Assembly: GCF_900091595.1 (NCBI RefSeq)
Contig: NZ_FMCW01000013.1
Span: 1-64,000, forward strand
Length of the DNA: 64,000 nucleotides
Direction: 5' to 3'
Origin: Micromonospora haikouensis
GTDB taxonomy: Bacteria > Actinomycetota > Actinomycetes > Mycobacteriales > Micromonosporaceae
In this document: one piece after another, positions 1-64,000 of the stretch
How positions within the stretch are numbered: position 1 is the stretch's first letter
Layout: each line of letters opens with the position of its first letter
The notes under the pieces: generated by a model
The model's database searches: none
What the model saw: the letters and a program-made list of their open reading frames with translations, nothing else
What the model was told of the DNA's origin: nothing
Program-made: the position numbers and the translations under genes

Positions 1-1059
1 CGTCTCGACGCCGACGGACCAGGCGATGGTCTCGGCCTCCTGCCGCACGTACGGGTTCAGCGTGCCCACCTGCGGGGCCCCCGTCGTGGTCATGTTCATG
101 CTCGGGATCGTGCCGTCACCGTTGTAGGAGAACTTCTCCACCGCCACCGACCTGGTGAAACCACCACCACCCGGCAACGCACCATTGTGATAGAAGAAAT
201 ACGACCCACCGTTGAAGTCCACGATCCCCGGATGATTGGTGAAACTACTGCCCTGCCGCGGCATCACCGTCCCCCGGTACGTCCACGGCCCCGTCGGACC
301 CGGCGCCGTCGAATACGCGATGAACTCACCACAACACTCCGCCGCGAAGATGTTGTAGTAGACACCGTTGCGCTTGTACACCCACGGCGCCTCCTCATAC
401 AACGTCGGACGACTCGCGTTGCCGTTACGCGTGCCGAACCCGGCCGTGGTCAACGGGATCTTCGTCGGGCTCCCCGAGTAGGAGATCATGTCCTGGTTCA
501 ACTTCACGTACCACAGGTTCGGGTTACCCCAGTACAGGTACGCCTGCCCGTCGTCGTCGATCATCACGTTCGGATCGATCTCACCATTACCCAGCAACGG
601 ACGACCGATCGCGTCACGGAACGGCCCCGTCGGACTGTCGGCCACCCCGACACCGATCACCATCCCGCCACCACGCTGCTTCACCGGCACATACCAGTAG
701 AACTTCCCGTTACGCGCCGCCACATGACCCGCCCACGCATCCGACTCCGCCCACGCGAACGTCGCCAGACTCATCGGCGAACCATGATCAGTCCAGTTCA
801 CCATGTCAGCCGACGAGAACACCCGCCAGTCCTTCATCGTGAAGTACGTCGACCCGTCCTCGTCATGCCCGGTGTACAGATACACCCGACCGTTGTGCAC
901 CAACGGCGCAGGATCCGCCGTATAGATCGTCTGCACGATCGGGTTGTCCGCGTGGGCCGGGCTCCCCGGCAGCAGCGTCGCGATCAGGAACAGGCTCACG
1001 AGCCAGGCGCCGGCGCGTCTGATCCGGGCCCTGGTCGCGGGCGGGCTTGCGACTGTCAT
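1..1059 (-). CDS. Secreted GH43 arabinosidase/xylosidase, 3' end beyond the window
   Basis: The first 353 residues are visible and the frame is still open at the left edge. Residues 1-35 form a signal peptide ending near AHA. The catalytic five-bladed beta-propeller of GH43 follows: TADP gives the general-base Asp, EIDPNV the pKa-tuning Asp, and YEEAPWVYK the general-acid Glu. The last visible residues (RQEAETIAWSVGVET) are how CBM6-type modules begin, so a sugar-binding domain probably lies outside the window. The start was chosen because AGGAG sits 6 nt from this ATG and abuts the upstream one. It begins 41 bp after the stop of the next GH43 gene, so the two are probably co-transcribed. The catalytic part uses NNG/NNT codons (GCG, ACG, GGT, CAT), unlike the NNC-rich neighbours. 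The exact substrate (arabinan or arabinoxylan) is not decided. Confidence 0.88.
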   Translation of the reverse strand, partial: MTVASPPATRARIRRAGAWLVSLFLIATLLPGSPAHADNPIVQTIYTADPAPLVHNGRVYLYTGHDEDGSTYFTMKDWRVFSSADMVNWTDHGSPMSLATFAWAESDAWAGHVAARNGKFYWYVPVKQRGGGMVIGVGVADSPTGPFRDAIGRPLLGNGEIDPNVMIDDDGQAYLYWGNPNLWYVKLNQDMISYSGSPTKIPLTTAGFGTRNGNASRPTLYEEAPWVYKRNGVYYNIFAAECCGEFIAYSTAPGPTGPWTYRGTVMPRQGSSFTNHPGIVDFNGGSYFFYHNGALPGGGGFTRSVAVEKFSYNGDGTIPSMNMTTTGAPQVGTLNPYVRQEAETIAWSVGVET

Positions 1060-1099
1060 CGTCATCTCCTGGTGGTGGTGTGCGGGGCCGGCGACGCGG

Positions 1100-2530
1100 T
1101 CAGTAGCCGACCCGGAAGGTCGCGTTCTCCCGCTCCGTGGCGGTGGTGATCTCATGGATGTAGAGCTGGTTGCTCTGCTGCCGCAGGTACCTGGTGGGGA
1201 AGTTGTAGGAGCGGAACGACGACCAGCCCGAGTTGGCCAGGCCGGCGACCCGGTAGAAGGTCGCGTCGGCGCGGAAGATCGCGCTGTTGTCGTTGGCCGC
1301 GAGCACCATGCTGTAGTTGGAGTGCCGCAGGTACCGTCCGGGCTGGTTCACCGACTCGAACGACACCCCGGCCGGGTCCGCGAGCCCCGGCACGAGCCGC
1401 CACTGCGAATCCTGGTACGGGTCGAACGGCATCGCGTCGACGCGGCCGACGCCGTTGGCGTGGCGGACGTACGACCCGGGGTTGGTCCAGGACTTGATGC
1501 GGTTCCACTGGGTGGTGCCGCCGTAACGGTTGAGCAGGTTCGTGCGGTCGGTGGCGCTGATCGGGTGGATCGAGTTGTGCTTGGCGTTGAGCGGGGGCGT
1601 GTAGTTGCGCTGGTTGACCGCCGTCCAGGTGCCCGCGACGATGTCGCCCTGCCAGGCGAGGAACACGCTGTTCGGGCAGAACGTGTCGCCCCACAGCCAC
1701 CACGTCGACGAGGTCAGCGACTTGACCACCGTGGGCGCCTCGATGCAGCCGCCGCCGGTGCCGTTGGTGTAGCGGACGAAGCTGCCCGGGTTGAGCGACG
1801 TCGACCGGGCGCCGTACAGGGTGGAGGGCGAGTTGCTCTTGTAGTAGAGGTAGTTCATGCCGTTGACGCCGGTGACGACGTGCGAGTCGATGACACCGCT
1901 CGGGCCGCCGTCGAAGAGGACGACGGGCGAGGTGACGTTGGTGAAGTTGCTCGTGTACACGACCATGATCACCGAGTAGGTATAGCCGGCCGGGACGGTC
2001 GAGTAGGTGATCGCGTACTGGTTGCGGGACGCGTCCCAGTAGATCGACGGGGCCCAGGTGAACGAGCCCGGGTTCGGCCAGTTGATGTTGAGCAGGCGGT
2101 CCGCCGACCAGTTCACCAGGTCGGGCGAGGTCCAGATGTGGATGTTCGGGTTCGGGGCCCAGAAGTTGCCGCCGACCGGGATGTCGGTGGCCGCCAGCAC
2201 CCAGGTGCCGTCGTTGAGCCGGAACAGGAACGGGTCGCGGATCCCCCGGGTGCCGGCCGTCGGCGTCAGGATCGCCTCGTTGTTGTTGAGCGGCGTCCAC
2301 TCCAACGCGTCGGAGCTGACCGCCAGGTGCACGCTGTTGACGTTGCCGGCACCGCTGACGGACTCCTTGAAGTACGCCATCACGTAGGCGGAGTCGGCGG
2401 CCATCGCGGGCGCGGGGGCGAGGACCACCGCGGCGAGGGCGGCCAGCAGCGTGGTCACCACCGTCAGCACCGCGGCGCGTAGTGACCTCGATCGTCTTCT
2501 CGATCGTCGCGCGACAGCCTTGTCGGGCAT
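1100..2530 (-). CDS. Secreted GH43-like hydrolase with C-terminal AbfB (CBM42) domain
   Basis: The protein is 476 aa. An Arg-rich n-region and a hydrophobic stretch ending PAPAMAA form an export signal (residues 1-45). The catalytic module has GIRDPFLF, GVIDSHVV and CIEAPTVV, which match the GH43-clan Asp/Asp/Glu triad. From about residue 325 the chain has the alpha-L-arabinofuranosidase B fold signature (SFESVNQPGRYLRHSN, FRADATF, SFRSYNFPTRYLR), an arabinose-side-chain binding module. GAGGAG lies 7 nt before the chosen ATG. The upstream promoter carries a LacI-type operator (2784-2797). It is a clear paralogue of the gene at 17977-19368, sharing the same module order. It probably removes arabinofuranosyl side chains outside the cell; the activity is inferred from family. 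Confidence 0.85.
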   Translation of the reverse strand: MPDKAVARRSRRRSRSLRAAVLTVVTTLLAALAAVVLAPAPAMAADSAYVMAYFKESVSGAGNVNSVHLAVSSDALEWTPLNNNEAILTPTAGTRGIRDPFLFRLNDGTWVLAATDIPVGGNFWAPNPNIHIWTSPDLVNWSADRLLNINWPNPGSFTWAPSIYWDASRNQYAITYSTVPAGYTYSVIMVVYTSNFTNVTSPVVLFDGGPSGVIDSHVVTGVNGMNYLYYKSNSPSTLYGARSTSLNPGSFVRYTNGTGGGCIEAPTVVKSLTSSTWWLWGDTFCPNSVFLAWQGDIVAGTWTAVNQRNYTPPLNAKHNSIHPISATDRTNLLNRYGGTTQWNRIKSWTNPGSYVRHANGVGRVDAMPFDPYQDSQWRLVPGLADPAGVSFESVNQPGRYLRHSNYSMVLAANDNSAIFRADATFYRVAGLANSGWSSFRSYNFPTRYLRQQSNQLYIHEITTATERENATFRVGY

Positions 2531-2781
2531 CAGGCATCTCCTCTCGGGACGGGTTTCCGCGGCTCGACGGGCCAGCGGATTCGACGGGGGCGGCGGGATG
2601 GGTGCGACCGGACGGGGGCAACGTGCGGGCCTGTCGGCGTGGTGCCCCCGCGCCGACCCACCGCACCAGCGCCGGAGGGCAGCCCGGCGCACGGAATGTG
2701 AACGTTCTCAGCAGGGTTTCGACCCCTCCGGACAGCTCCCTGCAGCGACCGGAGGGGTCGCGCGCCGGCCGGCGTTTCACA

Positions 2782-2811
2782 ACTGTGAGCGATAACATAG
2801 CCGCTCGTCAA
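2782..2811 (-). promoter_or_regulatory. Promoter of the GH43-AbfB/GH43 operon
   Basis: The minus strand shows TTGACG, 18 nt, CACAGT, with the operator inside the spacer. The same layout recurs upstream of the genes at 15859 and 17519. The -10 box is assigned only from this conservation. The predicted leader is about 245 nt. Confidence 0.55.
2784..2797 (-). promoter_or_regulatory. LacI-family operator 1, TGTGAGCGATAACA
   Basis: This near-palindrome matches sites at 2919, 15913, 15941, 17711 and 17839 (consensus TGTTATCGATAACA). Read on the minus strand it lies between TTGACG (2806-2811) and CACAGT (2782-2787), an 18-bp spacer, so a bound repressor would block the promoter of the GH43-AbfB/GH43 pair. 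Confidence 0.72.
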
Positions 2812-2918
2812 GATTTAACGGCGCAGATGCCAGGCGGAAACCCCGCCGTCCCCACGGCGCGCCTGCCTGCGCCCCGAGGTCAGGGCCCGGCGGGCAAGCC
2901 TCGCCCCCGACGCCGCGA

Positions 2919-2932
2919 TGTTATCGCTAACA
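2919..2932. promoter_or_regulatory. LacI-family operator 2, TGTTATCGCTAACA
   Basis: This near-perfect dyad of the same family as the other sites lies 122 bp from operator 1 and about 350 bp upstream of the fucosidase start. It could serve looping repression with operator 1 or a second promoter. Confidence 0.65.
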
Positions 2933-3188
2933 CACGGCGCGGCAGGCAGCTCGCTTCCCGGGACGCCCGCGCGAGGGGGCTGCGCCACCCCTCGCGAAGT
3001 CGGGACGATCGGGGTGAAGATGAGAGCCCTCGATGTTAACGTTCATACGATGTCTCGCAGAGCGAGACCGACGCCCCGCCGCCTCGACACAGGCGCTGCG
3101 GGCATTGATCTGATGTCTGCCTGACGCCCGGCCCGCTGCCCATCCAGGCACGCACGGCAAGAGCAGCCCACGCAGCCGTCGATGAGCA

Positions 3189-3219
3189 TTGACGTTACGC
3201 ATCGGAAACCTTTAACGTC
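3189..3219 (+). promoter_or_regulatory. Probable promoter/operator of the fucose operon
   Basis: TTGACG (3189-3194) and TAACGT (3213-3218), 18 nt apart, fit an actinobacterial vegetative promoter. Overlapping it is an exact inverted repeat, GACGTTA (3191-3197) and TAACGTC (3213-3219), which differs from the LacI-type operators. The fucosidase ATG follows 67 bp downstream. Confidence 0.45.
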
Positions 3220-3285
3220 TGACGTCTCGGCCGTGAGACAGGCCGCCACACCACCACCGCCCACTCCGCCTCTGGAGGGAGCTCC

Positions 3286-5541
3286 ATGTCCCGTCCCTCG
3301 ATCTCCCGACGTTCGCTGCTGGCCGCACTGGGTGTTACCGGCGCCGCCGCCGCCACCGGCGGCCTGATCCGTCCCTTCCCCGCCTCCGCCGCCATCCCCG
3401 GCCCCACCAGCTACTCCGAGTCGTGGGCCTCGGTCGGCCAGCACCCGGCCGCGGCCGAGTGGTTCCAGGACGCCAAGTTCGGCATCTACTACCACTGGGG
3501 CGTCTTCAGCGTCCCCGCGTTCGCCAACGAGTGGTACCCGCGCAACATGTACAACAACGGCTCCGGCGAGAACAACCACCACAAGAGCGTCTACGGCGAC
3601 CCGTCGGTGTGGCCGTACCACAACTTCATCAACGGAGCCAACGACAGGTCCGGCCGGTTCGTCCAGTTCGCCCCCAAGCTGAGGTCCGCGGGCGGCAACT
3701 TCGACCCGAACGAGTGGGCCCAGCTGTTCGTCGACGCCGGGGCGAAGTTCGCCGGCCCCGTCGCCGAGCACCACGACGGCTTCTCCATGTGGAACAGCCA
3801 GGTCAACGAGTGGAACTCCGTCGCCAAGGGACCCCGCCTCAACCTGCTGAAGCTGCACACCGACGCGATCCGGGCCCGCGGCCTCAAGGTCCTCGTCGCC
3901 ATGCACCACGCGTTCAACTTCACCGGCTTCTACCAGTGGGCGCCGCAGCAGTCCGACGCGAGCCTGCGCAAGCTCTACGGCCAGCTGGGCACGGCCGCCG
4001 AGGAGCAGCTCTGGTACGACAAGCTCCGCGAAATCATCGACCAGTCCCAGCCGGACATCATCTGGCAGGACTTCGACCTGGCCCGCATCAGCGAGGCGCA
4101 GCGGCTGAAGTTCCTGGCGTACTACTACAACCGGGCCGTCGCGTGGGACAAGGAGGTCATCGCCACCTACAAGGACGGCCTGGAGCGTGGCGGCGCGGTC
4201 TTCGACTACGAGCGCGGCGGACCGGCCGCCCTGCGTGACCCCTACTGGCTGACCGACGACAGCATCAGCAGCTCGAGCTGGTGCTACACCACGGGGATCG
4301 GCTACTACACGCTCAACCAGATGCTGCACTCGCTGATCGACCGGGTCAGCAAGAACGGCAACATGGTGCTCAACATCGCGCCGATGGCCGACGGCACGAT
4401 CCCGTCCGGGCAGCAGACGATCCTGCGCGGCATCGGCGACTACCTGCGCCGCTTCGGCGAGTCCGTCTACTCCACCCGGGCCTGGACGACGTACGGCGAG
4501 GGCCCCACCCAGATGGGCGGCGGTTCCTTCACCGAGCCGCGCGCGGGCACCCCCCAGGACATCCGGTTCACCCGCAGCAAGGACAACCGCGTGCTGTACG
4601 CGACGATCCTCGGCTGGCCGGGCAGCTCCGTCAACATCACCACGCTCTCGTCCAGCCGGATCAACCTCAGCTCGCTGGCCGGCGTGCAGCTGCTCGACAC
4701 CACCGCCGGCAGCTACGTCAACCTGCCCACCCGCACCCAGGACGCCAACGGGCTGCGGATCACCCTGCCGTCGGCGAGCGCGCCGTTCAGCGCGCCCGCG
4801 TACGTGGTGAAGCTGACCTTCAACGGGACGATCCCGACCCCCGGTGGTGGGCCCACCACCTCCGCGCCGGTCGGCGTCTACGCCAACGTCAACTACGACA
4901 GCGGCGTCAACCTGTCGGTCGGCAGCTACACGGCCGCGCAGCTGCAGTCCGCCGGCATCGGGCTGCGGGCCATCTCGTCGGTCCGGGTCACCGCCGGCCA
5001 CCAGCTCGTCGGGTACGCCAACGACAATTTCTCCGGCACCAGCTGGACGTTCACCGCCGACAACGCCGACCTGCGCAACACCGGCAACAACGACGCCATC
5101 GCCTCGCTGCGGGTCACCTTCAACCCGGCGACGTACCAGCGGATCGTCAACGTGACCAACGGCCTGGCGCTGGACAGCGGCGGCAACGTCGCCTCCGGCT
5201 CGCCGCTGAAGCAGTGGACCTGGGACAGCAACGCCAACCTGCAGTGGCAGATCGTCGACCTGGGCACCGGCTACTACCGGATCGTCAACCGCACCAACGG
5301 CATGGTCGTCGACGGCTTCGGCCTCACCAGCAACGGGGCCGCGGCGCAGCAGGCGGCGTGGAACGGCGGCAACAGCCAGCAGTGGCAGATCACCGACCAG
5401 GGCAACCGGCGGTACCGGATCGCCAACCGGGCGACCGGGCTGGTGCTCGACGGCGGCGGCCAGGTCGCCTCCGGCTCGCAGGTCAAGCAGTGGACCTGGG
5501 ACGGCAACACCAACCTGCTCTGGACCATCACCACCGCCTGA
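3286..5541 (+). CDS. Tat-exported GH29 alpha-L-fucosidase with lectin-like C-terminus
   Basis: The protein is 751 aa and releases L-fucose from glycans outside the cell. Residues 1-36 are a Tat signal (RRSLLAALG). The GH29 barrel follows (YYHWGVFS, EHHDGFSMW, KNGNMVLNIAP). PDIIWQDFD places the probable catalytic nucleophile at Asp262. After a beta-sandwich region and a GGGPTTSAP linker comes a beta/gamma-crystallin-like segment (about 525-615), then a RICIN/CBM13-type lectin with repeated QW-type blades to the end. A GGAGG site precedes the ATG. It is the first gene of the operon that imports and oxidises fucose, which supports the assignment. Confidence 0.92.
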   Translation: MSRPSISRRSLLAALGVTGAAAATGGLIRPFPASAAIPGPTSYSESWASVGQHPAAAEWFQDAKFGIYYHWGVFSVPAFANEWYPRNMYNNGSGENNHHKSVYGDPSVWPYHNFINGANDRSGRFVQFAPKLRSAGGNFDPNEWAQLFVDAGAKFAGPVAEHHDGFSMWNSQVNEWNSVAKGPRLNLLKLHTDAIRARGLKVLVAMHHAFNFTGFYQWAPQQSDASLRKLYGQLGTAAEEQLWYDKLREIIDQSQPDIIWQDFDLARISEAQRLKFLAYYYNRAVAWDKEVIATYKDGLERGGAVFDYERGGPAALRDPYWLTDDSISSSSWCYTTGIGYYTLNQMLHSLIDRVSKNGNMVLNIAPMADGTIPSGQQTILRGIGDYLRRFGESVYSTRAWTTYGEGPTQMGGGSFTEPRAGTPQDIRFTRSKDNRVLYATILGWPGSSVNITTLSSSRINLSSLAGVQLLDTTAGSYVNLPTRTQDANGLRITLPSASAPFSAPAYVVKLTFNGTIPTPGGGPTTSAPVGVYANVNYDSGVNLSVGSYTAAQLQSAGIGLRAISSVRVTAGHQLVGYANDNFSGTSWTFTADNADLRNTGNNDAIASLRVTFNPATYQRIVNVTNGLALDSGGNVASGSPLKQWTWDSNANLQWQIVDLGTGYYRIVNRTNGMVVDGFGLTSNGAAAQQAAWNGGNSQQWQITDQGNRRYRIANRATGLVLDGGGQVASGSQVKQWTWDGNTNLLWTITTA

Positions 5542-5641
5542 TCCCCGCAGCGCACCACCCGGCGCGTGTGTCGTCGCGATCCCCACGGGTCGCGGCGGCG
5601 CACGCGCCGGACCCACTCCCCCCAGAGATGGAGAAACCATA

Positions 5642-6712
5642 ATGAACCGGAAAAGCGTGTTGGGCACCGGGCTGACGTTGCTGCTCGGCGCGACGGCCGC
5701 CCTCACCGCCGGCTGCGGCGACCAGGCGGGCGACGGGGCCGCCTCGGGCGGCGGCAAACCGCTCGTCGGGGTCGACTACCCACGCTCGGACACCGACTTC
5801 TGGAACTCGTACATCAAGTACGTGCCGAAGTCCGCCGAGGAGCTGGGCGTCGAAGTGAAGACCACCAACTCGCAGAACGACGTCGCGAACCTCATCTCGA
5901 ACGCACAGACCTTCATGAGCCAGGGCGTCAAGGGGGTGGTGATGGCCCCGCAGGACACCGCCGCCATCGCGCCGACCCTGGCCCAGCTGGAGAGCCGCAA
6001 GATCCCGGTGGTCACCATCGACACCCGGCCCGACACCGGCAAGGTGTTCATGGTGGTGCGCGCCGACAACCGCGCCTACGGCACCAAGGCGTGCCAGTTC
6101 CTCGGCACCAAGCTCGGCGGCAAGGGCAAGGTCGTCATGCTCCAGGGCGGCCTGGACTCGATCAACGGCCGGGACCGCACCGAGGCGTTCAACGAGTGCA
6201 TGGGCAAGGAGTTCCCCGGCATCAAGGTGTTCGGCGAGGCCACCGACTGGAAGGCCGACGTGGCGGCGTCGAAGCTGCAGACCCGCTTCGCGTCGGACCC
6301 GGACATCAAGGGCATCTACATGCAGTCCTCGTTCGCGCTGTCGGGCACGCTGCAGATCCTCAAGCAGCGGGGCCTGCAGGTGCCGCCGACCGACCCCAAG
6401 CACGTCTTCGTGGTCTCCAACGACGGCATCCCCGAGGAGCTGAAGAACATCGGCGACGGCCTGATCGACGCCACCGTCAGCCAGCCCGCCGACCTGTACG
6501 CCAAGTACGGGCTGGAGTACGCCAAGGCGGCGATCGAGGGCAAGACGTTCCAGCCGGGCCCCACCGAGCACGGCAGCACCATCATCCAGGTGCGCGACGG
6601 CCTGCTGGAGGACCAGCTCCCCGCGCCGCTGGTGACGCTGGACGGCGCGCCGGTCGCGGGCCAGCCCACCCTGAAGTTCGACGACGCGTCGCTGTGGGGC
6701 CGTAACGCATGA
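5642..6712 (+). CDS. ABC sugar-binding lipoprotein (ribose/fucose-type, PBP1 fold)
   Basis: The protein is 356 aa. A lipoprotein signal ends in the lipobox LTAGC, lipidating Cys25. The mature part is a periplasmic-binding-protein type 1 fold of the RbsB kind (VGVDYPRSDTDFW at the start; PVVTIDTRPDT in the middle; FVVSNDGIPEEL as the hinge-side sugar contact). GGAG stands 8 nt before the ATG. The stop overlaps the ATPase start by 4 bp (ATGA). Position between the fucosidase and the fucose-oxidation genes makes L-fucose or a fucoside the likely ligand; this is inferred from context. Confidence 0.88.
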   Translation: MNRKSVLGTGLTLLLGATAALTAGCGDQAGDGAASGGGKPLVGVDYPRSDTDFWNSYIKYVPKSAEELGVEVKTTNSQNDVANLISNAQTFMSQGVKGVVMAPQDTAAIAPTLAQLESRKIPVVTIDTRPDTGKVFMVVRADNRAYGTKACQFLGTKLGGKGKVVMLQGGLDSINGRDRTEAFNECMGKEFPGIKVFGEATDWKADVAASKLQTRFASDPDIKGIYMQSSFALSGTLQILKQRGLQVPPTDPKHVFVVSNDGIPEELKNIGDGLIDATVSQPADLYAKYGLEYAKAAIEGKTFQPGPTEHGSTIIQVRDGLLEDQLPAPLVTLDGAPVAGQPTLKFDDASLWGRNA

Positions 6713-8250
6713 GTGCCGCCCCGCACCGCCCCGGCGACGGGCTGGCCGACGACGGCCAGCCCGTCGTCGAGGCCGTGAACATCACCAAGCGCTTCGGGTC
6801 CACGCTCGCCCTGTCGGAGGCAGGCATCCTGGTCCGCCGGGGTGAGACGCACGCCCTGGTGGGACGCAACGGCGCCGGCAAGTCGACGCTGGTGAGCATC
6901 CTCACCGGGTTGCAGGCCGCCGACGCCGGCGCGGTGGCCTTCGACGGGCGTCCGGCGCCGCCCCTGGGCGACCGCGACGCCTGGCGGCAGCGGGTCGCAT
7001 GCGTCTACCAGAAGTCGACGATCATCCCCACCCTCACCGTGGCGGAGAACCTGTTCCTCAACCGGCACGCGCGGGGGCGCAGCGGACTGATCCGCTGGTC
7101 GAGCCTGCGGCGGGAGGCGGAGCAGCTGCTGGCGACGTGGTCGGTCGACGTCGACGTACGCCAGCCGGCCTCGACGCTCTCGGTCGAGCAGCGGCAGTTC
7201 GTGGAGATCGCCCGCGCCCTGTCCTTCGGTGCCCGGTTCATCATCCTCGACGAGCCGACCGCCCAGCTCGACGCCGCGGGCATCAACCGGTTGTTCACCC
7301 GGATCCGGGACCTGCGGGCGCACGGGGTGACGTTCCTGTTCATCAGCCACCACCTCCAGGAGATCTACGAACTCTGCGACCGGGTGACGGTCTTCCGCGA
7401 CGCCCGGCACGTCGTCACCGCGGACGTGGCCGAGTTGAGCAAGCAGGCGCTGGTCGCCGCGATGACCGGCGAGGACGTGACGATGCCGGAGGCGGACCAT
7501 CGTCCCCTGCCGTCCGACGCGCCGGTGCTGCTGTCGGTGCGCGACCTGGTCACCTCGTCCGGCGCCGAGTTCTCGCTGGAGGCCAGGGCGGGCGAGGTCG
7601 TCGGCATCGCCGGTGGCGGCGGCAGCGGCAAGGTCGAGGTCGCCGAGGCGATAGTCGGTCTGGCCCGCCCGGCGGGCGGGACGGTAGCCGTCGGCGGCCG
7701 GGCGCTGCGTCCCGGCAGTGTGCCCGACGCGATCGACGCGGGCGTGGGGCTGGTGCCGCAGGACCGGCACCGGGAGGGACTCGTGGCGTCGATGTCCATC
7801 GCGGAGAACGTCACGATGACCGTGCCGCACCGCGTCGGGCGCTACGGACTCATCTCGTCGGCCCGGCGCGACGCCCTGGCCCGGGACACGATCGCCGACC
7901 TGGCGATCAAGGCGTCCGGGCCGCACGTGCCGGCCTCCGACCTGTCCGGCGGCAACCAGCAGAAGGTCGTCATGGGCCGGGCCCTGGCCAGCGATCCGCG
8001 GGTGCTGGTCCTCATCACGCCGACCGCCGGGGTCGACGTGCGGTCCAAGCAGACCCTCCTCGGCGTCGTCGAGGACGTGCGCAGCCGGGGCACCACCGTG
8101 CTAGTGGTCTCCGACGAGCTCGACGACCTGCGGATCTGCGACCGCGTGCTGGTGATGTTCCAGGGCCGGGTCGTCGGCGAGATGGCCCACGGCTGGAGCG
8201 ACAACGATCTGGTAGCCGCCATGGAAGGGGTGGACCTCCACCATGTCTGA
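6709..8250 (+). CDS. Sugar ABC transporter ATPase, duplicated-domain RbsA/MglA type
   Basis: The protein is 513 aa, the normal length for a fused pair of nucleotide-binding domains. The N-terminal half has a full Walker A (GRNGAGKST) and Walker B (FIILDEPT) with a LSVEQRQ signature. The C-terminal half has a degenerate P-loop (GGGGSGKVE lacks the Ser/Thr after Lys), a LSGGNQQK signature and VLITPTAGVD in place of a Glu-containing Walker B. One functional site per polypeptide is typical of this subfamily. It overlaps the binding protein by 4 bp and the permease by 8 bp, so the three are translationally coupled. Confidence 0.93.
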   Translation: MSAAPHRPGDGLADDGQPVVEAVNITKRFGSTLALSEAGILVRRGETHALVGRNGAGKSTLVSILTGLQAADAGAVAFDGRPAPPLGDRDAWRQRVACVYQKSTIIPTLTVAENLFLNRHARGRSGLIRWSSLRREAEQLLATWSVDVDVRQPASTLSVEQRQFVEIARALSFGARFIILDEPTAQLDAAGINRLFTRIRDLRAHGVTFLFISHHLQEIYELCDRVTVFRDARHVVTADVAELSKQALVAAMTGEDVTMPEADHRPLPSDAPVLLSVRDLVTSSGAEFSLEARAGEVVGIAGGGGSGKVEVAEAIVGLARPAGGTVAVGGRALRPGSVPDAIDAGVGLVPQDRHREGLVASMSIAENVTMTVPHRVGRYGLISSARRDALARDTIADLAIKASGPHVPASDLSGGNQQKVVMGRALASDPRVLVLITPTAGVDVRSKQTLLGVVEDVRSRGTTVLVVSDELDDLRICDRVLVMFQGRVVGEMAHGWSDNDLVAAMEGVDLHHV

Positions 8251-9283
8251 CACGCTGTCCACCACCAAGAAGCCGTCCCCGGCGCCCCCACCGTCGGCCG
8301 CGCCGTCGTCGCGGAGCCTGGCCATCGCCCGGCTGCGTGACCTGGCCCTGGTGCCGGCGATCATCGCGGTCGCGATCGTCGGGTCGATCGTCAATCCGGT
8401 CTTCCTCAGCTCCGACAACATCATCAACGTGCTGCAGAGCATGTCGGAGATCGCCATCCTGGTCCTCGCGCAGACCATCGTGCTGATCACCGGCAAGATG
8501 GACCTGTCGCTGGAGTCCACGTTCGGCCTGGCGCCCGGCATCGCCGCCTGGCTGATCGTGGACCCCGCGCTCACCCGGGGCCTCGGGCTCGGCGTGCTGC
8601 CGGACGGCTGGGCGATCCCGGTGGTCCTGCTCGTCGGCGCCCTCGTCGGCGCGTTCAACGGGCTGCTCATCGTCCGGTTCGGCCTCAACGGCTTCATCGT
8701 GACGCTGGGCATGCTGATCATCCTGCGTGGGCTGCTCACCGGCATCTCCGGCGGGCAGACCTTCTTCGCGCTACCCGAGTCGATGACGTACCTGGGCTCC
8801 GCGAGCTGGTTCGGGGTGCCGGCCTCGATCTGGGTGTCGCTGCTGCTGTTCGCGGCCGGGGTCGTCGTCCTGGGTCACACCCGTGCCGGCCGGGCGCTCT
8901 ACGCGATCGGCGGCAACGAGGACGCGGCCCGCGCGGCGGGCATCCGCACCGACCGGGTGCTGTGGATCGCACTCATCGTGGCCAGCGTGCTCGCGGCGCT
9001 CGCCGGCCTGCTGATCAGCGGGCGGCTCGCGGCGGTGCCGTCGGCCCAGGGCAGCGGCGCGATCTTCCAGGTCTTCGCGGCGGCGGTGATCGGCGGCGTC
9101 AGCCTCAACGGCGGCAGGGGCAGCGTGTTCGGCGCCTTCACCGGCGTCCTGCTGCTGTTTATGATCATCAATGTGTTGACCCTCGCCGGAGTGCCCGCGC
9201 AGTGGACCAACTTCCTCAACGGCGCCGTGATCCTGGTGGCCCTGGTGGTCTCCCGCATCACCGGGGGGAAGGCGCAGACGTGA
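8243..9283 (+). CDS. Sugar ABC transporter permease, RbsC type
   Basis: The protein is 346 aa with a soluble Pro/Ser-rich N-terminus (about 35 aa) followed by eight or more hydrophobic helices. Family landmarks are GNEDAARAAGI (the ATPase-coupling loop) and GGVSLNGGRGSVFGA near the C-terminus. It is the membrane component for the preceding ATPase and lipoprotein. The next gene starts 87 bp later, after a perfect palindrome (9287-9312). Confidence 0.92.
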   Translation: MSDTLSTTKKPSPAPPPSAAPSSRSLAIARLRDLALVPAIIAVAIVGSIVNPVFLSSDNIINVLQSMSEIAILVLAQTIVLITGKMDLSLESTFGLAPGIAAWLIVDPALTRGLGLGVLPDGWAIPVVLLVGALVGAFNGLLIVRFGLNGFIVTLGMLIILRGLLTGISGGQTFFALPESMTYLGSASWFGVPASIWVSLLLFAAGVVVLGHTRAGRALYAIGGNEDAARAAGIRTDRVLWIALIVASVLAALAGLLISGRLAAVPSAQGSGAIFQVFAAAVIGGVSLNGGRGSVFGAFTGVLLLFMIINVLTLAGVPAQWTNFLNGAVILVALVVSRITGGKAQT

Positions 9284-9286
9284 GAC

Positions 9287-9312
9287 GACGGGCCCGCCGG
9301 GCGGGCCCGTCG
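9287..9312 (+). terminator. 26-bp perfect palindrome between transport and catabolic genes
   Basis: Two exact 13-bp arms (cgacgggcccgcc and its complement) form a strong GC hairpin with no T tract. It lies inside an otherwise tightly coupled operon, so it may be a partial terminator or an RNA-stability element that sets the transporter:enzyme ratio. Function is inferred. Confidence 0.5.
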
Positions 9313-9370
9313 CGAGGCAGACCCACGAGCCGGGCACCCCGGCCGACGTTCTATCCCTTCAGGAGTTCCG

Positions 9371-10696
9371 GTGACTGAGCGCATCACGTCCGTAGCAACC
9401 ATCGACGTACGATTCCCCACCTCCCGGCACCGCGACGGGTCGGACGCGATGAACCCGTTCCCGGACTACTCCGCGGCGTACGTGATCCTGCGGACCTCGT
9501 CGGGCGCCACGGGCTACGGCCTCGTCTTCACGGTGGGCCGCGGCACCGAGATCCAGGTCGCGGCCGTGCAGTCGCTCGCCCCGATGGTGGTCGGCCAGTC
9601 GGTCGACGAGCTGACCGCCGACCCGGGCGCGCTGGCCCGCCGGCTCGTCGGCGACAGCCAGATCCGCTGGCTGGGCCCGGAGAAGGGCGTCGTGCACATG
9701 GCCGCCGGCGGCCTGGTCAACGCCGTGTGGGACCTCGCCGCCCGGCGGGCGGGCAAGCCGCTGTGGAAGCTGCTCGCCGACCTCACCCCGGAGCAGCTCG
9801 TCGCGCAGGTCGACTTCCGCTACCTGCGCGACGCCCTCACCGAGGACGAGGCGCTCACGCTGCTGCGCGAGGCCGCCGACGGCCGGGCCGAACGCGAGGG
9901 CCGGCTGCTCGCCGAGGGCTACCCGGCGTACACCACGACCCCCGGCTGGCTCGGCTACGACGACGAGAAGCTGGCCCGGCTCTGCGCCGAGGCGGTGCGC
10001 GACGGGTACGGGCTGATCAAGCTCAAGGTCGGCGGGAACCTGGCCGACGACGTCCGCCGGATGGGCATCGCCCGGGCGGCCGTCGGGCCGGACGTGCGCA
10101 TCGCGGTCGACGCCAACCAGATCTGGGGCGTGCCGGACGCGATCCGGTGGATGCGCGAGCTGGCCGCGTTCGACCCGTACTGGATCGAGGAGCCGACGTC
10201 GCCGGACGACGTGCTCGGGCACGCCGCCGTGCGCAAGGCCCTGGCCCCGGTGAAGGTGGCCACCGGCGAGCACGTGCACAACGCGGTGATGTTCAAGCAG
10301 CTCCTGCAGGCCGACGCCGTCGACGTGGTGCAGATCGACGCGTGCCGGGTAGCCGGGGTCAACGAGAACCTGGCGATCCTGCTGCTCGCCGCGAAGTTCG
10401 GGGTGCCGGTCTGCCCGCACGCGGGCGGGGTGGGGCTCTGCGAGCTGGTGCAGCACCTGGCCATGTTCGACTTCGTCGCGCTCAGCGGCAGCACCGAAAA
10501 CCGGTCCATCGAGTACGTCGACCACCTGCACGAGCACTTCGTGGATCCGGTACGCATCAGCGGCGGGCGGTACCTGGCGCCCACCGCACCGGGGATGAGC
10601 GCGGAGATCGTCGCGGCGTCCGTGACCGACTTCCGCTACCCGGACGGGCCGCAGTGGACGCGCCGGCCGGCGGCGGCGGGAGCACCGACGTCATGA
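9371..10696 (+). CDS. L-fuconate dehydratase (enolase superfamily, FucD-like)
   Basis: The protein is 441 aa and should convert L-fuconate to 2-keto-3-deoxy-L-fuconate. The mandelate-racemase-group barrel motifs are all present: LIKLKVGG (the KxK base), DANQIWG (first metal Asp), [10 protein letters not shown] (metal Glu), ATGEHVHN (third Glu) and CPHAGGVGL (His partner). The long, closed N-terminal capping domain and the 441-aa length fit FucD rather than smaller dehydratases. The GTG start has AGGAG 5 nt upstream. It overlaps the lactonase gene by 4 bp. Confidence 0.87.
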
Positions 10697-11598
10697 TCAT
10701 CGACGCGCACCACCACCTGTGGCGGCCGGAGCGCGGCTACACCTGGCTCGACGAGCCCGAACTTGCGGCCATCCGCCGGCCGTTCACCCCGGCGGACCTG
10801 ACCGCCGAGCTCACCGCGGCCGGCGTGAGCGGCACCGTGCTGGTGGAGGGCGGCCGCTGCCACCCCGACGAGGCCGCCGAGTTCCTCGGCTACGCCGCCG
10901 ACACCCCGGCGATCCTCGCGGTGGTGGCCTGGCTCGACGTCGCGGCCGGCGACGTGGCCACCACCGTCGAGCGCTACCGCGGGCTGCGGGGCGGTGAATA
11001 CCTGGCCGGGGTGCGCTCGCAGGTGCAGGGCGAGGCGGACCCCGACTACCTCGACCGGCCCGACGTGCGGCGCGGGCTCGCCGAGATCGCCGCCGCCGGG
11101 CTCGTGTTCGACCTGGTGATCCGCGCCGACCAGCTGCCGGCGGCGGCCCGGGCCGCCCGGGCGGTGCCGCAGCTGCGGTTCGTGCTCGACCACCTCGGCA
11201 AGCCCCGGATCCACGAGGGCGAGGCGGGCCTGCGCAGCTGGCGTGGGCCGCTGGCCGACCTGGCCGCCTGCCCCAACGTCACCGCCAAGCTGTCCGGCCT
11301 GGTCACCGAGGCCGGGCCGGACTGGACGCCGGACGACCTGCGCCCGTTCGTCGAGGTGGCGGTCGAGGAGTTCGGGCCGCAGCGGCTGATGTTCGGCTCC
11401 GACTGGCCGGTCTGCCTGCTCCGGTCGGACTACGCCGGCGTGGCCCGGGCGTTGGCGGCGGCGCTGCCCCCGCTGTCGGCCCCGCAACGGCACGAGATCC
11501 TCGCCGGCACCGCCGTGCGCGCCTACGACCTGGCGCGGCGGGTCGCGCAGCTCCCCCCGGCGCCGGCCGGGGAGCCACACCCCACCGGAAAGGCATGA
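10693..11598 (+). CDS. L-fuconolactonase-like amidohydrolase (COG3618)
   Basis: The protein is 301 aa. The start [10 protein letters not shown] is the N-terminal metal/His motif of the amidohydrolase_2 lactonase group; [18 protein letters not shown] and [10 protein letters not shown] complete the TIM-barrel signature. Members hydrolyse L-fucono-, L-rhamnono- and related sugar lactones. The ATG overlaps the dehydratase stop (ATGA). Placed between dehydratase and mutarotase, the expected substrate is L-fucono-1,5-lactone; lactones of neighbouring 6-deoxysugars cannot be excluded. Confidence 0.85.
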
Positions 11599-11599
11599 C

Positions 11600-11935
11600 G
11601 TGCGACGCTACGGCTGGGTGATCCGGCTGCGACCGGACCACCGCGACACCTACCTGCGGCTGCACGCCGCCGTCTGGCCCGGCGTCGAACAGACGCTGCG
11701 CGAGGCGAACATCCGCAACTACAGCATCTTCCTCCACCAGGACCTGCTGTTCGGCTACTACGAGTACGTCGGCGAGGACCACGACGCCGACCAGCGCCGC
11801 ATCGCCGATGACCCGCAGACGCGGGAGTGGTGGAAACTGACCGACCCGTGCCAGGAGTCGCTCGCCGAGCCCGGCTCAGGGCACTGGTGGGCCCCGATGC
11901 ACGAGGTCTGGCACCTGACCGAGGAGGCGTCGTGA
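11600..11935 (+). CDS. 6-deoxysugar mutarotase, RhaM (COG3254) family
   Basis: The protein is 111 aa, the usual size for the family. It interconverts alpha and beta anomers so that the dehydrogenase receives the right one. RLHAAVWPGV places His22 where the catalytic His of E. coli RhaM lies, and the C-terminal half keeps the paired Trp residues (EWWKL, HWWAPM). It begins with GTG, the G sitting two bases after the lactonase stop, and overlaps the next gene by 4 bp. Although named for rhamnose, its location suggests it acts on L-fucose here. Confidence 0.85.
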   Translation: MRRYGWVIRLRPDHRDTYLRLHAAVWPGVEQTLREANIRNYSIFLHQDLLFGYYEYVGEDHDADQRRIADDPQTREWWKLTDPCQESLAEPGSGHWWAPMHEVWHLTEEAS

Positions 11936-12957
11936 ACCGCAGCGCGCAGTACGTCGGCGACAACACCTTCGTCGTCGCCGAGGCCGACCCCGTGCCGCCC
12001 GGCCCCGGCCAGGTGCGCATCGACGTCGCGTACACCGGGATCTGCGGCACGGACCTGCACGTCGCGCACGGCGCGATGGACCGGCGGGTCCGGGTGCCCG
12101 CGGTGATCGGCCACGAGATGGCCGGCCGCATCGCCGAGGTCGGCGCAGGCGTCGAGGGGTATCGGGTGGGTGAACCGGTGACCGTCATGCCGCTGGACTG
12201 GTGCGGCGAGTGTCCCGCCTGCCGCGCGGGCCACACCCACATCTGTCACCGCCTCAACTTCGTCGGCATCGACTCGCCCGGCTCGATGCAGCGCTCCTGG
12301 ACGGTGCCCGCGCGGCTGCTGGTGCCGCTGCCCGCGGACCTGCCGCTGACCCACGCCGCGCTGGTCGAGCCGACCGCGGTCGCCGTGCACGACGTGCGGC
12401 GCTCCCGGCTCACCGCCGGCGAACACGCGGTGGTCATCGGCGCCGGCCCGGTCGGGCTGCTCATCGGCACGGTCGCCAGGGCGATCGGGGCCGAGGTGAC
12501 GGTGCTCGAACTCGACCCGCACCGCCGCGAGCTCGCCGCCGAGCTCGGGCTGCGCACCCTGGACCCGGCGGCGGTCGACGTCGTGCGGCACGTCCACGAG
12601 GCGACCGGCGGGGCCGGCGCCGCCGTGGTGTTCGAGGTGTCCGGCTCCGCCGCCGGGGTCCGCACGGCGACCGACCTGCTCGCCGTGCGCGGCCGGCTGG
12701 TGGTCGTGGCGATCCACCCCACCCCGCCGGCGGTGGACCTGCACCGCGTCTTCTGGCGCGAGCTGGAGCTGATCGGCGTGCGGGTGTACGAGCGCGACGA
12801 CTACGCCGAGGCCGTCCGGCTGGTGCACGGCGGGCAGGTGCCCGCCGAGCGGCTCATCACCCGGATCGTGCCGTTGACCGAGGTGGCCGAGGCGTTCCGG
12901 GCGCTCGCCGCCGGTGGCGAGGTGAAGGTCCTCGTGGACTGTGGAGGTGCGGCGTGA
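11932..12957 (+). CDS. Zinc-dependent medium-chain dehydrogenase, fucose pathway
   Basis: The protein is 341 aa. GICGTDLH and GHEMAGR carry the catalytic-zinc Cys and His. DWCGECPACRAGHTHIC supplies the four structural-zinc Cys. VIGAGPVGLL is the NAD(P) loop, and the LELD that follows ends in an acidic residue suggesting NAD preference. GAGGAGG precedes the GTG start, which overlaps the mutarotase stop. Two dehydrogenases are needed in the oxidative L-fucose route; this one may oxidise L-fucose to the lactone or 2-keto-3-deoxy-L-fuconate at C4. The order cannot be set from sequence alone. Confidence 0.85.
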   Translation: MNRSAQYVGDNTFVVAEADPVPPGPGQVRIDVAYTGICGTDLHVAHGAMDRRVRVPAVIGHEMAGRIAEVGAGVEGYRVGEPVTVMPLDWCGECPACRAGHTHICHRLNFVGIDSPGSMQRSWTVPARLLVPLPADLPLTHAALVEPTAVAVHDVRRSRLTAGEHAVVIGAGPVGLLIGTVARAIGAEVTVLELDPHRRELAAELGLRTLDPAAVDVVRHVHEATGGAGAAVVFEVSGSAAGVRTATDLLAVRGRLVVVAIHPTPPAVDLHRVFWRELELIGVRVYERDDYAEAVRLVHGGQVPAERLITRIVPLTEVAEAFRALAAGGEVKVLVDCGGAA

Positions 12958-13715
12958 ACCCGTTCGACCTGAGCGGCCGGCTGGCCGTGGTGACCGGCTG
13001 CCGGCGCGGGATCGGCCTGGCGATGGCGGAGGCCCTGGCCGCGGCCGGCGCCGACATCGTCGGCGTCAGCGCGGCGCTGGAGGAGTCCGGCAGCGAGGTC
13101 GGCCGGCGGGTGACGGCCCACGGCCGGTCGTTCGAGGCGTACCGGACGGACCTGTCCGACCGCGTGGCCGTCCGCGCGCTCGCCGAGCGGCTCGGGCAGC
13201 TGCCCAGACCGGTCGACATCCTGGTCAACAACGCCGGCACGATCCGCCGCGCCCCCGCCGCCGAGCACTCCGAGCAGGACTGGGACCACGTGCTGGAGGT
13301 CAACCTGTCCGCCCCGTTCCTGCTCGCCCGGGAGATCGGCCGGGAGATGGTCCGGCGCGGCAGCGGGAAGATCATCTTCACGGCGTCGATGCTGAGTTTC
13401 CAGGGCGGCGTGACGGTGCCGGGCTACGCGGCGGCGAAGTCGGCGATCGCCGGCCTGACCCGGGCGCTGGCCAACGAGTGGGCCCCGCACGGGGTCAACG
13501 TCAACGCGATCGCGCCGGGCTACATCGGCACCGACAACACCCGGGCGCTGCGCGAGCAGCCGGAGCGCAACCGGGCGATCCTGGAGCGGATCCCGGCCGG
13601 TCGGTGGGGTCGGCCCGACGACATCGCCGGGGCCACCGTCTTCCTCGCCTCCGACGCGGCGGCGTACGTCAACGGGGCCGTCATCCCGGTCGACGGGGGC
13701 TGGCTCGCGCGCTGA
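12954..13715 (+). CDS. KduD-like SDR, probable 2-keto-3-deoxy-L-fuconate dehydrogenase
   Basis: The protein is 253 aa, a classical SDR: TGCRRGIG cofactor loop (residues 14-21), NNAG at 92-95, Ser145, Tyr158 and Lys162 as the catalytic set. It closely resembles the KduD group (IFTASMLSFQGG; VPVDGGW-type ending). It is the last gene of the operon and starts with GTG overlapping the previous stop, with GGAGG upstream. Context suggests oxidation of 2-keto-3-deoxy-L-fuconate; it could instead be the first L-fucose dehydrogenase. No hydrolase for the final diketo acid follows. Confidence 0.85.
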   Translation: MNPFDLSGRLAVVTGCRRGIGLAMAEALAAAGADIVGVSAALEESGSEVGRRVTAHGRSFEAYRTDLSDRVAVRALAERLGQLPRPVDILVNNAGTIRRAPAAEHSEQDWDHVLEVNLSAPFLLAREIGREMVRRGSGKIIFTASMLSFQGGVTVPGYAAAKSAIAGLTRALANEWAPHGVNVNAIAPGYIGTDNTRALREQPERNRAILERIPAGRWGRPDDIAGATVFLASDAAAYVNGAVIPVDGGWLAR

Positions 13716-13741
13716 GCCGCCGAGGGCCGCAAGGCCGTGGT

Positions 13742-13772
13742 GCCGGGCCGGGGGCGTCGCCCCCGGCCCGGC
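13742..13772. terminator. Bidirectional terminator hairpin
   Basis: A 14-bp perfect GC stem (GCCGGGCCGGGGGC) with a GTC loop lies between the convergent ends of the fucose operon and the GH43 gene at 13778. Confidence 0.75.
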
Positions 13773-13777
13773 GTCTG

Positions 13778-15859
13778 TCACGGGGTGGTCAGGTCGAACC
13801 GGCGGACGGTGACCGCGCCGCCGAGCGCCTGGGTGGCGTAGTTGAAGATCGCGAACCGGTAGCCCATGAAGAACTGCCAGGCGTTGTTCAACGTCAGCGC
13901 GTTGCCCAGCGGGACGAAGTTCACCCCGTCGGTGCTGTAGGAGAAGGACGCCTGCCGCCCGCTGCCGGGCCTGATGTCGGCCTTGGCCCGCAACCAGATC
14001 CGGCCGCCGCTGACCGCCGCGCTGGCGATCTCGGTGCCGGTGCTGGTGGTCCGCCAACTGCTGTCCATGGTGAGGCCGTTGGTCATCACCACCCGGGTGG
14101 CCCCGTTGTCCCGGCGTACGCCGATCCAGGCCGAGGAGTCGCGGAGCATGGCCAGCCCGGAGCGGTCGCCGTCGCGCATGGTCGAGTAGTCCAGCTCGAT
14201 GGTGGCCGTGGAGGTGGGCCCCTGGATGCGCCGGGTCGCGGTGTTACGGGCGCTGTAGAGGTCGTTGGTGACCGTGGCCGTCTGCAGGCGCAGGCCGCTG
14301 CCGGCCGACCACTTCGTGTTGTCCGGGTTGTGGTTCCACTCCCAGTGCGGGCTCAGCGTCGTGCTGGTGAAGGTGTCCGCGCCGGTCATCGGCGCGACCG
14401 GGCGGGCCGGCAGCGGCGACGGGTAGCTGCTGCCCCAGGCGCCGTTGACGGTCTGGATCTGCGGCCAGCCGTCGGCCGTCCAGGTGATCGGCGCGAGCGC
14501 CGGCACCCGGCCACCCGGGTACGCGTCGACGAACGCCATGTAGTACCACTGGCCGTTCTGGGTCTGCACCAGGCCGCCCTGGTGCGGCACGCCGCCGCCG
14601 GAGATCGGGCCGGGCATGTTCAGCAGCACCTGGCGCGTCTCGTACGGGCCCCAGGGGCTGGTCGAGCGCAGGATGTACTGCCCGTTGGCCGGCTTGGTGA
14701 CGAAGATGTAGTAGTAGCCGTTGCGCTTGTAGAACCGCGAGCCCTCCAGCGTGCCGATGTTCGACGGCGTGGTGTACACCTGCTGCGTGCGCACCTGGCT
14801 CAGGCCGTCCGCCGACAGCTGCGCCACGTGCAGGGTGCTGTTGCCGTACGCGACGTACATCGTGTCGTTGTCGTCGACGAGCAGGCCCGCGTCGTAGTAG
14901 CAGTTGTTGATCTCGGAGCGCTTCTGCCAGGTGCCGCTGACCGAGGTCGACGTGTACACGTACGACTTGTTGAAGTCGATGCAGCCGATCCAGTAGAACG
15001 TGCCGTTGCTGGCGCGGTAGTTGAGCGTCGACGCCCAGATGCCGTTGACGTAGGCCCGGGAGGTGGAGCTGGGCAGGTCGTACTTGGTGCCGAAGTCCAG
15101 CCGGGGCACCGAGTGGCCGGCGAACTCCCAGTTGACCAGGTCGTACGAGCGCAGCACGGGCGCGCCCGGGGAGTAGTGCATGGTGGACGAGGAGAGGTAG
15201 TAGGCGTCACCGACGCGGATGATGTCGACGTCGGCGAAGTCCTGCCACAGGACCGGGTTGGTGTAGCTGGAGCCGCCCGGGTTGCCGCCGTCGCCGACGC
15301 GGACGAGCTGCCACTGCTGGTTGTTGCCGCCCCAGTCGGCGTACTGCACCACGTTGCCGCCGTCGGCGGTCGAGGCGTTCTGGATCTCCACGGCCTTGTT
15401 GGAGTGCCGGGCGATCAACCGCACGTACCCGTCCGCGGAGTCCGCCAGCCGGAACTGCTGGTTGGTGCCGTTGGCGTCCGACCACTGCACCACCGCCGCG
15501 CCGTCGGCCGTCGACGCGCCGGAGACGTCCAGCACCTTGCCCGAGTGCCGCGACTTCAGCCGGTAGTAGCCGCCACCGGAGTCCACGAACTGCCACTGCT
15601 GCCAGGCGCCGTCGTTGCGCGTCCACTGGGTGATCCGCGCCCCGTCGTTGGTCGCCTGGTTGTACAGGTCCAACGCCTTGCCGCTGTTGCGGTTCACCAA
15701 CACGTACGACGCGGTGGTGTCCACCGTCGCGGCCACGGCCGCCGACGGCACCACCGCGACGATCCCGGCGCCGAGCAGCATCGCCAGCATGGCGGCGGCG
15801 ACCCGGGGCAACCGGCCACGCCGTCGCGCGCCCGGCACGACCTGTTCGATGAGTGCCAT
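13778..15859 (-). CDS. Secreted RICIN-GH43 glycosidase with C-terminal lectin-like domain
   Basis: The protein is 693 aa. Residues 1-44 are a signal peptide (SAAVAA cut). A RICIN/CBM13 lectin follows (about 45-200; repeated NSGKALDL, HSGKVLDV, HSNKAVEI and QQW/QQF blades). The GH43 propeller comes next: FADVDIIR (base Asp), DAGLLVDD (Asp), GTLEGSRFY (acid Glu). The last 190 residues are a concanavalin-like beta-sandwich as in beta-xylosidase-type GH43 enzymes. AAGGAGGG precedes the ATG. Two operators lie in its promoter. The lectin DNA is almost identical to that of the esterase gene at 16116-17519. Confidence 0.9.
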   Translation of the reverse strand: MALIEQVVPGARRRGRLPRVAAAMLAMLLGAGIVAVVPSAAVAATVDTTASYVLVNRNSGKALDLYNQATNDGARITQWTRNDGAWQQWQFVDSGGGYYRLKSRHSGKVLDVSGASTADGAAVVQWSDANGTNQQFRLADSADGYVRLIARHSNKAVEIQNASTADGGNVVQYADWGGNNQQWQLVRVGDGGNPGGSSYTNPVLWQDFADVDIIRVGDAYYLSSSTMHYSPGAPVLRSYDLVNWEFAGHSVPRLDFGTKYDLPSSTSRAYVNGIWASTLNYRASNGTFYWIGCIDFNKSYVYTSTSVSGTWQKRSEINNCYYDAGLLVDDNDTMYVAYGNSTLHVAQLSADGLSQVRTQQVYTTPSNIGTLEGSRFYKRNGYYYIFVTKPANGQYILRSTSPWGPYETRQVLLNMPGPISGGGVPHQGGLVQTQNGQWYYMAFVDAYPGGRVPALAPITWTADGWPQIQTVNGAWGSSYPSPLPARPVAPMTGADTFTSTTLSPHWEWNHNPDNTKWSAGSGLRLQTATVTNDLYSARNTATRRIQGPTSTATIELDYSTMRDGDRSGLAMLRDSSAWIGVRRDNGATRVVMTNGLTMDSSWRTTSTGTEIASAAVSGGRIWLRAKADIRPGSGRQASFSYSTDGVNFVPLGNALTLNNAWQFFMGYRFAIFNYATQALGGAVTVRRFDLTTP
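15360..15602 (-). repeat. RICIN-module repeat, copy 1
   Basis: These 243 bp match 17011-17253 at a constant offset of 1651 with two visible mismatches, inside two different enzymes. It encodes the middle and last lectin blades. Confidence 0.9.
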
Positions 15860-15912
15860 GTCCCTCCTTCGTGGACGGTCGACGGACGGCCAAGGCCGTC
15901 GACACCAACTCC

Positions 15913-15926
15913 TGTTAGCGCTCACA
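15913..15926 (-). promoter_or_regulatory. LacI-family operator 3a, TGTTAGCGCTCACA
   Basis: One of two operators 28 bp apart centre to centre, upstream of the RICIN-GH43 gene. It lies just downstream of the predicted transcription start, where a bound repressor would also block elongation. Confidence 0.68.
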
Positions 15927-15938
15927 TCGAGCACATTG

Positions 15939-15967
15939 ACTGTGGGCGATAACACTCCGGACGTCAA
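15939..15967 (-). promoter_or_regulatory. Promoter with operator 3b (TGTGGGCGATAACA) in its spacer
   Basis: TTGACG (15962-15967) and CACAGT (15939-15944) are 17 nt apart on the minus strand, with operator 15941-15954 between and over the -10. The layout is the same as at 2782-2811 and 17709-17737. Confidence 0.6.
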
Positions 15968-16115
15968 GCCGTAACATTCGCCGGGCCCTCGGTCGACGGG
16001 GCGTGGGAACGCGCACACCGCGAGCCCACCGGCGACGGCCACGGCCGGGGGCCGCCCGGCGGTCGGCATGACCCGCCGGGCGGCCCGTCACGGCCCGTTC
16101 ACTGCAACGGCCCGG

Positions 16116-17519
16116 TCACTGGAACTGCGTGATGAAGCTCCACGCCGTCGCGGGGACCCAGGTCCGGGCTCCGCTGTCGCCTCCCGCGCCGTCCTGGGGC
16201 GCGGCGATGTGGCCACCGTCGAAGGCGGCCCAGACCACCGGGTACCCCGAGCGGCAGCCGGAGTAGGTGGTGACGACGTGGGTCAGGCTGCCCGCCGACG
16301 GCTCGCGGGGCGACTGCGGGGTGCAGCCGTTGTTGGCGACGAACCGGTCGCGCAGGGCACGCCCGCTGGCGGGGTTGTCACCGATGCCGTGCACGCCCAG
16401 GTACGCGACGGGCTGGGTGCCGCCGCTGCAGCCGCTGAGCGTGCCCGGGGAGGACTGCACCACGACCGCGCGGAAGATGTTCGGGCGGGAGCAGGCCAGG
16501 GAGAAGCTCATCGCGCCGCCGTAGCTGAACCCGATGGAGAAGCGCTGGCGCGGGTTGACGCAGAGCGCCCCCTCGATCCGGCTGAGCATGTTGTCGACGA
16601 AGGTGACGTCCTCGCCGCCGGCGTTGGCCCAGCCGTTGTCGATGCCCTGCGGGGCGACGAAGATCGTGGAGTTGTTCGCCAGCCGCTGGAGCCCGTAGTA
16701 GGACCAGGTGTTGCGGTCCACGGTCTGACCGGTGTCCACGTCGACCGCCGTGCCGCCCCACCAGTGGAACCCGAAGACCAGGCGGTACGGGGTGTTCTGG
16801 TTGTAGTTGGCCGGGATCCGCAGGATGAAGGTGCGGTTCTTGCCGCCGCTGGAGATGGTGTGCGTGCCGCTGGCGATGCCCGGCGCCTTGCCGCAGCCGG
16901 CGGTGCCGTTGCCCGGCGGCGGCGTGGTCGGCGTGGTGCCGCCGTCGACGCGGACGAGCTGCCACTGCTGGTTAGACCCGTTCCAGTCGGCGTACTGGAC
17001 GACGTTCGCGCCGTCGGCGGTCGAGGCGTTCTGGATCTCCACGGCCTTGTTGGAGTGCCGGGCGATCAACCGCACGTAGCCGTCCGCGGAGTCCGCCAGC
17101 CGGAACTGCTGGTTGGTGCCGTTGACGTCCGACCACTGCACCACCGCCGCGCCGTCGGCCGTCGACGCGCCGGAGACGTCCAGCACCTTGCCCGAGTGCC
17201 GCGACTTCAGCCGGTAGTAGCCGCCACCGGAGTCCACGAACTGCCACTGCTGCTGGTTGCCGTTGTTACGCGTCCACTGGGTGATCCGCGCCCCGTCGTT
17301 CGTGGCGAGGTTGTACAGGTCCAGAGCCTTGTTGCTGTTGCGGTTGAGCAGCACGTACCAGGCGCCGGTGTCCACGGTCGCCGCGGCGGCCGGTGTCGAG
17401 TTCACCGCGACCACCGCGCCGCCCACCAGCACTGTCGCCGCGGCCGCGGCCGTGACCCGGGCCAGCCACCCGCGTCGTCGGAACGACGCGGGTGACAGGA
17501 GCCCTGCGAGAGCAACCAT
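16116..17519 (-). CDS. Secreted RICIN-linked CE1/PHB-depolymerase-type esterase
   Basis: The protein is 467 aa. The signal peptide ends at TPAAAA (about residue 45). A RICIN lectin (about 46-195) is followed by a TPTTPPP linker. The esterase domain (from about 215) has GFHWWGGTA as oxyanion region, GFSYGGA as nucleophile elbow and DGGHIAAP with the catalytic His. This domain resembles feruloyl/acetyl-xylan esterases of the LpqC/CE1 group, so it probably removes ester side groups from plant xylans that the GH43 enzymes then attack. GGAGG lies 5 nt before the ATG; a start 32 codons upstream is open but has no such site. Confidence 0.87.
   Translation of the reverse strand: MVALAGLLSPASFRRRGWLARVTAAAAATVLVGGAVVAVNSTPAAAATVDTGAWYVLLNRNSNKALDLYNLATNDGARITQWTRNNGNQQQWQFVDSGGGYYRLKSRHSGKVLDVSGASTADGAAVVQWSDVNGTNQQFRLADSADGYVRLIARHSNKAVEIQNASTADGANVVQYADWNGSNQQWQLVRVDGGTTPTTPPPGNGTAGCGKAPGIASGTHTISSGGKNRTFILRIPANYNQNTPYRLVFGFHWWGGTAVDVDTGQTVDRNTWSYYGLQRLANNSTIFVAPQGIDNGWANAGGEDVTFVDNMLSRIEGALCVNPRQRFSIGFSYGGAMSFSLACSRPNIFRAVVVQSSPGTLSGCSGGTQPVAYLGVHGIGDNPASGRALRDRFVANNGCTPQSPREPSAGSLTHVVTTYSGCRSGYPVVWAAFDGGHIAAPQDGAGGDSGARTWVPATAWSFITQFQ
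17011..17253 (-). repeat. RICIN-module repeat, copy 2
   Basis: Partner of 15360-15602 (two mismatches seen in 243 bp). Flanking lectin sequence on both sides is clearly more diverged, so the identity has sharp edges. Confidence 0.9.
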
Positions 17520-17708
17520 GTTTCCTCCAATGACGACGGTCGGACCGAACGGCCCCGAGCGAGGCGTGCCGCGACGAAACGCAGCAGCCGGGACCATCTG
17601 GTTGAGGGCGCTCACCAGGGCGCACGTGCGCCCGCTGGAGCGACATCCTGAGTCGAGACGCAGCGGTTGGCCCGCCCTCAGGCCACGTCCCGGCGCCTCG
17701 CCCTATCG

Positions 17709-17737
17709 ACTGTGAGCGATAACATCTTGTTCGTCAA
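17709..17737 (-). promoter_or_regulatory. Esterase promoter with operator TGTGAGCGATAACA
   Basis: TTGACG (17732-17737), 17 nt, CACAGT (17709-17714), with operator 17711-17724 overlapping the -10. GTTAC stands just upstream of the -35 as in the other two promoters of this type. Confidence 0.62.
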
Positions 17738-17838
17738 GTCGTAACCAACGACGCTGTTGCGTCCGCCATGCGGGGCTGCTCGCAGGGGCGATGCCCGGCC
17801 GCGCTGTTCGGTCTTGCGGCGACGTTACAGGCACGTTA

Positions 17839-17852
17839 TGTTATCGATAACA
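17839..17852. promoter_or_regulatory. LacI-family operator, perfect palindrome TGTTATCGATAACA
   Basis: This is the only fully symmetrical copy of the motif in the window and best represents the consensus. It lies 125 bp upstream of the GH43-AbfB start. Confidence 0.75.
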
Positions 17853-17976
17853 TCCAGACTGATGCATGGGTGCGCGACGATACGGCCGCCCTACGGGCCC
17901 GGCACGAGCCCCCCGGGCCACCCCTTTCCTCCTGAGTCCATCCCCGCGACGCTGCGACCAGAAAGGCCGACACACC

Positions 17977-19368
17977 ATGGCGTTGACCCGACGGCAGTTC
18001 ACCCTGGGGGCGCTCGCCTCCACCGCGCTCACCACGACCGGGCTGTCGCTCGGCGCGCGGCCAGCCCTGGCGGCCACCTACACGGCCTACGCCATGACCT
18101 ACTTCACCGAGTCGCCGAGCTTCACCGGGGCCAACTACGGCCTGCACGTCGCCGTGAGCCGGGACGGCCTCAACTGGACCCCGCTCAACCAGAACAACCC
18201 CGTGGTCACCCCGACCGCCGGCGACCTCGGCCTGCGCGACCCGTACATCCACCGCAAGCAGGACGGCACGTTCGTGGTGGTCGCCACCGACCTCTACGGC
18301 ACCAACTTCGGGCGCAACAGCCAGTACCTGCACGTGTACGACTCGACGGACCTGACGAGCTTCACCGGCTACCGGCGGATCCAGATGCACACCTACAGCA
18401 ACGTGCACACCTGGGCCCCGACGGTGTTCTGGGACGCCGGGCGCGGCCAGTACGCCATCGTCTACTCCGCCAACACCAGCACGGACCTGTTCCTGGTGAA
18501 CTACACCTCGGACTTCCGCACCGTGAGCGCGCCGCAGACCTACTTCAGCCCGGGCTTCCCCATCCTCGACGCGGACATCCGGGTCAGCGGCGGGGTCACG
18601 TACCTGTTCTACAAGAACCTCTCGAACGGCAACCTGTACGGCGCCCGTTCCAGCACCGGCGCCCCCAACAGCTTCACCACCTACACCAGCGGCCTGCGGC
18701 AGGGCAACGCCATCGAGGGGGCGCACCTGGTCCCGCGCAACGACGGCGGCGCCTGGTGGCTGTGGGGGGACTCGTTCTCCCCGGTCAACAACGACATGTA
18801 CATGTGGTCCACCAGCAACGTCGGTGGCAACTCGTGGTCGGTCATGAACCAGCGCGACTACACGCCGCCGCTGAACTGCAAGCACGGCTCGATCACCGGC
18901 ATCACCGACGCCGAGTACAACGCCGCCGTCAGCCGCTGGGGCGCCCCGAACTGGGTCCGGCTGAAGTCCTCCAACCTGCCCGACTACTTCGTCCGGCACT
19001 CCAACGGTGCGGTCCGCATCGACCCGTACCCCTTCGACCCGTACCAGGACCAGATGTGGCGGATGGTGCCCGGCCTCGCCGACTCCTCCGCGGTGTCGTT
19101 CGAGTCGGTGAACCGCCCGGGCAACTACCTGCGGCACAGCGGCTACGTGGCGCGGCTCGCCGCCAACGACAACACCTCGACCTTCCGGGCCGACGCGACC
19201 TTCTACCGCACCGCCGGGCTGGCCGACAGCTCCTGGTCGTCGTTCCGCTCCTACAACTTCCCCGACCGCTACCTGCGGCACAGCAACTACGTGCTGCGCA
19301 TCGACCCCCTCAGCGCGGGCTCGTCGGAGGCGGACCGCCAGAGCGCCACCTTCCGGGTGACGTCCTAG
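17977..19368 (+). CDS. Tat-exported GH43-like hydrolase with AbfB (CBM42) domain
   Basis: The protein is 463 aa. A Tat-like signal (TRRQFTLGALAST) runs to ALAA. The catalytic module keeps GLRDPYIH, ILDADIRV and AIEGAHLV, matching the Asp/Asp/Glu set of its paralogue at 1100-2530. The AbfB module (from about 330) has DYFVRHSNGAVRID, SFESVNRPGNYLRHS and SFRSYNFPDRYLRHS. The start MALTRRQF follows AGAAAGG. The Tat signal differs from the Sec-type signal of the paralogue. It is probably an arabinofuranosidase-type enzyme acting outside the cell. Confidence 0.86.
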   Translation: MALTRRQFTLGALASTALTTTGLSLGARPALAATYTAYAMTYFTESPSFTGANYGLHVAVSRDGLNWTPLNQNNPVVTPTAGDLGLRDPYIHRKQDGTFVVVATDLYGTNFGRNSQYLHVYDSTDLTSFTGYRRIQMHTYSNVHTWAPTVFWDAGRGQYAIVYSANTSTDLFLVNYTSDFRTVSAPQTYFSPGFPILDADIRVSGGVTYLFYKNLSNGNLYGARSSTGAPNSFTTYTSGLRQGNAIEGAHLVPRNDGGAWWLWGDSFSPVNNDMYMWSTSNVGGNSWSVMNQRDYTPPLNCKHGSITGITDAEYNAAVSRWGAPNWVRLKSSNLPDYFVRHSNGAVRIDPYPFDPYQDQMWRMVPGLADSSAVSFESVNRPGNYLRHSGYVARLAANDNTSTFRADATFYRTAGLADSSWSSFRSYNFPDRYLRHSNYVLRIDPLSAGSSEADRQSATFRVTS

Positions 19369-20216
19369 CGACGCCGGGTCCCCCGCCGTCGCGCCGACCC
19401 CGTCCCGGCGCGACGGCGGGTGGACCGCGCACGGGCGGGGTCGTCCGGGCGGCGACCGCGGGCCACGGTCGCCGCCCGGCCCGTTGCGGGCCCCAGGTGC
19501 CAGAACGCACGTGGTATGCGGCGGCGGAACAGTCGGTGCAGGGCCAGCACGGCGGGGAGCTCATCCTCGGCGGGGTCTTCGCCAACGGCACCAGGACCGG
19601 TCACCGCCACTGGAACCGGCTGCCCGACGGCAGGCACATCGACCTCACGGCCGACCAGTTCCGCCCGGACGAGGCCGTCGTCGGCGGTCAGGTGCAGCAA
19701 CGGCCGCCGGGCACCCCGACGATGCCGCGCCGAGCACGAGGCGCTGAGGCAGCGGGTGCTCGTCGAACTGTCGTCCCGGCCTTCCCCCCGCCGGGCGGCC
19801 ACCGGAGAGGCCCGGTCGAGGGCTGCCGGCGGGCGGAGCCGCGGTCGCGACACACCGCGACACCCGCGACACGCAGAGGCATTGACATCGATTGCACATC
19901 CCGGCAGGCTTTGTGAAACCGTCTGCGGGCAGGCGGCGAACCGGGTTGTTCGAGTTGTGCCGAGTAACGTCAATCGATGTTCCCCTCAGCGATGAGGGAA
20001 ATGCGTAACACCTCGTAGTAGTACCTGGACGTCGACGGTCCCTTTCGCCTGCCGGGCGTTTTCCCGCCTGTCCGGGGGCAGAGTCCTGCCGTTCGTGCGT
20101 CGCCGTCCCGACTCGTTGCCGAAGCCAGGGGGTGTCGCGGTCGTGGCTGCTGTGATTCGTCCGGAGCCAGATCCCGGGTCGGCCTGGTCGTCTTCTCTCG
20201 ATGGATCGGAGATCTG
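19369..20216. other. Gene-poor stretch with a decayed gene
   Basis: These 848 bases hold no intact gene. A broken YunG-like coding remnant lies at 19525-19785. Beyond it, GTAACGTCAAT (19964-19974) is the exact complement of a stretch in the fucose promoter. A TTGACA at 19882 lacks a convincing -10. Confidence 0.5.
19525..19785 (+). pseudogene. Remnant of a YunG-family protein, frameshifted
   Basis: One frame reads GQHGGELILGGVFANGT and then HWNRLPDGRHIDLTADQF, the hallmark of small actinobacterial YunG-like proteins (expected core: GGELL, then YWNRLPDG and DLTREQF). The usual next segment, CRAEHEALRQRVLVEL, is present in a different frame, so a frameshift lies near 19717-19722. The expected N-terminus (a conserved GQC motif) is not found. 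The match rests on memory of the family pattern, not a search. Function of the intact family is unclear. Confidence 0.5.
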
Positions 20217-21383
20217 ATGCGCGTCGCCCTGCTCACCACGACTCAGCACGGCCATCTGAACCCGTATGTTCCGGTGGTCAACGCGCTCCAGAGTGCTGGC
20301 AGTGAGGTCGCGCTGTTGCTGTTGTCCGCCGACGGCGGCGCGCTCGACGAGCAGCGCCGCCAGGCACTGGGCAAGGCAGAGGTCCACGGGGTCGGGCAGG
20401 TCGAGATGGCGCCGTGGAGCGGCGACCCGGCGAAGATCGGCCCGATGCTCCGGTCGTCGCCGGTGGCGGACCAGACCGCCGACGCGATCCGGGCGGTCGA
20501 ACCGGACTTCGTGCTCATCGACTCGCTGCCGGTCACGGCGGCGGCCATGGTCGGCGCCCACGCGTCCGGCGTGCCGTACGGGATGATCTGGGCCAACCTC
20601 GGCGGAGTGTGCCCGGCCGAGCACCGGCGGGGCCGCTGGCCCTACGACGAGCAGGTCGGCGCCTATCTGACCGGGCACGGGGTGGGGTGGTCGACCCGGA
20701 CCCACTCCGCGCGGTCGCCGATCCTCAACCTGATGCCGACGATTCCCGCCCTCGTCGGTGCCGACGCGGTGACCGACGACGGTGTGCAGCTCGTCGGGCT
20801 GCCGGGCGCGGCGGGCGCACGCGGGGACGAGGTCGCCTTCGCGGGCCTGGACCGGCTCGACCCCGACCGCCCGGTGGTGTACGTGTCCTTCGGCACGATC
20901 TTCTACCGGCGGCCGGAGCTGCTGCGCACGGTGATCCTCGGGGCGGCCGCGACCGGCGCCCAGGTGATCGCCGCGGTGGGCGACCTCGCCGCGGAGCTGG
21001 CGCTGCCCGACGACGTGCTCACCGCCCCCTACCTGCCGCAACGTGAGGTGCTCGAACGCGCCGACGTGTTCGTCACCCACGGCGGCTACAACTCGGTGGC
21101 GGAGTCGGTCCGGGCGGCGACGCCGATGCTGGTGATCCCGCTGGCGGTGGACCAGCCCATCCAGGCGCACTTCGTCGGCAGCGCGGGCTTCGGCACGGCC
21201 TTGCCGCCGGCCGACGTCACCGGGCAGGCGGTCGCCGCCGCGGTCGCCGACCTGCTCGATCCCGCCCGGGACTACCGGGCCCGGCTGCGCGCCGCGCAGC
21301 CGGAGTGCGGCGACTCCGCCACACGCACGGCCGAGCTGGTCGTCGGCGCGGTCGAGACGCTGCAGCGGCAGGGGGCGCGGTGA
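20217..21383 (+). CDS. GT1 (MGT/YjiC-type) glycosyltransferase
   Basis: The protein is 388 aa. The N-terminal Rossmann half starts TTTQHGHLNPYVPV, and the nucleotide-sugar half has VVYVSFGTI and FVTHGGYNSVAES, the UDP/TDP-sugar binding motif of macrolide-type glycosyltransferases. No transmembrane segment. GGAG lies 5 nt before the ATG. It opens an operon, its stop overlapping the dioxygenase start by 4 bp. It probably glycosylates a small aromatic or other lipophilic acceptor, either as a biosynthetic step or for self-protection; the acceptor is unknown. Confidence 0.88.
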   Translation: MRVALLTTTQHGHLNPYVPVVNALQSAGSEVALLLLSADGGALDEQRRQALGKAEVHGVGQVEMAPWSGDPAKIGPMLRSSPVADQTADAIRAVEPDFVLIDSLPVTAAAMVGAHASGVPYGMIWANLGGVCPAEHRRGRWPYDEQVGAYLTGHGVGWSTRTHSARSPILNLMPTIPALVGADAVTDDGVQLVGLPGAAGARGDEVAFAGLDRLDPDRPVVYVSFGTIFYRRPELLRTVILGAAATGAQVIAAVGDLAAELALPDDVLTAPYLPQREVLERADVFVTHGGYNSVAESVRAATPMLVIPLAVDQPIQAHFVGSAGFGTALPPADVTGQAVAAAVADLLDPARDYRARLRAAQPECGDSATRTAELVVGAVETLQRQGAR

Positions 21384-22702
21384 CCATCGAACTGCAGCGG
21401 CCGGTCGGCGACCCGATCGTGCTCGACGATCCCGGGCGTCACTCGTTCCGGGTGGACCGCCGCGCCTACACCGACGAGGACGTGGCCGCCCGGGAGCTGA
21501 CCCGCATCTTCGACCGGTGCTGGTTGTACGTCGGGCACGAGTCGGAGGTGCCCGGGCCGGGCTCGTACGTGGCCCGCGACGTCGGCGGGCGTCCGGTGGT
21601 CATGGCGCGCGGGTCCGACGGGGTGATCCGGGTGTTCGCCAACAGTTGCACCCACCGTGGGGCCCTGATCTGCTCGCAGCCGGCCGGGCAGGTCAGATCG
21701 TTCCGGTGCCCGTACCACGACTGGACGTTCTCCAATCAGGGCGACCTGGTCGGGGTCCCGATCCCGGACGGATACGGGCCGGGTTTCCGGAAGGCGGACT
21801 TCGGCCTCGCGCGGCACCGCAGTGACACCTACCGCGGTTTCGTGTTCGTCACTTTCGATCCGCAGCAGCCGCTCACCCTGACCGAATACCTGGCGGGTGC
21901 GACGGAATACCTCGACCTCGTCGACGACCAGTCCGAGGCGGGGATGGAGGTGATCCGCGGCGCGCAACTGCACGGGGCCCAGGCCAACTGGAAGCTCATG
22001 ATGGAGAACAGCGTCGACATCTACCATTTCCGGGCCCTGCACAAGCGGTACGTCACCTACATGGAGTCGCTCGGGTCGGTGCCACCCCGGCGGCGGGGCG
22101 GCTTCGGCCGTGCCCTCGGCCTGGGTCACGGCGCCAACGAGCTGCCGCCGGCGGCGGCCCGGCCGCTCGCCTACTGGACGCCGATGTTCGGCGCGGAGGT
22201 CCGGCCCCGGATCGAGGCGACGGCCGCCCGCTTCGTCGACCGGTTCGGCCCCGAACGCGCCCAGCGGATCACCGGCACCAACCGCGCGCTGCTGGTCTTC
22301 CCCAACCTGATGATCATCGACGCGATCGCGATCACGATCCGCAAGATCGACCCGGTCGGTGCCGGCCGGATGGCCATCACCTCGGTCGCCCTGGCCCCCA
22401 GGGACGAGGATCCGGATATCCGGGAGCTCCGCAAGAGCCACTACCTGACGTTCCTCGGTCCCGCCGGCTTCGCCACCCCCGACGACATCGAGATCATCGA
22501 GTCGTGCCAGCGGGGCTACCTCAACCGCACGGTCCGCTACTCCGACCTGTCCCGGGGCATGAACAAGGAGGTCCCGGAGACGACCGACGAGCTTCCCGCC
22601 CGCGAGTTCTGGCGGCAGTGGGACCGGCTGATGCACGGCGACGACGGCCACCACGTCGAGGCCGCCCACCCCGGCGGCGCGCACGGGACGGGCCCACGAT
22701 GA
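21380..22702 (+). CDS. Rieske aromatic-ring-hydroxylating dioxygenase, alpha subunit
   Basis: The protein is 440 aa. The Rieske [2Fe-2S] ligands are Cys90, His92, Cys110 and His113 (C-X-H-X17-C-X2-H, exact spacing). The catalytic iron site is Asp213, His216 and His221 in the ENSVDIYHFRALH segment. Family members add both atoms of O2 to an aromatic ring to give a cis-diol. GTG start overlapping the glycosyltransferase stop. No dedicated ferredoxin or reductase gene follows directly; the flavoprotein at 25295-25951 is the only nearby electron-transfer candidate. Confidence 0.92.
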   Translation: MTIELQRPVGDPIVLDDPGRHSFRVDRRAYTDEDVAARELTRIFDRCWLYVGHESEVPGPGSYVARDVGGRPVVMARGSDGVIRVFANSCTHRGALICSQPAGQVRSFRCPYHDWTFSNQGDLVGVPIPDGYGPGFRKADFGLARHRSDTYRGFVFVTFDPQQPLTLTEYLAGATEYLDLVDDQSEAGMEVIRGAQLHGAQANWKLMMENSVDIYHFRALHKRYVTYMESLGSVPPRRRGGFGRALGLGHGANELPPAAARPLAYWTPMFGAEVRPRIEATAARFVDRFGPERAQRITGTNRALLVFPNLMIIDAIAITIRKIDPVGAGRMAITSVALAPRDEDPDIRELRKSHYLTFLGPAGFATPDDIEIIESCQRGYLNRTVRYSDLSRGMNKEVPETTDELPAREFWRQWDRLMHGDDGHHVEAAHPGGAHGTGPR

Positions 22703-23211
22703 CCATCGAGCTGAGCGTCGACGAGGCGGCCCAGGTCCGGCTGTGGCACCGGGTGAGCCAGTTCCTGTTCCGCGAGGCGCGCCTGCTCGACGAGTGGCGC
22801 CTGCGCGAGTGGTACGACGAGATGCTGACCGACGACGTCCGCTACGCGGTGCCGGCCACCGACGTCCGCGACGGGACGACCGACGCGCTCGGGCTCGTCG
22901 ACGACGACGCCGCCCGGCTGCGCCAGCGCATCGAACAGCTCCTCAACGACGAGGTGTGGTGCGAGAACCCCCGGTCGCGGACGAACCGGATGATCGGCAA
23001 CGTGGAGATCCTGGCCGACCGGGGCACCCACCTCGACGTGGCGGCGAACGTCGTCGTGCACCGGTTCGGGCACGGGCGCTCCGACGCCTACGTCGGGAAG
23101 TACCGGTTCGAGCTGGTCGTGGCGGGCGAGTCGTTCCGGGTCCGGCGACGGGTCGTGGTGCTCGACCACGAGACGTTGTACGAGCACGGCAAGCTCAGCA
23201 TCATCCTGTGA
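22699..23211 (+). CDS. Ring-hydroxylating dioxygenase, beta subunit
   Basis: The protein is 170 aa with the small SnoaL/NTF2-like fold of dioxygenase beta subunits: QFLFREARLLDEWRLREWYDEMLTDDVRYAVP at the start and FRVRRRVVVLDHE near the end (the usual ARRRVVLD motif). The ATG overlaps the alpha-subunit stop, fitting equimolar synthesis. It is structural in the alpha3-beta3 hexamer and may shape substrate choice. Confidence 0.9.
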   Translation: MTIELSVDEAAQVRLWHRVSQFLFREARLLDEWRLREWYDEMLTDDVRYAVPATDVRDGTTDALGLVDDDAARLRQRIEQLLNDEVWCENPRSRTNRMIGNVEILADRGTHLDVAANVVVHRFGHGRSDAYVGKYRFELVVAGESFRVRRRVVVLDHETLYEHGKLSIIL

Positions 23212-23218
23212 CCGGGCA

Positions 23219-24427
23219 GTGACGGCGGCCGGCACCGGCAAGGCCCCACCCGTTGCCACCGCCCAGCCGGGTCTCCCCCGCGAGGTCTACGTCCTCAGTG
23301 TCGTCGGTGGCTGCGTCATGCTCGGCCTGGGGCTGGTGCTGCCGGTGCTGCCGGTGTACGCGGCGACGTTCGGGGCGGGGCCCACCCGGATCGGCGTGCT
23401 CGTCGCCCTGTTCGCGTTGCTGCGGCTGGCCGCCAGCCCGTTCTGCGGCCGGCTCGGCGCCCGGTTCGGGGAACGGCGGGTCCTCGTCGCCGGCCTGCTG
23501 CTGTGCGCGGTCTCCTCGGCCCTCACCGCGTTCGCCTCGTCCTACGGGCAGCTGCTCGTGTTCCGGGGCCTCGGCGGCGTCGGTTCGGTGCTGTTCTCGG
23601 TGTCCGCCCTGGCGACGCTCCTGGCGGTCGCGCCGGCCGACCGGCGGGGCCGGGCCAGCGCCGTGTTCGAGGCGGGCTTCCTGCTCGGCGGGGTCTGCGG
23701 ACCGGCGCTGGGCGGGCTCCTCGCCCTCGTCGACCTGTCCACGCCGTTCCTGGCGTACGCCGTGCTGTTGCTGGCCGCCGCGGCGCTGACCCTGGCGGTG
23801 CTCCGCACCGGCCGCACCGCCGGCGCGGAGCCCGGCCGGGACGCGGTCGGGCTGCCGGTCCTGCTGCGGGACCGCCGCTACGTGGCGGCGTGCCTCGCGG
23901 CGCTGGCGCAGGGCTGGGTCCTGTTCGGGCTGCGCGGCGCGCTGGTGCCCACGGTGGTGGTGGCCTGGCGGCACGACGTGACGTGGGTCGGCTGGGCGTT
24001 CACGACGTCCGCCGTCGTCCAGGCGCTGCTGATCGTGCCGGCGGGTCGGGTCGTGGACCGGGCCGGCCGCCGGCCCGCCATGGTCGCCGGCACCGGGGTG
24101 GCCGCGGCGGCGATCGCCGCCCTGGCGTTCGTGGACAGCTACGCCTGGCTCGTCGTGCTGCTCTGTGTGTACGCGGCGGGTTCGGCGCTGCTCAACGCCG
24201 CGCCGGCCGCGCTGATCGGAGACGTCGTCGCGGGCCGCGCCGGCAGTGGCGTCGCCGTCTTCTCGATGTGCACCGACGTCGGCGCCGTGGTCGGGCCGGT
24301 CGTGGTCGGCCTCGTCGCCGAGCGGGTGGGCGTGCCGGCCGCCTTCGGCAGCGGCGCGGCGCTCCTGGTCGCCGCCTTCGTGGCGGCGTGGACGTTGCCA
24401 ACTGTTCGGCCAATGCGAAGGAGTTGA
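23219..24427 (+). CDS. MFS transporter, drug-efflux type
   Basis: The protein is 402 aa with 12 predicted helices after a short soluble N-terminus. The inter-helix loop 2-3 motif appears as CGRLGARFGERRVL, and RVVDRAGRRPAM is its counterpart in the second half. The GTG start lies 8 bp after the dioxygenase. Its place in the operon suggests export of the operon's product. Confidence 0.87.
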   Translation: MTAAGTGKAPPVATAQPGLPREVYVLSVVGGCVMLGLGLVLPVLPVYAATFGAGPTRIGVLVALFALLRLAASPFCGRLGARFGERRVLVAGLLLCAVSSALTAFASSYGQLLVFRGLGGVGSVLFSVSALATLLAVAPADRRGRASAVFEAGFLLGGVCGPALGGLLALVDLSTPFLAYAVLLLAAAALTLAVLRTGRTAGAEPGRDAVGLPVLLRDRRYVAACLAALAQGWVLFGLRGALVPTVVVAWRHDVTWVGWAFTTSAVVQALLIVPAGRVVDRAGRRPAMVAGTGVAAAAIAALAFVDSYAWLVVLLCVYAAGSALLNAAPAALIGDVVAGRAGSGVAVFSMCTDVGAVVGPVVVGLVAERVGVPAAFGSGAALLVAAFVAAWTLPTVRPMRRS

Positions 24428-24430
24428 TCG

Positions 24431-24823
24431 ATGAGCCAGCCGGATGTCCGCCACGAGCAGGGCGTGGCCATGTTCCAGCAGGTCTTCGGCCGCGAACCGC
24501 GCCCGGGCTCCTACCCGGAGTTCCTGCGGATCACCGTCGACCACCTGTTCGGCGAGATCTGGACCCGCCCGCACCTCAGCGTCGAGGAGCGGGAACTGGT
24601 GGCGCTGACCGCGGTGGCGCTGGCCCGGACCGACTGGGAGCTGCGCGGCCACATCGGTGCCGCCCTGCACCTCGGGATGTCGCGGGAGAAGATCGTCGAG
24701 GTCATCATCCAGCTCGCCTACTACGGTGGCTGGCCGGTGGCCAACAACGGGCTGCGCGTCGCCCAGGAGGTCTTCGCCGAGTTGGACGCCGCCGCGGACA
24801 AGGACGCGGACCGTGACCGGTGA
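24431..24823 (+). CDS. Carboxymuconolactone decarboxylase family protein
   Basis: The protein is 130 aa. The helical CMD core is clear: FGEIWTRPHLSVEERELVALTAVALARTD with ELRGHIGAALHLGMSREKIVEVIIQ. It lacks the CxxC of AhpD-type peroxidases, so it is closer to the gamma-carboxymuconolactone decarboxylase branch and its polyketide-oxidation relatives. AAGGAG precedes the ATG. In this operon it could decarboxylate or isomerise a ring-cleaved or oxidised product of the dioxygenase; the true substrate is unknown. Confidence 0.85.
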   Translation: MSQPDVRHEQGVAMFQQVFGREPRPGSYPEFLRITVDHLFGEIWTRPHLSVEERELVALTAVALARTDWELRGHIGAALHLGMSREKIVEVIIQLAYYGGWPVANNGLRVAQEVFAELDAAADKDADRDR

Positions 24824-25352
24824 GTCGTCTCCCCTCGACCCGGCCGAGAAGGTCGACCTGTGGCGTCAGCGGTTCTTCGAGGCCCAGGCCGCCGCGGAGG
24901 AGTTCGTCCTGGGCGAGCACGGCGAAGCGGGCCTGGCCGCGTGGATCCAGGCGAACTCCCGGATCACCGCGGAGCTGCTGCGGGCGCAACGGCCCGCCGG
25001 GGTGTCCGCCACCGACCACTTCATGACGCGGCTGCGCAACCAGCTGTTGCTGTACGACTCGGCGGTGACGAGTGAGCCCGGCCCCTCGGGCACCGTCCTG
25101 CGCAACGCCGACTGCGGGATCCTGCGGTACCGCAAGCGGGCCGCCCGCGCCGGCGTCGTGCTGACGTTCTCGTCGCCGTGCGCGTACTGCCAGGAACTCA
25201 ACACCGCCATCGCCGCCCGCTACGTGGAGCCGGACGTCACGGTGACCTGTGACCAGGCGGGCGAGGGGTGCACCTGGCGCGCGGAGTCCCCTCCTCACGC
25301 ACCGGCGGGGGACGCGGCCGGCTCGCCGCAGCGGGGACGGGCCGGCGCCTGA
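24813..25352 (+). CDS. Unrecognised 179-aa cysteine-containing protein
   Basis: I do not recognise this family. The GTG start overlaps the CMD gene by 11 bp, so it is coupled to it. The first 110 residues are helical and charged (KVDLWRQRFFEAQAAAEEF). The centre has GTVLRNADCGILRYRKRA, and the C-terminal part has CAYC and later CDQAGEGC, giving five Cys that could bind a metal or cofactor. The last 20 residues are disordered and overlap the convergent flavoprotein gene by 58 bp. There is no signal peptide or membrane segment. Tight coupling argues for a role in the pathway, perhaps catalytic or as a cofactor carrier. Confidence 0.75.
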   Translation: MTGESSPLDPAEKVDLWRQRFFEAQAAAEEFVLGEHGEAGLAAWIQANSRITAELLRAQRPAGVSATDHFMTRLRNQLLLYDSAVTSEPGPSGTVLRNADCGILRYRKRAARAGVVLTFSSPCAYCQELNTAIAARYVEPDVTVTCDQAGEGCTWRAESPPHAPAGDAAGSPQRGRAGA

Positions 25353-25951
25353 ACCACCGGCAGGGCCGTGCGGTCGGGGGCCGGCGACCGGCTGGCGTCG
25401 AGCGTCATGCCGAGTTGCCGGCCCACGGCCACGCACAGGTCGACCGCCGCGGTGCGGGTCAGGTCCTGGTGCTCGTTCTGGGTGACGCACGCCGACGCCA
25501 CGTTCCTGTTCCGCAGGCGCAGATACCACGGGAACAGCGCGCCCAGCGCGGGCTCGGTCAGCATCGTGCGCGAGTGGACGATCGTGCCCACCAGCAGGTT
25601 GCCGAACGGGCGGTGCGGGGCGTTCATGAAGCTCTTCAGGCGTTCCTGGAAGATCTTCAGCACGGCCGGCACGTTCCCCGCGTACACCGGCATGGCGAGC
25701 AGCATCGCCTGCGCGCCCTCGGCCAGGTCGACGACGTGCGCGAAGTCGTCGTCGAGGGTGCACCGGCCCACCTCGGGATCGAGGCAGGTGTCCTCGCCCT
25801 CGCACATCGCGATGCGGTGGTCGATCAGCCGGATCCGTTGGATCTGCGCGTCGCCGACCTCCCGGACGACGCCGGTGATCGCCGCTTCGAGCAGCGCGTC
25901 GGTCACCGACGGCAGACGTTTCTGCGTGCAGGACAACGCGACGATCTTCAT
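25295..25951 (-). CDS. NADPH-dependent FMN reductase / iron-sulfur flavoprotein family
   Basis: The protein is 218 aa. A flavodoxin-like fold starts MKIVALSCTQKRL. GEDTCLDPEVGRC has Cys residues in the loop where iron-sulfur flavoproteins bind a cluster, though the spacing is not the canonical C-X2-C-X2-C set. AMPVYAGNVPAVLKIFQERL and VGTIVHSR are the FMN-contact segments. The C-terminal 30 residues are Pro/Ala-rich. It is convergent with the dioxygenase operon and might feed electrons to the Rieske enzyme; this is inferred from proximity only. Confidence 0.8.
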   Translation of the reverse strand: MKIVALSCTQKRLPSVTDALLEAAITGVVREVGDAQIQRIRLIDHRIAMCEGEDTCLDPEVGRCTLDDDFAHVVDLAEGAQAMLLAMPVYAGNVPAVLKIFQERLKSFMNAPHRPFGNLLVGTIVHSRTMLTEPALGALFPWYLRLRNRNVASACVTQNEHQDLTRTAAVDLCVAVGRQLGMTLDASRSPAPDRTALPVVQAPARPRCGEPAASPAGA

Positions 25952-26121
25952 TCGAGGGGCCTCCCCTGTCCGCTCGGCGCCAACCCGGGGCCGGCCACCT
26001 GACGAAGCCTCGTGGCCGTCACGCGGAGGCAGCACCAACCTACCGACAGTGGGGCATCGCCGGAAGCGCTCGCACCGCTTGCGCTGCCGGCCCGGGACAC
26101 CACGGCGGGACCGGTCGCGGG

Positions 26122-26700
26122 TCAGAGGCTGCTGCGGTAGGGCGGCATGAACCGCAGCCGGGGCATCTGGTCGGCGATGGCGGCGAGCTTGCGCACCTCG
26201 GTGAAGCCGCCGGCCATGGAGAGGTCGGGCTGGATGATGTCGACGGCGTCGGTGGCGAACAGCCGGGCGTACTCGTAGCGGTTGTGGAAGTGCTCGCCGC
26301 CGGAGATCGGCATGGTGGCCCGGGCGCGCAGCTCGGCGTACCGCTCGATGTGGGTCCACGGCAGCGGCTCCTCGAACCAGCCGAGGTCGAACGGCTCCAG
26401 CTCCCGCACCAGCCGGGCGGCGGTGTGCATGGCGAAGCGGGCGTGGCCCTCGACGTACAGCTCGGTCTCGGGCCCGACGGCGGCGCGGACGGCGGCGACG
26501 ATGTCGATCGAGCGGCGCAGCTCGGCCCGGGACAGCTCGGCGAACGCGGCGGGCTCCCGGTCGCCGGTGTACCAGCCGTTGGCGTAGACCCGGACGCGGT
26601 CGCGGCAGGCACCGCCGGTGAGCCGGTACGCAGGCACCCCGAGGGCCTTGCCCATCAGGTCGTAGAGGACCTGGTCGAAGCGGCCGGCGGCAGCCACGGC
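26122..26700 (-). pseudogene. Broken enolase-superfamily (mandelate racemase group) gene
   Basis: Only pieces of a roughly 400-aa sugar-acid dehydratase remain, in one frame. LYDLMGKALGVPAYRLTGG and RVYANGWYTG start it; the next block ELRRSIDIVAAVRAAVG follows with the normal GY-ALKFDPFG stretch (KxK base) missing. YVEGHARF, GWFEEPLP and ISGGEHFHN keep metal ligands. After FTEVRKLAAIADQ the C-terminus turns into an unrelated tail (MPRLRFMPPYRSSL) instead of the expected PHN region. The N-terminal capping domain and a start codon are absent. The loss of both catalytic bases argues it is dead. Confidence 0.75.
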
Positions 26701-26925
26701 CGCGGCCCCACCGACGGGCTGGACGGTGCGGGCGGAACCCGGGGTGAAGTGGGCGGAGCTGGCCCCGGTGCACACGGCGTTCAACGCCGACCGGCCGCTG
26801 AGCACCGTGCGCGCCGCCGCCCGACGGTCTCTGCCGGGTGAGCCGGCCGGTGGACGTACGACGCGGTGCGCCGGTGGCCCGAGGATGGGGTTGACGTTCG
26901 AGCCACTATTCGGAGGTACCCGGCG

Positions 26926-27651
26926 ATGTCCATCACCACCGCACAGCCCGGCAGGCCGACGGTCGTCCTCGTCCACGGCGCCTTCGCCGAATCGGCGAGC
27001 TGGGACGGCGTGATCGCCGAACTGCTCGACGGCGGCTACCCGGCGGTGGCCGTGGCCAATCCGCTGCGCGGCGTCCGGCACGACGCCGACCATCTGCGCG
27101 CCCTGCTCACCGGAATCGACGGGCCCGTCGTCCTCGTCGGGCACTCGTACGGCGGGATGGTGATCTCCAACGTGCCGGCGGGGGCCGCGGACGTCACCGC
27201 CCTGGTCTACGTCGGGGCGTTCGCCCCCACGTCCGGTGAGAGCGCCGCCGACCTGGCCGGGCGGTTCCCCGGCAGTTCCCTGGGCGAGACGCTGGCCGCC
27301 GTCCCGCTTCCCGACGGCGGCACGGACCTCTACATCCGGCAGGACCGCTATCACCACCAGTTCGCCGCCGACTCGCCGGCGCAGCGGGCCGCCGTGATGG
27401 CGGTGACCCAGCGGCCGATCACCGAGGCCGCCCTCAACGAGCCCTCCGGCGAGCCCGCCTGGCAGTCGCTGCCGTCCTGGTTCCTGTTCGGCAGCGAGGA
27501 CCTCAACATCCCGGTCGCGGCCCACCGGTTCATGGCCGAGCGGGCGGGCTCCCGGCAGACGGTGGAGTTGCCCGGCGGCTCGCACACCGTGGCCATCCCG
27601 GAGGCAGCCGCCCTCGTCGACCTCATCCGCGCCGCCGCCGCGTCGACGTGA
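26926..27651 (+). CDS. Alpha/beta hydrolase
   Basis: The protein is 241 aa. VVLVHGAFAESASWDGVI is the oxyanion-hole strand, VGHSYGGMV the nucleophile elbow (Ser), LFGSEDLNIP holds the acid Asp and GGSHTVAIPEA the catalytic His, so the triad is complete. It belongs to the group of EstC-like/chloroperoxidase-type hydrolases common in actinomycetes. No signal peptide is seen. Substrate unknown. It is convergent with the zinc-finger gene (12-bp gap). GGAGG lies about 10 nt before the ATG. Confidence 0.85.
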   Translation: MSITTAQPGRPTVVLVHGAFAESASWDGVIAELLDGGYPAVAVANPLRGVRHDADHLRALLTGIDGPVVLVGHSYGGMVISNVPAGAADVTALVYVGAFAPTSGESAADLAGRFPGSSLGETLAAVPLPDGGTDLYIRQDRYHHQFAADSPAQRAAVMAVTQRPITEAALNEPSGEPAWQSLPSWFLFGSEDLNIPVAAHRFMAERAGSRQTVELPGGSHTVAIPEAAALVDLIRAAAAST

Positions 27652-27663
27652 TCGGCGGCGGGG

Positions 27664-28035
27664 TCAGTGCAGGTGGCGCTGCCAGTCCTGCGGCACCCGG
27701 CCGGCGGGGCCGGGGGCGGGCTGGTCGAGTGGACGCGACTGCGGCCCGGCCAGCTCCGGCCCCTCGGCATGGAACTGGTCCTCGGAGTAGTCCCAGAACC
27801 ACGCCTCGCCCGGTTCGAAGCTCCGCACGACCGGGTGCCCCGTCGCGGCCGCGTGCGCGGTCGCGTGCTGGCTCGGCGAGGAGTCGCAGCAGCCGACGTG
27901 ACCGCAGGCCGCGCAGCGGCGCAGGTGGAACCACCACCCGCCGGAGGACACACACTCGACGCAACCCGGGCCGCTCGGCGGCACCGCCGGATCGATCGCC
28001 GCAACCATGGCTGGCGGCTCGGGCTGCTCGTCCAC
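27664..28035 (-). CDS. UBP-type zinc-finger protein
   Basis: The protein is 123 aa. It carries a ZnF-UBP fold: CVEC, WFHLRRCAACGHVGCCDSSPSQHATAHA, then HPVVRSFEPGEAWFWDY. In eukaryotes this domain binds ubiquitin C-termini; bacterial versions are small stand-alone proteins of unknown partner. The GTG start is fixed by AAGGAG 6 nt upstream. The C-terminal 30 residues are Pro-rich. Confidence 0.85.
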   Translation of the reverse strand: MDEQPEPPAMVAAIDPAVPPSGPGCVECVSSGGWWFHLRRCAACGHVGCCDSSPSQHATAHAAATGHPVVRSFEPGEAWFWDYSEDQFHAEGPELAGPQSRPLDQPAPGPAGRVPQDWQRHLH

Positions 28036-28189
28036 GACACGCTCCTTCTCGACTCGCGGCCGCGCCGGCCGGACCGGCCCACCAGCGCCCCGCCACGTGA
28101 TCCCGGCCCGCAGTCTGGCACCCGCGACCGTCACCCGCACCCACCGGGCCCACGCCCCGCCCGCGCCGCCGCGCGGGGCGGTTCCCGGG

Positions 28190-29058
28190 TCAGGGGGTGA
28201 AGCTGGCGTAGTAGGACGCCCCCATGTCCTGCCCGCCGTGTCCCTGCGCCGCCGCGCGCCGGAACCGCTCCGCGCCGGCGGCCACGACGTCGAGGCGTAC
28301 GCCGTGGTCCGCGCCCGCCGCGACGATCAGCCGCGCGTCCTTCTCCGCGGTCTCCACCGCGAAGCTCGCCGGCGACAGCCGGCCCTGCCGCACGAGGTCG
28401 GCCTTGGCGTGCAGGTAACCCATGTCGAGCGGGCCGCCCCCGATCACCTGAAGAAGCGGTCCGGGTCGACGCCGAGCGCCCCGGCCAACGCGAGCAGCTC
28501 CGCCGCGCCGTGCGTCACCGTGAGCACCCAACTGTTCGCCACCAGCTTCAACCGGGTGCCGTCGCCCCGCGCGCCGTCGTCGCCCAGCCAGACCACCCGG
28601 GCCGCGATCGCGTCGAGCACCGGGGCGAGCCGCTCCCGACCGGCGGCCGGCCCGGCGGCGAGCACGGTCAGCTGACCGGCCTCGGCCGGCTGCCGGGTGC
28701 CGAGCACCGGCGCGTCGTAGAAGGCCACCGAGTGCTCGGCGGCCGTCGCGGCGAGCCCGGCCACGTCGCCCAGGCTCGCGGTGGTCGTCTGCAGCCAGAG
28801 CGCGCCCGCCTTCAGCCCCGGCGCGGCCTGCCCGACCACGTCGCGCACCGTGCCGCCGTCGTACAGCATCGTGATGATCACGTCGGCGTCGCGGACGGCG
28901 TCGGCCGGCGACTCCGCCACGGTCGCGCCGGTCCCCGCCGCCTTCTGCGGGGACCGGTTCCACACGCGTACGGCGTGCCCCGCCCCGACGAGATTGCGGG
29001 CCATGGCGGCGCCCATGATGCCCGTGCCCAGCACGCTGACGGTCAGCTCTTCGGTCAT
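28190..29058 (-). pseudogene. 3-hydroxyisobutyrate-dehydrogenase-like gene, one frameshift
   Basis: The N-terminal part is intact: VSVLGTGIMGAAMARNL is the NADP-binding motif, followed by the helical linker (TRLKLVANSWVLTVTHGAAEL). The frame stops at 28444 after DPDRFF, but QVIGGGPLDMGYLHAKADLV and the rest of the C-terminal domain continue in the next frame to 28190. One missing base at about 28450 (TTC for an expected TTCC) explains it. The total length, about 290 aa, is normal for the family. It may be a recent pseudogene or a sequencing error. AAGGA stands before the ATG. Confidence 0.85.
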
Positions 29059-29138
29059 GGACCCATCCTTGCGTACGGCCGGACGCCGTCGGTCGCGCCG
29101 GCGCGACCCGCAGGATGGGTCCGGCCCTCCTGGTACGG

Positions 29139-32100
29139 CTAGCCGGACGAGGGGACCGGGGAGAGAACGGCGAGCAGCTTCCCGATCCGATCGGCGCCCG
29201 GCTGGTGTCCGGTCGCGGCGTGGGACTGCGCGGCGAGCCGCGCGCTGTGCCAGGCGGTGGCCCGGTCGCCGGCCCGGTACGCGGCTGCGGCGCGGGCGGC
29301 GAGCGCCCGGCCTTCGAGGAGCCGGTAACCGCACTGCCGCGCGATGGAGAGCGCCGCACGGCACCAGGACGGCGCCGCGGGCTCGTCGACCTCGGCGAGG
29401 CTGACGATGATGTCGGCCTCGATGTAGCGGTCCGCGGACGCGCGGGCGTGCGTCAACGCCTCCAACAGGAGGCCGACCTTCCCGTCGACGAGGCCCAGGA
29501 CGTGGAGTGCGACCGCTTCGAGCCGGGGCTCGGCCGGCTCGCGCGCCATGTCGAGCGCCTGACGGGCGAGCGCCGCCGCGTGCGCGTCGTCGCCGCGGTC
29601 GTGGTGCACCCGCGCCAGCGCGCACAGTGCGGTGGCCCGGCCCCGGCTGCCCGTCTGCTCGTGCAGCTCCACCGCGGTGGTCAACGTCCGCGCCGCCTCG
29701 TCGAGGCGGCCGAGAAGGTGGTAGACCGCGCCCAGGTTGTTCAGGATGAGCGCGCGGCTGCACACCGACCTGTTCTGGTCGGCCAGGGTGAGCGCCGCGT
29801 GGTGGTGGTTCGCCGCTTCGCTGAGCCGCCCGAGGTCGGCGCAGACCAGTCCGAGGTTGTTGTGGTTGACGGCGACGCCGGCCGTGCGGCGGGTGCGGCG
29901 GTTCAGCTCCAGCGCCTGTTCCATGACCCGCAGGGCTTCACGCGGCTGGCCGGTCATCCGGAAGACCGGGCCCAGGTTGCCCAGCGCCGCCGCCTGCCCG
30001 TCGTGCCATCCCGACCGGTTCGCCGAGCGCAGCGCCAGCCGGTAGTCGTCGGTCGCCTCCGGGAACCGTTCGAGACGCCAGTTCAGGGCCGCGAGGCTCA
30101 GGCGGGCCGCCGCCTCGGCCTGCTCGTGACGCGCGGCCTGGGCCGCGGTGAGGCCGAGCCGGGCGACCTCGGACCATTCCGCGGTGTGCATGCCCAGCCA
30201 CAGGTATCCCCGCAGCGCGTCCGCCAGCGCCCAGGCGTACGCGTGCAGTCCCCGGCGGGTCGCGTGCCGGGTCGCGGCGACGAGGTTGTGGCGTTCCGCG
30301 TCGAGCCAGGCGAGAGCGTCGACGTGGCTGGCGAACCGCAGGGGACGGGCGGGGACGGGCAGCTGCAGGGGCACGCGGAGCACCTGCGGGCACAACCGGT
30401 CGGCCGCGGAGTGCACGCTGAACAGGTACCAGGAGAGCAGGTCGGCCAACGTCCGCCGGTTGTCGTCGAGTGCCGCGAGCCCGACGACGTAACGGCCGAG
30501 CAGGTCGTGGGTGCCGAAGCGACCCGGCGTCCGCTCGTGCACCAGGTGCGCGTCGGCGAGGCTGGCGAGCATCCCGGCCGCCTCCGCGGTCGTACAGCCC
30601 ATCCTCGCGGCGGCCGACTCGGCTGTCACGTCGGCGCCGGGCACGAGGCCGAACAGCCGGAAGAGCCGCTGCAGTCGCGGCGGCAGGGTCCGATAGGAGG
30701 CGGCGAACGCCGACCGCACCGCGATCTGCTCGTCCTCGCGTACGGCCAGCATGGTCAGCGGGTCGCCGGCGCGGAGCCGGGTCAGGTAGTCGCTGATCGT
30801 CTCGTGCGGACGGGTCTGCAGGTCCGCCGCGGCGATGCGCAGCGCCAGCGGAAGGCCGGCGCAGTCCCGGGCCAGCTCCGCGAGCGCGGCCTCCTGCCCG
30901 GTGATCCGGTCCGCGCCGATGACGCGGGCCAGCAGCTCCGTGGCCTCCCCGGGCGCGAGCACGTCCAGCGACAACCGCTGCGCGTCGTGCCGGGTGGCCA
31001 GCCCGCCGAGGCGGCCCCGGCTGGTCACGATCACCAGGCAGCCGGCGCCGCCGGGTAGCAGCGGCCGGACGTGCGCCGTGTCCCGGGCGTTGTCGAGGAC
31101 GAACAGCATCCGCCGGTCCGCGACCACGCTCCGGTAGAGGTTCGCGGCCTCGTCGACGTCGTCGGGGACCTGCGCGGGCGGCACGCCGAGCGCGCGGAGG
31201 CAGCGCGACACCGCGTCCAGCGGCGTGAGCGGCTCCCCGGGCGAGTAGCCGCGCAGGTCGAGGAAGAGCTGCCCGCCGTCGAACACGGGCCGCACGCGGT
31301 GCGCCCACCGGACCGCCAGTGCCGTCTTGCCGACCCCGGCGGTGCCGATGATCGCGACGACCGCCAGGGCGGCGCTCCGCCGGGCCCGGTCCAGCATCGC
31401 GTCCAGTTCGGCGAGCGCATCGACGCGGCCGGTGAAGGTCGACAGGCCGGCGGGCAGTTGCGCCGGGCGCAGGCCCGGTCCGGTGTCCCGGGCGGCGGGC
31501 GCGGTCGGGGCGGGCGCGGGCCCGGTCGGCGGGACCTGCTGCCGCAGCAGCCGCAGGTGGGTCTCCGCGAGCCGCCCGCCCGGCTCGACGCCCAGCTCGT
31601 CGGCGAGCCGGCGGCGGGCCCGCTCGAACACCCGCAGCGCCTCGGCCTGGTGCCCCGCCCCCGCCAGGGCCGTCATCAGCCGTACGACGAGGCCCTCGTG
31701 CCACGGGTCGGCGGCCACCAGCCTGCGCAGCGGCGCCACCGCCTCGGCGTGCCGGCCGAGCGCGAACTCGGCGTCGAACAGGTCCTCGGACGCGGCGAGC
31801 CGCCTGTCGTGCAGGCTGGCAGCGGCCCCCGGCACGAAGACCGCTGACGCGCCCGCGAGCGCCGGGCCGCGCCACAACGCCAGCGCCTGGCGCAACAGGC
31901 CGGCGGCCGGCTCGTGCTCGCCGGCATCGGCGTGCCGGCGGGCAGCCGCGACGAGGCCGGAGAAGACCCGCGTGTCCAGGTCGTCGCCGTCGAGATCGAG
32001 ACGGTACCCGCCGGATTCCGAGAAGATCATTTCCGGCAGGTCGGCCGCGCGGGTCAGTTGCCGCAGGCGGGAGACGCACACCTGGACCTGCGCGCGCGCC

Positions 32101-32270
32101 CGTGCCGGCGGCGCCCCGCCCCACAGCGCCTCGGCCACCTGTTCCGCCGACACCAGCACATTCGCATTCAGCAGCAGATAGGCCAGCACGGCGCGCTGTT
32201 GGGGCCGGCCCAACGGCATCCGCTCGCCCCGCACCACGGCCTCGACCGGACCGAGTAGGCGCCATCTCAT
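29139..32270 (-). CDS. AfsR/SARP-family pathway regulator (BTAD, NB-ARC, TPR)
   Basis: The protein is 1043 aa. Residues 1-95 are an OmpR-type winged helix (MPLGRPQQRAVLAYLLLNANVLVS), 100-245 the BTAD domain, and 280-560 an NTPase domain with P-loop GTAGVGKT (309-316) and MLFVLDNARD as Walker B. The C-terminal 450 residues are TPR repeats (ALGNLGPVFRMTGQPREAL and similar). This is the full-length AfsR layout known to switch on secondary metabolism. It is divergent from the secreted triple-repeat protein with 145 bp between them. Its targets may be the glycosyltransferase, P450 and dioxygenase genes around it. Confidence 0.93.
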   Translation of the reverse strand: MRWRLLGPVEAVVRGERMPLGRPQQRAVLAYLLLNANVLVSAEQVAEALWGGAPPARARAQVQVCVSRLRQLTRAADLPEMIFSESGGYRLDLDGDDLDTRVFSGLVAAARRHADAGEHEPAAGLLRQALALWRGPALAGASAVFVPGAAASLHDRRLAASEDLFDAEFALGRHAEAVAPLRRLVAADPWHEGLVVRLMTALAGAGHQAEALRVFERARRRLADELGVEPGGRLAETHLRLLRQQVPPTGPAPAPTAPAARDTGPGLRPAQLPAGLSTFTGRVDALAELDAMLDRARRSAALAVVAIIGTAGVGKTALAVRWAHRVRPVFDGGQLFLDLRGYSPGEPLTPLDAVSRCLRALGVPPAQVPDDVDEAANLYRSVVADRRMLFVLDNARDTAHVRPLLPGGAGCLVIVTSRGRLGGLATRHDAQRLSLDVLAPGEATELLARVIGADRITGQEAALAELARDCAGLPLALRIAAADLQTRPHETISDYLTRLRAGDPLTMLAVREDEQIAVRSAFAASYRTLPPRLQRLFRLFGLVPGADVTAESAAARMGCTTAEAAGMLASLADAHLVHERTPGRFGTHDLLGRYVVGLAALDDNRRTLADLLSWYLFSVHSAADRLCPQVLRVPLQLPVPARPLRFASHVDALAWLDAERHNLVAATRHATRRGLHAYAWALADALRGYLWLGMHTAEWSEVARLGLTAAQAARHEQAEAAARLSLAALNWRLERFPEATDDYRLALRSANRSGWHDGQAAALGNLGPVFRMTGQPREALRVMEQALELNRRTRRTAGVAVNHNNLGLVCADLGRLSEAANHHHAALTLADQNRSVCSRALILNNLGAVYHLLGRLDEAARTLTTAVELHEQTGSRGRATALCALARVHHDRGDDAHAAALARQALDMAREPAEPRLEAVALHVLGLVDGKVGLLLEALTHARASADRYIEADIIVSLAEVDEPAAPSWCRAALSIARQCGYRLLEGRALAARAAAAYRAGDRATAWHSARLAAQSHAATGHQPGADRIGKLLAVLSPVPSSG

Positions 32271-32415
32271 GCAATCCCCACCTCAACAGATCGATCACAT
32301 TTTATTCGCCGAAGCCGGGGTGGCTATCGGACGGCTAGCCGATGGCAAGGCGGCCCGCGCAACCTCGATGGAAAGGCCGGGCGGATGACCCGGATCAATC
32401 GGTAAAGGAGTTTCA

Positions 32416-33372
32416 ATGGGAGGAAGAATCCGCGCCGTCGTGGTCGCCGCGGCGGCACTCGGCCTGGTCATCGCGGCAGCCGGCGTCGCACAGGCCGACT
32501 CGTCGTCGCAGCCGTCGATGCGGGACGCACGGGCCGCCGCGACGGCCTCGGGTGAGCTCGGCGCCGCTGCGAAGGGCGGGTTCGGCACCGCCGCGACGTG
32601 GTTCACCGGGACGGTCGCGGCGGGCGGCACGCAGGGCTGGACCTGGACCAACGCCCCGGCCGACGCCGCCTACGTGGTCGGGTACAACCCGGTCGGCGCC
32701 ACCACCTCGTCCATGTGCCAGTTCGAGACGATCAGCACCCGGTACGTCCAGCTCTGGGGCGGCCAGCGGCAGTTCCAGTTCACCCTGAAGAACGTCGGCT
32801 CGATCGCCTGCGGCGCGACGGTCCAGCTCGCGGCGGTGAGCAGCTCGGTCGCGACCTCCACCGGCGGGGTCAGCCCGGGTGGCACCCAGACGCACCTGTG
32901 GAACATCCCCTGGCACACCAACTGGGTGGTGGGACTCAACCCGAGTGGCGCCACCAGCTCGGCGGCCTGCCAGTTCCAGGTGACCCGCACCTGGTTCGTG
33001 CAGCCGGCCGCAGCGGGCGCGGTCCGCCAGCTCTACGTGGAAGTCAAGAACGTGGGGACCATCGCCTGCCAGACCGACATCCGGCTCGGCTCCACCGCCG
33101 TCTCCTACAACTTCACCATCGCCACCATCGCCTCCGGCACCACCTGGTCCACGGTCTGGTTCAACGCGAACCCCGTCACCTCGGTCTACCTGGTCGGCGC
33201 GTCACCGCAGGGCAGCGCGCCCATCACCTGCCAGTTCGAGGTCACCCGCATGATCTATCGGCAGAGCATCAACAGCGACGGATCGTCCCAGCGCCAGATC
33301 CTGATCTCGTTCAAGAACCTCGGCGGCACCACCTGCGGCGGGCTCGCCGAGCTACAGACCATCGCCGCCTGA
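32416..33372 (+). CDS. Secreted protein with three tandem beta-rich repeats
   Basis: The protein is 318 aa. The signal peptide (residues 1-28) ends AGVAQA. A 30-residue linker leads to three repeats of about 85 aa (about 59-143, 145-228, 230-316). Each has a Trp-rich strand (TQGWTWTN; TQTHLWNIPWHTN; TWSTVWFNAN), a VVGxNPxGAxxSxxCQFE block and a later KNVGSIAC or KNLGGTTC block. Each repeat thus has two Cys that could pair as a disulfide. AAAGGAG fixes the start. I do not know the family. Being divergent from the AfsR regulator suggests common control. Confidence 0.85.
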   Translation: MGGRIRAVVVAAAALGLVIAAAGVAQADSSSQPSMRDARAAATASGELGAAAKGGFGTAATWFTGTVAAGGTQGWTWTNAPADAAYVVGYNPVGATTSSMCQFETISTRYVQLWGGQRQFQFTLKNVGSIACGATVQLAAVSSSVATSTGGVSPGGTQTHLWNIPWHTNWVVGLNPSGATSSAACQFQVTRTWFVQPAAAGAVRQLYVEVKNVGTIACQTDIRLGSTAVSYNFTIATIASGTTWSTVWFNANPVTSVYLVGASPQGSAPITCQFEVTRMIYRQSINSDGSSQRQILISFKNLGGTTCGGLAELQTIAA

Positions 33373-33387
33373 TCCACCCGCCCTCGC

Positions 33388-33425
33388 GGCCATCGCGCGG
33401 CGACCACCGTCGTCGCGCGATGGCC
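33388..33425. terminator. Bidirectional terminator hairpin
   Basis: A 17-bp stem (one G-U pair) with loop CACC lies between the convergent ends of the triple-repeat gene and the hypothetical gene at 33439. Confidence 0.7.
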
Positions 33426-33438
33426 GTTGCGGGCCCGG

Positions 33439-34050
33439 CTATCCGTGGGACGGGGTCGCGTGGACGCCCGTGCCGTACTCGTGTCGCAGGCCGCCGTCTG
33501 CGATCAACCGCCCGGCGTGCGGCAACACGGGGTGCGAGCCGATCCTGCTCACGGCCATCCGGCGGATCACCCGGTTCAGTCTGCCGGAGGCGCTGGTGAC
33601 CGCCGCCCAGTCCCACGCGGCGGGATCGCCCAGGCGCGGTACGGTCGCCGCCCACGTCGCGGCGCGCTTGGCCGAATTGTGGTTGGTGTGGCTCCAGCGC
33701 AGCTCCCGCGTCCCGAATGGTCCGCCGTAGTAGAGCTGGACGAGCCCCCAGCCTTCGCAGCAGTATCGAAACGTCGGATCTCCCGGCGAATCTGCGGACA
33801 GGTCGATCCGACTGACCGTCGGCTCCGGCCCGGAGCCGACGACGAACAACTCCAGGTGTCGTCCCTGCGGCGCCGCCGCAATGTCGGCGGCAGCCCGGAA
33901 CTCACGCAGCTCGCGGCCCGGCTCCGAGTCGGACTCGAAGACCCGGAACAGGCCCAGCTCGAAGACGGACTCGACGACCGCGGCCCAATCCTCGTCGGCC
34001 GCGTAGAAGTTCAGATTCGGCACCAGCCGATTATCCCGATCGACCGGCAT
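33439..34050 (-). CDS. Conserved hypothetical actinobacterial protein
   Basis: The protein is 203 aa. NLNFYAADEDWAAVVESVF, RVFESDSEPGRELREF, GLVQLYYGGPF and SHTNHNSAKRA resemble a family of uncharacterised soluble proteins seen in streptomycetes and relatives. No signal peptide or membrane segment. The ATG start is weak in that no good ribosome site precedes it. The frame continues without a stop from the upstream glycosyltransferase remnant, so it may be translated as a read-through fusion. Function not known. Confidence 0.7.
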   Translation of the reverse strand: MPVDRDNRLVPNLNFYAADEDWAAVVESVFELGLFRVFESDSEPGRELREFRAAADIAAAPQGRHLELFVVGSGPEPTVSRIDLSADSPGDPTFRYCCEGWGLVQLYYGGPFGTRELRWSHTNHNSAKRAATWAATVPRLGDPAAWDWAAVTSASGRLNRVIRRMAVSRIGSHPVLPHAGRLIADGGLRHEYGTGVHATPSHG

Positions 34051-34199
34051 CGCCGGCCGCCGCGTCCACGCGACCGTGCGCGTCAGGCCAGCTCGATGAC
34101 GGGTCGGGTCAGGACCGCGGCGGCGGCCCACCGGCGATCCAGGGACGAAGCTGAGGTCGCCCGGCCGCGTGTGCCGGAGCGGCCCGAGGTTCAGTCCCC

Positions 34200-35435
34200 G
34201 TTTAAAAGCACCGCACCCGTCCCGTCCCGGGCACGGGCCTCGCCCGAGCTGCCCCAGGACCTGCACCACGTCCGCCGGGGACGGGGTGGCCGCGATCTCC
34301 TCCCGCAGCCGCTCGGCGGCATCCCGGATCTTGCCGTCCGTGAGCGCCGCGTCGACCGCCGACGCGATGGTGGCGGTGTCGGCCGTCGCGGCATCCAGCA
34401 TGGTGCCGGCCCCCGAGGCACTGAAGTTGAACGCCACGGCGGGCGTGTCCGAGGCCTGCGGCAGCATCACCTGCGGCACGCCGTAGCACGCCGCGGTGAG
34501 CACCGAGCCGGCGCCGCCCGCATTGACGACGGCGCCACACGATTCCAGGTACAGGTTGATCGGCACGTTGTCGGCCACGCGTACGTTGTCCGGCAGCGGG
34601 CCGAGGCGCTCCCGGTCCGCTCGCACCACCGCGAGGACGACCTGCGCGTCGCCAGCCGCCAGCGCGCCGACGACGCGGGCCAGGACGGTGTCGTCCGCGC
34701 CGAGCATCGTGGTCGTCGTGCCCCAGGTGACACACACCCGCGGGCGGGAGGGCGGCTCCAGGAGCCAGTCGGGGGCGGCGGCCGCGCCGTTGTGGGGGAC
34801 GAAACGGGTGGGGATCCGGCCGACGACGTCGGGCAGCTGCAGGCTGCCCGGCCACGGGTCGACCGTCCGCACCGGATGGTCGTCGCGGACCTCGACGCCG
34901 TACCGGTCGTACAGCTCGACCAGGCCGGGCGGCCACTGCTCCCGTTCGGCTCCGGTGGTCGGCTGCCCCTGCACGGGACACAGGCGGCGCAGCAGGTCGG
35001 GCCCCGTGAGGTGACGCACCAGCGGAACGCCCAGGGTCTGCGACAGCAGCGGGACGGCCAGCATCAGTGGATCGGTGACCACGAGGTCCGGCTCCCAACG
35101 CCGCGCGAAGCGCAGAAGGTCCGGCGCCATCACGGTGACCGTCTCGACGAGTGGCCGCAGCGACTCCTGCTGGATCCGGCGACGCTCGTCGACCGGCACG
35201 GCGGAGTCGAGGCTCTCCTTGTAACTCTGGGCCTGCTGTCTGTCGCTCAGCTGCTTCAGCATGTTGTAGCCGTGGCCGACCTCGACGGCGGGCAGCCCCA
35301 GGCCGACCGTCGCCTCGGTGAGCTCGGGCTGCGCGGCCACCCGCACCTCGTGACCGGCCGTGCGGCAGGCCCAGATCAGGGGGGCGAGTTGGTACAGGTG
35401 GGAGCGAACGCCATCGAGGTGAACAGAATACGCAC
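34200..35435 (-). pseudogene. GT1 glycosyltransferase (EryCIII/DesVII-like), frameshifted near its start
   Basis: The body is an activator-type antibiotic glycosyltransferase: SHLYQLAPLIWACRTAGHEVRVAAQPEL, VCVTWGTTTTML, and VNAGGAGSVLTAACYGVPQVMLP as the sugar-nucleotide site. The natural start is GTG at 35435 giving VRILFTSMAF, but the next residues RSHLYQL are in another frame. One missing base at about 35405-35407 (GCGTTCGC for GCGTTCCGC) explains it. At the other end, after SPADVVQVLGQLG, no stop occurs and the frame runs on into the 33439-34050 gene. The end coordinate is therefore approximate. Confidence 0.75.
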
Positions 35436-35702
35436 GGATTAACCTCGCATGGTTGTCGAGAGGACGCGGATCGACCGCTGCCGTGGGCCAACCCAGTACA
35501 GGGACGCTCCCTAAAACCTCGCTGAAAAGAACGGCCCGCGCGCCTCGCCCGCCGACGCCGCGTACGGGCCCGGGAGGACGCAGAACCCTCCACAAGCCAC
35601 AAAAGATACAGATGATGCAAATGCTTCAGAAGCTTATATCGAAGGATCAGTAGGTATCTACAGTAGCCTCCTCGCTACGATCCGTGACGGAAGGGGGCCG
35701 TG
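35436..35702. promoter_or_regulatory. AT-richer divergent promoter region
   Basis: Between the glycosyltransferase and P450 starts, 35590-35680 is markedly AT-rich for this genome and contains short dyads (CTTCAGAAG; GTAGGTATCTAC at 35651-35662). No gene is visible. It is a likely target for the nearby AfsR regulator. Confidence 0.4.
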
Positions 35703-36887
35703 ATGAGCGAGGCGCTGGAGGTGCCGCTGTACATGCGACGCTACGGGTTGGACCCGGGTAAGGAGCTGGACGAGATCCTCGAAACCGAGGGCGTCGTCCA
35801 GGTGACCCTGCCCGACGGTACGCCCGCCTACCTTGTCTGCCGCTACGAGGACGCCCGGCAGGTGCTGTCCGATCCCCAGCGGTTCACCAGCGTCCTGCCG
35901 CGCTCGATCGGAGCGCATCTGGACGACGAGGAACGCCGGCGACTGCAGGCCGGGACGATGCTGCTGTTCGATCCGCCCGAGCACACCCGCCTGCGGCGCA
36001 CGATGACACCGCAGTTCACGGCGCGCCGGCTCGAACGCCTGGAGCCGACGATCGCCGCCATCGTGGAGTCCACGCTGGACGACCTGGAGCGCGCCGGCAG
36101 GCCGGCCGACCTCGTGCGCCACTTCGCCCTGCCGGTCCCGCTGCTGGTGATCTGCGAGCTGGTGGGGGTCGAGGGAGACGACCACGCCGAGATGACCGAC
36201 TGGTTCACCCGCCTGATGGATCTGTCGCTGACGCCGCAACAGCACACGGCGGTGCACGCCGAAAACCGGCGCTTCCTGGCGGAGCTGGTCACCCGGGCCC
36301 GGGCGGCGCCCGGCGAGAACCTGCTGGGAATGCTCGTGCGTGAGCACGATGCCCAGCTCAGCACGGAAGAGGTGGTCGGCATCGTGGCCTCGTTGCTGAT
36401 CGGCGGCCACGAGACGACCTCGGGCATGCTCAGCCTCGGCACGCTGGCACTCCTGCAACACCCGGACCAGCTCGCCATGGTGCGTGACGACCCCGCGAAG
36501 GCCCAGCAGGCCGTGGAGGAGCTGTTGCGCTTCCTGTCGGTCGTGTCGGTCACCGGGCGCACGACGACCACCGACGTGCACCTCGCCGGCCGCACCATCC
36601 CCGCCGGCTCGTCGGTGCTGATCTCGCTGCCCCGGGCCAACCGGGACCGGGCCTTCCTCCGGGACGCCGACCGGCTCGACATCGACCGGGCCGCCCCGGG
36701 CCACGTGGCCTTCGGCCATGGCGTGCATCGCTGCCTGGGCGCACTGGCACGCCTGCAGATGCGCGTCGCCTTCCCGGCGCTGCTGCGACGCTTTCCCGGG
36801 CTCGCCCTGGCCCAACCGGACGCGGAGCCGGCCTTCCGGCCCTTCGGCGCGGTCTACGGAGTGGACACCCTCCCGGTCACCTGGTGA
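35703..36887 (+). CDS. Cytochrome P450 (bacterial class I)
   Basis: The protein is 394 aa. The I-helix oxygen-activation motif is GGHETTSG, the K-helix EELLR gives ExxR, and FGHGVHRCLG carries the heme-ligating Cys344. FTARRLERL and the 394-aa length match CYP105/107-like enzymes of natural-product pathways. An AAGGGGG site fits this ATG better than the GTG three bases upstream. No ferredoxin gene is adjacent, so electrons must come from elsewhere. Divergent from the damaged glycosyltransferase. Confidence 0.92.
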   Translation: MSEALEVPLYMRRYGLDPGKELDEILETEGVVQVTLPDGTPAYLVCRYEDARQVLSDPQRFTSVLPRSIGAHLDDEERRRLQAGTMLLFDPPEHTRLRRTMTPQFTARRLERLEPTIAAIVESTLDDLERAGRPADLVRHFALPVPLLVICELVGVEGDDHAEMTDWFTRLMDLSLTPQQHTAVHAENRRFLAELVTRARAAPGENLLGMLVREHDAQLSTEEVVGIVASLLIGGHETTSGMLSLGTLALLQHPDQLAMVRDDPAKAQQAVEELLRFLSVVSVTGRTTTTDVHLAGRTIPAGSSVLISLPRANRDRAFLRDADRLDIDRAAPGHVAFGHGVHRCLGALARLQMRVAFPALLRRFPGLALAQPDAEPAFRPFGAVYGVDTLPVTW

Positions 36888-36959
36888 CCGTCGCTCCCGG
36901 CCATCGATCGCCGGTGTCGGCGCGCCCAGGGCGACGTCAATGAACCGCTGAGCCGAGTT

Positions 36960-36995
36960 GCGGGTGGGGCCCGGCCGTCGCCGGACCCCACCCGC
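36960..36995. terminator. Bidirectional terminator hairpin
   Basis: GCGGGTGGGG pairs with CCCCACCCGC, with a further CCGGC/GCCGG stem inside, between convergent P450 and LPxTG genes. Confidence 0.7.
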
Positions 36996-37021
36996 GCCGA
37001 CTCAGCGGCGGCTGCCGGTCA

Positions 37022-38062
37022 TCACGCCCCGGTCATCCGACGCGAACGACGGACGGCGAGTACGGCACCCGTGCCGAGGGTGACCATGCCGGTGCCCAGA
37101 CCCAGCGTCCACCACAGGCTTGATCCGCTGTCGCCGGTCACCGGCAGGTGCGGGTGGCGCGTCGGGTACGGCGACGCGGTCGGCGACTGCGTCGGCTGGG
37201 TGGGCGACGGGGACTCCGTGGGCGTCACGGTGGGCGAGGCCGACGGCTGGGTCGGTGACGCCGTCGGCGTCTCGGTGGGCGAGGCCGACGGCTGCGTCGG
37301 GGTGGCCGTCGGCGATGTCGGGGCCAACGGCCGCTCACAGTTGGCCTCGGCGAGGATGACGGTGCCGACCGGGATGTCGATGACCTGGCCGCCGGCGACC
37401 GAACCCGTCAACTGGACGGTGGCCAGCACCGCGACCGCGGCGGCGGTGTCGGCTGTGGTCTCCTCCACCGCGGTGAGGGTGACGGTGAGGCTGGCCTCGG
37501 TCAGGCCGGGCACCACGACGGCCGCGCTGGCGGTCACCCCGGGGGTGTTCGGCACCAGCACGGCGGGCGCGCCGAACAGGGTCAACCCGACGACGTTGGT
37601 ATCGGCGGTGAGCGCGCCACTCTGCGGGCAGTTCACCTCGGCGGTGATCAGGTCGGCGGCGACGACCGGAATGCCCAGGATCCCGAGCGCCAGTTCGGCG
37701 ATGTCGGAGTTCGCCGACGACGCGGTCGGCCCACGGGTGGCGCTCACCTCCAGCACGGTGCCGCTGGCGGTGACGCCCACCGCACCGGGGATGGTCACGG
37801 CGAGTCCGGTGGTGGTGTCGGTCCCGCCGCCGGGCGGCGCGGTCGCGCTGCCGATGGTGGCGTTGGCGGTGATGACCGGCACCCCGAGGACGCTGGCGGA
37901 GAGATCCACCACCACACCACGGGCACTGGCGTCACCAGGTGCCGCGACGGCGGGGCCACCGGTCGTCAGGGCGACGAGCCCTGCGAACCCCGCTCCGGCG
38001 ACGGCAACGGTCGCCACTGATGCCATTCGTCTTACCAGTTTCACGCTCTGCCTCTTGTCCAT
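37022..38062 (-). CDS. LPxTG-type cell-wall-anchored protein, choice-of-anchor P family
   Basis: The protein is 346 aa. A signal peptide (residues 1-41, PAVAA cut) is followed by a beta-rich region with two similar halves (VVDLSASVLGVPVITANA and LALGILGIPVVAADLITAEV), then a Pro/Thr/Ser repeat (SPTETPTASPTQPSASPT). The sortase motif LPVTG begins at residue 306, followed by a hydrophobic helix and the RRSRR tail. It should be covalently attached to peptidoglycan by a class E/F-type sortase. Function is otherwise unknown; no sortase gene is in the window. GGGAGG precedes the ATG. Confidence 0.88.
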   Translation of the reverse strand: MDKRQSVKLVRRMASVATVAVAGAGFAGLVALTTGGPAVAAPGDASARGVVVDLSASVLGVPVITANATIGSATAPPGGGTDTTTGLAVTIPGAVGVTASGTVLEVSATRGPTASSANSDIAELALGILGIPVVAADLITAEVNCPQSGALTADTNVVGLTLFGAPAVLVPNTPGVTASAAVVVPGLTEASLTVTLTAVEETTADTAAAVAVLATVQLTGSVAGGQVIDIPVGTVILAEANCERPLAPTSPTATPTQPSASPTETPTASPTQPSASPTVTPTESPSPTQPTQSPTASPYPTRHPHLPVTGDSGSSLWWTLGLGTGMVTLGTGAVLAVRRSRRMTGA

Positions 38063-38183
38063 CTGCCCTCCCGCCCTCGGAAGGAATACGCCACATGAGG
38101 TTAAACAGGCAGATGGCTCAATAGTGCTCTAAACGGACAAAAGGTCAGCAGGTAGCCCCGGCGGCTAGCAATATTGTGTGCCA

Positions 38184-38197
38184 CACACTATAGTGTG
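38184..38197. promoter_or_regulatory. PadR autoregulatory palindrome over the -10 box
   Basis: CACACTATAGTGTG is a perfect 14-bp palindrome. TATAGT (38189-38194) inside it is a good -10 box ending 7 nt before the GTG start, so the transcript is probably leaderless. A second overlapping dyad, TGTGTG-C-CACACA, spans 38175-38187. Confidence 0.7.
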
Positions 38198-38201
38198 AGT
38201 C

Positions 38202-38543
38202 GTGGTAAGCGACGACATCCTGCGGACCCATCTCCAGGAGCTACGCCGGGGCACGGTGGTGGTGGCGAGCCTGGTCGCGCTGCGCCGGCCCGACTACGGC
38301 TACGCCCTGCTCCAGCGGCTCACCGACCACGGCTTCCCCGTGGACGCCAACACGCTCTACCCCCTGCTGCGCCGACTGGAGGAGCAGGGCCTGCTGACCA
38401 GCGAGTGGAACACCGAGGAGAGCCGGCCCCGGAAGTTCTACCGGACCAGCGACGAGGGGGAGTCGGTGCTGCGCCTGCTGCTCGCCGACTTCTCCGCCGT
38501 GCAGAGATCCCTCACCGGCCTGATCGAAGGAGTGGCCCGATGA
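38202..38543 (+). CDS. PadR-family transcriptional repressor
   Basis: The protein is 113 aa, the short PadR form. The winged helix includes DYGYALLQRLTDHGFPVDANTLYPLLRRLEEQGLLTSEW and RKFYRTSDEGESVL, with a C-terminal dimer helix. The GTG start has no ribosome site and lies right at the predicted transcript end, typical of leaderless actinobacterial genes. It shares a start/stop overlap with the membrane protein that follows, the usual PadR/membrane-partner pair. Confidence 0.92.
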   Translation: MVSDDILRTHLQELRRGTVVVASLVALRRPDYGYALLQRLTDHGFPVDANTLYPLLRRLEEQGLLTSEWNTEESRPRKFYRTSDEGESVLRLLLADFSAVQRSLTGLIEGVAR

Positions 38544-39493
38544 GTTCCCTGACCGACCGCTACCTCGCCGCCACGCTGCGGGCGGTGCCGGCCCCGCGCC
38601 GGGCGGAGATCGCCGACGAGCTGCGGGCCTCCATCGCCGACATGATCGACGGCCGCACCGACGCCGGCCAGGACCGCGAGACCGCCGAGCGCGAGGTGCT
38701 CACCGAGCTGGGCAACCCCGAGCGGCTGGCCGCCCGGTACGCCGACCACCGCCTCCAGCTCATCGGCCCCGCCTACTACCTGGCCTGGCGGCGGCTGCTG
38801 CGGCTGCTGCTCGCCACCGTGCCCATCGCCATCGGCGCCCTGGTGGCCGTGCTCGACGCCGTCGACGGCGGCAGCGTGGGCTCGGCCATCGGCGTCGGCG
38901 TCACCACCGGCATCGAGGTGGTGGTCCAGGTCGCCTTCTGGGTCACGCTCACCTTCGCGGTCGTCGAGCGGTTGAGCCTGCCGCTCCACCTGCCCCGGTG
39001 GACCGTCGACCAGCTGCCCGAGGACCGACCGGCCGGGCGCGGCGTCCCGCTCGCCGACACGGCCGTGTCGATCGCGGCCCTGGTGCTGCTGATCGCGTTC
39101 CTGCCCTGGCAGCACTTCCGGTCCTGGGTGCGCGACGACGGGGGCGACCACATCCCGGTGCTCGACCCCGCGCTGTGGCGGTTCTGGCTGCCGGCGCTCA
39201 TCGCCCTGCTGGTCGCCGAGATCGTCCTGCAGGTGGCCCGGCACCGCGCCGGCCGCTGGACCTGGCCGCTGGTCGGCGCGAAGGTCACCCTCGACCTGGC
39301 GTTCGCCGTGCCGGTGGCGTGGCTCGTCCTCACCGACCGGCTGCTCAACCCCGAGTTCGTGCAGCGCGTCGACTGGCTGCGCGACGGTGCCAACCTGGAC
39401 GTCGTCTACACGATCGCCCTGGTCGCGGTGGTGGCGTCGCTGGTGCGCAACACCGTGGCCATCGCCGCGCAGGCCCGCCGCCGGACGGCCTGA
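38540..39493 (+). CDS. Membrane protein with N-terminal HAAS-like domain
   Basis: The protein is 317 aa. The cytoplasmic N-terminus (LTDRYLAATLRAVPAPRRAEIADELRASI, then LGNPERLAARYAD) is the helical signalling domain seen with PadR partners. About six hydrophobic helices follow. The ATG overlaps the PadR stop with AAGGAG upstream. It is likely a stress- or envelope-sensing permease-like protein whose level PadR controls; substrate unknown. Confidence 0.82.
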   Translation: MSSLTDRYLAATLRAVPAPRRAEIADELRASIADMIDGRTDAGQDRETAEREVLTELGNPERLAARYADHRLQLIGPAYYLAWRRLLRLLLATVPIAIGALVAVLDAVDGGSVGSAIGVGVTTGIEVVVQVAFWVTLTFAVVERLSLPLHLPRWTVDQLPEDRPAGRGVPLADTAVSIAALVLLIAFLPWQHFRSWVRDDGGDHIPVLDPALWRFWLPALIALLVAEIVLQVARHRAGRWTWPLVGAKVTLDLAFAVPVAWLVLTDRLLNPEFVQRVDWLRDGANLDVVYTIALVAVVASLVRNTVAIAAQARRRTA

Positions 39494-39512
39494 GCGCCCC
39501 GCGACGCCCGTC

Positions 39513-39546
39513 CCCGGGCCGGCCCGCCCACGGCGGCCGGCCCGGG
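39513..39546. terminator. Bidirectional terminator hairpin
   Basis: A 12-bp perfect stem (CCCGGGCCGGCC) with a 10-nt loop lies between the convergent membrane-protein and DUF402 genes. Confidence 0.65.
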
Positions 39547-39572
39547 CGCGTCGGCGGGGTGCCCGGCCGGGG

Positions 39573-40196
39573 TCACCAGGGCACGGCCTCCCAGCCGGCC
39601 GGCAGCGCCGGCACCGGCCAGGCGGGGTCGGGCCGCCAGTGCGCCCAGGCCGGATCCCACCAGCGCTCCCCCGCGTCGAGCAGCGCGGCGATCCGGTCGC
39701 CCTCCGCGCGGATGGCCTCCGCCATCCCCGGATACCGTCCCTCGGCCAGGCGCTGGGCGAACACCTCCACGTCCTTGAAGACGTACCGGCCGGCGTCCGC
39801 CGCCCACCACAGGTCCAGCTCGTGGTCGAGGGTGTCCACCCCGATCGGGGTACGCCGCACCGGGTCCTGGAGGTTGAAGTACCAGCCCGCGAACTCCCGC
39901 CCCGGACCGGCCCAGAACACGTCGACGGAGTGCGCCTCGCCGGGACGGTGCAGCATCAGCTTGCCGTGCCCGCGCCAGGCCCGCTGCCCGGCCACCTGCC
40001 ACGGGTGCCGCCCGCACGGGAAGCTCCCCCGCTCGGGGAAGCCGAACTCCGCACCGCCGGGCAGGTAGAGGGCGAGCAGCTCCGCGGAGTCCACGACGCA
40101 GATCGTCGGGACCCCGAACCAGACCTCACCGCGCAGGATCTCCCGCCGGACGACCACGTCGCCCGGCGCGAACCGCCGCCCGCCCCCGGCCGCCAC
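39573..40196 (-). CDS. DUF402 family protein (nucleoside diphosphate hydrolase-like fold)
   Basis: The protein is 207 aa. The DUF402 core is WYFNLQDPVRRTPIGVDTLDHELDLWWAADAGRYVFKDVEVF, with Asp/Glu residues that bind divalent metal in characterised members hydrolysing nucleoside di- or triphosphates. It lies 3 bp after yebC and is probably co-transcribed with it. GTG start. In many actinobacteria ruvC follows yebC; here this gene is next and the conserved order then ends. Confidence 0.8.
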   Translation of the reverse strand: MAAGGGRRFAPGDVVVRREILRGEVWFGVPTICVVDSAELLALYLPGGAEFGFPERGSFPCGRHPWQVAGQRAWRGHGKLMLHRPGEAHSVDVFWAGPGREFAGWYFNLQDPVRRTPIGVDTLDHELDLWWAADAGRYVFKDVEVFAQRLAEGRYPGMAEAIRAEGDRIAALLDAGERWWDPAWAHWRPDPAWPVPALPAGWEAVPW

Positions 40197-40199
40197 GGC

Positions 40200-40949
40200 T
40201 CAGCCGACCGCCGCCATGACCTCATCGGAAACGTCGAAGTTCGCGAATACGTTCTGCACGTCGTCGCAGTCCTCGAGGACGTCGATCAGCTTGAAGACCT
40301 TGCGGGCGCCGTCCTCGTCCAGCTGCACGTTGACGCTGGGGATGAGGGACGACTCGGCCGACTCGTACTCGATGCCGGCGTCCTGCAGGGCGGTGCGGAC
40401 CGCGATCAGGTCGCTCGGCTCGGAGACCACCTCGTACGCCTCGCCGAGGTCGTTGACCTCCTCCGCGCCGGCGTCGAGGACGGCCATCATCACGTCGTCC
40501 TCGCTGGTGCCCGCCTTGGGGACGATCACCACGCCCTTGCGGGAGAACATGTACGACACCGAGCCGGCGTCGGCGAGCGAGCCGCCGTTGCGGGTCAGCG
40601 CCGTGCGCACCTCGGTCGCCGCCCGGTTGCGGTTGTCGGTGAGGCACTCGATCAGCATCGCGACGCCGTTCGGGCCGTACCCCTCATACATGATCGTCTG
40701 CCAGTCGGCGCCGCCGGCCTCCAGGCCGGAGCCGCGCTTGACCGCCCGGTCGATGTTGTCGTTCGGTACGGAGTTCTTCTTGGCCTTCTGGATGGCGTCG
40801 TAGAGCGTCGGGTTGCCGGCCGGGTCGCCGCCGCCGGTGCGGGCCGCGACCTCGACGTTCTTGATCAGCTTGGCGAACATCTTGCCGCGCTTGGCGTCGA
40901 TCACGGCCTTCTTGTGCTTGGTGGTCGCCCACTTTGAGTGGCCGGACAT
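40200..40949 (-). CDS. yebC: YebC/PmpR-family protein (TACO1-like)
   Basis: The protein is 249 aa. It starts [23 protein letters not shown], the invariant family N-terminus, with [20 protein letters not shown] in the middle and an acidic C-terminal third. Members were annotated as transcriptional regulators; recent work on the family also supports a role in translation of proline-rich stretches. GGAGG precedes the ATG. It sits downstream of pdxT, separated by a strong hairpin. Confidence 0.95.
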
Positions 40950-41144
40950 CTGCTACCTCCGTCTGTTGATCACGCCTGCGTCGACTGCCCGCGCCAACTC
41001 CACTTCTCCACCGGCGTACGACGGGCCGGTCGGCTCTGCGTGGATGGCCGCGGCGGGCGCGGAGCCCTGCCGAACCGCGGCAATCCTACCGAGGTGGGGT
41101 GCGCCGGTGTCACACCCGGCACCGGCACGCCCGACGGCGCACGT

Positions 41145-41184
41145 GCCGAGGGGCCCGCCCGGTCGTCCGGGCGGGCCCCTCGGC
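41145..41184 (-). terminator. Strong terminator hairpin after pdxT
   Basis: A perfect 18-bp stem (GCCGAGGGGCCCGCCCGG) with loop TCGT ends 7 bp from the pdxT stop. No T tract follows, as is common in actinomycetes. Confidence 0.75.
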
Positions 41185-41190
41185 CACGGC

Positions 41191-41796
41191 TCAGGCGGCG
41201 CGCACCAGGTCCACGAAGTAGCGGTGCAGCCGCAGGTCGCCGGTCAGCTCGGGGTGGAAGGAGGTGGCCAGCAGGTTGCCCTGCCGGACCGCGACGATCC
41301 GCCCGGCGGCCGGCCCTTCGGTCACCTCGCCGAGCACGTCGACGCCGGCGCCGACCCGCTCGACCCAGGGCGCCCGAATGAACACCGCGTGGAACGGCTC
41401 CCCCTCGACCCCGGCGATCGTCACCGGGGCCTCGAACGAGTCGACCTGCCGGCCGAACGCGTTGCGCCGGACGGTCATCTCGATGCCGGCGAAGCCCCGC
41501 TGGTCGGGGCGGCCGTCGAGCACCTCGGCGGCCAGCATGATCATGCCGGCGCAGGAGCCGTAGACCGGCATGCCGGCGGCGATCCGCTTGTCGATGGGCT
41601 CACGCATGTCGAAGATGTCGGCGAGTTTGCTGATCGTGGTGGACTCGCCGCCCGGGATGACCAGGCCGTCGACCGCGTCCAGCTCCTGCGGCCGGCGTAC
41701 GGGGCGGGCGTGCGCGCCCGCGCCGGTCAGGGCCGCCACGTGTTCCCGGACGTCGCCCTGGAGCGCGAGCACACCGATGGCGGGTGCTGCCGTCAC
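41191..41796 (-). CDS. pdxT: Pyridoxal 5'-phosphate synthase glutaminase subunit PdxT
   Basis: The protein is 201 aa. It releases ammonia from glutamine for Pdx[12 protein letters not shown] and [11 protein letters not shown] hold the oxyanion strand and nucleophile Cys; SFHPEL holds the His/Glu of the class-I amidotransferase triad. GTG start with GGAGAGGAG 6 nt upstream. It follows pdxS after 81 bp that contain a copy of the dispersed repeat. Confidence 0.96.
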
Positions 41797-41819
41797 GTTC
41801 GCTCCTCTCCTCGGCTGGT

Positions 41820-41874
41820 TGTTAGGAAGGGGCCCTTCCTATGCGGAATGCGTTAACAAGGGGCCCCTCCTTGC
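41820..41874 (+). repeat. Dispersed GGGGCCC double-hairpin repeat, copy A
   Basis: Two hairpin-forming blocks (AGGAAGGGGCCCTTCCT and CAAGGGGCCCCTCCTTG) flank TGCGGAATGCGTTAA. The same arrangement occurs at 51259-51305 and, inverted, at 53371-53424. This copy sits inside the pdxS-pdxT operon gap. Confidence 0.8.
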
Positions 41875-41877
41875 GCG

Positions 41878-42795
41878 TCACCAGCCGCGTTCGGCCAGGC
41901 GGTGCGGCTGCGGGATCTCGTCGACGTTGATGCCGACCATCGCCTCACCGAGGCCCCGGGAGACCTTGGCCAGCACGTCCGGGTCGTCGTGGAAGGTGGT
42001 GGCCTTCACGATCGCCGCGGCGCGCTGCGCAGGGTTGCCGGACTTGAAGATGCCGGAGCCGACGAAGACGCCCTCCGCGCCGAGCTGCATCATCATCGCC
42101 GCGTCGGCCGGGGTGGCGATGCCGCCGGCGGTGAACAGCACCACCGGGAGCTTGCCGGTCTCGGCGACCTCCCGGACCAGCTCGTACGGCGCCTGGAGCT
42201 CCTTGGCCGCGACGAACAGCTCGTCGGCCGGCAGGGAGCGCAGCCGGGCGATCTCCTGGCGGATCTTGCGCATGTGCATGGTGGCGTTGGAGACGTCGCC
42301 GGTGCCGGCCTCGCCCTTGGAGCGGATCATGGCCGCGCCCTCGGTGATCCGGCGCAGCGCCTCGCCCAGGTTGGTCGCCCCGCACACGAAGGGGACGGTG
42401 AACGCCCACTTGTCGATGTGGTTGGCGTAGTCGGCGGGGGTCAGCACCTCGGACTCGTCGACGTAGTCCACGCCGAGGGCCTGCAGGACCTGGGCCTCGA
42501 CGAAGTGGCCGATGCGGGCCTTGGCCATGACCGGGATCGACACGGCGTCGATGATGCCGTCGATCATGTCGGGGTCGCTCATCCGGGACACCCCGCCCTG
42601 GGCGCGGATGTCGGCGGGGACCCGCTCCAGGGCCATCACCGCGACGGCGCCGGCGTCCTCAGCGATCTTGGCCTGCTCGGGGGTGACCACGTCCATGATC
42701 ACGCCGCCCTTGAGCATCTCGGCCATGCCGCGCTTGACGCGGGCGGTCCCGACGACGGGGGTGGCGCTGGCGTTCGGGGAGGTGGTTTCGGGCAC
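41878..42795 (-). CDS. pdxS: Pyridoxal 5'-phosphate synthase PdxS
   Basis: The protein is 305 aa. It makes PLP from ribose 5-phosphate, glyceraldehyde 3-phosphate and ammonia. [42 protein letters not shown], and [13 protein letters not shown] (the lysine that carries the intermediate) are invariant family blocks; [12 protein letters not shown] is the phosphate site. GTG start. First gene of pdxST. Confidence 0.97.
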
Positions 42796-42926
42796 GGGTC
42801 ATCGCTCCTCGGCGTGCTCGGGGGGTGGCGGCTAGCTGAATGCTACGACGGGCGTAACGCCGCTCCGACAGCCAATCAGACCCACGGTGGCCTGCCCTGT
42901 GGCCGTCGTCACCCGGCCGGCGCGGC

Positions 42927-43427
42927 TCAGGCGGGCACGTCGGCCGGGAGCTCCAGGGTCGGGTCGTCGATGTCGAAGTAGCGCGGCCAGGGGTGCCGTC
43001 GCCCCATCCGCAACAGCCGCACCAGGGGTCGGCCCCGGGCGGACCGGGCGTCGCGGACCAGGTCGGTGTGCACCTGGCGGGCCAGCGCGAGCCGCCGGCT
43101 CGCGGCGATCACCGCCTCGCAGTCCGGTTCGGTCGGGTCCAGCCGCACCGCCCGCAACTGCCGGGTGAGGTCGTTCTCGGCGGCCTCCCGCTCCTGCGGC
43201 TCGGCGTCGAGGGCGATCCGGGCCGCCGCGTACAGCTCCACGCCGTAGCGCCGCTCGGCCAGCACGGCCGCCGCCGCGGCGCGGCGCAGCAGGTGCGCGT
43301 CGAGGGCCCGGGCGGCGGACTCCGCGCGGACGCGCAGCCGCTCGACCCGGCCGGCGGTCCAGATCAGGTACGCCGCGACGAGCCCGACGACCAGGCTCGC
43401 GCCCACCACCCACCACATGCCCGGCAT
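42927..43427 (-). CDS. Hypothetical membrane-anchored protein
   Basis: The protein is 166 aa. One N-terminal helix (VVGASLVVGLVAAYLIW) anchors a long charged helical domain (ERLRVRAESAARALDAHLLRRAAAAAVLAERR) and a Pro-rich tail (RHPWPRYFDIDDPTLELP). It resembles the small LemA-like membrane protein found next to pimA in related genomes. No catalytic motif. Probably co-transcribed with pimA (88-bp gap). Confidence 0.78.
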   Translation of the reverse strand: MPGMWWVVGASLVVGLVAAYLIWTAGRVERLRVRAESAARALDAHLLRRAAAAAVLAERRYGVELYAAARIALDAEPQEREAAENDLTRQLRAVRLDPTEPDCEAVIAASRRLALARQVHTDLVRDARSARGRPLVRLLRMGRRHPWPRYFDIDDPTLELPADVPA

Positions 43428-43515
43428 CGTAGTGCTGCTCCGTTCGCCTCGTCCGGGGTGCGGCCGACGCGGCCGGCGGTCACTCCCGTCACGGAAGCCA
43501 CCCCGGTCACACCAC

Positions 43516-44676
43516 TCAGCCGAGCCCCGCCCACTCCTGGTCGATGACCCGCCCGTCGGTCGCCTCGATCGCCGCCGCGTAGACCTCCAGGACCCGGCGG
43601 GCGACCACGGGCCAGTCGAAGTGCGCCACCACCTGGTCGCCGCAGGCGGTCAGCTCGGCCCGCCGCGCCGGATCGTCGAGCAGCGCCGCGAGGGCCGCCC
43701 GCAGCGCCGCGGCGTCGCCGGTGGGGAAGAGCTGCCCGGCCCGGCCACCGTCGAGCACCCGGCGGAACGCGTCGAGGTCGCTGGCCACCACGGTCGTGCC
43801 GGCGGCCAGGGCCTCGGTGAGGATCATGCCGAACGACTCGCCGCCGGTGTTCGGGGCCACGTAGAGGTGGACGCTGCGCAGCATCCGCGCCTTGTCGGCC
43901 TCGGAGACCAGGCCGAGGAACGTGACCCGGTCGCGCAGCGGGGCGGGAAACCGGTCGAACAGGTCGTCCGGGTCGCCCGGCCCGGCGACCAGCAGCCGCA
44001 GCCCGGGCCGGGTGCCGGCCAGCTCGACGAACGCGTCGCGCAGGATCGGGAAGCCCTTGCGGGCCTCGGTGAACCGGCCGAGGAAGCCCAGCGTGCCGCC
44101 CTCGCCGGGCCCGCACTCCCCGGGCCAGCCGGGCAGCGGTGCCGCGTGGCTGAACTTGGCGACGGTGACGCCGTTGGGGATCTCCACGGCACCGCCGTCC
44201 ATGTGCTCGACCTGGACCTTGCGGGCCAGCGCGCTGACCGCGATGCGGGCGGTGATCCGCTCCAGCACGATCTGGAGCACGCCCTGGGCGGCGGCGAGCA
44301 CCCGGGACCGGGTCATCGCGGTGTGGAAGGTCGCCACCACCGGCCCCTTGGCCGACAGCACGGCGAGCATCGACAGGCTGAGGGTCAGCGGCTCGTGCAC
44401 GTGCAGCACGTCGAACTCGCCCCGGGCGATCCAGCGCCGGACGCGGGCGGAGGAGACCGGGCCGAACGCGATCCGGGCCACCGACCCGTTGTACGGCAGC
44501 GGCACGGCCCGGCCCGCCGGCACCACGTACGGCGGCAGCGGGGAGTCCTCGTCGGCGGGGGCGAGGACGCTCACCTCGTGCCCGAGCCCGAGCAGCGCCT
44601 CCGCCAGGTCCATCACGTGGTTCTGCACCCCGCCAGGCACGTCGAAGGAGTATGGGCACACGATGCCGATCCGCAT
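43516..44676 (-). CDS. pimA: Phosphatidylinositol alpha-mannosyltransferase PimA
   Basis: The protein is 386 aa. It transfers mannose from GDP-mannose to phosphatidylinositol at the inner membrane face, the first step to PIMs and lipomannan. GT4 fold: MRIGIVCPYSFDVPGGVQNHVMDLAEAL holds the N-terminal GG loop, FHTAMTRSR the PI-binding His region, and ESFGMILTEALAAGTTVVASD the EX7E-type motif. The ATG is 17 bp after the acyltransferase stop, with AAGGGG upstream. Its place after pgsA and the acyltransferase is the classic PIM operon. Confidence 0.95.
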   Translation of the reverse strand: MRIGIVCPYSFDVPGGVQNHVMDLAEALLGLGHEVSVLAPADEDSPLPPYVVPAGRAVPLPYNGSVARIAFGPVSSARVRRWIARGEFDVLHVHEPLTLSLSMLAVLSAKGPVVATFHTAMTRSRVLAAAQGVLQIVLERITARIAVSALARKVQVEHMDGGAVEIPNGVTVAKFSHAAPLPGWPGECGPGEGGTLGFLGRFTEARKGFPILRDAFVELAGTRPGLRLLVAGPGDPDDLFDRFPAPLRDRVTFLGLVSEADKARMLRSVHLYVAPNTGGESFGMILTEALAAGTTVVASDLDAFRRVLDGGRAGQLFPTGDAAALRAALAALLDDPARRAELTACGDQVVAHFDWPVVARRVLEVYAAAIEATDGRVIDQEWAGLG

Positions 44677-44693
44677 TCCCGCGCCCCTTCGCC

Positions 44694-45644
44694 TCAGGCC
44701 GTCCCGGTGGCGGCCGGCGGGCCGGCGGCGGGCCGGGACCCGTCGTCGCCGGTGCCGCGCTGGTCCAGCCACATCCGCTGCAACATGTGCCAGTCTTCCG
44801 GATGCCGGGCGATGCCCGCCGACAGACCGTCGGCAATGTGCTGGGTCAGCACCCGGACCCGCTGGTCCAGCGGCCCGCTGTCGGCGTCGGGCAGGGGCAG
44901 CGGGCCGGCGATCGAGGCGCACGCGGCGTCCGTTTCGTACCACATCGAGGCGACGTAGAGCGGCGCGCCGGTGCGGATGGCCAGCAGCGCCGGGCCGGCG
45001 GGCATCCGGGTCCGCGCGCCGAAGAAGTCGACCTCGATCCCCCGGGCCGAGAGGTCCCGGTCGGCCAGCAGCGGCACCACCGCGCCGCTGCGCAGCCGGT
45101 CGACCAGCACGTCGAAGGCGGGGCGGTCCCCGCCGTGGGTGGGCAGGATCTCCATGCCCAGGCCCCGGCGGAAGGCGAGGAAGCGCTGGTAGACGGCCTC
45201 GGGCTTGAGCCGCTCGGCGACCGTGGTGATCGGCCAGCCGGTGGCGGCCACCCAGGCGCCGGCGGCGTCCCAGTTGCCGGCGTGCGGCAGCGCCACCACC
45301 GCGCCCCGGCCGGCGGCCACGTCGGCGGCGAGCCGGTCGACGCCGTCGGGGGCGAGCCGGAACCCGGTGAGGATCTGCTCGCGGCTCAGCGACGGCAGCC
45401 GGAACGCCTCCATCCAGTAGCGGGCGTAGGAGCGCAGGCCCCGGCGGACCAGGTCGTCCAGCTCCGCCTCGGGCAGCTCGGGGCCGACGACCCGGCGCAG
45501 GTTGGCGCGCAGTCGGGCCGTACCCCCGCCGCCGGCGCGGTGGGCGCGGTCGGCGCCCGCCCGGAAGGCCGCGGCCACGACGGGCCGGGGCAGCGCGCGG
45601 GCCAGGCGCCAGCCGGCGACGTAGCCCAGCTCGGTGAGGTTCAC
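44694..45644 (-). CDS. PIM1 acyltransferase (LpxL/HtrB-like)
   Basis: The protein is 316 aa and acylates the mannose of phosphatidylinositol mannoside. PHAGNWDAAG contains the HxxxxD catalytic pair; ERLKPEAVYQRFLAFR and DRDLSARGIEVDFFGARTRMPAGPA follow as in mycobacterial Rv2611c-type enzymes. A GTG start overlaps the pgsA stop by 4 bp. Confidence 0.93.
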   Translation of the reverse strand: MNLTELGYVAGWRLARALPRPVVAAAFRAGADRAHRAGGGGTARLRANLRRVVGPELPEAELDDLVRRGLRSYARYWMEAFRLPSLSREQILTGFRLAPDGVDRLAADVAAGRGAVVALPHAGNWDAAGAWVAATGWPITTVAERLKPEAVYQRFLAFRRGLGMEILPTHGGDRPAFDVLVDRLRSGAVVPLLADRDLSARGIEVDFFGARTRMPAGPALLAIRTGAPLYVASMWYETDAACASIAGPLPLPDADSGPLDQRVRVLTQHIADGLSAGIARHPEDWHMLQRMWLDQRGTGDDGSRPAAGPPAATGTA

Positions 45645-46273
45645 CCCCGGGACCCGCTCGGCGTGTTCGCCTGGGCCTGCCGGTAGACGTGGGCCATCCG
45701 CTGCCCCACGGTGAAGATCGAGACGGCGGCCAGCAGCCAGAGCGCGACCTGGAGGGCGTACGGGACGCCGACGCCGGTGAGCAGGCCGCCGACGCCGACG
45801 ATGAGCAGCCGCTCGGTGCGCTCGGCGATGCCGACGTTGCAGGTCATCCCGAGCCCCTCGGCGCGGGCCTTGACGTAGGAGACGAGGCCCCCGGCGGCCA
45901 GGCAGAGCAGCGCGGCGGCGACGCCGGCGTGGTCGCCCTGGGTGGCCAGCCAGTAGGCGACCGCGCCGAAGACGGCGCTGTCGGCGACCCGGTCCATGCT
46001 CGAGTCGAGGAATGCGCCGAACCGCGTCGAGCCGCCGCTCATCCGGGCCATCGTGCCGTCGAGCAGGTCGGTGAGCGCGAAGAACGTCACGACCAGCGCG
46101 CCGGCGACGAGGTGGCCGCGGGCGCCGAGGCCGAGCGCGCCGACGAGCACCCCGAGGGTGCCGGTCACGGTGACGGCGTTCGGGGTCACGCCTGCGCGGA
46201 GCAGGCGGCGCGCGATCGGCTCGACGACGCGGGTCATCCCCGCGCGGGCCGACACTTGGAAGATCTTCGCCAT
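45641..46273 (-). CDS. pgsA: Phosphatidylinositol (phosphate) synthase, CDP-alcohol phosphotransferase
   Basis: The protein is 210 aa. The CDP-OH-P motif is complete: DLLDGTMARMSGGSTRFGAFLDSSMDRVAD. Six hydrophobic helices. In actinobacteria this locus makes phosphatidylinositol phosphate from CDP-diacylglycerol and inositol phosphate. The ATG (MAKIFQVSARAGM) was preferred to one 41 codons upstream because homologues start here. Confidence 0.93.
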   Translation of the reverse strand: MAKIFQVSARAGMTRVVEPIARRLLRAGVTPNAVTVTGTLGVLVGALGLGARGHLVAGALVVTFFALTDLLDGTMARMSGGSTRFGAFLDSSMDRVADSAVFGAVAYWLATQGDHAGVAAALLCLAAGGLVSYVKARAEGLGMTCNVGIAERTERLLIVGVGGLLTGVGVPYALQVALWLLAAVSIFTVGQRMAHVYRQAQANTPSGSRG

Positions 46274-46523
46274 GGCGGTCCCACGATAACGGCCGGCACC
46301 CCACGGCGGTACGCCCCGGTCGCCGACCCGCCCGGGGAAGTCTTGTGCCGGCTCCGCAAGAGGTGTGAGATCGGGTGTGTGGGTGAGTTTGCTCACCCGC
46401 CGGACCGTCCCGTATCAGTCGTGCAGCCGATCACCGGAGGATGTCGCCGCGGCAGCAGCATCGGGCCGCTTCCCGTCGCGCGCGGCGGTCGTCACCCACC
46501 ACCGGCCAAGGGAGGTGCGCCCC

Positions 46524-48647
46524 ATGGCGCAGAAGAGTCAGGACAAGGGGGCCGCCGGCGGCGCGCCGACGGTCACCGAGCCCGGCGGGGTACGCAACGT
46601 GGTGCTCGTCGGGCACTCCGGGGCGGGCAAGACGACCCTGGTCGAGGCGCTGCTCGCCGCCACCGGCACGATCGGCCGGGCCGGCTCGGTCACCGACGGC
46701 ACCACGGTCTGCGACCACGACCCGGCGGCGGTGCGCCAGCAGCGCTCGGTGAGCCTGGCCTGCGCCCCGCTGGTGCACCAGGGCGTCAAGATCAACCTGC
46801 TGGACACCCCCGGCTACGCCGACTTCGTCGGCGAGCTGCGCGCCGGCCTGCGGGCCGCCGACGCCGCCCTGTTCGTGGTCTCCGCCGTCGACGGGATGGA
46901 CGCCACCACCGCCGCGCTGTGGGAGGAGTGCGCCGCCGTCGGCATGCCCCGGGCGGTCGCGGTGACCCGGCTGGACCACCCGCGCGCCGATTTCGACGAG
47001 GCCGTGGCGCTGTGCCAGCGGGTCTTCGGCGACAACGTGCTCCCGCTGCACCTGACCATGCTCGGCGACGACGGCGAGTCGGTGGCGGGGCTGCTCGGCC
47101 TCGTCACCCGCCGGGTCTTCGACTACACCGCCGGCCTGCCGGCGCAGGTGCGCGAGCCGGACCCGGAGCACCTGCCGGCGATCGCCGAGTCCCGCAACGA
47201 GCTGATCGAGGGCATCATCGCCGAGAGCGAGGACGAGTCCCTCATGGACCGCTACCTCGCCGGCGAGGAGATCGACACCGCCGTGCTGGTCGCCGACCTG
47301 GAGAAGGCCGTCGCCCGGGGGCACTTCCACCCGGTGCTGCCGGTCTGCGCGGCCACCGGGGTCGGGCTGGACGTGCTGCTCGACGGCCTGGTGTCGGCGT
47401 TCCCCTCGCCGCTGGAGCACGAGCTGCCCGCCGTCACCGGGGTCGACGGCTCGCCCCGGCCGCCGCTGACCTGCGACCCGTCCGGGCCGCTCGTGGCCGA
47501 GGTGGTCCGCACGACCGTGGATCGGCACGTCGGCCGGGTGTCGCTGGTCCGGGTCTTCTCCGGCACCCTGCGCCCCGAGCTGACCGTGCACGTCGCCGGC
47601 CACGGCATGGCCGAGCGGGGGCACCCCGACCACGACGCCGACGAGCGGGTGGGGCACATCTACACCCCGCTGGGCGCGAGCCTGCGCGAGGTGGGCGCGT
47701 GCGTGGCCGGCGACATCTGCGCGGTCACCAAGTCGGGCAGCGCGGAGACCGGCGACACCATCTCCGCCAAGGAGGACCCGCTGCTGGTCGCCCCCTGGGA
47801 GATGCCCGAGCCGCTGCTGCCGGTGGCCGTCGTCGCGCGCAGCCGCGCCGACGAGGACGCGCTGGCCCGCAACCTGGCCCGGCTCGTCGCCGGCGACCCG
47901 ACCCTGCGGCTGGAACGCAACCCGGAGACCCACCAGCTCGTGCTGTGGTGCATGGGCGAGGCACACGCCGACGTGGTGCTCGACCGGTTGCGCGGCGGCG
48001 GCGTCGAGCTGGACACCGAGCCGGTGCGGGTGCCGCTGCGGGAGACCCTCGCCGCGCCCGCGAAGGGGCACGGCCGGCACGTCAAGCAGTCCGGCGGCCA
48101 CGGCCAGTACGCCGTCTGCGACATCGAGGTCGAGCCGCTGCCCCGGGGCGCGGGGTTCGAGTTCGTCGACCGGGTCGTCGGCGGCGCGGTGCCGCACCAG
48201 TACGTCCCGTCGGTGGAGAAGGGCGTCCGGGCGCAGCTGGAGCGGGGCCTGGTCGCCGGGCACCCGGTGGTGGACCTGCGGGTGACCCTGGTCGACGGCA
48301 AGGCGCACAGCGTCGACTCCTCCGACGCGGCGTTCCAGACCGCCGGGGCGCTCGCGCTGCGCGACGCCGCCGAGAAGGGCCAGCCCGTCCTGCTGGAGCC
48401 GATCGACGAGGTGGTCGTGCGGGTGCCGGGGCACGCCGTCGGCGCGGTGCTGGGCGACCTGGCCGGCCGGCGCGGCCGGGTGCTCGGCACCGAGCCCGAC
48501 CCGGACGCCGAGGGGCAGACGCTGGTGCGCGCCGAGGTGCCGGCCGTCGAGCTGCTGCGCTACGCCGTCGAGCTGCGCTCGCTCACCTCCGGAACGGGCA
48601 CCTTCCGCCGCCGGTTCGCCCGCTACGAGCCCGCCCCCACCCACTGA
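46524..48647 (+). CDS. EF-G-like GTPase (second, FusA2-type)
   Basis: The protein is 707 aa. G1 is GHSGAGKT (30-37) and G3 is DTPGYADF. G4, normally NKxD, is TRLD in VTRLDHPRADFD. Domains II-V follow (SGGHGQYAVCDIEVEPL is the domain IV signature). It lacks the usual ribosomal-operon context and belongs to the alternative EF-G group known from mycobacteria (Rv0120c-like), whose role is not settled. GGGAGG lies upstream of the ATG. Convergent with the reductase gene (7-bp gap). Confidence 0.9.
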   Translation: MAQKSQDKGAAGGAPTVTEPGGVRNVVLVGHSGAGKTTLVEALLAATGTIGRAGSVTDGTTVCDHDPAAVRQQRSVSLACAPLVHQGVKINLLDTPGYADFVGELRAGLRAADAALFVVSAVDGMDATTAALWEECAAVGMPRAVAVTRLDHPRADFDEAVALCQRVFGDNVLPLHLTMLGDDGESVAGLLGLVTRRVFDYTAGLPAQVREPDPEHLPAIAESRNELIEGIIAESEDESLMDRYLAGEEIDTAVLVADLEKAVARGHFHPVLPVCAATGVGLDVLLDGLVSAFPSPLEHELPAVTGVDGSPRPPLTCDPSGPLVAEVVRTTVDRHVGRVSLVRVFSGTLRPELTVHVAGHGMAERGHPDHDADERVGHIYTPLGASLREVGACVAGDICAVTKSGSAETGDTISAKEDPLLVAPWEMPEPLLPVAVVARSRADEDALARNLARLVAGDPTLRLERNPETHQLVLWCMGEAHADVVLDRLRGGGVELDTEPVRVPLRETLAAPAKGHGRHVKQSGGHGQYAVCDIEVEPLPRGAGFEFVDRVVGGAVPHQYVPSVEKGVRAQLERGLVAGHPVVDLRVTLVDGKAHSVDSSDAAFQTAGALALRDAAEKGQPVLLEPIDEVVVRVPGHAVGAVLGDLAGRRGRVLGTEPDPDAEGQTLVRAEVPAVELLRYAVELRSLTSGTGTFRRRFARYEPAPTH

Positions 48648-48654
48648 CCCGCGG

Positions 48655-49713
48655 TCAGGGGCGGGTGGGCGGGGTCGGCGGCATGGGCCAGTAGGGGCGG
48701 TCGGCGGAGCGCAGGGCCGCCGACCGCAGCGCCGCCAGTTGGCGTTCCACCTCGGCGAAGTGGTCCGGGGCCAGCGGGCCGAGGGCCATGGCGGCGGCGT
48801 TCTCCTCCACCTGGGCGACCGTGCGGCAGCCGGGGATCGGGATCGCGCGGTCGCTGCGGGCCCAGAGCCAGCCCAGCGCCCCCTGGGCGAGGGTGCGGCC
48901 GTCGGCGGTCAGCGCCGCCCGGACCGCGCCGACCCGGCGCAGCCACTCCGGGGCGGGCCGGCCGCTGCGGAACCACTCCAGCCAGGTCGCCGTCGCCCCC
49001 CGCACGTCGTCGCGGGGCAGGGTGGAGCCGGCGGCGTACTTGCCGGTGAGCAGGCCCATGCCCAGCGGGGCGCGGTTGATGCTGGCCAGGTCGTACTTGT
49101 CGCAGACGGCGAGCATGTCGGGGGTGTCGCGCAGCACGGACAGGTCGTGCTGCACGGCGGTGCCGAGGCGGGCGCCCTGGCCGAGGGCGTCGGCCCGGTC
49201 CACCCGGTCGGTGCTCCACCCGTACGCCCGGATCAGCCCCTCGGCGACGAGGTCGTCGCAGGCCGCGAAGAGCGCCTGCGCGCGCGGCACCGGCAGGTCG
49301 CCCAGGTGCAGCTGGTAGAGGTCGATGCGGTCGGTGCCGAGGCGACGCAGCGAGTCGACCACGGCCCGGCGCAGGTGCGCCGGCGAGGCGTCCTGCCCGG
49401 TGGCCTGGCGGGTCGGGGGGTCGAACGTGTAGCCCCACTTGGTGGCGATCACGGCCTCGTCGCGGCGGCCGGCGAGGGCCCGGCCGAGGACCTGCTCGCC
49501 GTGCCCGGCGCCGTACGTGTCGGCGGTGTCGAAGAGGGTCACGCCGAGATCGAGCGCCCGGCAGACCGCGCGGATCGACTCGGCGTCGTCGACCGCGCCC
49601 CAGCCCAGCGGCTGGGTGCCCTCGGCCCAGGGGCCGCCGATGGCCCAGCAGCCCATGCCGAGGGCGCTGACCCCGATGCCGCTGCGGCCCAATGTCCGTG
49701 TCGTCACTGCCAC
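48655..49713 (-). CDS. Aldo/keto reductase
   Basis: The protein is 352 aa. LFDTADTYGAGHGEQVLGRAL (Asp, Tyr), VIATKWGY (Lys) and IDLYQLHLGD (His) give the catalytic tetrad; AIPIPGCRTVAQVEEN is the NADPH-binding end. Substrate unknown. GTG start; a second GTG two codons later is possible. Inserted between the HIT gene and the pgsA block. Confidence 0.9.
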   Translation of the reverse strand: MAVTTRTLGRSGIGVSALGMGCWAIGGPWAEGTQPLGWGAVDDAESIRAVCRALDLGVTLFDTADTYGAGHGEQVLGRALAGRRDEAVIATKWGYTFDPPTRQATGQDASPAHLRRAVVDSLRRLGTDRIDLYQLHLGDLPVPRAQALFAACDDLVAEGLIRAYGWSTDRVDRADALGQGARLGTAVQHDLSVLRDTPDMLAVCDKYDLASINRAPLGMGLLTGKYAAGSTLPRDDVRGATATWLEWFRSGRPAPEWLRRVGAVRAALTADGRTLAQGALGWLWARSDRAIPIPGCRTVAQVEENAAAMALGPLAPDHFAEVERQLAALRSAALRSADRPYWPMPPTPPTRP

Positions 49714-49787
49714 CGCCAGATCGTGCCACTCGGAGCGCCGCCGCGGGCGGCCGTTTCACCGGAACGAGACGACCCGGCCACGCAGGG

Positions 49788-50333
49788 TCAGCTCGGCCAG
49801 GCGTGGCGGAACAGGTCGCGGGTGTCGGTGAGCAGCTGGGGCAGCACCTTCGTCCGCCCGATCACCGGCATGAAGTTGGCGTCGCCGCCCCACCGGGGCA
49901 CCACGTGCTGGTGCAGGTGCTCGGCGATGCCGGCCCCGGCGACGCCGCCCTGGTTCATCCCCAGGTTGAACCCGTGGGCGTTGCTGACCCGCCGCACCAC
50001 CCGCATCGCGGTCTGGGTGAAGGCCGCCAGCTCCGCGGTCTCGGCGAGGTCGAGGTCGGTGTAGTCGGGCACGTGCCGGTAGGGGCAGATCAGCAGGTGC
50101 CCCGGGTTGTAGGGGTAGAGGTTGAGCACCGCGAAGACCCGCTCGCCCCGGGCCACCACCAGGCTCTCCTCAGCCGGCAGGCCGGGGGCCAGGCAGAACG
50201 GACAGCCGCCGGGCTTGTCGTAGCCGCCCTCCGGGCGGTCGGAACCGGAGACGTACGTCATCCGGTGCGGAGTCCAGAGCCGTTCCAGCCCGTCGGTCAT
50301 GCCGTTGCCCGTGTGCCGTTCCTCCCCTGTCAC
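49788..50333 (-). CDS. HIT-domain protein (Rv2613c-like AP4A phosphorylase)
   Basis: The protein is 181 aa. GCPFCLAPG, VFAVLNLYPYNPGHLLICPYRHV and the histidine triad HLHQHVVPRW are present. Mycobacterial homologues beside thrS and pgsA phosphorolyse diadenosine tetraphosphate. A GTG start at 50333 is used; ATG 11 codons later (MTDGLERLWTPHRM), where homologues begin to align, is an equally likely start. Confidence 0.93.
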   Translation of the reverse strand: MTGEERHTGNGMTDGLERLWTPHRMTYVSGSDRPEGGYDKPGGCPFCLAPGLPAEESLVVARGERVFAVLNLYPYNPGHLLICPYRHVPDYTDLDLAETAELAAFTQTAMRVVRRVSNAHGFNLGMNQGGVAGAGIAEHLHQHVVPRWGGDANFMPVIGRTKVLPQLLTDTRDLFRHAWPS

Positions 50334-50449
50334 GCCGTCGATCCTACGGTCCCGGCGGCGGATAGGGGGTGAAGAATCTTGACGAAGAGACGTTGATCAA
50401 TGAAGCTTCCAGTCAGGAGGAAGCTCGACAATCGTCGATGGGAGATCAC

Positions 50450-51190
50450 GTGAAGACCGCACTCCGCCGGCTCGGCAGGGCCCTGGCCGCCTGCGCTCTC
50501 GCCGCCGCCACCACCCTGGTGGGGCTGACCGTGACGACCGGCGCCGCGCACGCCGACGGGTGCTACACCTGGGGCCGGGCGCTGACCTCCGGCGCCACCG
50601 GCGAGGACGTCCGGCAGCTCCAGATCCGCCTCGCCGGCTACCCCGGCTACGGCGCGGTCCTCGGCCTCGACGGCTCGTTCGGCCCGGCCACCCGCTCGGC
50701 GCTGATCCGCTTCCAGCAGGCGTACGGCCTCTCCGCCGACGGCTCCGCCGGCCCGCAGACCTTCAACCTGCTGTACGCGCTCCAGGACGACGACTGCACG
50801 CCGGTCAACTTCAGCTACGCCGAGCTGAACAACTGCAACAGCGACTGGTCCGGTGGAGCCGTGTCGGCGAGCACGGCGCGGTTCAACGCGCTCGTGTCGA
50901 TGTGGAAGCTCCAGGCCCTGCGGCACGCCCTCGGCGACCAGTCGATCCGGATCACCAGCGGCTTCCGCAGCTACGCCTGCAACAGCGCGGTCGGCGGCGC
51001 GTCCAACAGCCGGCACCTCTACGGCGACGGCGTCGACATGGGCTCCGGCCCGCACTCGCTGTGCCGGCTGGCCCAGCAGGCCCGCAACCACGGATTCGCG
51101 CAGATCCTCGGCCCCGGCTACCCCGACCACAACGACCACGTCCACGTCGGAGCGGCGGGCGGCTGGTCGGCCCCGAGCTGCGGCATCTGA
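50450..51190 (+). CDS. Secreted D-Ala-D-Ala carboxypeptidase-like (M15) with PG-binding domain
   Basis: The protein is 246 aa. The signal peptide ends TTGAAHA. A peptidoglycan_binding_1 domain follows (EDVRQLQIRLAGYPGYGAVLGLDGSFGPATRSALIRFQQ), then the M15 zinc fold: SRHLYGDGVDM (His, Asp) and HNDHVHV (His). GFRSYACNSAVGG fits the family. The GTG start is preferred since GGGAG lies 5 nt upstream; ATG 12 bases earlier has no site. Likely trims cell-wall peptides. It interrupts the thrS-HIT order and reads the opposite way. Confidence 0.88.
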   Translation: MKTALRRLGRALAACALAAATTLVGLTVTTGAAHADGCYTWGRALTSGATGEDVRQLQIRLAGYPGYGAVLGLDGSFGPATRSALIRFQQAYGLSADGSAGPQTFNLLYALQDDDCTPVNFSYAELNNCNSDWSGGAVSASTARFNALVSMWKLQALRHALGDQSIRITSGFRSYACNSAVGGASNSRHLYGDGVDMGSGPHSLCRLAQQARNHGFAQILGPGYPDHNDHVHVGAAGGWSAPSCGI

Positions 51191-51204
51191 CCCGCCCTGG
51201 GCAG

Positions 51205-51305
51205 GAAGGGTCCCCCTCGCCCGGCAGCCGCCGAGCGGCTCACCGGCGACCGCCGTGAGAGGGGGACCCTTCTCTACCGAATGCGTTAAGAGGGGGCCCT
51301 TCCTT
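51205..51305 (-). terminator. Terminator region with long inverted repeat and dispersed repeat copy B
   Basis: GAAGGGTCCCCCTC (51205-51218) pairs exactly with 51259-51272 across a 40-nt loop. It is followed by TACCGAATGCGTTAAG and AGGGGGCCCTTCCTT. The whole lies between the convergent carboxypeptidase and thrS ends; 51259-51305 is copy B of the dispersed repeat. Confidence 0.75.
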
Positions 51306-53307
51306 ACACCTGGGCCGACGGGCCGGCGTTGGTGCGGGAGTTGACCACGTCGAGCACGTGGGCCACCGCCTCGTCGACCGGCACGCCGTTGCGCTGCGAG
51401 CCGTCCCGGTAGCGGAACGACACCGTGCCGGCGGCCACGTCGTCGTCCCCGGCGATCACCATGAACGGGATCTTCTGCTGCTGGGCGTTGCGGATCTTCT
51501 TCTGCATCCGGTCGTCGCCCGCGTCCACCTGGGCCCGGATGCCCTCGGCGCGCAGCGCCGCCACGAACCCGTGCAGGTAGTCGGTGTGGTCCTCGCGGAT
51601 CGGGATGCCCACCACCTGCACCGGGGCCAGCCAGGCCGGGAACGCCCCCGCGTAGTGCTCGGTGAGCACGCCGAAGAACCGCTCGATCGACCCGAACAGC
51701 GCGCGGTGGATCATCACGGGCCGCTGCCGGGTGCCGTCGGCCGCCTGGTACTCCAGGCCGAAGCGCTCCGGCAGGTTGAAGTCGACCTGGATGGTGGACA
51801 TCTGCCAGGTCCGGCCGATGGCGTCCTTGGCCTGCACGGAGATCTTCGGTCCGTAGAAGGCCGCGCCGCCCGGGTCGGGCACCAGGTTGAGGCCGGACTC
51901 CTGCGCCGCCGAGCGCAGCGCCTCGGTCGCCCGCTCCCAGTTCTCGTCGGTGCCGACCGACTTCTCCGGGTTGCGGGTCGACAACTCCAGGTAGAAGTCG
52001 TCCAGGCCGTAGTCGCGCAGCAGTTCGAGCACGAAGGCGAGCAGGGACTTCAGCTCCCCGGCCATCTGCTCCTCGGTGCAGAAGATGTGCGCGTCGTCCT
52101 GGGTCATGCCCCGCACCCGGGTCAGGCCGTGCACCACACCGGACTTCTCGTACCGGTAGACCGTGCCGAACTCGAACATCCGCAGCGGCAGCTCGCGGTA
52201 GGAGCGGCCCCGGGACCGGAAGATCAGGTCGTGCATCGGGCAGTTCATCGGCTTGAGGTAGTAGTTCGCGCCCTCGACCTCCATGGGCGGGAACATGCCG
52301 TCGGCGTACCAGTCGAGGTGCCCGGAGACCTCGTACAGGTGCCCCTTGGTGATGTGCGGGGTGTTGACGAAGGAGTAGCCGGCCTGCTCGTGCTTGATCC
52401 GCGAGTAGTTCTCCATCTCCCGGCGGATGATCCCACCCTTGGGGTGGAAGACCGCCAGGCCGGAGCCCAGCTCGTCGGGGAAGCTGAACAGGTCCAGGTC
52501 GACGCCGAGCTTGCGGTGGTCGCGGCGGGCGGCCTCCTCCAGGAGCTTCAGGTACGCCTTCAGCTCGTCGCGGGTCGGCCAGGCGGTGCCGTACACCCGC
52601 TGCAGCTGCGGGTTCTTCTCGCTGCCCCGCCAGTACGCGGCGGCCGACCGCATCAGCTTGAACGCGCCGATCAGCCGGGTGTTCGGCAGGTGCGGGCCCC
52701 GGCACAGGTCCGACCAGCAGACCTTGTCCTCCTTGGCGGCGAGGTTGTCGTAGATGGTCAGCTCGCCGCCGCCCACCTCCATCACCTCGGAGGAGTCCAG
52801 CCCCTCGCCCTTGACCTCGATCAGCTCCAGCTTGAACGGCTCGGCGGCCAGCTCGGCCTTCGCCTCGTCGAGGCTGGCGAACCGCCGCCGCCGGAACCGC
52901 TGCCCGGACTTGACGATCTCCTGCATCCGCTTCTCGAGCTTCGCCAGGTCGTCGGGCTGGAACGGCTTGTCGACGGCGAAGTCGTAGTAGAAGCCGTTCT
53001 CGATCGGCGGGCCGATGCCGAGCTTCGCGTCGGGGAACACGTCCTGCACCGCCTGGGCGAGCACGTGCGCGGTCGAGTGGCGCAGCACGTTGAGCCCGTC
53101 CGGGGTGTCGAGGGCGACCGGCTCGACGACGGTCTCCTCGGCGGGCGCCCAGTCCAGGTCGCGCAGGTTGCCCTGCGGGTCGCGGACCACGACGACCGCC
53201 TTCGGGCCGGCGGACGGCAGCCCGGCCGCGGCCACCGCGTCGGCCGCCGTCGTCCCGGCGGCGACGACGACGGGGTCGGCCACGACGGGGGTACGGGGTG
53301 CGGACAC
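51304..53307 (-). CDS. thrS: Threonyl-tRNA synthetase
   Basis: The protein is 667 aa. It has a TGS domain, then the HxxxH second editing-type domain ([15 protein letters not shown], with CRGPHLPNT further on), the class-II core ([10 protein letters not shown] with zinc Cys; [16 protein letters not shown] as motif 2; [15 protein letters not shown] with zinc His and motif 3) and an anticodon-binding domain at the end. The GTG start is preferred because GGAGGAG lies 5 nt upstream. A dispersed repeat follows on each side of the gene. Confidence 0.97.
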
Positions 53308-53370
53308 GGTGACTCCTCCAGAGGACGACAAACAGCGGCCGACCGGCCGCCCCCGCTGATGCTAGCGGGC

Positions 53371-53424
53371 AAGGAAGGGCCCCTTCTTATCGCATTCGGT
53401 AGTGGAAGGGCCCCTTATTAACGC
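53371..53424 (-). repeat. Dispersed GGGGCCC double-hairpin repeat, copy C
   Basis: Read on the minus strand: AAGGGGCCCTTCC, then CTACCGAATGCGATAAG, then AAGGGGCCCTTCCTT. It lies upstream of thrS, between it and the divergent YcnI-like gene, in the opposite orientation to copies A and B. Confidence 0.8.
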
Positions 53425-53600
53425 CGAGGGCCGGGCGACGCGGCGCACGGCGGCGGCGGGCACGGGCGGGCCGGCGGGCGGGCACGAGCGGGCACGAGCG
53501 GGTGTCGGATTGAACCTTTCGGCCGCGCCAGCCGAACTACCGGGTGGGGCCGGTGTCGGAAGCGGCCGGAGGAAGACGAAGGGCAGGGTCGAGGGTGGCG

Positions 53601-54572
53601 ATGATCCGTAGGCACAAGCGAGGGCTCCGGATGTCGGCGTCGGCCGTCCTGGCCGTCGTCGCGGCGACGCTGGGCTGGGCCGGCACGGCGCTGGCGGCGG
53701 ACGTGACGAGCACCCCCGAGCAGGCCCGCCAGGGCGACCCGGTACGGCTGGAGATCGTCGTGCCCGAGGAGCGCCCGGGCACCCGGACCGATCGGGTCGA
53801 GCTGCGGCTGCCGGCGGCGGCGCCCGTGGGCGAGGCGTACCCGATGTCGGTGCCCGGTTGGGCGCCCCGGATCACCACGCGGAAGCTGCCCGAGCCGATC
53901 CCCGGCATCCACGGCACGACGATGGACACGGCCACCGCCTCGGTGGTCTGGACCCGGGCCGAGGGCGCGCCCGCCGGCCCCGCCCGGCTCGCCGTCTCGA
54001 TGGGGCCGCTGCCCCAGGCCGACCGGATGGTGTTCGAGGTGGTGCAGACGTACTCCGACGGCACGGTCGTGCGCTGGGCGGACCCGGCCGGCGGTGCGCG
54101 GCCCGCACCGGTGTTGACCCTGCTGCCGGCGGCGAGCGGCCACGGCGGGGACGGGGCCACCGGCGCGCACGGCGGGGGCCCGTCCGACACGACGGCGGCC
54201 GGCGAGGCTCCCACGCCGGCCGTCGCCCTGTCGGACGGTGACGCCGCGGGCGACCGTGGGTTCACCGATGCCCTGCTGGCGGCGGGGCTGGTCGCGGGGC
54301 TCGGCGGGGGCGCGGCGCTCGGTTGGCTGGCGACCCGATGGCGGCGACGGACCGACCCGGTGGGGGTGACCGCGCCCGAGGGCGACGAGCTGCGCCGGAT
54401 CCTCGACGGCGACCCGACGCCGCCCGGCGGGGACGAGGTCACCGACGCCGCCGAGGCCACGCGCGGAACCGACAAGCCCACGCCCGAAACCGACAAGCCC
54501 ACGCCCGAAACCGCCGGGGCCACGCCCGCAACCGTCGGAGCGCTGGAGGAGCCGCAGCCGGTGGGGCGGTAG
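53601..54572 (+). CDS. YcnI-like (DUF1775) membrane-anchored secreted protein
   Basis: The protein is 323 aa. The signal peptide ends ALA (about residue 32). The YcnI-like beta domain covers about 33-170 (DRVELRLPAAAPVGEAYPMSVPGWAPRITTRKL, VVWTRAEGAPAG). A disordered stretch, one membrane helix (ALLAAGLVAGLGGGAALGWLA) and a cytoplasmic tail with a tandem TDKPTPE repeat follow. Copper-binding YcnI proteins start the mature chain with His; here it starts ADVT, so the N-terminal copper ligand seems absent. The family assignment is by pattern only. Confidence 0.72.
   Translation: MIRRHKRGLRMSASAVLAVVAATLGWAGTALAADVTSTPEQARQGDPVRLEIVVPEERPGTRTDRVELRLPAAAPVGEAYPMSVPGWAPRITTRKLPEPIPGIHGTTMDTATASVVWTRAEGAPAGPARLAVSMGPLPQADRMVFEVVQTYSDGTVVRWADPAGGARPAPVLTLLPAASGHGGDGATGAHGGGPSDTTAAGEAPTPAVALSDGDAAGDRGFTDALLAAGLVAGLGGGAALGWLATRWRRRTDPVGVTAPEGDELRRILDGDPTPPGGDEVTDAAEATRGTDKPTPETDKPTPETAGATPATVGALEEPQPVGR
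54467..54529 (+). repeat. 21-bp tandem repeat in the YcnI-like gene
   Basis: Two exact units of aaccgacaagcccacgcccg-a and a third degenerate one encode the TDKPTPE tail repeats; the frame is kept. Confidence 0.85.
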
Positions 54573-54624
54573 ACCGGCCAGGCAGCGGGTGGCCAGGCGG
54601 CGGGGTGGGGGCGGCGACGGGCGG

Positions 54625-55542
54625 TCAGGCGAGCCAGTCGGGCAGGGGCTCGCGGGCGGCGAGCCAGTCGGCGGGTACGCCGCCCGGCGTGCCGACGCCG
54701 GTGTGGGCGGCCACGACCGCCCCGACGATGGCGGCCGTGGTGTCGACGTCCCCGCCCGCCTCGACGCAGGCCCGGATCGCGGCCGGGTAGTCGTCGAGGT
54801 GCGTCGCCGCCGCCCAGAGCGTGAACGGCACCGTGTCCTGCGCGGTCACCCGGGAGCCGTTGCCGAGCGCGTCCACGGCGACGGCGAGGGGGCGGCCGAA
54901 CAGGCCGGCCGCGCGGCGTACCCCCTGGTGCACCTCGCCGGGGTCGAGGGCCGCGGCCACCGCGGCGAGCAGCCGCGACGGCGGCGGGCGGTCCCCGTCG
55001 AGGCGGGCCCGGGTGGCCAGGGCGGCGGCCACCGCGACCGCGACGGCGCCGGCGATGCCCTCCGGGTGGGCGTGGGTGACCTCGGCGGAGGCCCGGGCCT
55101 GGGCCGCCGCCTGCCGGGTCGAGTCGGCGAACCACGCACCGAGCGGGCCGACCCGCATCGCCGCGCCGTTGCCGCACGAGCCCTGCCCGTCGAACGCGGA
55201 GGCCGCGGCGACGGGCCACGGCGTGCCGGTGCGGATCAGGCGCAGGATGGTCACCGCGCCGGGCCCGTAGCCGCGGTACGGCTCGCAGCGGTGCGCGAAG
55301 GCCAGCGCCAGCCGGTCCCGGTCGATCTCACCGACCTCGGTCAGCTCGGCCACCACGGAGCAGGCCATCTCGGTGTCGTCGGTCCACTGCCACGGCGGCG
55401 GCGGGAACCGGCCGGCGGCGAGGTCGCCGGGCCGCCGGCCCGGCACGAAGAACTGCGAGCCGAGGGCGTCGCCGACGGAGAGGCCGTGCAGGCTGTCCCG
55501 GGCGAGCGCCGCACGGGTGTCCGCGAAGAGCGTGAATGGCAT
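54625..55542 (-). CDS. ADP-ribosylglycohydrolase family protein
   Basis: The protein is 305 aa. Metal-binding motifs: LSVGDALGS at the start, WTDDTEMA, and GGDVDTTAAIVGAVVAA near the end. Members remove ADP-ribose from proteins such as dinitrogenase reductase or from other ADP-ribosylated substrates; the target here is unknown. The ATG (MPFTLFADTRAAL) lacks a strong ribosome site. Divergent from the response regulator with 72 bp between them. Confidence 0.9.
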   Translation of the reverse strand: MPFTLFADTRAALARDSLHGLSVGDALGSQFFVPGRRPGDLAAGRFPPPPWQWTDDTEMACSVVAELTEVGEIDRDRLALAFAHRCEPYRGYGPGAVTILRLIRTGTPWPVAAASAFDGQGSCGNGAAMRVGPLGAWFADSTRQAAAQARASAEVTHAHPEGIAGAVAVAVAAALATRARLDGDRPPPSRLLAAVAAALDPGEVHQGVRRAAGLFGRPLAVAVDALGNGSRVTAQDTVPFTLWAAATHLDDYPAAIRACVEAGGDVDTTAAIVGAVVAAHTGVGTPGGVPADWLAAREPLPDWLA

Positions 55543-55614
55543 GGCCGTACCAGCTTGCCCGGTCGCCGGGTGCGCCGCAACGCGCCCGCTTGCCATCGCG
55601 AGTACGGTGCTGAC

Positions 55615-56304
55615 GTGGCCACGGTGCTCCTGGTCGAAGACGACCACGTCGTACGCGGCGCGATGCTGCGGTCCCTCGCCGACCGTGGGCACGCCGTGCA
55701 CGCCGTGGGCACCGCGCTGGACGCGCTGCGCCGGGTCGCGGCCCAGACCCCCGACCTGGTGGTGCTGGACCTGGGCCTGCCCGACCTCGACGGCTCGGAC
55801 GCCCTGCGGATGCTGCGCGGGATCACCGACGTGCCGATCATCATCGCCACCGCCCGCGACGACGAGCAGTCGGTGGTGCGGCTGCTGCGGGCGGGCGCGG
55901 ACGACTACATGGTCAAGCCGTTCACCGGCGCGCACCTGGACGCCCGCATCACCACCGTGCTGCGCCGGGCGGGCCGGGCCAGCCGGACGGTGCAGCCGGC
56001 CGTGCACACCGTCGGCGGCCTGCGGGTGGACGTCGGGGAGCGCAGCGCCCTGCTCGACGGGGTGCCCCTCGCGCTGACCCGCAAGGAATTCGACCTGTTG
56101 GCGTATCTCGCCGCCCGGCCCGGGCGGGTAGTGTCCCGCCGGGAACTCTTGGAGGAGGTATGGCGGCAGCCGTCGGTCGGCGAGGACCAGACCATCGACG
56201 TTCATCTGTATTGGCTGCGTCGCAAAATGGGCGAGTCCGCGGCGAAGCCGCGCTACCTGCGCACCGTGCGGGGGGTGGGCTTCCGGTTGGTGGCCCCGGA
56301 CTGA
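55615..56304 (+). CDS. OmpR/PhoB-type response regulator
   Basis: The protein is 229 aa. The receiver domain has acidic Glu8/Asp9/Asp10, phosphoacceptor Asp52 (VVLDLGLPD) and Lys in MVKPF. The winged helix includes LTRKEFDLLAYLAARPGRVVSRRELLEEVW. A TACGGT box ends 6 nt before the GTG, suggesting a leaderless transcript. It overlaps the kinase gene, so the two form one system. Confidence 0.93.
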   Translation: MATVLLVEDDHVVRGAMLRSLADRGHAVHAVGTALDALRRVAAQTPDLVVLDLGLPDLDGSDALRMLRGITDVPIIIATARDDEQSVVRLLRAGADDYMVKPFTGAHLDARITTVLRRAGRASRTVQPAVHTVGGLRVDVGERSALLDGVPLALTRKEFDLLAYLAARPGRVVSRRELLEEVWRQPSVGEDQTIDVHLYWLRRKMGESAAKPRYLRTVRGVGFRLVAPD

Positions 56305-57737
56305 GGGGCGCGCTGGCCTGGCTCACGGCCGGCATGTGCACCCTCGTCGCGCTCGCGTTCCTCATCCCCCTCGGCATCAGCCTGGGCGAGCGGACCCGCG
56401 AGGAGGCCATCGCGGACGCCGCCCGGCGCAGCGCGCTGGTCACCGGGGCCCTCGCGGTCAGCACCGAACCGCCCGTCGTCCAACGCGCCGTCGAGGCCAG
56501 CGGCGACGACCCGGCGACCCGGCCCGTGGTGCACGGGCTGGGCGGTGACGACGCGGCCGGCCGGGCCGACGGGGCCGCGCTGGCCCGGGCCGCCGCCGAC
56601 CGGCGTTCCGTGGTCACCGACGTGCCGGGCGGGGTGCTGCGGCTCGACCCGGTGGTGCTGGGCGACTCGGTGGCCGTGGTCGAGGTGTTCGTCCCGGACG
56701 CCACCCTCGACGAGGGCGCCACGGGCCGGTGGCTGCTGCTCGCGGCCGTGGCGCTGGCGCTGGTGGGCGCCGCCGTGCTGGTGGTCGACCGGGTCGCGGC
56801 CCGCACGGTCGACTCGACCCGGGGGCTCGTGCAGGCGGCCCTCGCCGTCGGCGACGGCGACCTGGGGGTACGCGTCGAGCCGACCGGCCCGCGCGAGCTG
56901 GCCGAGGCCGGGTACGCGTTCAACCGGATGGCCGACCGGCTGGTGGCGGCCCGCACCGACGAGCGGGAACTGGTGGCCGACCTGTCGCACCGGCTGCGTA
57001 CCCCGCTGACGGTGCTGCGGCTCGACGCCGACGGGCTGGACTCCGACGACACCAGCGTCGGCTCGTTCACCGAGGCGGAGTTGGACCGCCGGCGCGCGAT
57101 CCGGCGGATCCGGCAGGCGATCGTCACCCTGGAAGGCGAGATCGACGTGCTGATCAACACGACCCGTAAGGCGGTCGCGCACGAGGCCGGGCCGGCGATG
57201 TGCGACGTCAGCGAGGTCGTCCGGGACCGGATGGTGTTCTGGTCGGCCCTCGCCGGTGACCAGAACCGGCCGCACCGGGTCAGCGGCGCGCAGCTGCGCA
57301 TCCCGGCGCCGGTGCCGCGCGCCGAGCTGGCCGCCGCGCTCGACGCGGTGATCGGCAACGTGTTCCGCTACACCCCGCAGGGCACCGCGTTCGAGGTGGC
57401 GGTCTCCCGCCGGGACGGGTATGTCGCGATCCGCATCGACGACGCCGGCCCCGGCATCGCCAACCCGGACCGGGCGCTCGCCCGGGGCGCCAGCGACCAG
57501 GGCTCCACCGGCCTGGGCCTGGACATCGCCAAGCGGGTGGCGTTGCAGGCCAACGGGTCGGTGAGCATCGACCGGGCCCGGCTCGGCGGGGCCAGCGTGG
57601 TGATGCTGCTGGCCGACCCGGAGGCCGTCCCGCGGCAGGTCAACCGGTTCGGCCTGGTCGGGCGGATGGCCCGCGACGCGCGGGAGCCGAAGGCCGAGGG
57701 CCGCCGCTGGACCCGCCGACGCCCGTCGGACGGCTGA
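56301..57737 (+). CDS. Sensor histidine kinase
   Basis: The protein is about 478 aa. Two membrane helices (about 5-26 and 145-165) bracket an extracytoplasmic sensor region, then HAMP, the H-box (DLSHRLRTPLT), N-box (VIGNVFRYTPQG), and G boxes (DDAGPGI, GLGLDIAK). The H-box has HRLRTP instead of the common HELRTP, as in many actinobacterial kinases. There is no ATG or GTG near the start of the first helix; a CTG at 56301 overlapping the regulator stop gives a full helix, while the first ATG (56334) trims it. The start is uncertain. Confidence 0.9.
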   Translation: MRGALAWLTAGMCTLVALAFLIPLGISLGERTREEAIADAARRSALVTGALAVSTEPPVVQRAVEASGDDPATRPVVHGLGGDDAAGRADGAALARAAADRRSVVTDVPGGVLRLDPVVLGDSVAVVEVFVPDATLDEGATGRWLLLAAVALALVGAAVLVVDRVAARTVDSTRGLVQAALAVGDGDLGVRVEPTGPRELAEAGYAFNRMADRLVAARTDERELVADLSHRLRTPLTVLRLDADGLDSDDTSVGSFTEAELDRRRAIRRIRQAIVTLEGEIDVLINTTRKAVAHEAGPAMCDVSEVVRDRMVFWSALAGDQNRPHRVSGAQLRIPAPVPRAELAAALDAVIGNVFRYTPQGTAFEVAVSRRDGYVAIRIDDAGPGIANPDRALARGASDQGSTGLGLDIAKRVALQANGSVSIDRARLGGASVVMLLADPEAVPRQVNRFGLVGRMARDAREPKAEGRRWTRRRPSDG

Positions 57738-57985
57738 CCACCCCGGCTGCGCTGCGGCTGGCCAGCCGCCGGCCCGGGGCGCGGCCGGTTGTGCGCAGAC
57801 GCAAGTCTTCCTTAGATCCGGATTAACCACGGCGGCACGCCGGGCGCGCGGTGGCAGGATCGGGGGCGAACCCATCAGTTCCACCGGCCATTCCGGGATC
57901 TCCTCCGGTCGGTGGAGCCGTGCGCGCGGCGGGAGTGCGGTCCCCCCACAACCTCCTCCCGCCGCGCGCCAGCCCGGATCCGGGA

Positions 57986-58019
57986 GCTTGTCGGCCCGCG
58001 CTCCGGCGGGCCGACAAGC
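57986..58019. terminator. Bidirectional terminator hairpin
   Basis: A 14-bp perfect stem (GCTTGTCGGCCCGC) with a 6-nt loop lies between the convergent kinase and adenosine deaminase genes. The 248 bases before it hold no gene. Confidence 0.75.
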
Positions 58020-58025
58020 CCCCGG

Positions 58026-59051
58026 TCAGCCGGCCGACGCGGCCAGGTAGCCGTCGATCTCGCCGGCCAGCCGCGCCTTCTCCCCCGGCGACAGGAACGA
58101 CGCGGTCACCGCGTCGGTGGCCAGCGCCGCCAGCCCCTGCGGGCCGAGGCCGAGCAGCCGGGCCGCCACCGCGTACTCGTCGTTGAGGGTGGTGCCGAAC
58201 ATCGGCGGGTCGTCGGAGTTGATGGTGACCAGCACACCGGCCTCGACCAGCCGGGGCAGCGGGTGGACGTCGAGCGAGGCGACAGCCCGGGTGCGCACGT
58301 TGGAGGTGGGGCAGACCTCCAGGGCGATGCGGTGCTGCGCCAGGTGGGCCAGCAGCTCGGGATCGTCGGCGGCGGAGATGCCGTGGCCGATGCGTTCCGC
58401 GCCGAGGTCGCGCAGCGCGTCCCAGACGGTCTGCGGGCCGGTGGTCTCGCCCGCGTGCGGGACCGAGCGAAGCCCGGCCGCCCGCGCCTGGTCGAAGTAC
58501 GGCGTGAACTGGGGCCGGGGCACGCCGATCTCGGGGCCGCCCAGGCCGAAGCTGATCAGGCCGGCGGGCTGCTCGTCGAGGCAGATCCGCAGGGTCTCCT
58601 CGGCGGCCGGCAGCCCCGCCTCGCCGGGGATGTCGAAGCACCAGCGCAGGGCGATGCCGAAGTCGGCCTCGGCCCGCTTGCGGGCGTCCTCGATGGCCTC
58701 GCAGAACGCCGGGGCGGGGATGCCCCGGCGCACGTGCGAGTAGGGCGTCACGGTCAGCTCGGCGTACCGGACCTGCTGGCGGGCCAGCTCGCGGGCCACC
58801 TCGTGGGTGAGGATCCAGACGTCCTCGGGGTCGCGGACCAGGTCCACCACGCTGAGGTAGACCTCGATGAAGTGGGCGAAGTCGCGGAAGGCGAAGTAGT
58901 CGGCGAGGGCGTCCGGGTCCGCCGGCACCGGGCTGGCCCCCTCGTGGCGGGCGGCCAGCTCGGCCACGATGCGCGGCGACGCGGAGCCGACGTGGTGCAC
59001 GTGCAGCTCCACCTTGGGCAGGCCGGCGATGAAGGCGGACAGGTCGGTCAC
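58026..59051 (-). CDS. Adenosine deaminase family protein
   Basis: The protein is 341 aa. Zinc and catalytic motifs: VELHVHHVG (HxH), [10 protein letters not shown] (His, Glu), RIGHGISA (His) and [10 protein letters not shown] (Asp pair). It deaminates adenosine or a related purine (some family members act on aminodeoxyfutalosine in menaquinone synthesis), so the substrate is not fixed. The GTG start has GAGGAG 5 nt upstream and overlaps the methyltransferase stop by 4 bp. Confidence 0.92.
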
Positions 59052-59749
59052 GGGCTCTCCTCGGGAGGGTGCGGCGGGCGGGCACCGGTGCGGGCGACGA
59101 CGAACACGCGGCGGAACGGGAAGCACACCCGCCCCTGCCGGACCGGGTACGCCGCCGCGAGGCGGGCGGCGAGCTGGGCGCGGAAGTCGGCCCACCGGGC
59201 GTCGTCCAGGGCCGCCCGGACGGGGCGCAGGGCGGTGCCCTCCATCCAGGTCAGCACCGGGTGGTCGGCGTCGGCGGGGGCCGGCAGCAGGTGCACGTAC
59301 GTACTCTCCCAGGCGTCGACCGCGCAGCCGGCCCGGGTCAGCAGCGTGGCGTAGCCGACCGCGTCGTCGACCGGATCCTCGCGCAGCGCCGGGGCGAGCG
59401 CGGCGGCCCACCGGGTCAGCAGCTCCCGGTGGCCGGGCACCCACTGCAGCAGCGCGTTGCTGACCACCACGTCGACGTCGGGGGCGGGCCGCCAGTCGCG
59501 CACGTCGCCGACCGCGAAGTCCACCGGCGCGTCCAGCGCGACGGCCCGGTCGATCATCTCCGCCGAGGCGTCGAGGCCGGCGACGCGGGCGTGCGGCCAG
59601 CGGGCCGCCAGGCTGGCGGTCAGCGTCCCGGGCCCGCAGCCGAGGTCCACCACGGCCCTCGGCCGCTCGGCCGGGACCCGCGCGAGCAGGTCGTGGAAGG
59701 GCCGGCCCCGCTCGTCGCGGTAGCGCAGGTACGTCGCCGGATCCCACAT
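59048..59749 (-). CDS. Trans-aconitate methyltransferase-like, with internal deletion
   Basis: The protein is 233 aa. [22 protein letters not shown] and [20 protein letters not shown] (SAM motif I), GDVRDW and [20 protein letters not shown] match trans-aconitate 2-methyltransferases. After LAPAL the chain jumps to [19 protein letters not shown]. The expected GGWLAFQVPGNFDAPSH stretch, roughly 30-40 residues including strand 5, is missing in frame. The rest continues normally (YVHLLP, then [12 protein letters not shown]). It may be inactive or altered. Confidence 0.85.
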
Positions 59750-59819
59750 CGCGCCTCCAAACCGTACGTCCGTCTTGTTTCAAGGTACGGCCCGCCGCAC
59801 GGCCGGACAAGCCGATCAC

Positions 59820-59831
59820 TAGGCTCGGGGC
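59820..59831 (+). promoter_or_regulatory. -10 box for a leaderless aldo/keto reductase mRNA
   Basis: TAGGCT ends 6 nt before the ATG, the usual spacing of leaderless transcripts in this group; no ribosome site is present. Confidence 0.5.
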
Positions 59832-60815
59832 ATGGAGCAGCGCACCTTTACCCGGCTCGGACGGCACGTCGGCGTGGTCGGGCTCGGCGCCTGGCAGCTC
59901 GGCGCGGACTGGGGACGGGTCGACGAGGCCGACGCGATGGCCGTCCTGGCCGCCGCCGTGGACTCGGGCGTCACGTTCGTCGACACCGCCGACGTCTACG
60001 GCGACGGGCGCAGCGAGCAGTTCATCGGGCGGTTCCTGCGGTCCCGCCCCGACGCGGGGCTGACCGTGGCGACGAAGATGGGCCGCCGGGTCGAGCAGCG
60101 GCCGGAGGCGTACACGGCGGAGAACTTCCGGGCCTGGACCGACCGGTCCCGGGCCAACCTCGGCGTGGACACCCTCGACCTGGTCCAGCTGCACTGCCCG
60201 CCCACCGCCGTGTTCTCCGACGACCGGGTCTTCGACGCCCTCGACGCCCTCGTCGCCGACGGGCGCATCGCCGCGTACGGGGTCAGCGTGGAGACCTGCG
60301 ACCAGGCGCTCACCGCGATCGCCCGGCCCGGCGTGGCCAGCGTCCAGATCATCCTGAACGCGCTGCGCCTCAAGCCCCTCGACCGGGTGCTGCCGGCCGC
60401 CTCGGCCGCCGGGGTCGGCATCATCGCGCGGGTGCCGCTGGCCAGCGGCCTGCTCTCCGGCCGGTACGACGAGCACACCACCTTCGCCCCCGACGACCAC
60501 CGCACCTACAACCGCCACGGCGAGTCGTTCGACGTCGGGGAGACGTTCTCCGGGGTGGACTTCGGCACCGGGCTGGCCGCCGTGCGCCGGCTCGCCCCGC
60601 TGGTCGGCACGGGCCGCACCATGGCCCAGTTCGCGCTGCGCTGGGTGCTCGACCAACCCGGCGTCACGGTGGTCATCCCCGGTGCCCGCGACGCCGAGCA
60701 GGCCCGGCGCAACGCCGCCACGGCCGGCCTCGCGCCGCTGACGCCCGACGAGCTGGCCGCCGTGCGGGACACCTACGACGAGCTGATCCGGCCGCAGGTG
60801 CACGACCGGTGGTGA
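59832..60815 (+). CDS. Aldo/keto reductase
   Basis: The protein is 327 aa. FVDTADVYGDGRSEQFIGRFL (Asp, Tyr), TVATKMGRR (Lys), LDLVQLHCPP (His) supply the tetrad; TVVIPGARDAEQARRN binds NADPH. Only distantly similar to the reductase at 48655. Substrate unknown. Confidence 0.9.
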   Translation: MEQRTFTRLGRHVGVVGLGAWQLGADWGRVDEADAMAVLAAAVDSGVTFVDTADVYGDGRSEQFIGRFLRSRPDAGLTVATKMGRRVEQRPEAYTAENFRAWTDRSRANLGVDTLDLVQLHCPPTAVFSDDRVFDALDALVADGRIAAYGVSVETCDQALTAIARPGVASVQIILNALRLKPLDRVLPAASAAGVGIIARVPLASGLLSGRYDEHTTFAPDDHRTYNRHGESFDVGETFSGVDFGTGLAAVRRLAPLVGTGRTMAQFALRWVLDQPGVTVVIPGARDAEQARRNAATAGLAPLTPDELAAVRDTYDELIRPQVHDRW

Positions 60816-60923
60816 CCCGCCCGGCGGCGGTGCTCGCGAACCGCGGTGACGACGCGGATGCTGGAACGACGCGCATGCTGGACCGGGCCGGCGGGCCCGG
60901 CCGGTGAGCGGAGGGGGGACGCG

Positions 60924-61121
60924 ATGAAGGGGTGGCTCCGGCTCACCCTCGGCCTGCTCGCGATGGTCGTCGGCGCCGTCTGGACGGTGCAGGGCCTCGG
61001 CTACGTCGGCGGGAGCATGATGACCGACCAGCGGATCTGGGCACTGCTCGGCCCGGTGCTGGTCCTGATCGGACTCGCGGCCCTCTGGTACGGCCTGCGC
61101 GCCCGACGCCGCCGCCCCTGA
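60924..61121 (+). CDS. Small two-helix membrane protein
   Basis: The protein is 65 aa. Two hydrophobic helices (LTLGLLAMVVGAVWTVQGLGY; LLGPVLVLIGLAALWYGL) and a positive tail (RARRRRP). Similar small proteins are common in actinomycetes without a known role. GGAGGGGGG precedes the ATG. Confidence 0.72.
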   Translation: MKGWLRLTLGLLAMVVGAVWTVQGLGYVGGSMMTDQRIWALLGPVLVLIGLAALWYGLRARRRRP

Positions 61122-61196
61122 CCGCCGGCCCACGGTGGTGGGGAGGCGGGTCGCGACCCGGTCCCGGCGGGATCGCCCCGGGGTGGGGCGGGCACG

Positions 61197-61232
61197 TGAA
61201 AAGCCCCGCATCCCGAACGGGACACGGGGCTT
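61197..61232 (-). terminator. Intrinsic terminator of the cold-shock gene
   Basis: On the minus strand AAGCCCCG pairs with CGGGGCTT around an inner TCCCG/CGGGA stem, followed by TTTT. It is the clearest rho-independent terminator in the window. Confidence 0.85.
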
Positions 61233-61284
61233 GACTTGATCCGGGTCGGATCATCCCCTCGGCCGGCGGGCCGGCCACGGCTGC

Positions 61285-61488
61285 TCAGATCGGGCGGACC
61301 TGCTCAGCCTGCGGGCCCTTCTGACCCTGGGCGATCTCGAACTCCACCCGCTGGTTCTCCTCCAGCGTGCGGTAGCCGCTGGTCTGGATGGCCGAGAAGT
61401 GGACGAACACGTCAGCACCCCCGCCGTCGACGGTGATGAAGCCGAAGCCCTTGTCTGCGTTGAACCACTTCACGGTTCCCTGCGCCAT
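61285..61488 (-). CDS. Cold-shock protein (CspA family)
   Basis: The protein is 67 aa. RNP1 KGFGFI and RNP2 VFVHF are exact; it starts [14 protein letters not shown] and ends EQVRPI. It binds single-stranded RNA and DNA. A strong AAGGAG site precedes the ATG. Its long upstream region (61489-61781) has no gene and likely includes a structured leader. Confidence 0.97.
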
Positions 61489-61781
61489 GTGTATCTCCTT
61501 CTAAAACTGGCGGCCGAGCACGCCGTGCGGCCGATTGGCCGTTTTCGAGCAGCGGCGCCTGAGGCGGCCCCCTGTGCAGGAGACTTCTCTCAACCCACGC
61601 TGTCTCGCAACAGCGTGGAACAGCAAACCACGTAGCGAAAACTCTGCACAGCCTACCGGACGAAATTCTTCGACATGTGACCTGAAGGACGCCCGAATTC
61701 CGACCTCCCGGGCCCTTCCCGCACGCACGAAGGCCCCCTTCCCGGTCACCCGGGAAGGGGGCCCACGCCTGTCCTGGCTGG
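61489..61781. other. Non-coding leader/terminator region
   Basis: No gene seen. The half nearest the cold-shock gene is probably its 5' leader. At 61732-61763 a 14-bp stem (GGCCCCCTTCCCGG) with loop TCAC-like spacing acts as a likely terminator for the leftward operon ending at 61782. Confidence 0.55.
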
Positions 61782-62054
61782 TCAGTCGGGCCAGCGGCCG
61801 GTCAGCCGGCGTACGCCCACCGCGCCGCCCCGGTCGACGGCCGCGCGGACCACCGAGAAGATCGCGCCCTGGAGGGCGGCGGCGGCGAGGATCTCGCCCC
61901 AGCCGCGGTCCTCGTCGGTCGCGCTCGGGGCCTCGCCGTCGCCGGCCGTCACCTTCCAGACCTGCCGGAAGATCACGCCCGCGACCGCACCGGCGGCCAA
62001 CCCCATCAACACCCCGACAGGCTTGTACGCGGCCCTGCCGATGCCCTTGCTCAC
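61782..62054 (-). CDS. DUF4235 membrane protein
   Basis: The protein is 90 aa. GIGRAAYKPVGVLMGLAAGAVAGVIFRQVWKVT is the conserved N-terminal helix and GWGEILAAAALQGAIFSVVRAAVDRGGA the second. GTG start overlaps the DUF3618 stop by 4 bp. Last gene of a three-gene envelope operon. Confidence 0.88.
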   Translation of the reverse strand: MSKGIGRAAYKPVGVLMGLAAGAVAGVIFRQVWKVTAGDGEAPSATDEDRGWGEILAAAALQGAIFSVVRAAVDRGGAVGVRRLTGRWPD

Positions 62055-62407
62055 CTGCGCCTCCCCCGGACGATCAACAGCACGATCATGGTAGCCACCG
62101 CGCCGGCGGCGACCGCCGCCCACGGCACCGGGCTGCGGCCCAGCTCCGCACCGGAGGCGGCCCGCTCCCGGGCGGCCTCGGCGCCCTGGGCGGCCTGCCC
62201 GCGCACCCGGGCCACGGTCTGCGCGGCCTGCTCCCGCATCCGCTCTCTGGCCTGCTCGGCGGAGGAGCGCAGCCGGGCCTTCACGTCGGCCTTCGCGGCC
62301 AGCGCCTCCATCGTCTCGCCGAGCTCCACCCGGGTACGCCGGATCTCCTCGCGCAGCGCCTCGGTGTCTCCCGTGCCGTTGGTGCCGTTGCTCGCGCCGC
62401 CCGTCAT
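62051..62407 (-). CDS. DUF3618 protein
   Basis: The protein is 118 aa. EALREEIRRTRVELGETMEALAAKADVKAR is the family signature, followed by a long charged helix (EQARERMREQAAQTVARVRGQA) and one C-terminal membrane helix with a RGRRR tail. Probably forms a membrane-tethered coiled coil with the neighbouring gene products. Confidence 0.9.
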   Translation of the reverse strand: MTGGASNGTNGTGDTEALREEIRRTRVELGETMEALAAKADVKARLRSSAEQARERMREQAAQTVARVRGQAAQGAEAARERAASGAELGRSPVPWAAVAAGAVATMIVLLIVRGRRR

Positions 62408-62838
62408 GCCCGTGCCCTGTCCTTCACCGCGGCGGTGACGGTGTCCACGTCCGCCCGGACGCTGCGCACCGCCGCCGCCGGAACCGGCGGGACCGCCTGG
62501 CCGACCTGCTTCTTGCCGACCAGGGCGAGGATCCCGGCCGCCAGGAAGAGCACCACCGCGACGATCAACGCGGCCGCCCAGGCCGGCACGACCAGCGCCA
62601 GCAGCAGGATCGCGGCGGCGATCAGCGCGCCCAGGCCGTAGAGCGCCAGTGCGCCGCCGCCGCCGAAGAGGCCGATCCCGATGCCGGCGTGCTTGCCCTT
62701 CTGGGTCAGCTCCGCCCGGGCCAGGGCCAGCTCGTCGCGGACGAGTCGGGAGACCTGCTCCGTGGCCCGCTGCACGAGTTCGGCGGTGGACGGCTCGCTC
62801 CCGGTCCGCGACGTGCGGTGATTCGCGACGTCAGCCAT
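62404..62838 (-). CDS. Phage-holin-superfamily (DUF1469) membrane protein
   Basis: The protein is 144 aa. ELVQRATEQVSRLVRDELALARAELTQKGKHAGIGIGLFGGGG is typical of actinobacterial holin_3_6 proteins, followed by two helices. These are chromosomal envelope proteins, not evidence for a prophage. First gene of the operon; overlaps DUF3618 by 4 bp. Confidence 0.88.
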   Translation of the reverse strand: MADVANHRTSRTGSEPSTAELVQRATEQVSRLVRDELALARAELTQKGKHAGIGIGLFGGGGALALYGLGALIAAAILLLALVVPAWAAALIVAVVLFLAAGILALVGKKQVGQAVPPVPAAAVRSVRADVDTVTAAVKDRARA

Positions 62839-63047
62839 GCTGTCCTCCTTTCGTCATCACCGCGCTGTATGCCCGGAGTCGCCGCCCGTCAATCCTGCGC
62901 GGGGCGGCCAGTCGCACTGACCGCGCCGCGCAGCAGTCCCCGGGAGACGGCCGTTCAAACCCCGCCCGGCCCCGCGACGGGGCGGCCGGCCTCCCGCCGG
63001 TTCAACGCCCCGCCGCCGCGACAGGACACGTCGCGCCGTGCACGCCG

Positions 63048-64000
63048 TCAGCGCGGGGCGGCGGCGTGGTTGTCGGACGGGGCTGCGCCGTGGTTGCCGG
63101 ACGAGGCCGGGGCGTGGTCGTCGGGCGTGGCCGGGGCGTCCGGGCGGGCGGCGGGCTCGTCCGGGCCCACGAACGCCTCGCTGCGGGCCGCGCCGTCGTC
63201 GCTGCCGCCGAAGACCCGGGCGTCGTCGGGCACGTCCGCCTCGGCGCGGCGGCGCGCCGGGCGGCGGGGCTGCACCGCCTGCCAGGGCAGCGCGCCGGAC
63301 GCGTCGCCGACCTCGGCACGCATCCGGGGCAGCGCGGTCGGGCGGTGGTCCCGCACCCAGCCGACCAGGTGCTCCCGCACCAGGCAGCGCAGGTCCCACA
63401 GGCTGCCGGCGTTCGCCGCGCTGACCAGCGCCCGCACCTTGATCAGGCCGCCCGTGGCGTCGGTGACCTGCAGGACGCAGACCCGGCCGTCCCACAGCTC
63501 GCTGCCCTCCACCAGCCGGCGCAGCTCCTCCCGCATCGCCTGCACGTTGATCGACCAGTCGACGTCGAACTCGGCGGTGCCCAGCACCGCCGCCTCCGTA
63601 CGGGTCCAGTTCTGGAAGGGCTTGCTGGTGAAGTACGAGGTGGGCAGGATCAGCCGGCGGTCGTCCCAGATCTGCACGACGACGTAGCTGAGGGTCAGCT
63701 CCTCGATGCGGCCCCACTCCCCCTCGACGACCACCACGTCGTCGAGGCGTACCGCGTCGCTGAAGGCGAGCTGGAGGCCGGCGAAGACGTTGCCGAGCAG
63801 GCTCTGCGCGGCGAGCGCGGCCACCACACCGACCACGCCGGCGGAGGTCAGCACGCCGGCCCCGACGCCCCGGACGCTCGGGAAGGTCATCAGCATCACG
63901 CCGACGGCGAGGATCACGATCACCGCGATGGTCAGCCGGCGCAGCATCACCACCTGGGTACGCACGCGGCGGGCGTGGCGGTTGTCCGGCACGTCGACCC
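63048..64000 (-). CDS. MscS-family mechanosensitive channel, 5' end beyond the window
   Basis: At least 314 residues are visible. TM3 and the pore region are GVVGVVAALAAQSLLGNVFAGLQLAFSDAVRLDDVVVVEGEWGRIEELTLSYVVV, the MscS hallmark, with NWTRTEAAVLGTAEFDVDW in the beta domain. A GTG at 63992 could start it, but it is preceded in frame by more codons and the expected earlier helices are missing, so the gene probably continues past the right edge. The last 70 residues are a disordered acidic/Pro-rich tail. Confidence 0.88.
   Translation of the reverse strand, partial: VDVPDNRHARRVRTQVVMLRRLTIAVIVILAVGVMLMTFPSVRGVGAGVLTSAGVVGVVAALAAQSLLGNVFAGLQLAFSDAVRLDDVVVVEGEWGRIEELTLSYVVVQIWDDRRLILPTSYFTSKPFQNWTRTEAAVLGTAEFDVDWSINVQAMREELRRLVEGSELWDGRVCVLQVTDATGGLIKVRALVSAANAGSLWDLRCLVREHLVGWVRDHRPTALPRMRAEVGDASGALPWQAVQPRRPARRRAEADVPDDARVFGGSDDGAARSEAFVGPDEPAARPDAPATPDDHAPASSGNHGAAPSDNHAAAPR

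Follow-up and report, generated by a model that had tools for sequence, protein, structure and literature searches.

A putative large-SARP cassette with a probably exported three-domain protein in Micromonospora haikouensis

The window, that is, the whole stretch of 64,000 nucleotides of Micromonospora haikouensis DNA that was analysed (contig NZ_FMCW01000013.1), contains an open reading frame of 318 aa, which starts with ATG at 32416 and ends with a stop codon at 33370-33372. The gene encodes a probably exported protein with three domains and lies divergently to a gene for an AfsR-type regulator. The features of the locus are as follows.

29139-32270, minus strand: divergent AfsR-type large SARP of 1043 aa, the proposed activator (Trans_reg_C, BTAD, NB-ARC, TPR)
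32321-32349, plus strand: proposed operator (the box), three heptamers at an 11-bp period, TGGCTAT-N4-CGGCTAG-N4-TGGCAAG (12/12 orthologue promoters)
32358-32365, plus strand: CGCAACCT (CGCArCCT), 8 bp past the last heptamer; probable -10 region, with CAACCT at 32360-32365 (12/12 orthologues)
32404-32410, plus strand: ribosome-binding site AAAGGAG (from the sequence)
32416-33372, plus strand: gene for the probably exported three-domain protein, 318 aa (orthologues 71-77% identical)
32416-32496, plus strand: signal peptide, residues 1-27, ending AQA (read by eye)
32497-32586, plus strand: spacer, residues 28-57, with an RDARAAA segment common to the orthologues (alignment; low model confidence)
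32587-32841, plus strand: domain 1, residues 58-142, with Cys101 and Cys132 (best conserved domain)
32842-33096, plus strand: domain 2, residues 143-227, with Cys185 and Cys218 (repeat alignment)
33097-33369, plus strand: domain 3, residues 228-318, with Cys272 and Cys307 (repeat alignment)

The N-terminus of the protein is a basic, hydrophobic leader, which was judged by eye to be a Sec-type signal peptide with A-Q-A at its end, and no membrane anchor was seen when the sequence was inspected in the same way. The leader makes it probable that the three-domain protein is exported, as the first-pass annotation of this DNA had claimed. The same annotation described three tandem repeats of about 85 residues, and this was confirmed. 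The pairwise local scores between the repeats were 156, 110, and 81, the means of the shuffled sequences were 27.6-29.8, and none of 1000 shuffles reached the score of any repeat pair. The protein contains six Cys residues, two per repeat. Of the two sequence blocks that had been assigned to every repeat, KNxGxxxC is present in all three, whereas an exact NPxGAxxSxxC is confined to repeats 1 and 2, repeat 3 having SPQGSAPITC.

None of the family collections searched claimed the protein. In Pfam, nothing scored above the cut-off, with CARDB (PF07705) at 15.3 bits against a gathering threshold of 22.7 and PLipase_C_C (PF05506) at 13.9 bits against 24.4. No match was obtained in NCBIfam or PADLOC, a single match with an E value of 0.083 was found in PHROGs, and among the PDB sequences there was none for the protein, the best E value of the profile search being 0.1. 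When 13 homologues were compared with Pfam at E values up to 1, faint echoes of PLipase_C_C appeared in six of them and of CARDB in three, the best E value, for PLipase_C_C, being 6.1e-4. The statement that the repeat belongs to no recognised family thus held for Pfam, NCBIfam, and the PDB-sequence families, and neither the Pfam copy nor the NCBIfam copy that was searched contains the domain family of this probably exported target.

Fold prediction and a fold search with one repeat had been suggested in the first-pass annotation as a check. The prediction gave a six-stranded beta sandwich for domain 1 with a pLDDT of 85 (18 aligned domains from the window and L002-L006), and the search returned generic matches only. 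The model of the whole protein, built from 6 sequences, was weak (pLDDT 61). At E values up to 0.001, Foldseek found nothing in the PDB (best E 0.023 for the whole-protein model and 0.15 for the domain model) and, with the domain model, nothing in the viral library either (best E 0.0069). A second structural comparison of the domain model gave Z scores below 8 throughout (best 7.7), a level that the tool describes as common without kinship, at 5-14% identity. The matches included a Thermococcus subtilase domain (9ues_B; Z 7.7, rmsd 2.5, 74 aligned residues, 8% identity), a GOLD domain (7rrm_A; Z 7.5, rmsd 3.2, 76 aligned, 14%), and the Helix agglutinin (2ccv; Z 6.8, rmsd 3.0, 79 aligned, 6%). 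These PPC, GOLD, and H-type lectin beta sandwiches (PPC and H-type lectin being the family names that we take to apply) align over nearly the whole predicted domain, with no sequence match. The domain fold, as modelled, is a common kind of beta sandwich, and scores at this level do not assign it to a known fold family. Across 89 domains of the family, both Cys residues were present in 87 and both were absent in 2; a single Cys was never found, which is as expected for a disulfide. It is very probable that the domains are Cys-paired beta sandwiches. The term 'binding protein', also used in the first-pass annotation, is plausible in view of the model, since several binding domains are among the generic fold matches; we would give a binding role an even chance.

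The gene is present in a single copy in its own genome (search at E values up to 1). In a search of close relatives, orthologues with 71-77% identity were found in Catellatospora, Catelliglobosispora, and three Micromonospora species. Among 200 genomes of the family, the domain profile matched 26, which represent 15 of the 44 genera; in the class it matched 2 of 394 genomes, and these belong to the genus of the window. Convincing matches in the samples of the phylum (296 genomes) and the order (249 genomes) were likewise confined to the genus, with 2 and 5 genomes. All these tallies include the own genome, the samples overlap, and 13-26 candidates were scored per genome, so that distant single-domain relatives may be missed. 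No convincing relative was found outside Micromonosporaceae in the class, order, and phylum samples, and none in plasmids, phages, or viral contigs. Five weak matches of 17-20 bits were obtained outside the genus in the phylum and order samples. Of these, L147 and L149 are 48-codon frames with stops, and the other three were inspected. L148 and L150 do not look like genes of the three-domain type, and in L151 a lipoprotein-like protein has a short motif, from Cys to Cys, in common with the family.

The examination covered 34 family loci (the window, L006, and L049-L080), the profile search of the family having listed more, and 29 of the 34 encode exactly three domains. The exceptions are L058 with a single domain, L060 with a copy cut by a stop, L059 with a fragment, and L067 and L071 with two passing domains each. 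The single-domain form of L058 (8171-8569, minus strand) is 133 aa long with its leader and is convergent with an AfsR-like gene. The in-frame stop of L060 and the shortness of the L059 fragment mark them as degenerate copies, which suggests loss in some Micromonospora. In a tree of the 89 domains, the labels D1, D2, and D3 required 7 changes, where shuffling gave a mean of 44, and 26 of 29 D1 domains fell into one supported group, in an alignment with few columns and some long branches. As the position labels cluster so strongly, the triplication looks older than the spread of the family. Domain 1 is the most conserved, with a mean identity of 0.53, followed by domain 2 (0.44) and domain 3 (0.43).

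The distribution bears on two other readings of the protein. The main rival, which we consider rather unlikely, is that the protein has a structural role in the cell envelope, the spore, or the extracellular matrix, where its domains would self-associate or coat hyphae instead of binding a foreign ligand, with a developmental regulator. The confinement of convincing relatives to one family of filamentous actinomycetes agrees with such a part, as do the tandem Cys-paired domains and the lack of an enzyme signature in Pfam and NCBIfam, but 26 of 200 family genomes, and an orthologue in 5 of 101 relatives, is a patchy occurrence for a core morphogenetic component, and the absence of a membrane anchor, as judged by eye, also speaks against it. 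Antagonism of other microbes by the exported protein, as an antibacterial or an inhibitor that the STAND regulator induces, would suit the patchy distribution, the diverged paralogues in some genomes, the lower conservation of domains 2 and 3 than of domain 1, and a rather high rough dN/dS (NG86, 0.23-0.78 against 10 orthologues, dS being unreliable at such GC content). We find this reading improbable, as no toxin or defence family was matched in Pfam, NCBIfam, or PADLOC and no immunity-like partner recurs in 32 neighbourhoods; on the same grounds, the toxin-like factor considered in the first-pass annotation is not supported. An extracellular binding protein is the reading that we prefer.

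The regulator encoded by 29139-32270 has the layout of a large SARP, with an OmpR-type DNA-binding domain and BTAD at the N-terminus, followed by NB-ARC and then TPR. Its scores were 33.7 bits for Trans_reg_C, 134 for BTAD, 39 for NB-ARC, and 87.7 for TPR_12, all above the cut-offs, which confirms the AfsR-type neighbour that had been noted earlier. With the AfsR equivalog NF053617, it reached 483.4 bits against a cut-off of 1430, and therefore it is AfsR-like and not AfsR. The regulator stands beside the target, in divergent orientation, at 10 of 12 orthologue loci. Of 101 genomes, the own genome included, 5 hold an orthologue of the regulator (at least 79% identical), and exactly these 5 hold one of the target (at least 72%). 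Among the matches listed, the next regulator by score had an identity of 45%, with up to 48% in shorter alignments, in a search at E values up to 1e-100 with 7 candidates scored per genome. The distances of regulator and target correlate moderately (Spearman 0.39 over 55 non-independent pairs), and at L065 a target with 75% identity adjoins a regulator with 50%.

Direct repeats at an 11-bp period, a trait of SARP operators, were found in all 12 orthologue promoters. The spacing from the 3' heptamer is 8 bp to CGCArCCT and 10 bp to the hexamer CArCCT. The 12 orthologue promoters show 0-3 mismatches of 17 to a consensus taken from the same 12, and CGCArCCT is present in each; all 22 other promoters of the family show 5-8 mismatches of 17, with no CGCArCCT at the corresponding place. 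A looser box pattern with up to 3 mismatches found 12 sites in ten genomes, against 0 for the reversed-pattern control. Eleven of the sites precede orthologues of the three-domain gene and one precedes the C35 gene described below; the ten genomes had been chosen for holding an orthologue, and what is informative is that almost no sites were found elsewhere. A stricter, different pattern gave 2 matches in the own genome (the window site and a weaker one at C30) and 2 control matches. The triple repeat of the window promoter is modestly unusual, with 29 of 2000 shuffles scoring as high, and that of L065 is not unusual (225 of 500); for five further promoters the numbers were 0, 0, 1, 12, and 21 of 500. 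The operator is lacking at 22 of the 34 family loci, so the function of the domain does not depend on the regulator 29139-32270.

In Catellatospora sp. KI3 and Catelliglobosispora koreensis, a box-bearing orthologue has no adjoining regulator, and the regulator is encoded elsewhere in the genome (68% and 65% identity, respectively); in the case of Catellatospora, this distant-encoded regulator adjoins a second target orthologue. Box-bearing orthologues with an unlinked regulator are what action in trans predicts. Control by an AfsR/SARP regulator, at first a guess from location, is now supported by the conserved putative operator, the co-occurrence, and the two unlinked cases. We hold with high confidence that the three-domain gene is subject to dedicated regulation by the divergent large SARP, and we infer that the activation is direct.

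Only three clusters recurred in more than four of the 32 gene-called neighbourhoods: the family (32), the AfsR-like genes (16), and, at 7 loci of which two are orthologue loci, a group of large exported proteins. Beyond the family and the AfsR-like genes, no cluster in these neighbourhoods was common to three or more orthologue loci. Elsewhere in the window, 13778-17432 encodes two predicted exported proteins of 693 and 438 aa, the starts of which presumably resemble ricin-type lectin repeats. Next to the three-domain gene lie an EryCIII-like glycosyltransferase gene (33439-35595, minus strand) and a P450 gene (35700-36887, plus strand). They would be the true targets if the locus were an accessory of a metabolite cluster, with the SARP controlling both enzymes and the exported protein a mere passenger, and biosynthetic clusters are what SARPs usually control, according to a review (PMC10972967). 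We give this reading very little credence. Within flanks of about 6-9 kb, the window is the only one of the 12 orthologue loci with the two enzyme genes beside the target, and in the own genome the box was found at the promoter of the three-domain gene and not at that of either enzyme. As the enzymes do not travel with the pair, they are placed outside the cassette. Counterparts with 29-35% identity occur at 3 non-orthologous loci; in L069 and L080, distant counterparts of both enzymes lie close to family members that are not orthologues.

The explanation that we favour, and consider fairly likely, is a two-gene cassette composed of a STAND-type large SARP and its sole, or nearly sole, target, an exported three-domain binding protein. 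By analogy with AfsR, the regulator would sense a cue through its NB-ARC/TPR part. Its SARP domains would then bind the heptamer array, which its conservation marks as a candidate operator, and recruit RNA polymerase to a weak promoter. The product would be exported, the signal peptide removed, and one disulfide formed per domain, in line with the observed co-conservation of the Cys residues. Outside the cell, the three beta-sandwich domains may act as a multivalent non-enzymatic binder of a glycan, a wall polymer, or a matrix ligand, and domain 1 may carry the core function.

The extra box site in the own genome (G000:C35) is flanked by a second AfsR-like gene and, in divergent orientation to it, by a gene (C35 46776-47645, corresponding to 8777-9646 of L095) for a probably exported 290-aa protein with three repeats and two Cys in each. 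This protein is unrelated in sequence to the window protein and has no Pfam match above the cut-off. Its orthologue at L100 likewise consists of three repeats, each containing two Cys; for every repeat pair, 0 of 500 shuffles reached the score. A pattern derived from three C35-type promoters was found in 4 of 101 genomes, and all four sites, of which only that of G054 is new beyond the promoters used for the pattern, lie just upstream of an 83-100% identical orthologue of the C35 protein gene. These orthologues are limited to the same 4 genomes, and homologues elsewhere reach at most 41%. The reversed pattern gave 11 matches in 8 genomes against 4 forward matches; the count is not above chance, and the argument is one of position. 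The N-terminus of an AfsR-like gene faces the C35-type gene in all four genomes. Among the 48 of 52 AfsR-like loci with an N-terminal match, the DNA-binding domains nearest to that of the window regulator are those of the Catelliglobosispora orthologue (69%) and of three C35-type regulators (53-55%), the rest being at most 46% identical. At 12 loci, the mismatches of the best box-like match numbered 4-6 of 20 for the three C35-type promoters and 6-9 for the nine others, ranges that touch.

A general rule by which the gene opposite an AfsR-like gene would encode an exported protein was not supported, as many of the 52 AfsR-like loci face other genes, and a crude signal-peptide rule flags only some of the divergent partners. 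The idea was kept for the box-bearing subgroup only, which the box at a loose threshold does not single out. At L106 (5201-6229) and L109, AfsR-like genes are divergent to genes of a third kind, coding for probably exported proteins of about 340 aa with 8 Cys; the L106 protein has no Pfam match, and the L106 promoter has no box. We tentatively propose, knowing that it may well fail, that Micromonospora and its relatives possess a subgroup of STAND-type large SARPs, with related DNA-binding domains and a triple-heptamer operator, which is dedicated one-to-one to exported proteins with three Cys-paired domains, and that at least two unrelated families occupy the exported slot. If true, this would be a modular inducible extracellular response and not antibiotic-cluster control.

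A literature search that combined AfsR, Micromonospora, and secreted or divergent partners found nothing; in one on large SARPs and secreted proteins, the 8 papers listed of 66 were, judged by title, all on plants, fungi, or plant pathogens. The rule for SARP operators given in PMC10936776 is that direct repeats are spaced 11 bp and that the 3' repeat lies 8 bp from the -10 region. The geometry of the window promoter agrees with it in the 11-bp period and would agree in the 8-bp distance if CGCArCCT is taken as the -10 element, whereas to the hexamer CArCCT the distance is 10 bp. The AfsR-afsS system of Streptomyces coelicolor, as outlined in PMC10936776 and PMC10972967, combines a large SARP bearing NB-ARC/NOD and TPR with an adjacent target, 11-bp direct repeats, and a weak promoter, and a similar arrangement is proposed here. 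The two differ in the target, which is the small sigma-factor-like AfsS there and an apparently exported three-domain protein here, and in the heptamers, which here number three and have another sequence; the window regulator also falls far below the AfsR equivalog (483 vs 1430 bits). In the case of PimR, three CGGCAAG-type heptamers with 4-bp spacers precede a unique target gene, according to PMC5930380. The PimR-pimM pair thus shares the three-heptamer, 4-bp layout and the unique target with the window, where the last heptamer is TGGCAAG, whereas PimR is a SARP-LAL acting on another regulator and the window target encodes a probably exported protein. In the review, SARPs are presented as switches of antibiotic clusters (PMC10972967); the large SARP of the window appears to have essentially one target, a probably exported protein. 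Inducer binding to AfsR is described as elusive in PMC10936776, and a single-output large-SARP system would be a convenient means of finding out what STAND-type SARPs sense.
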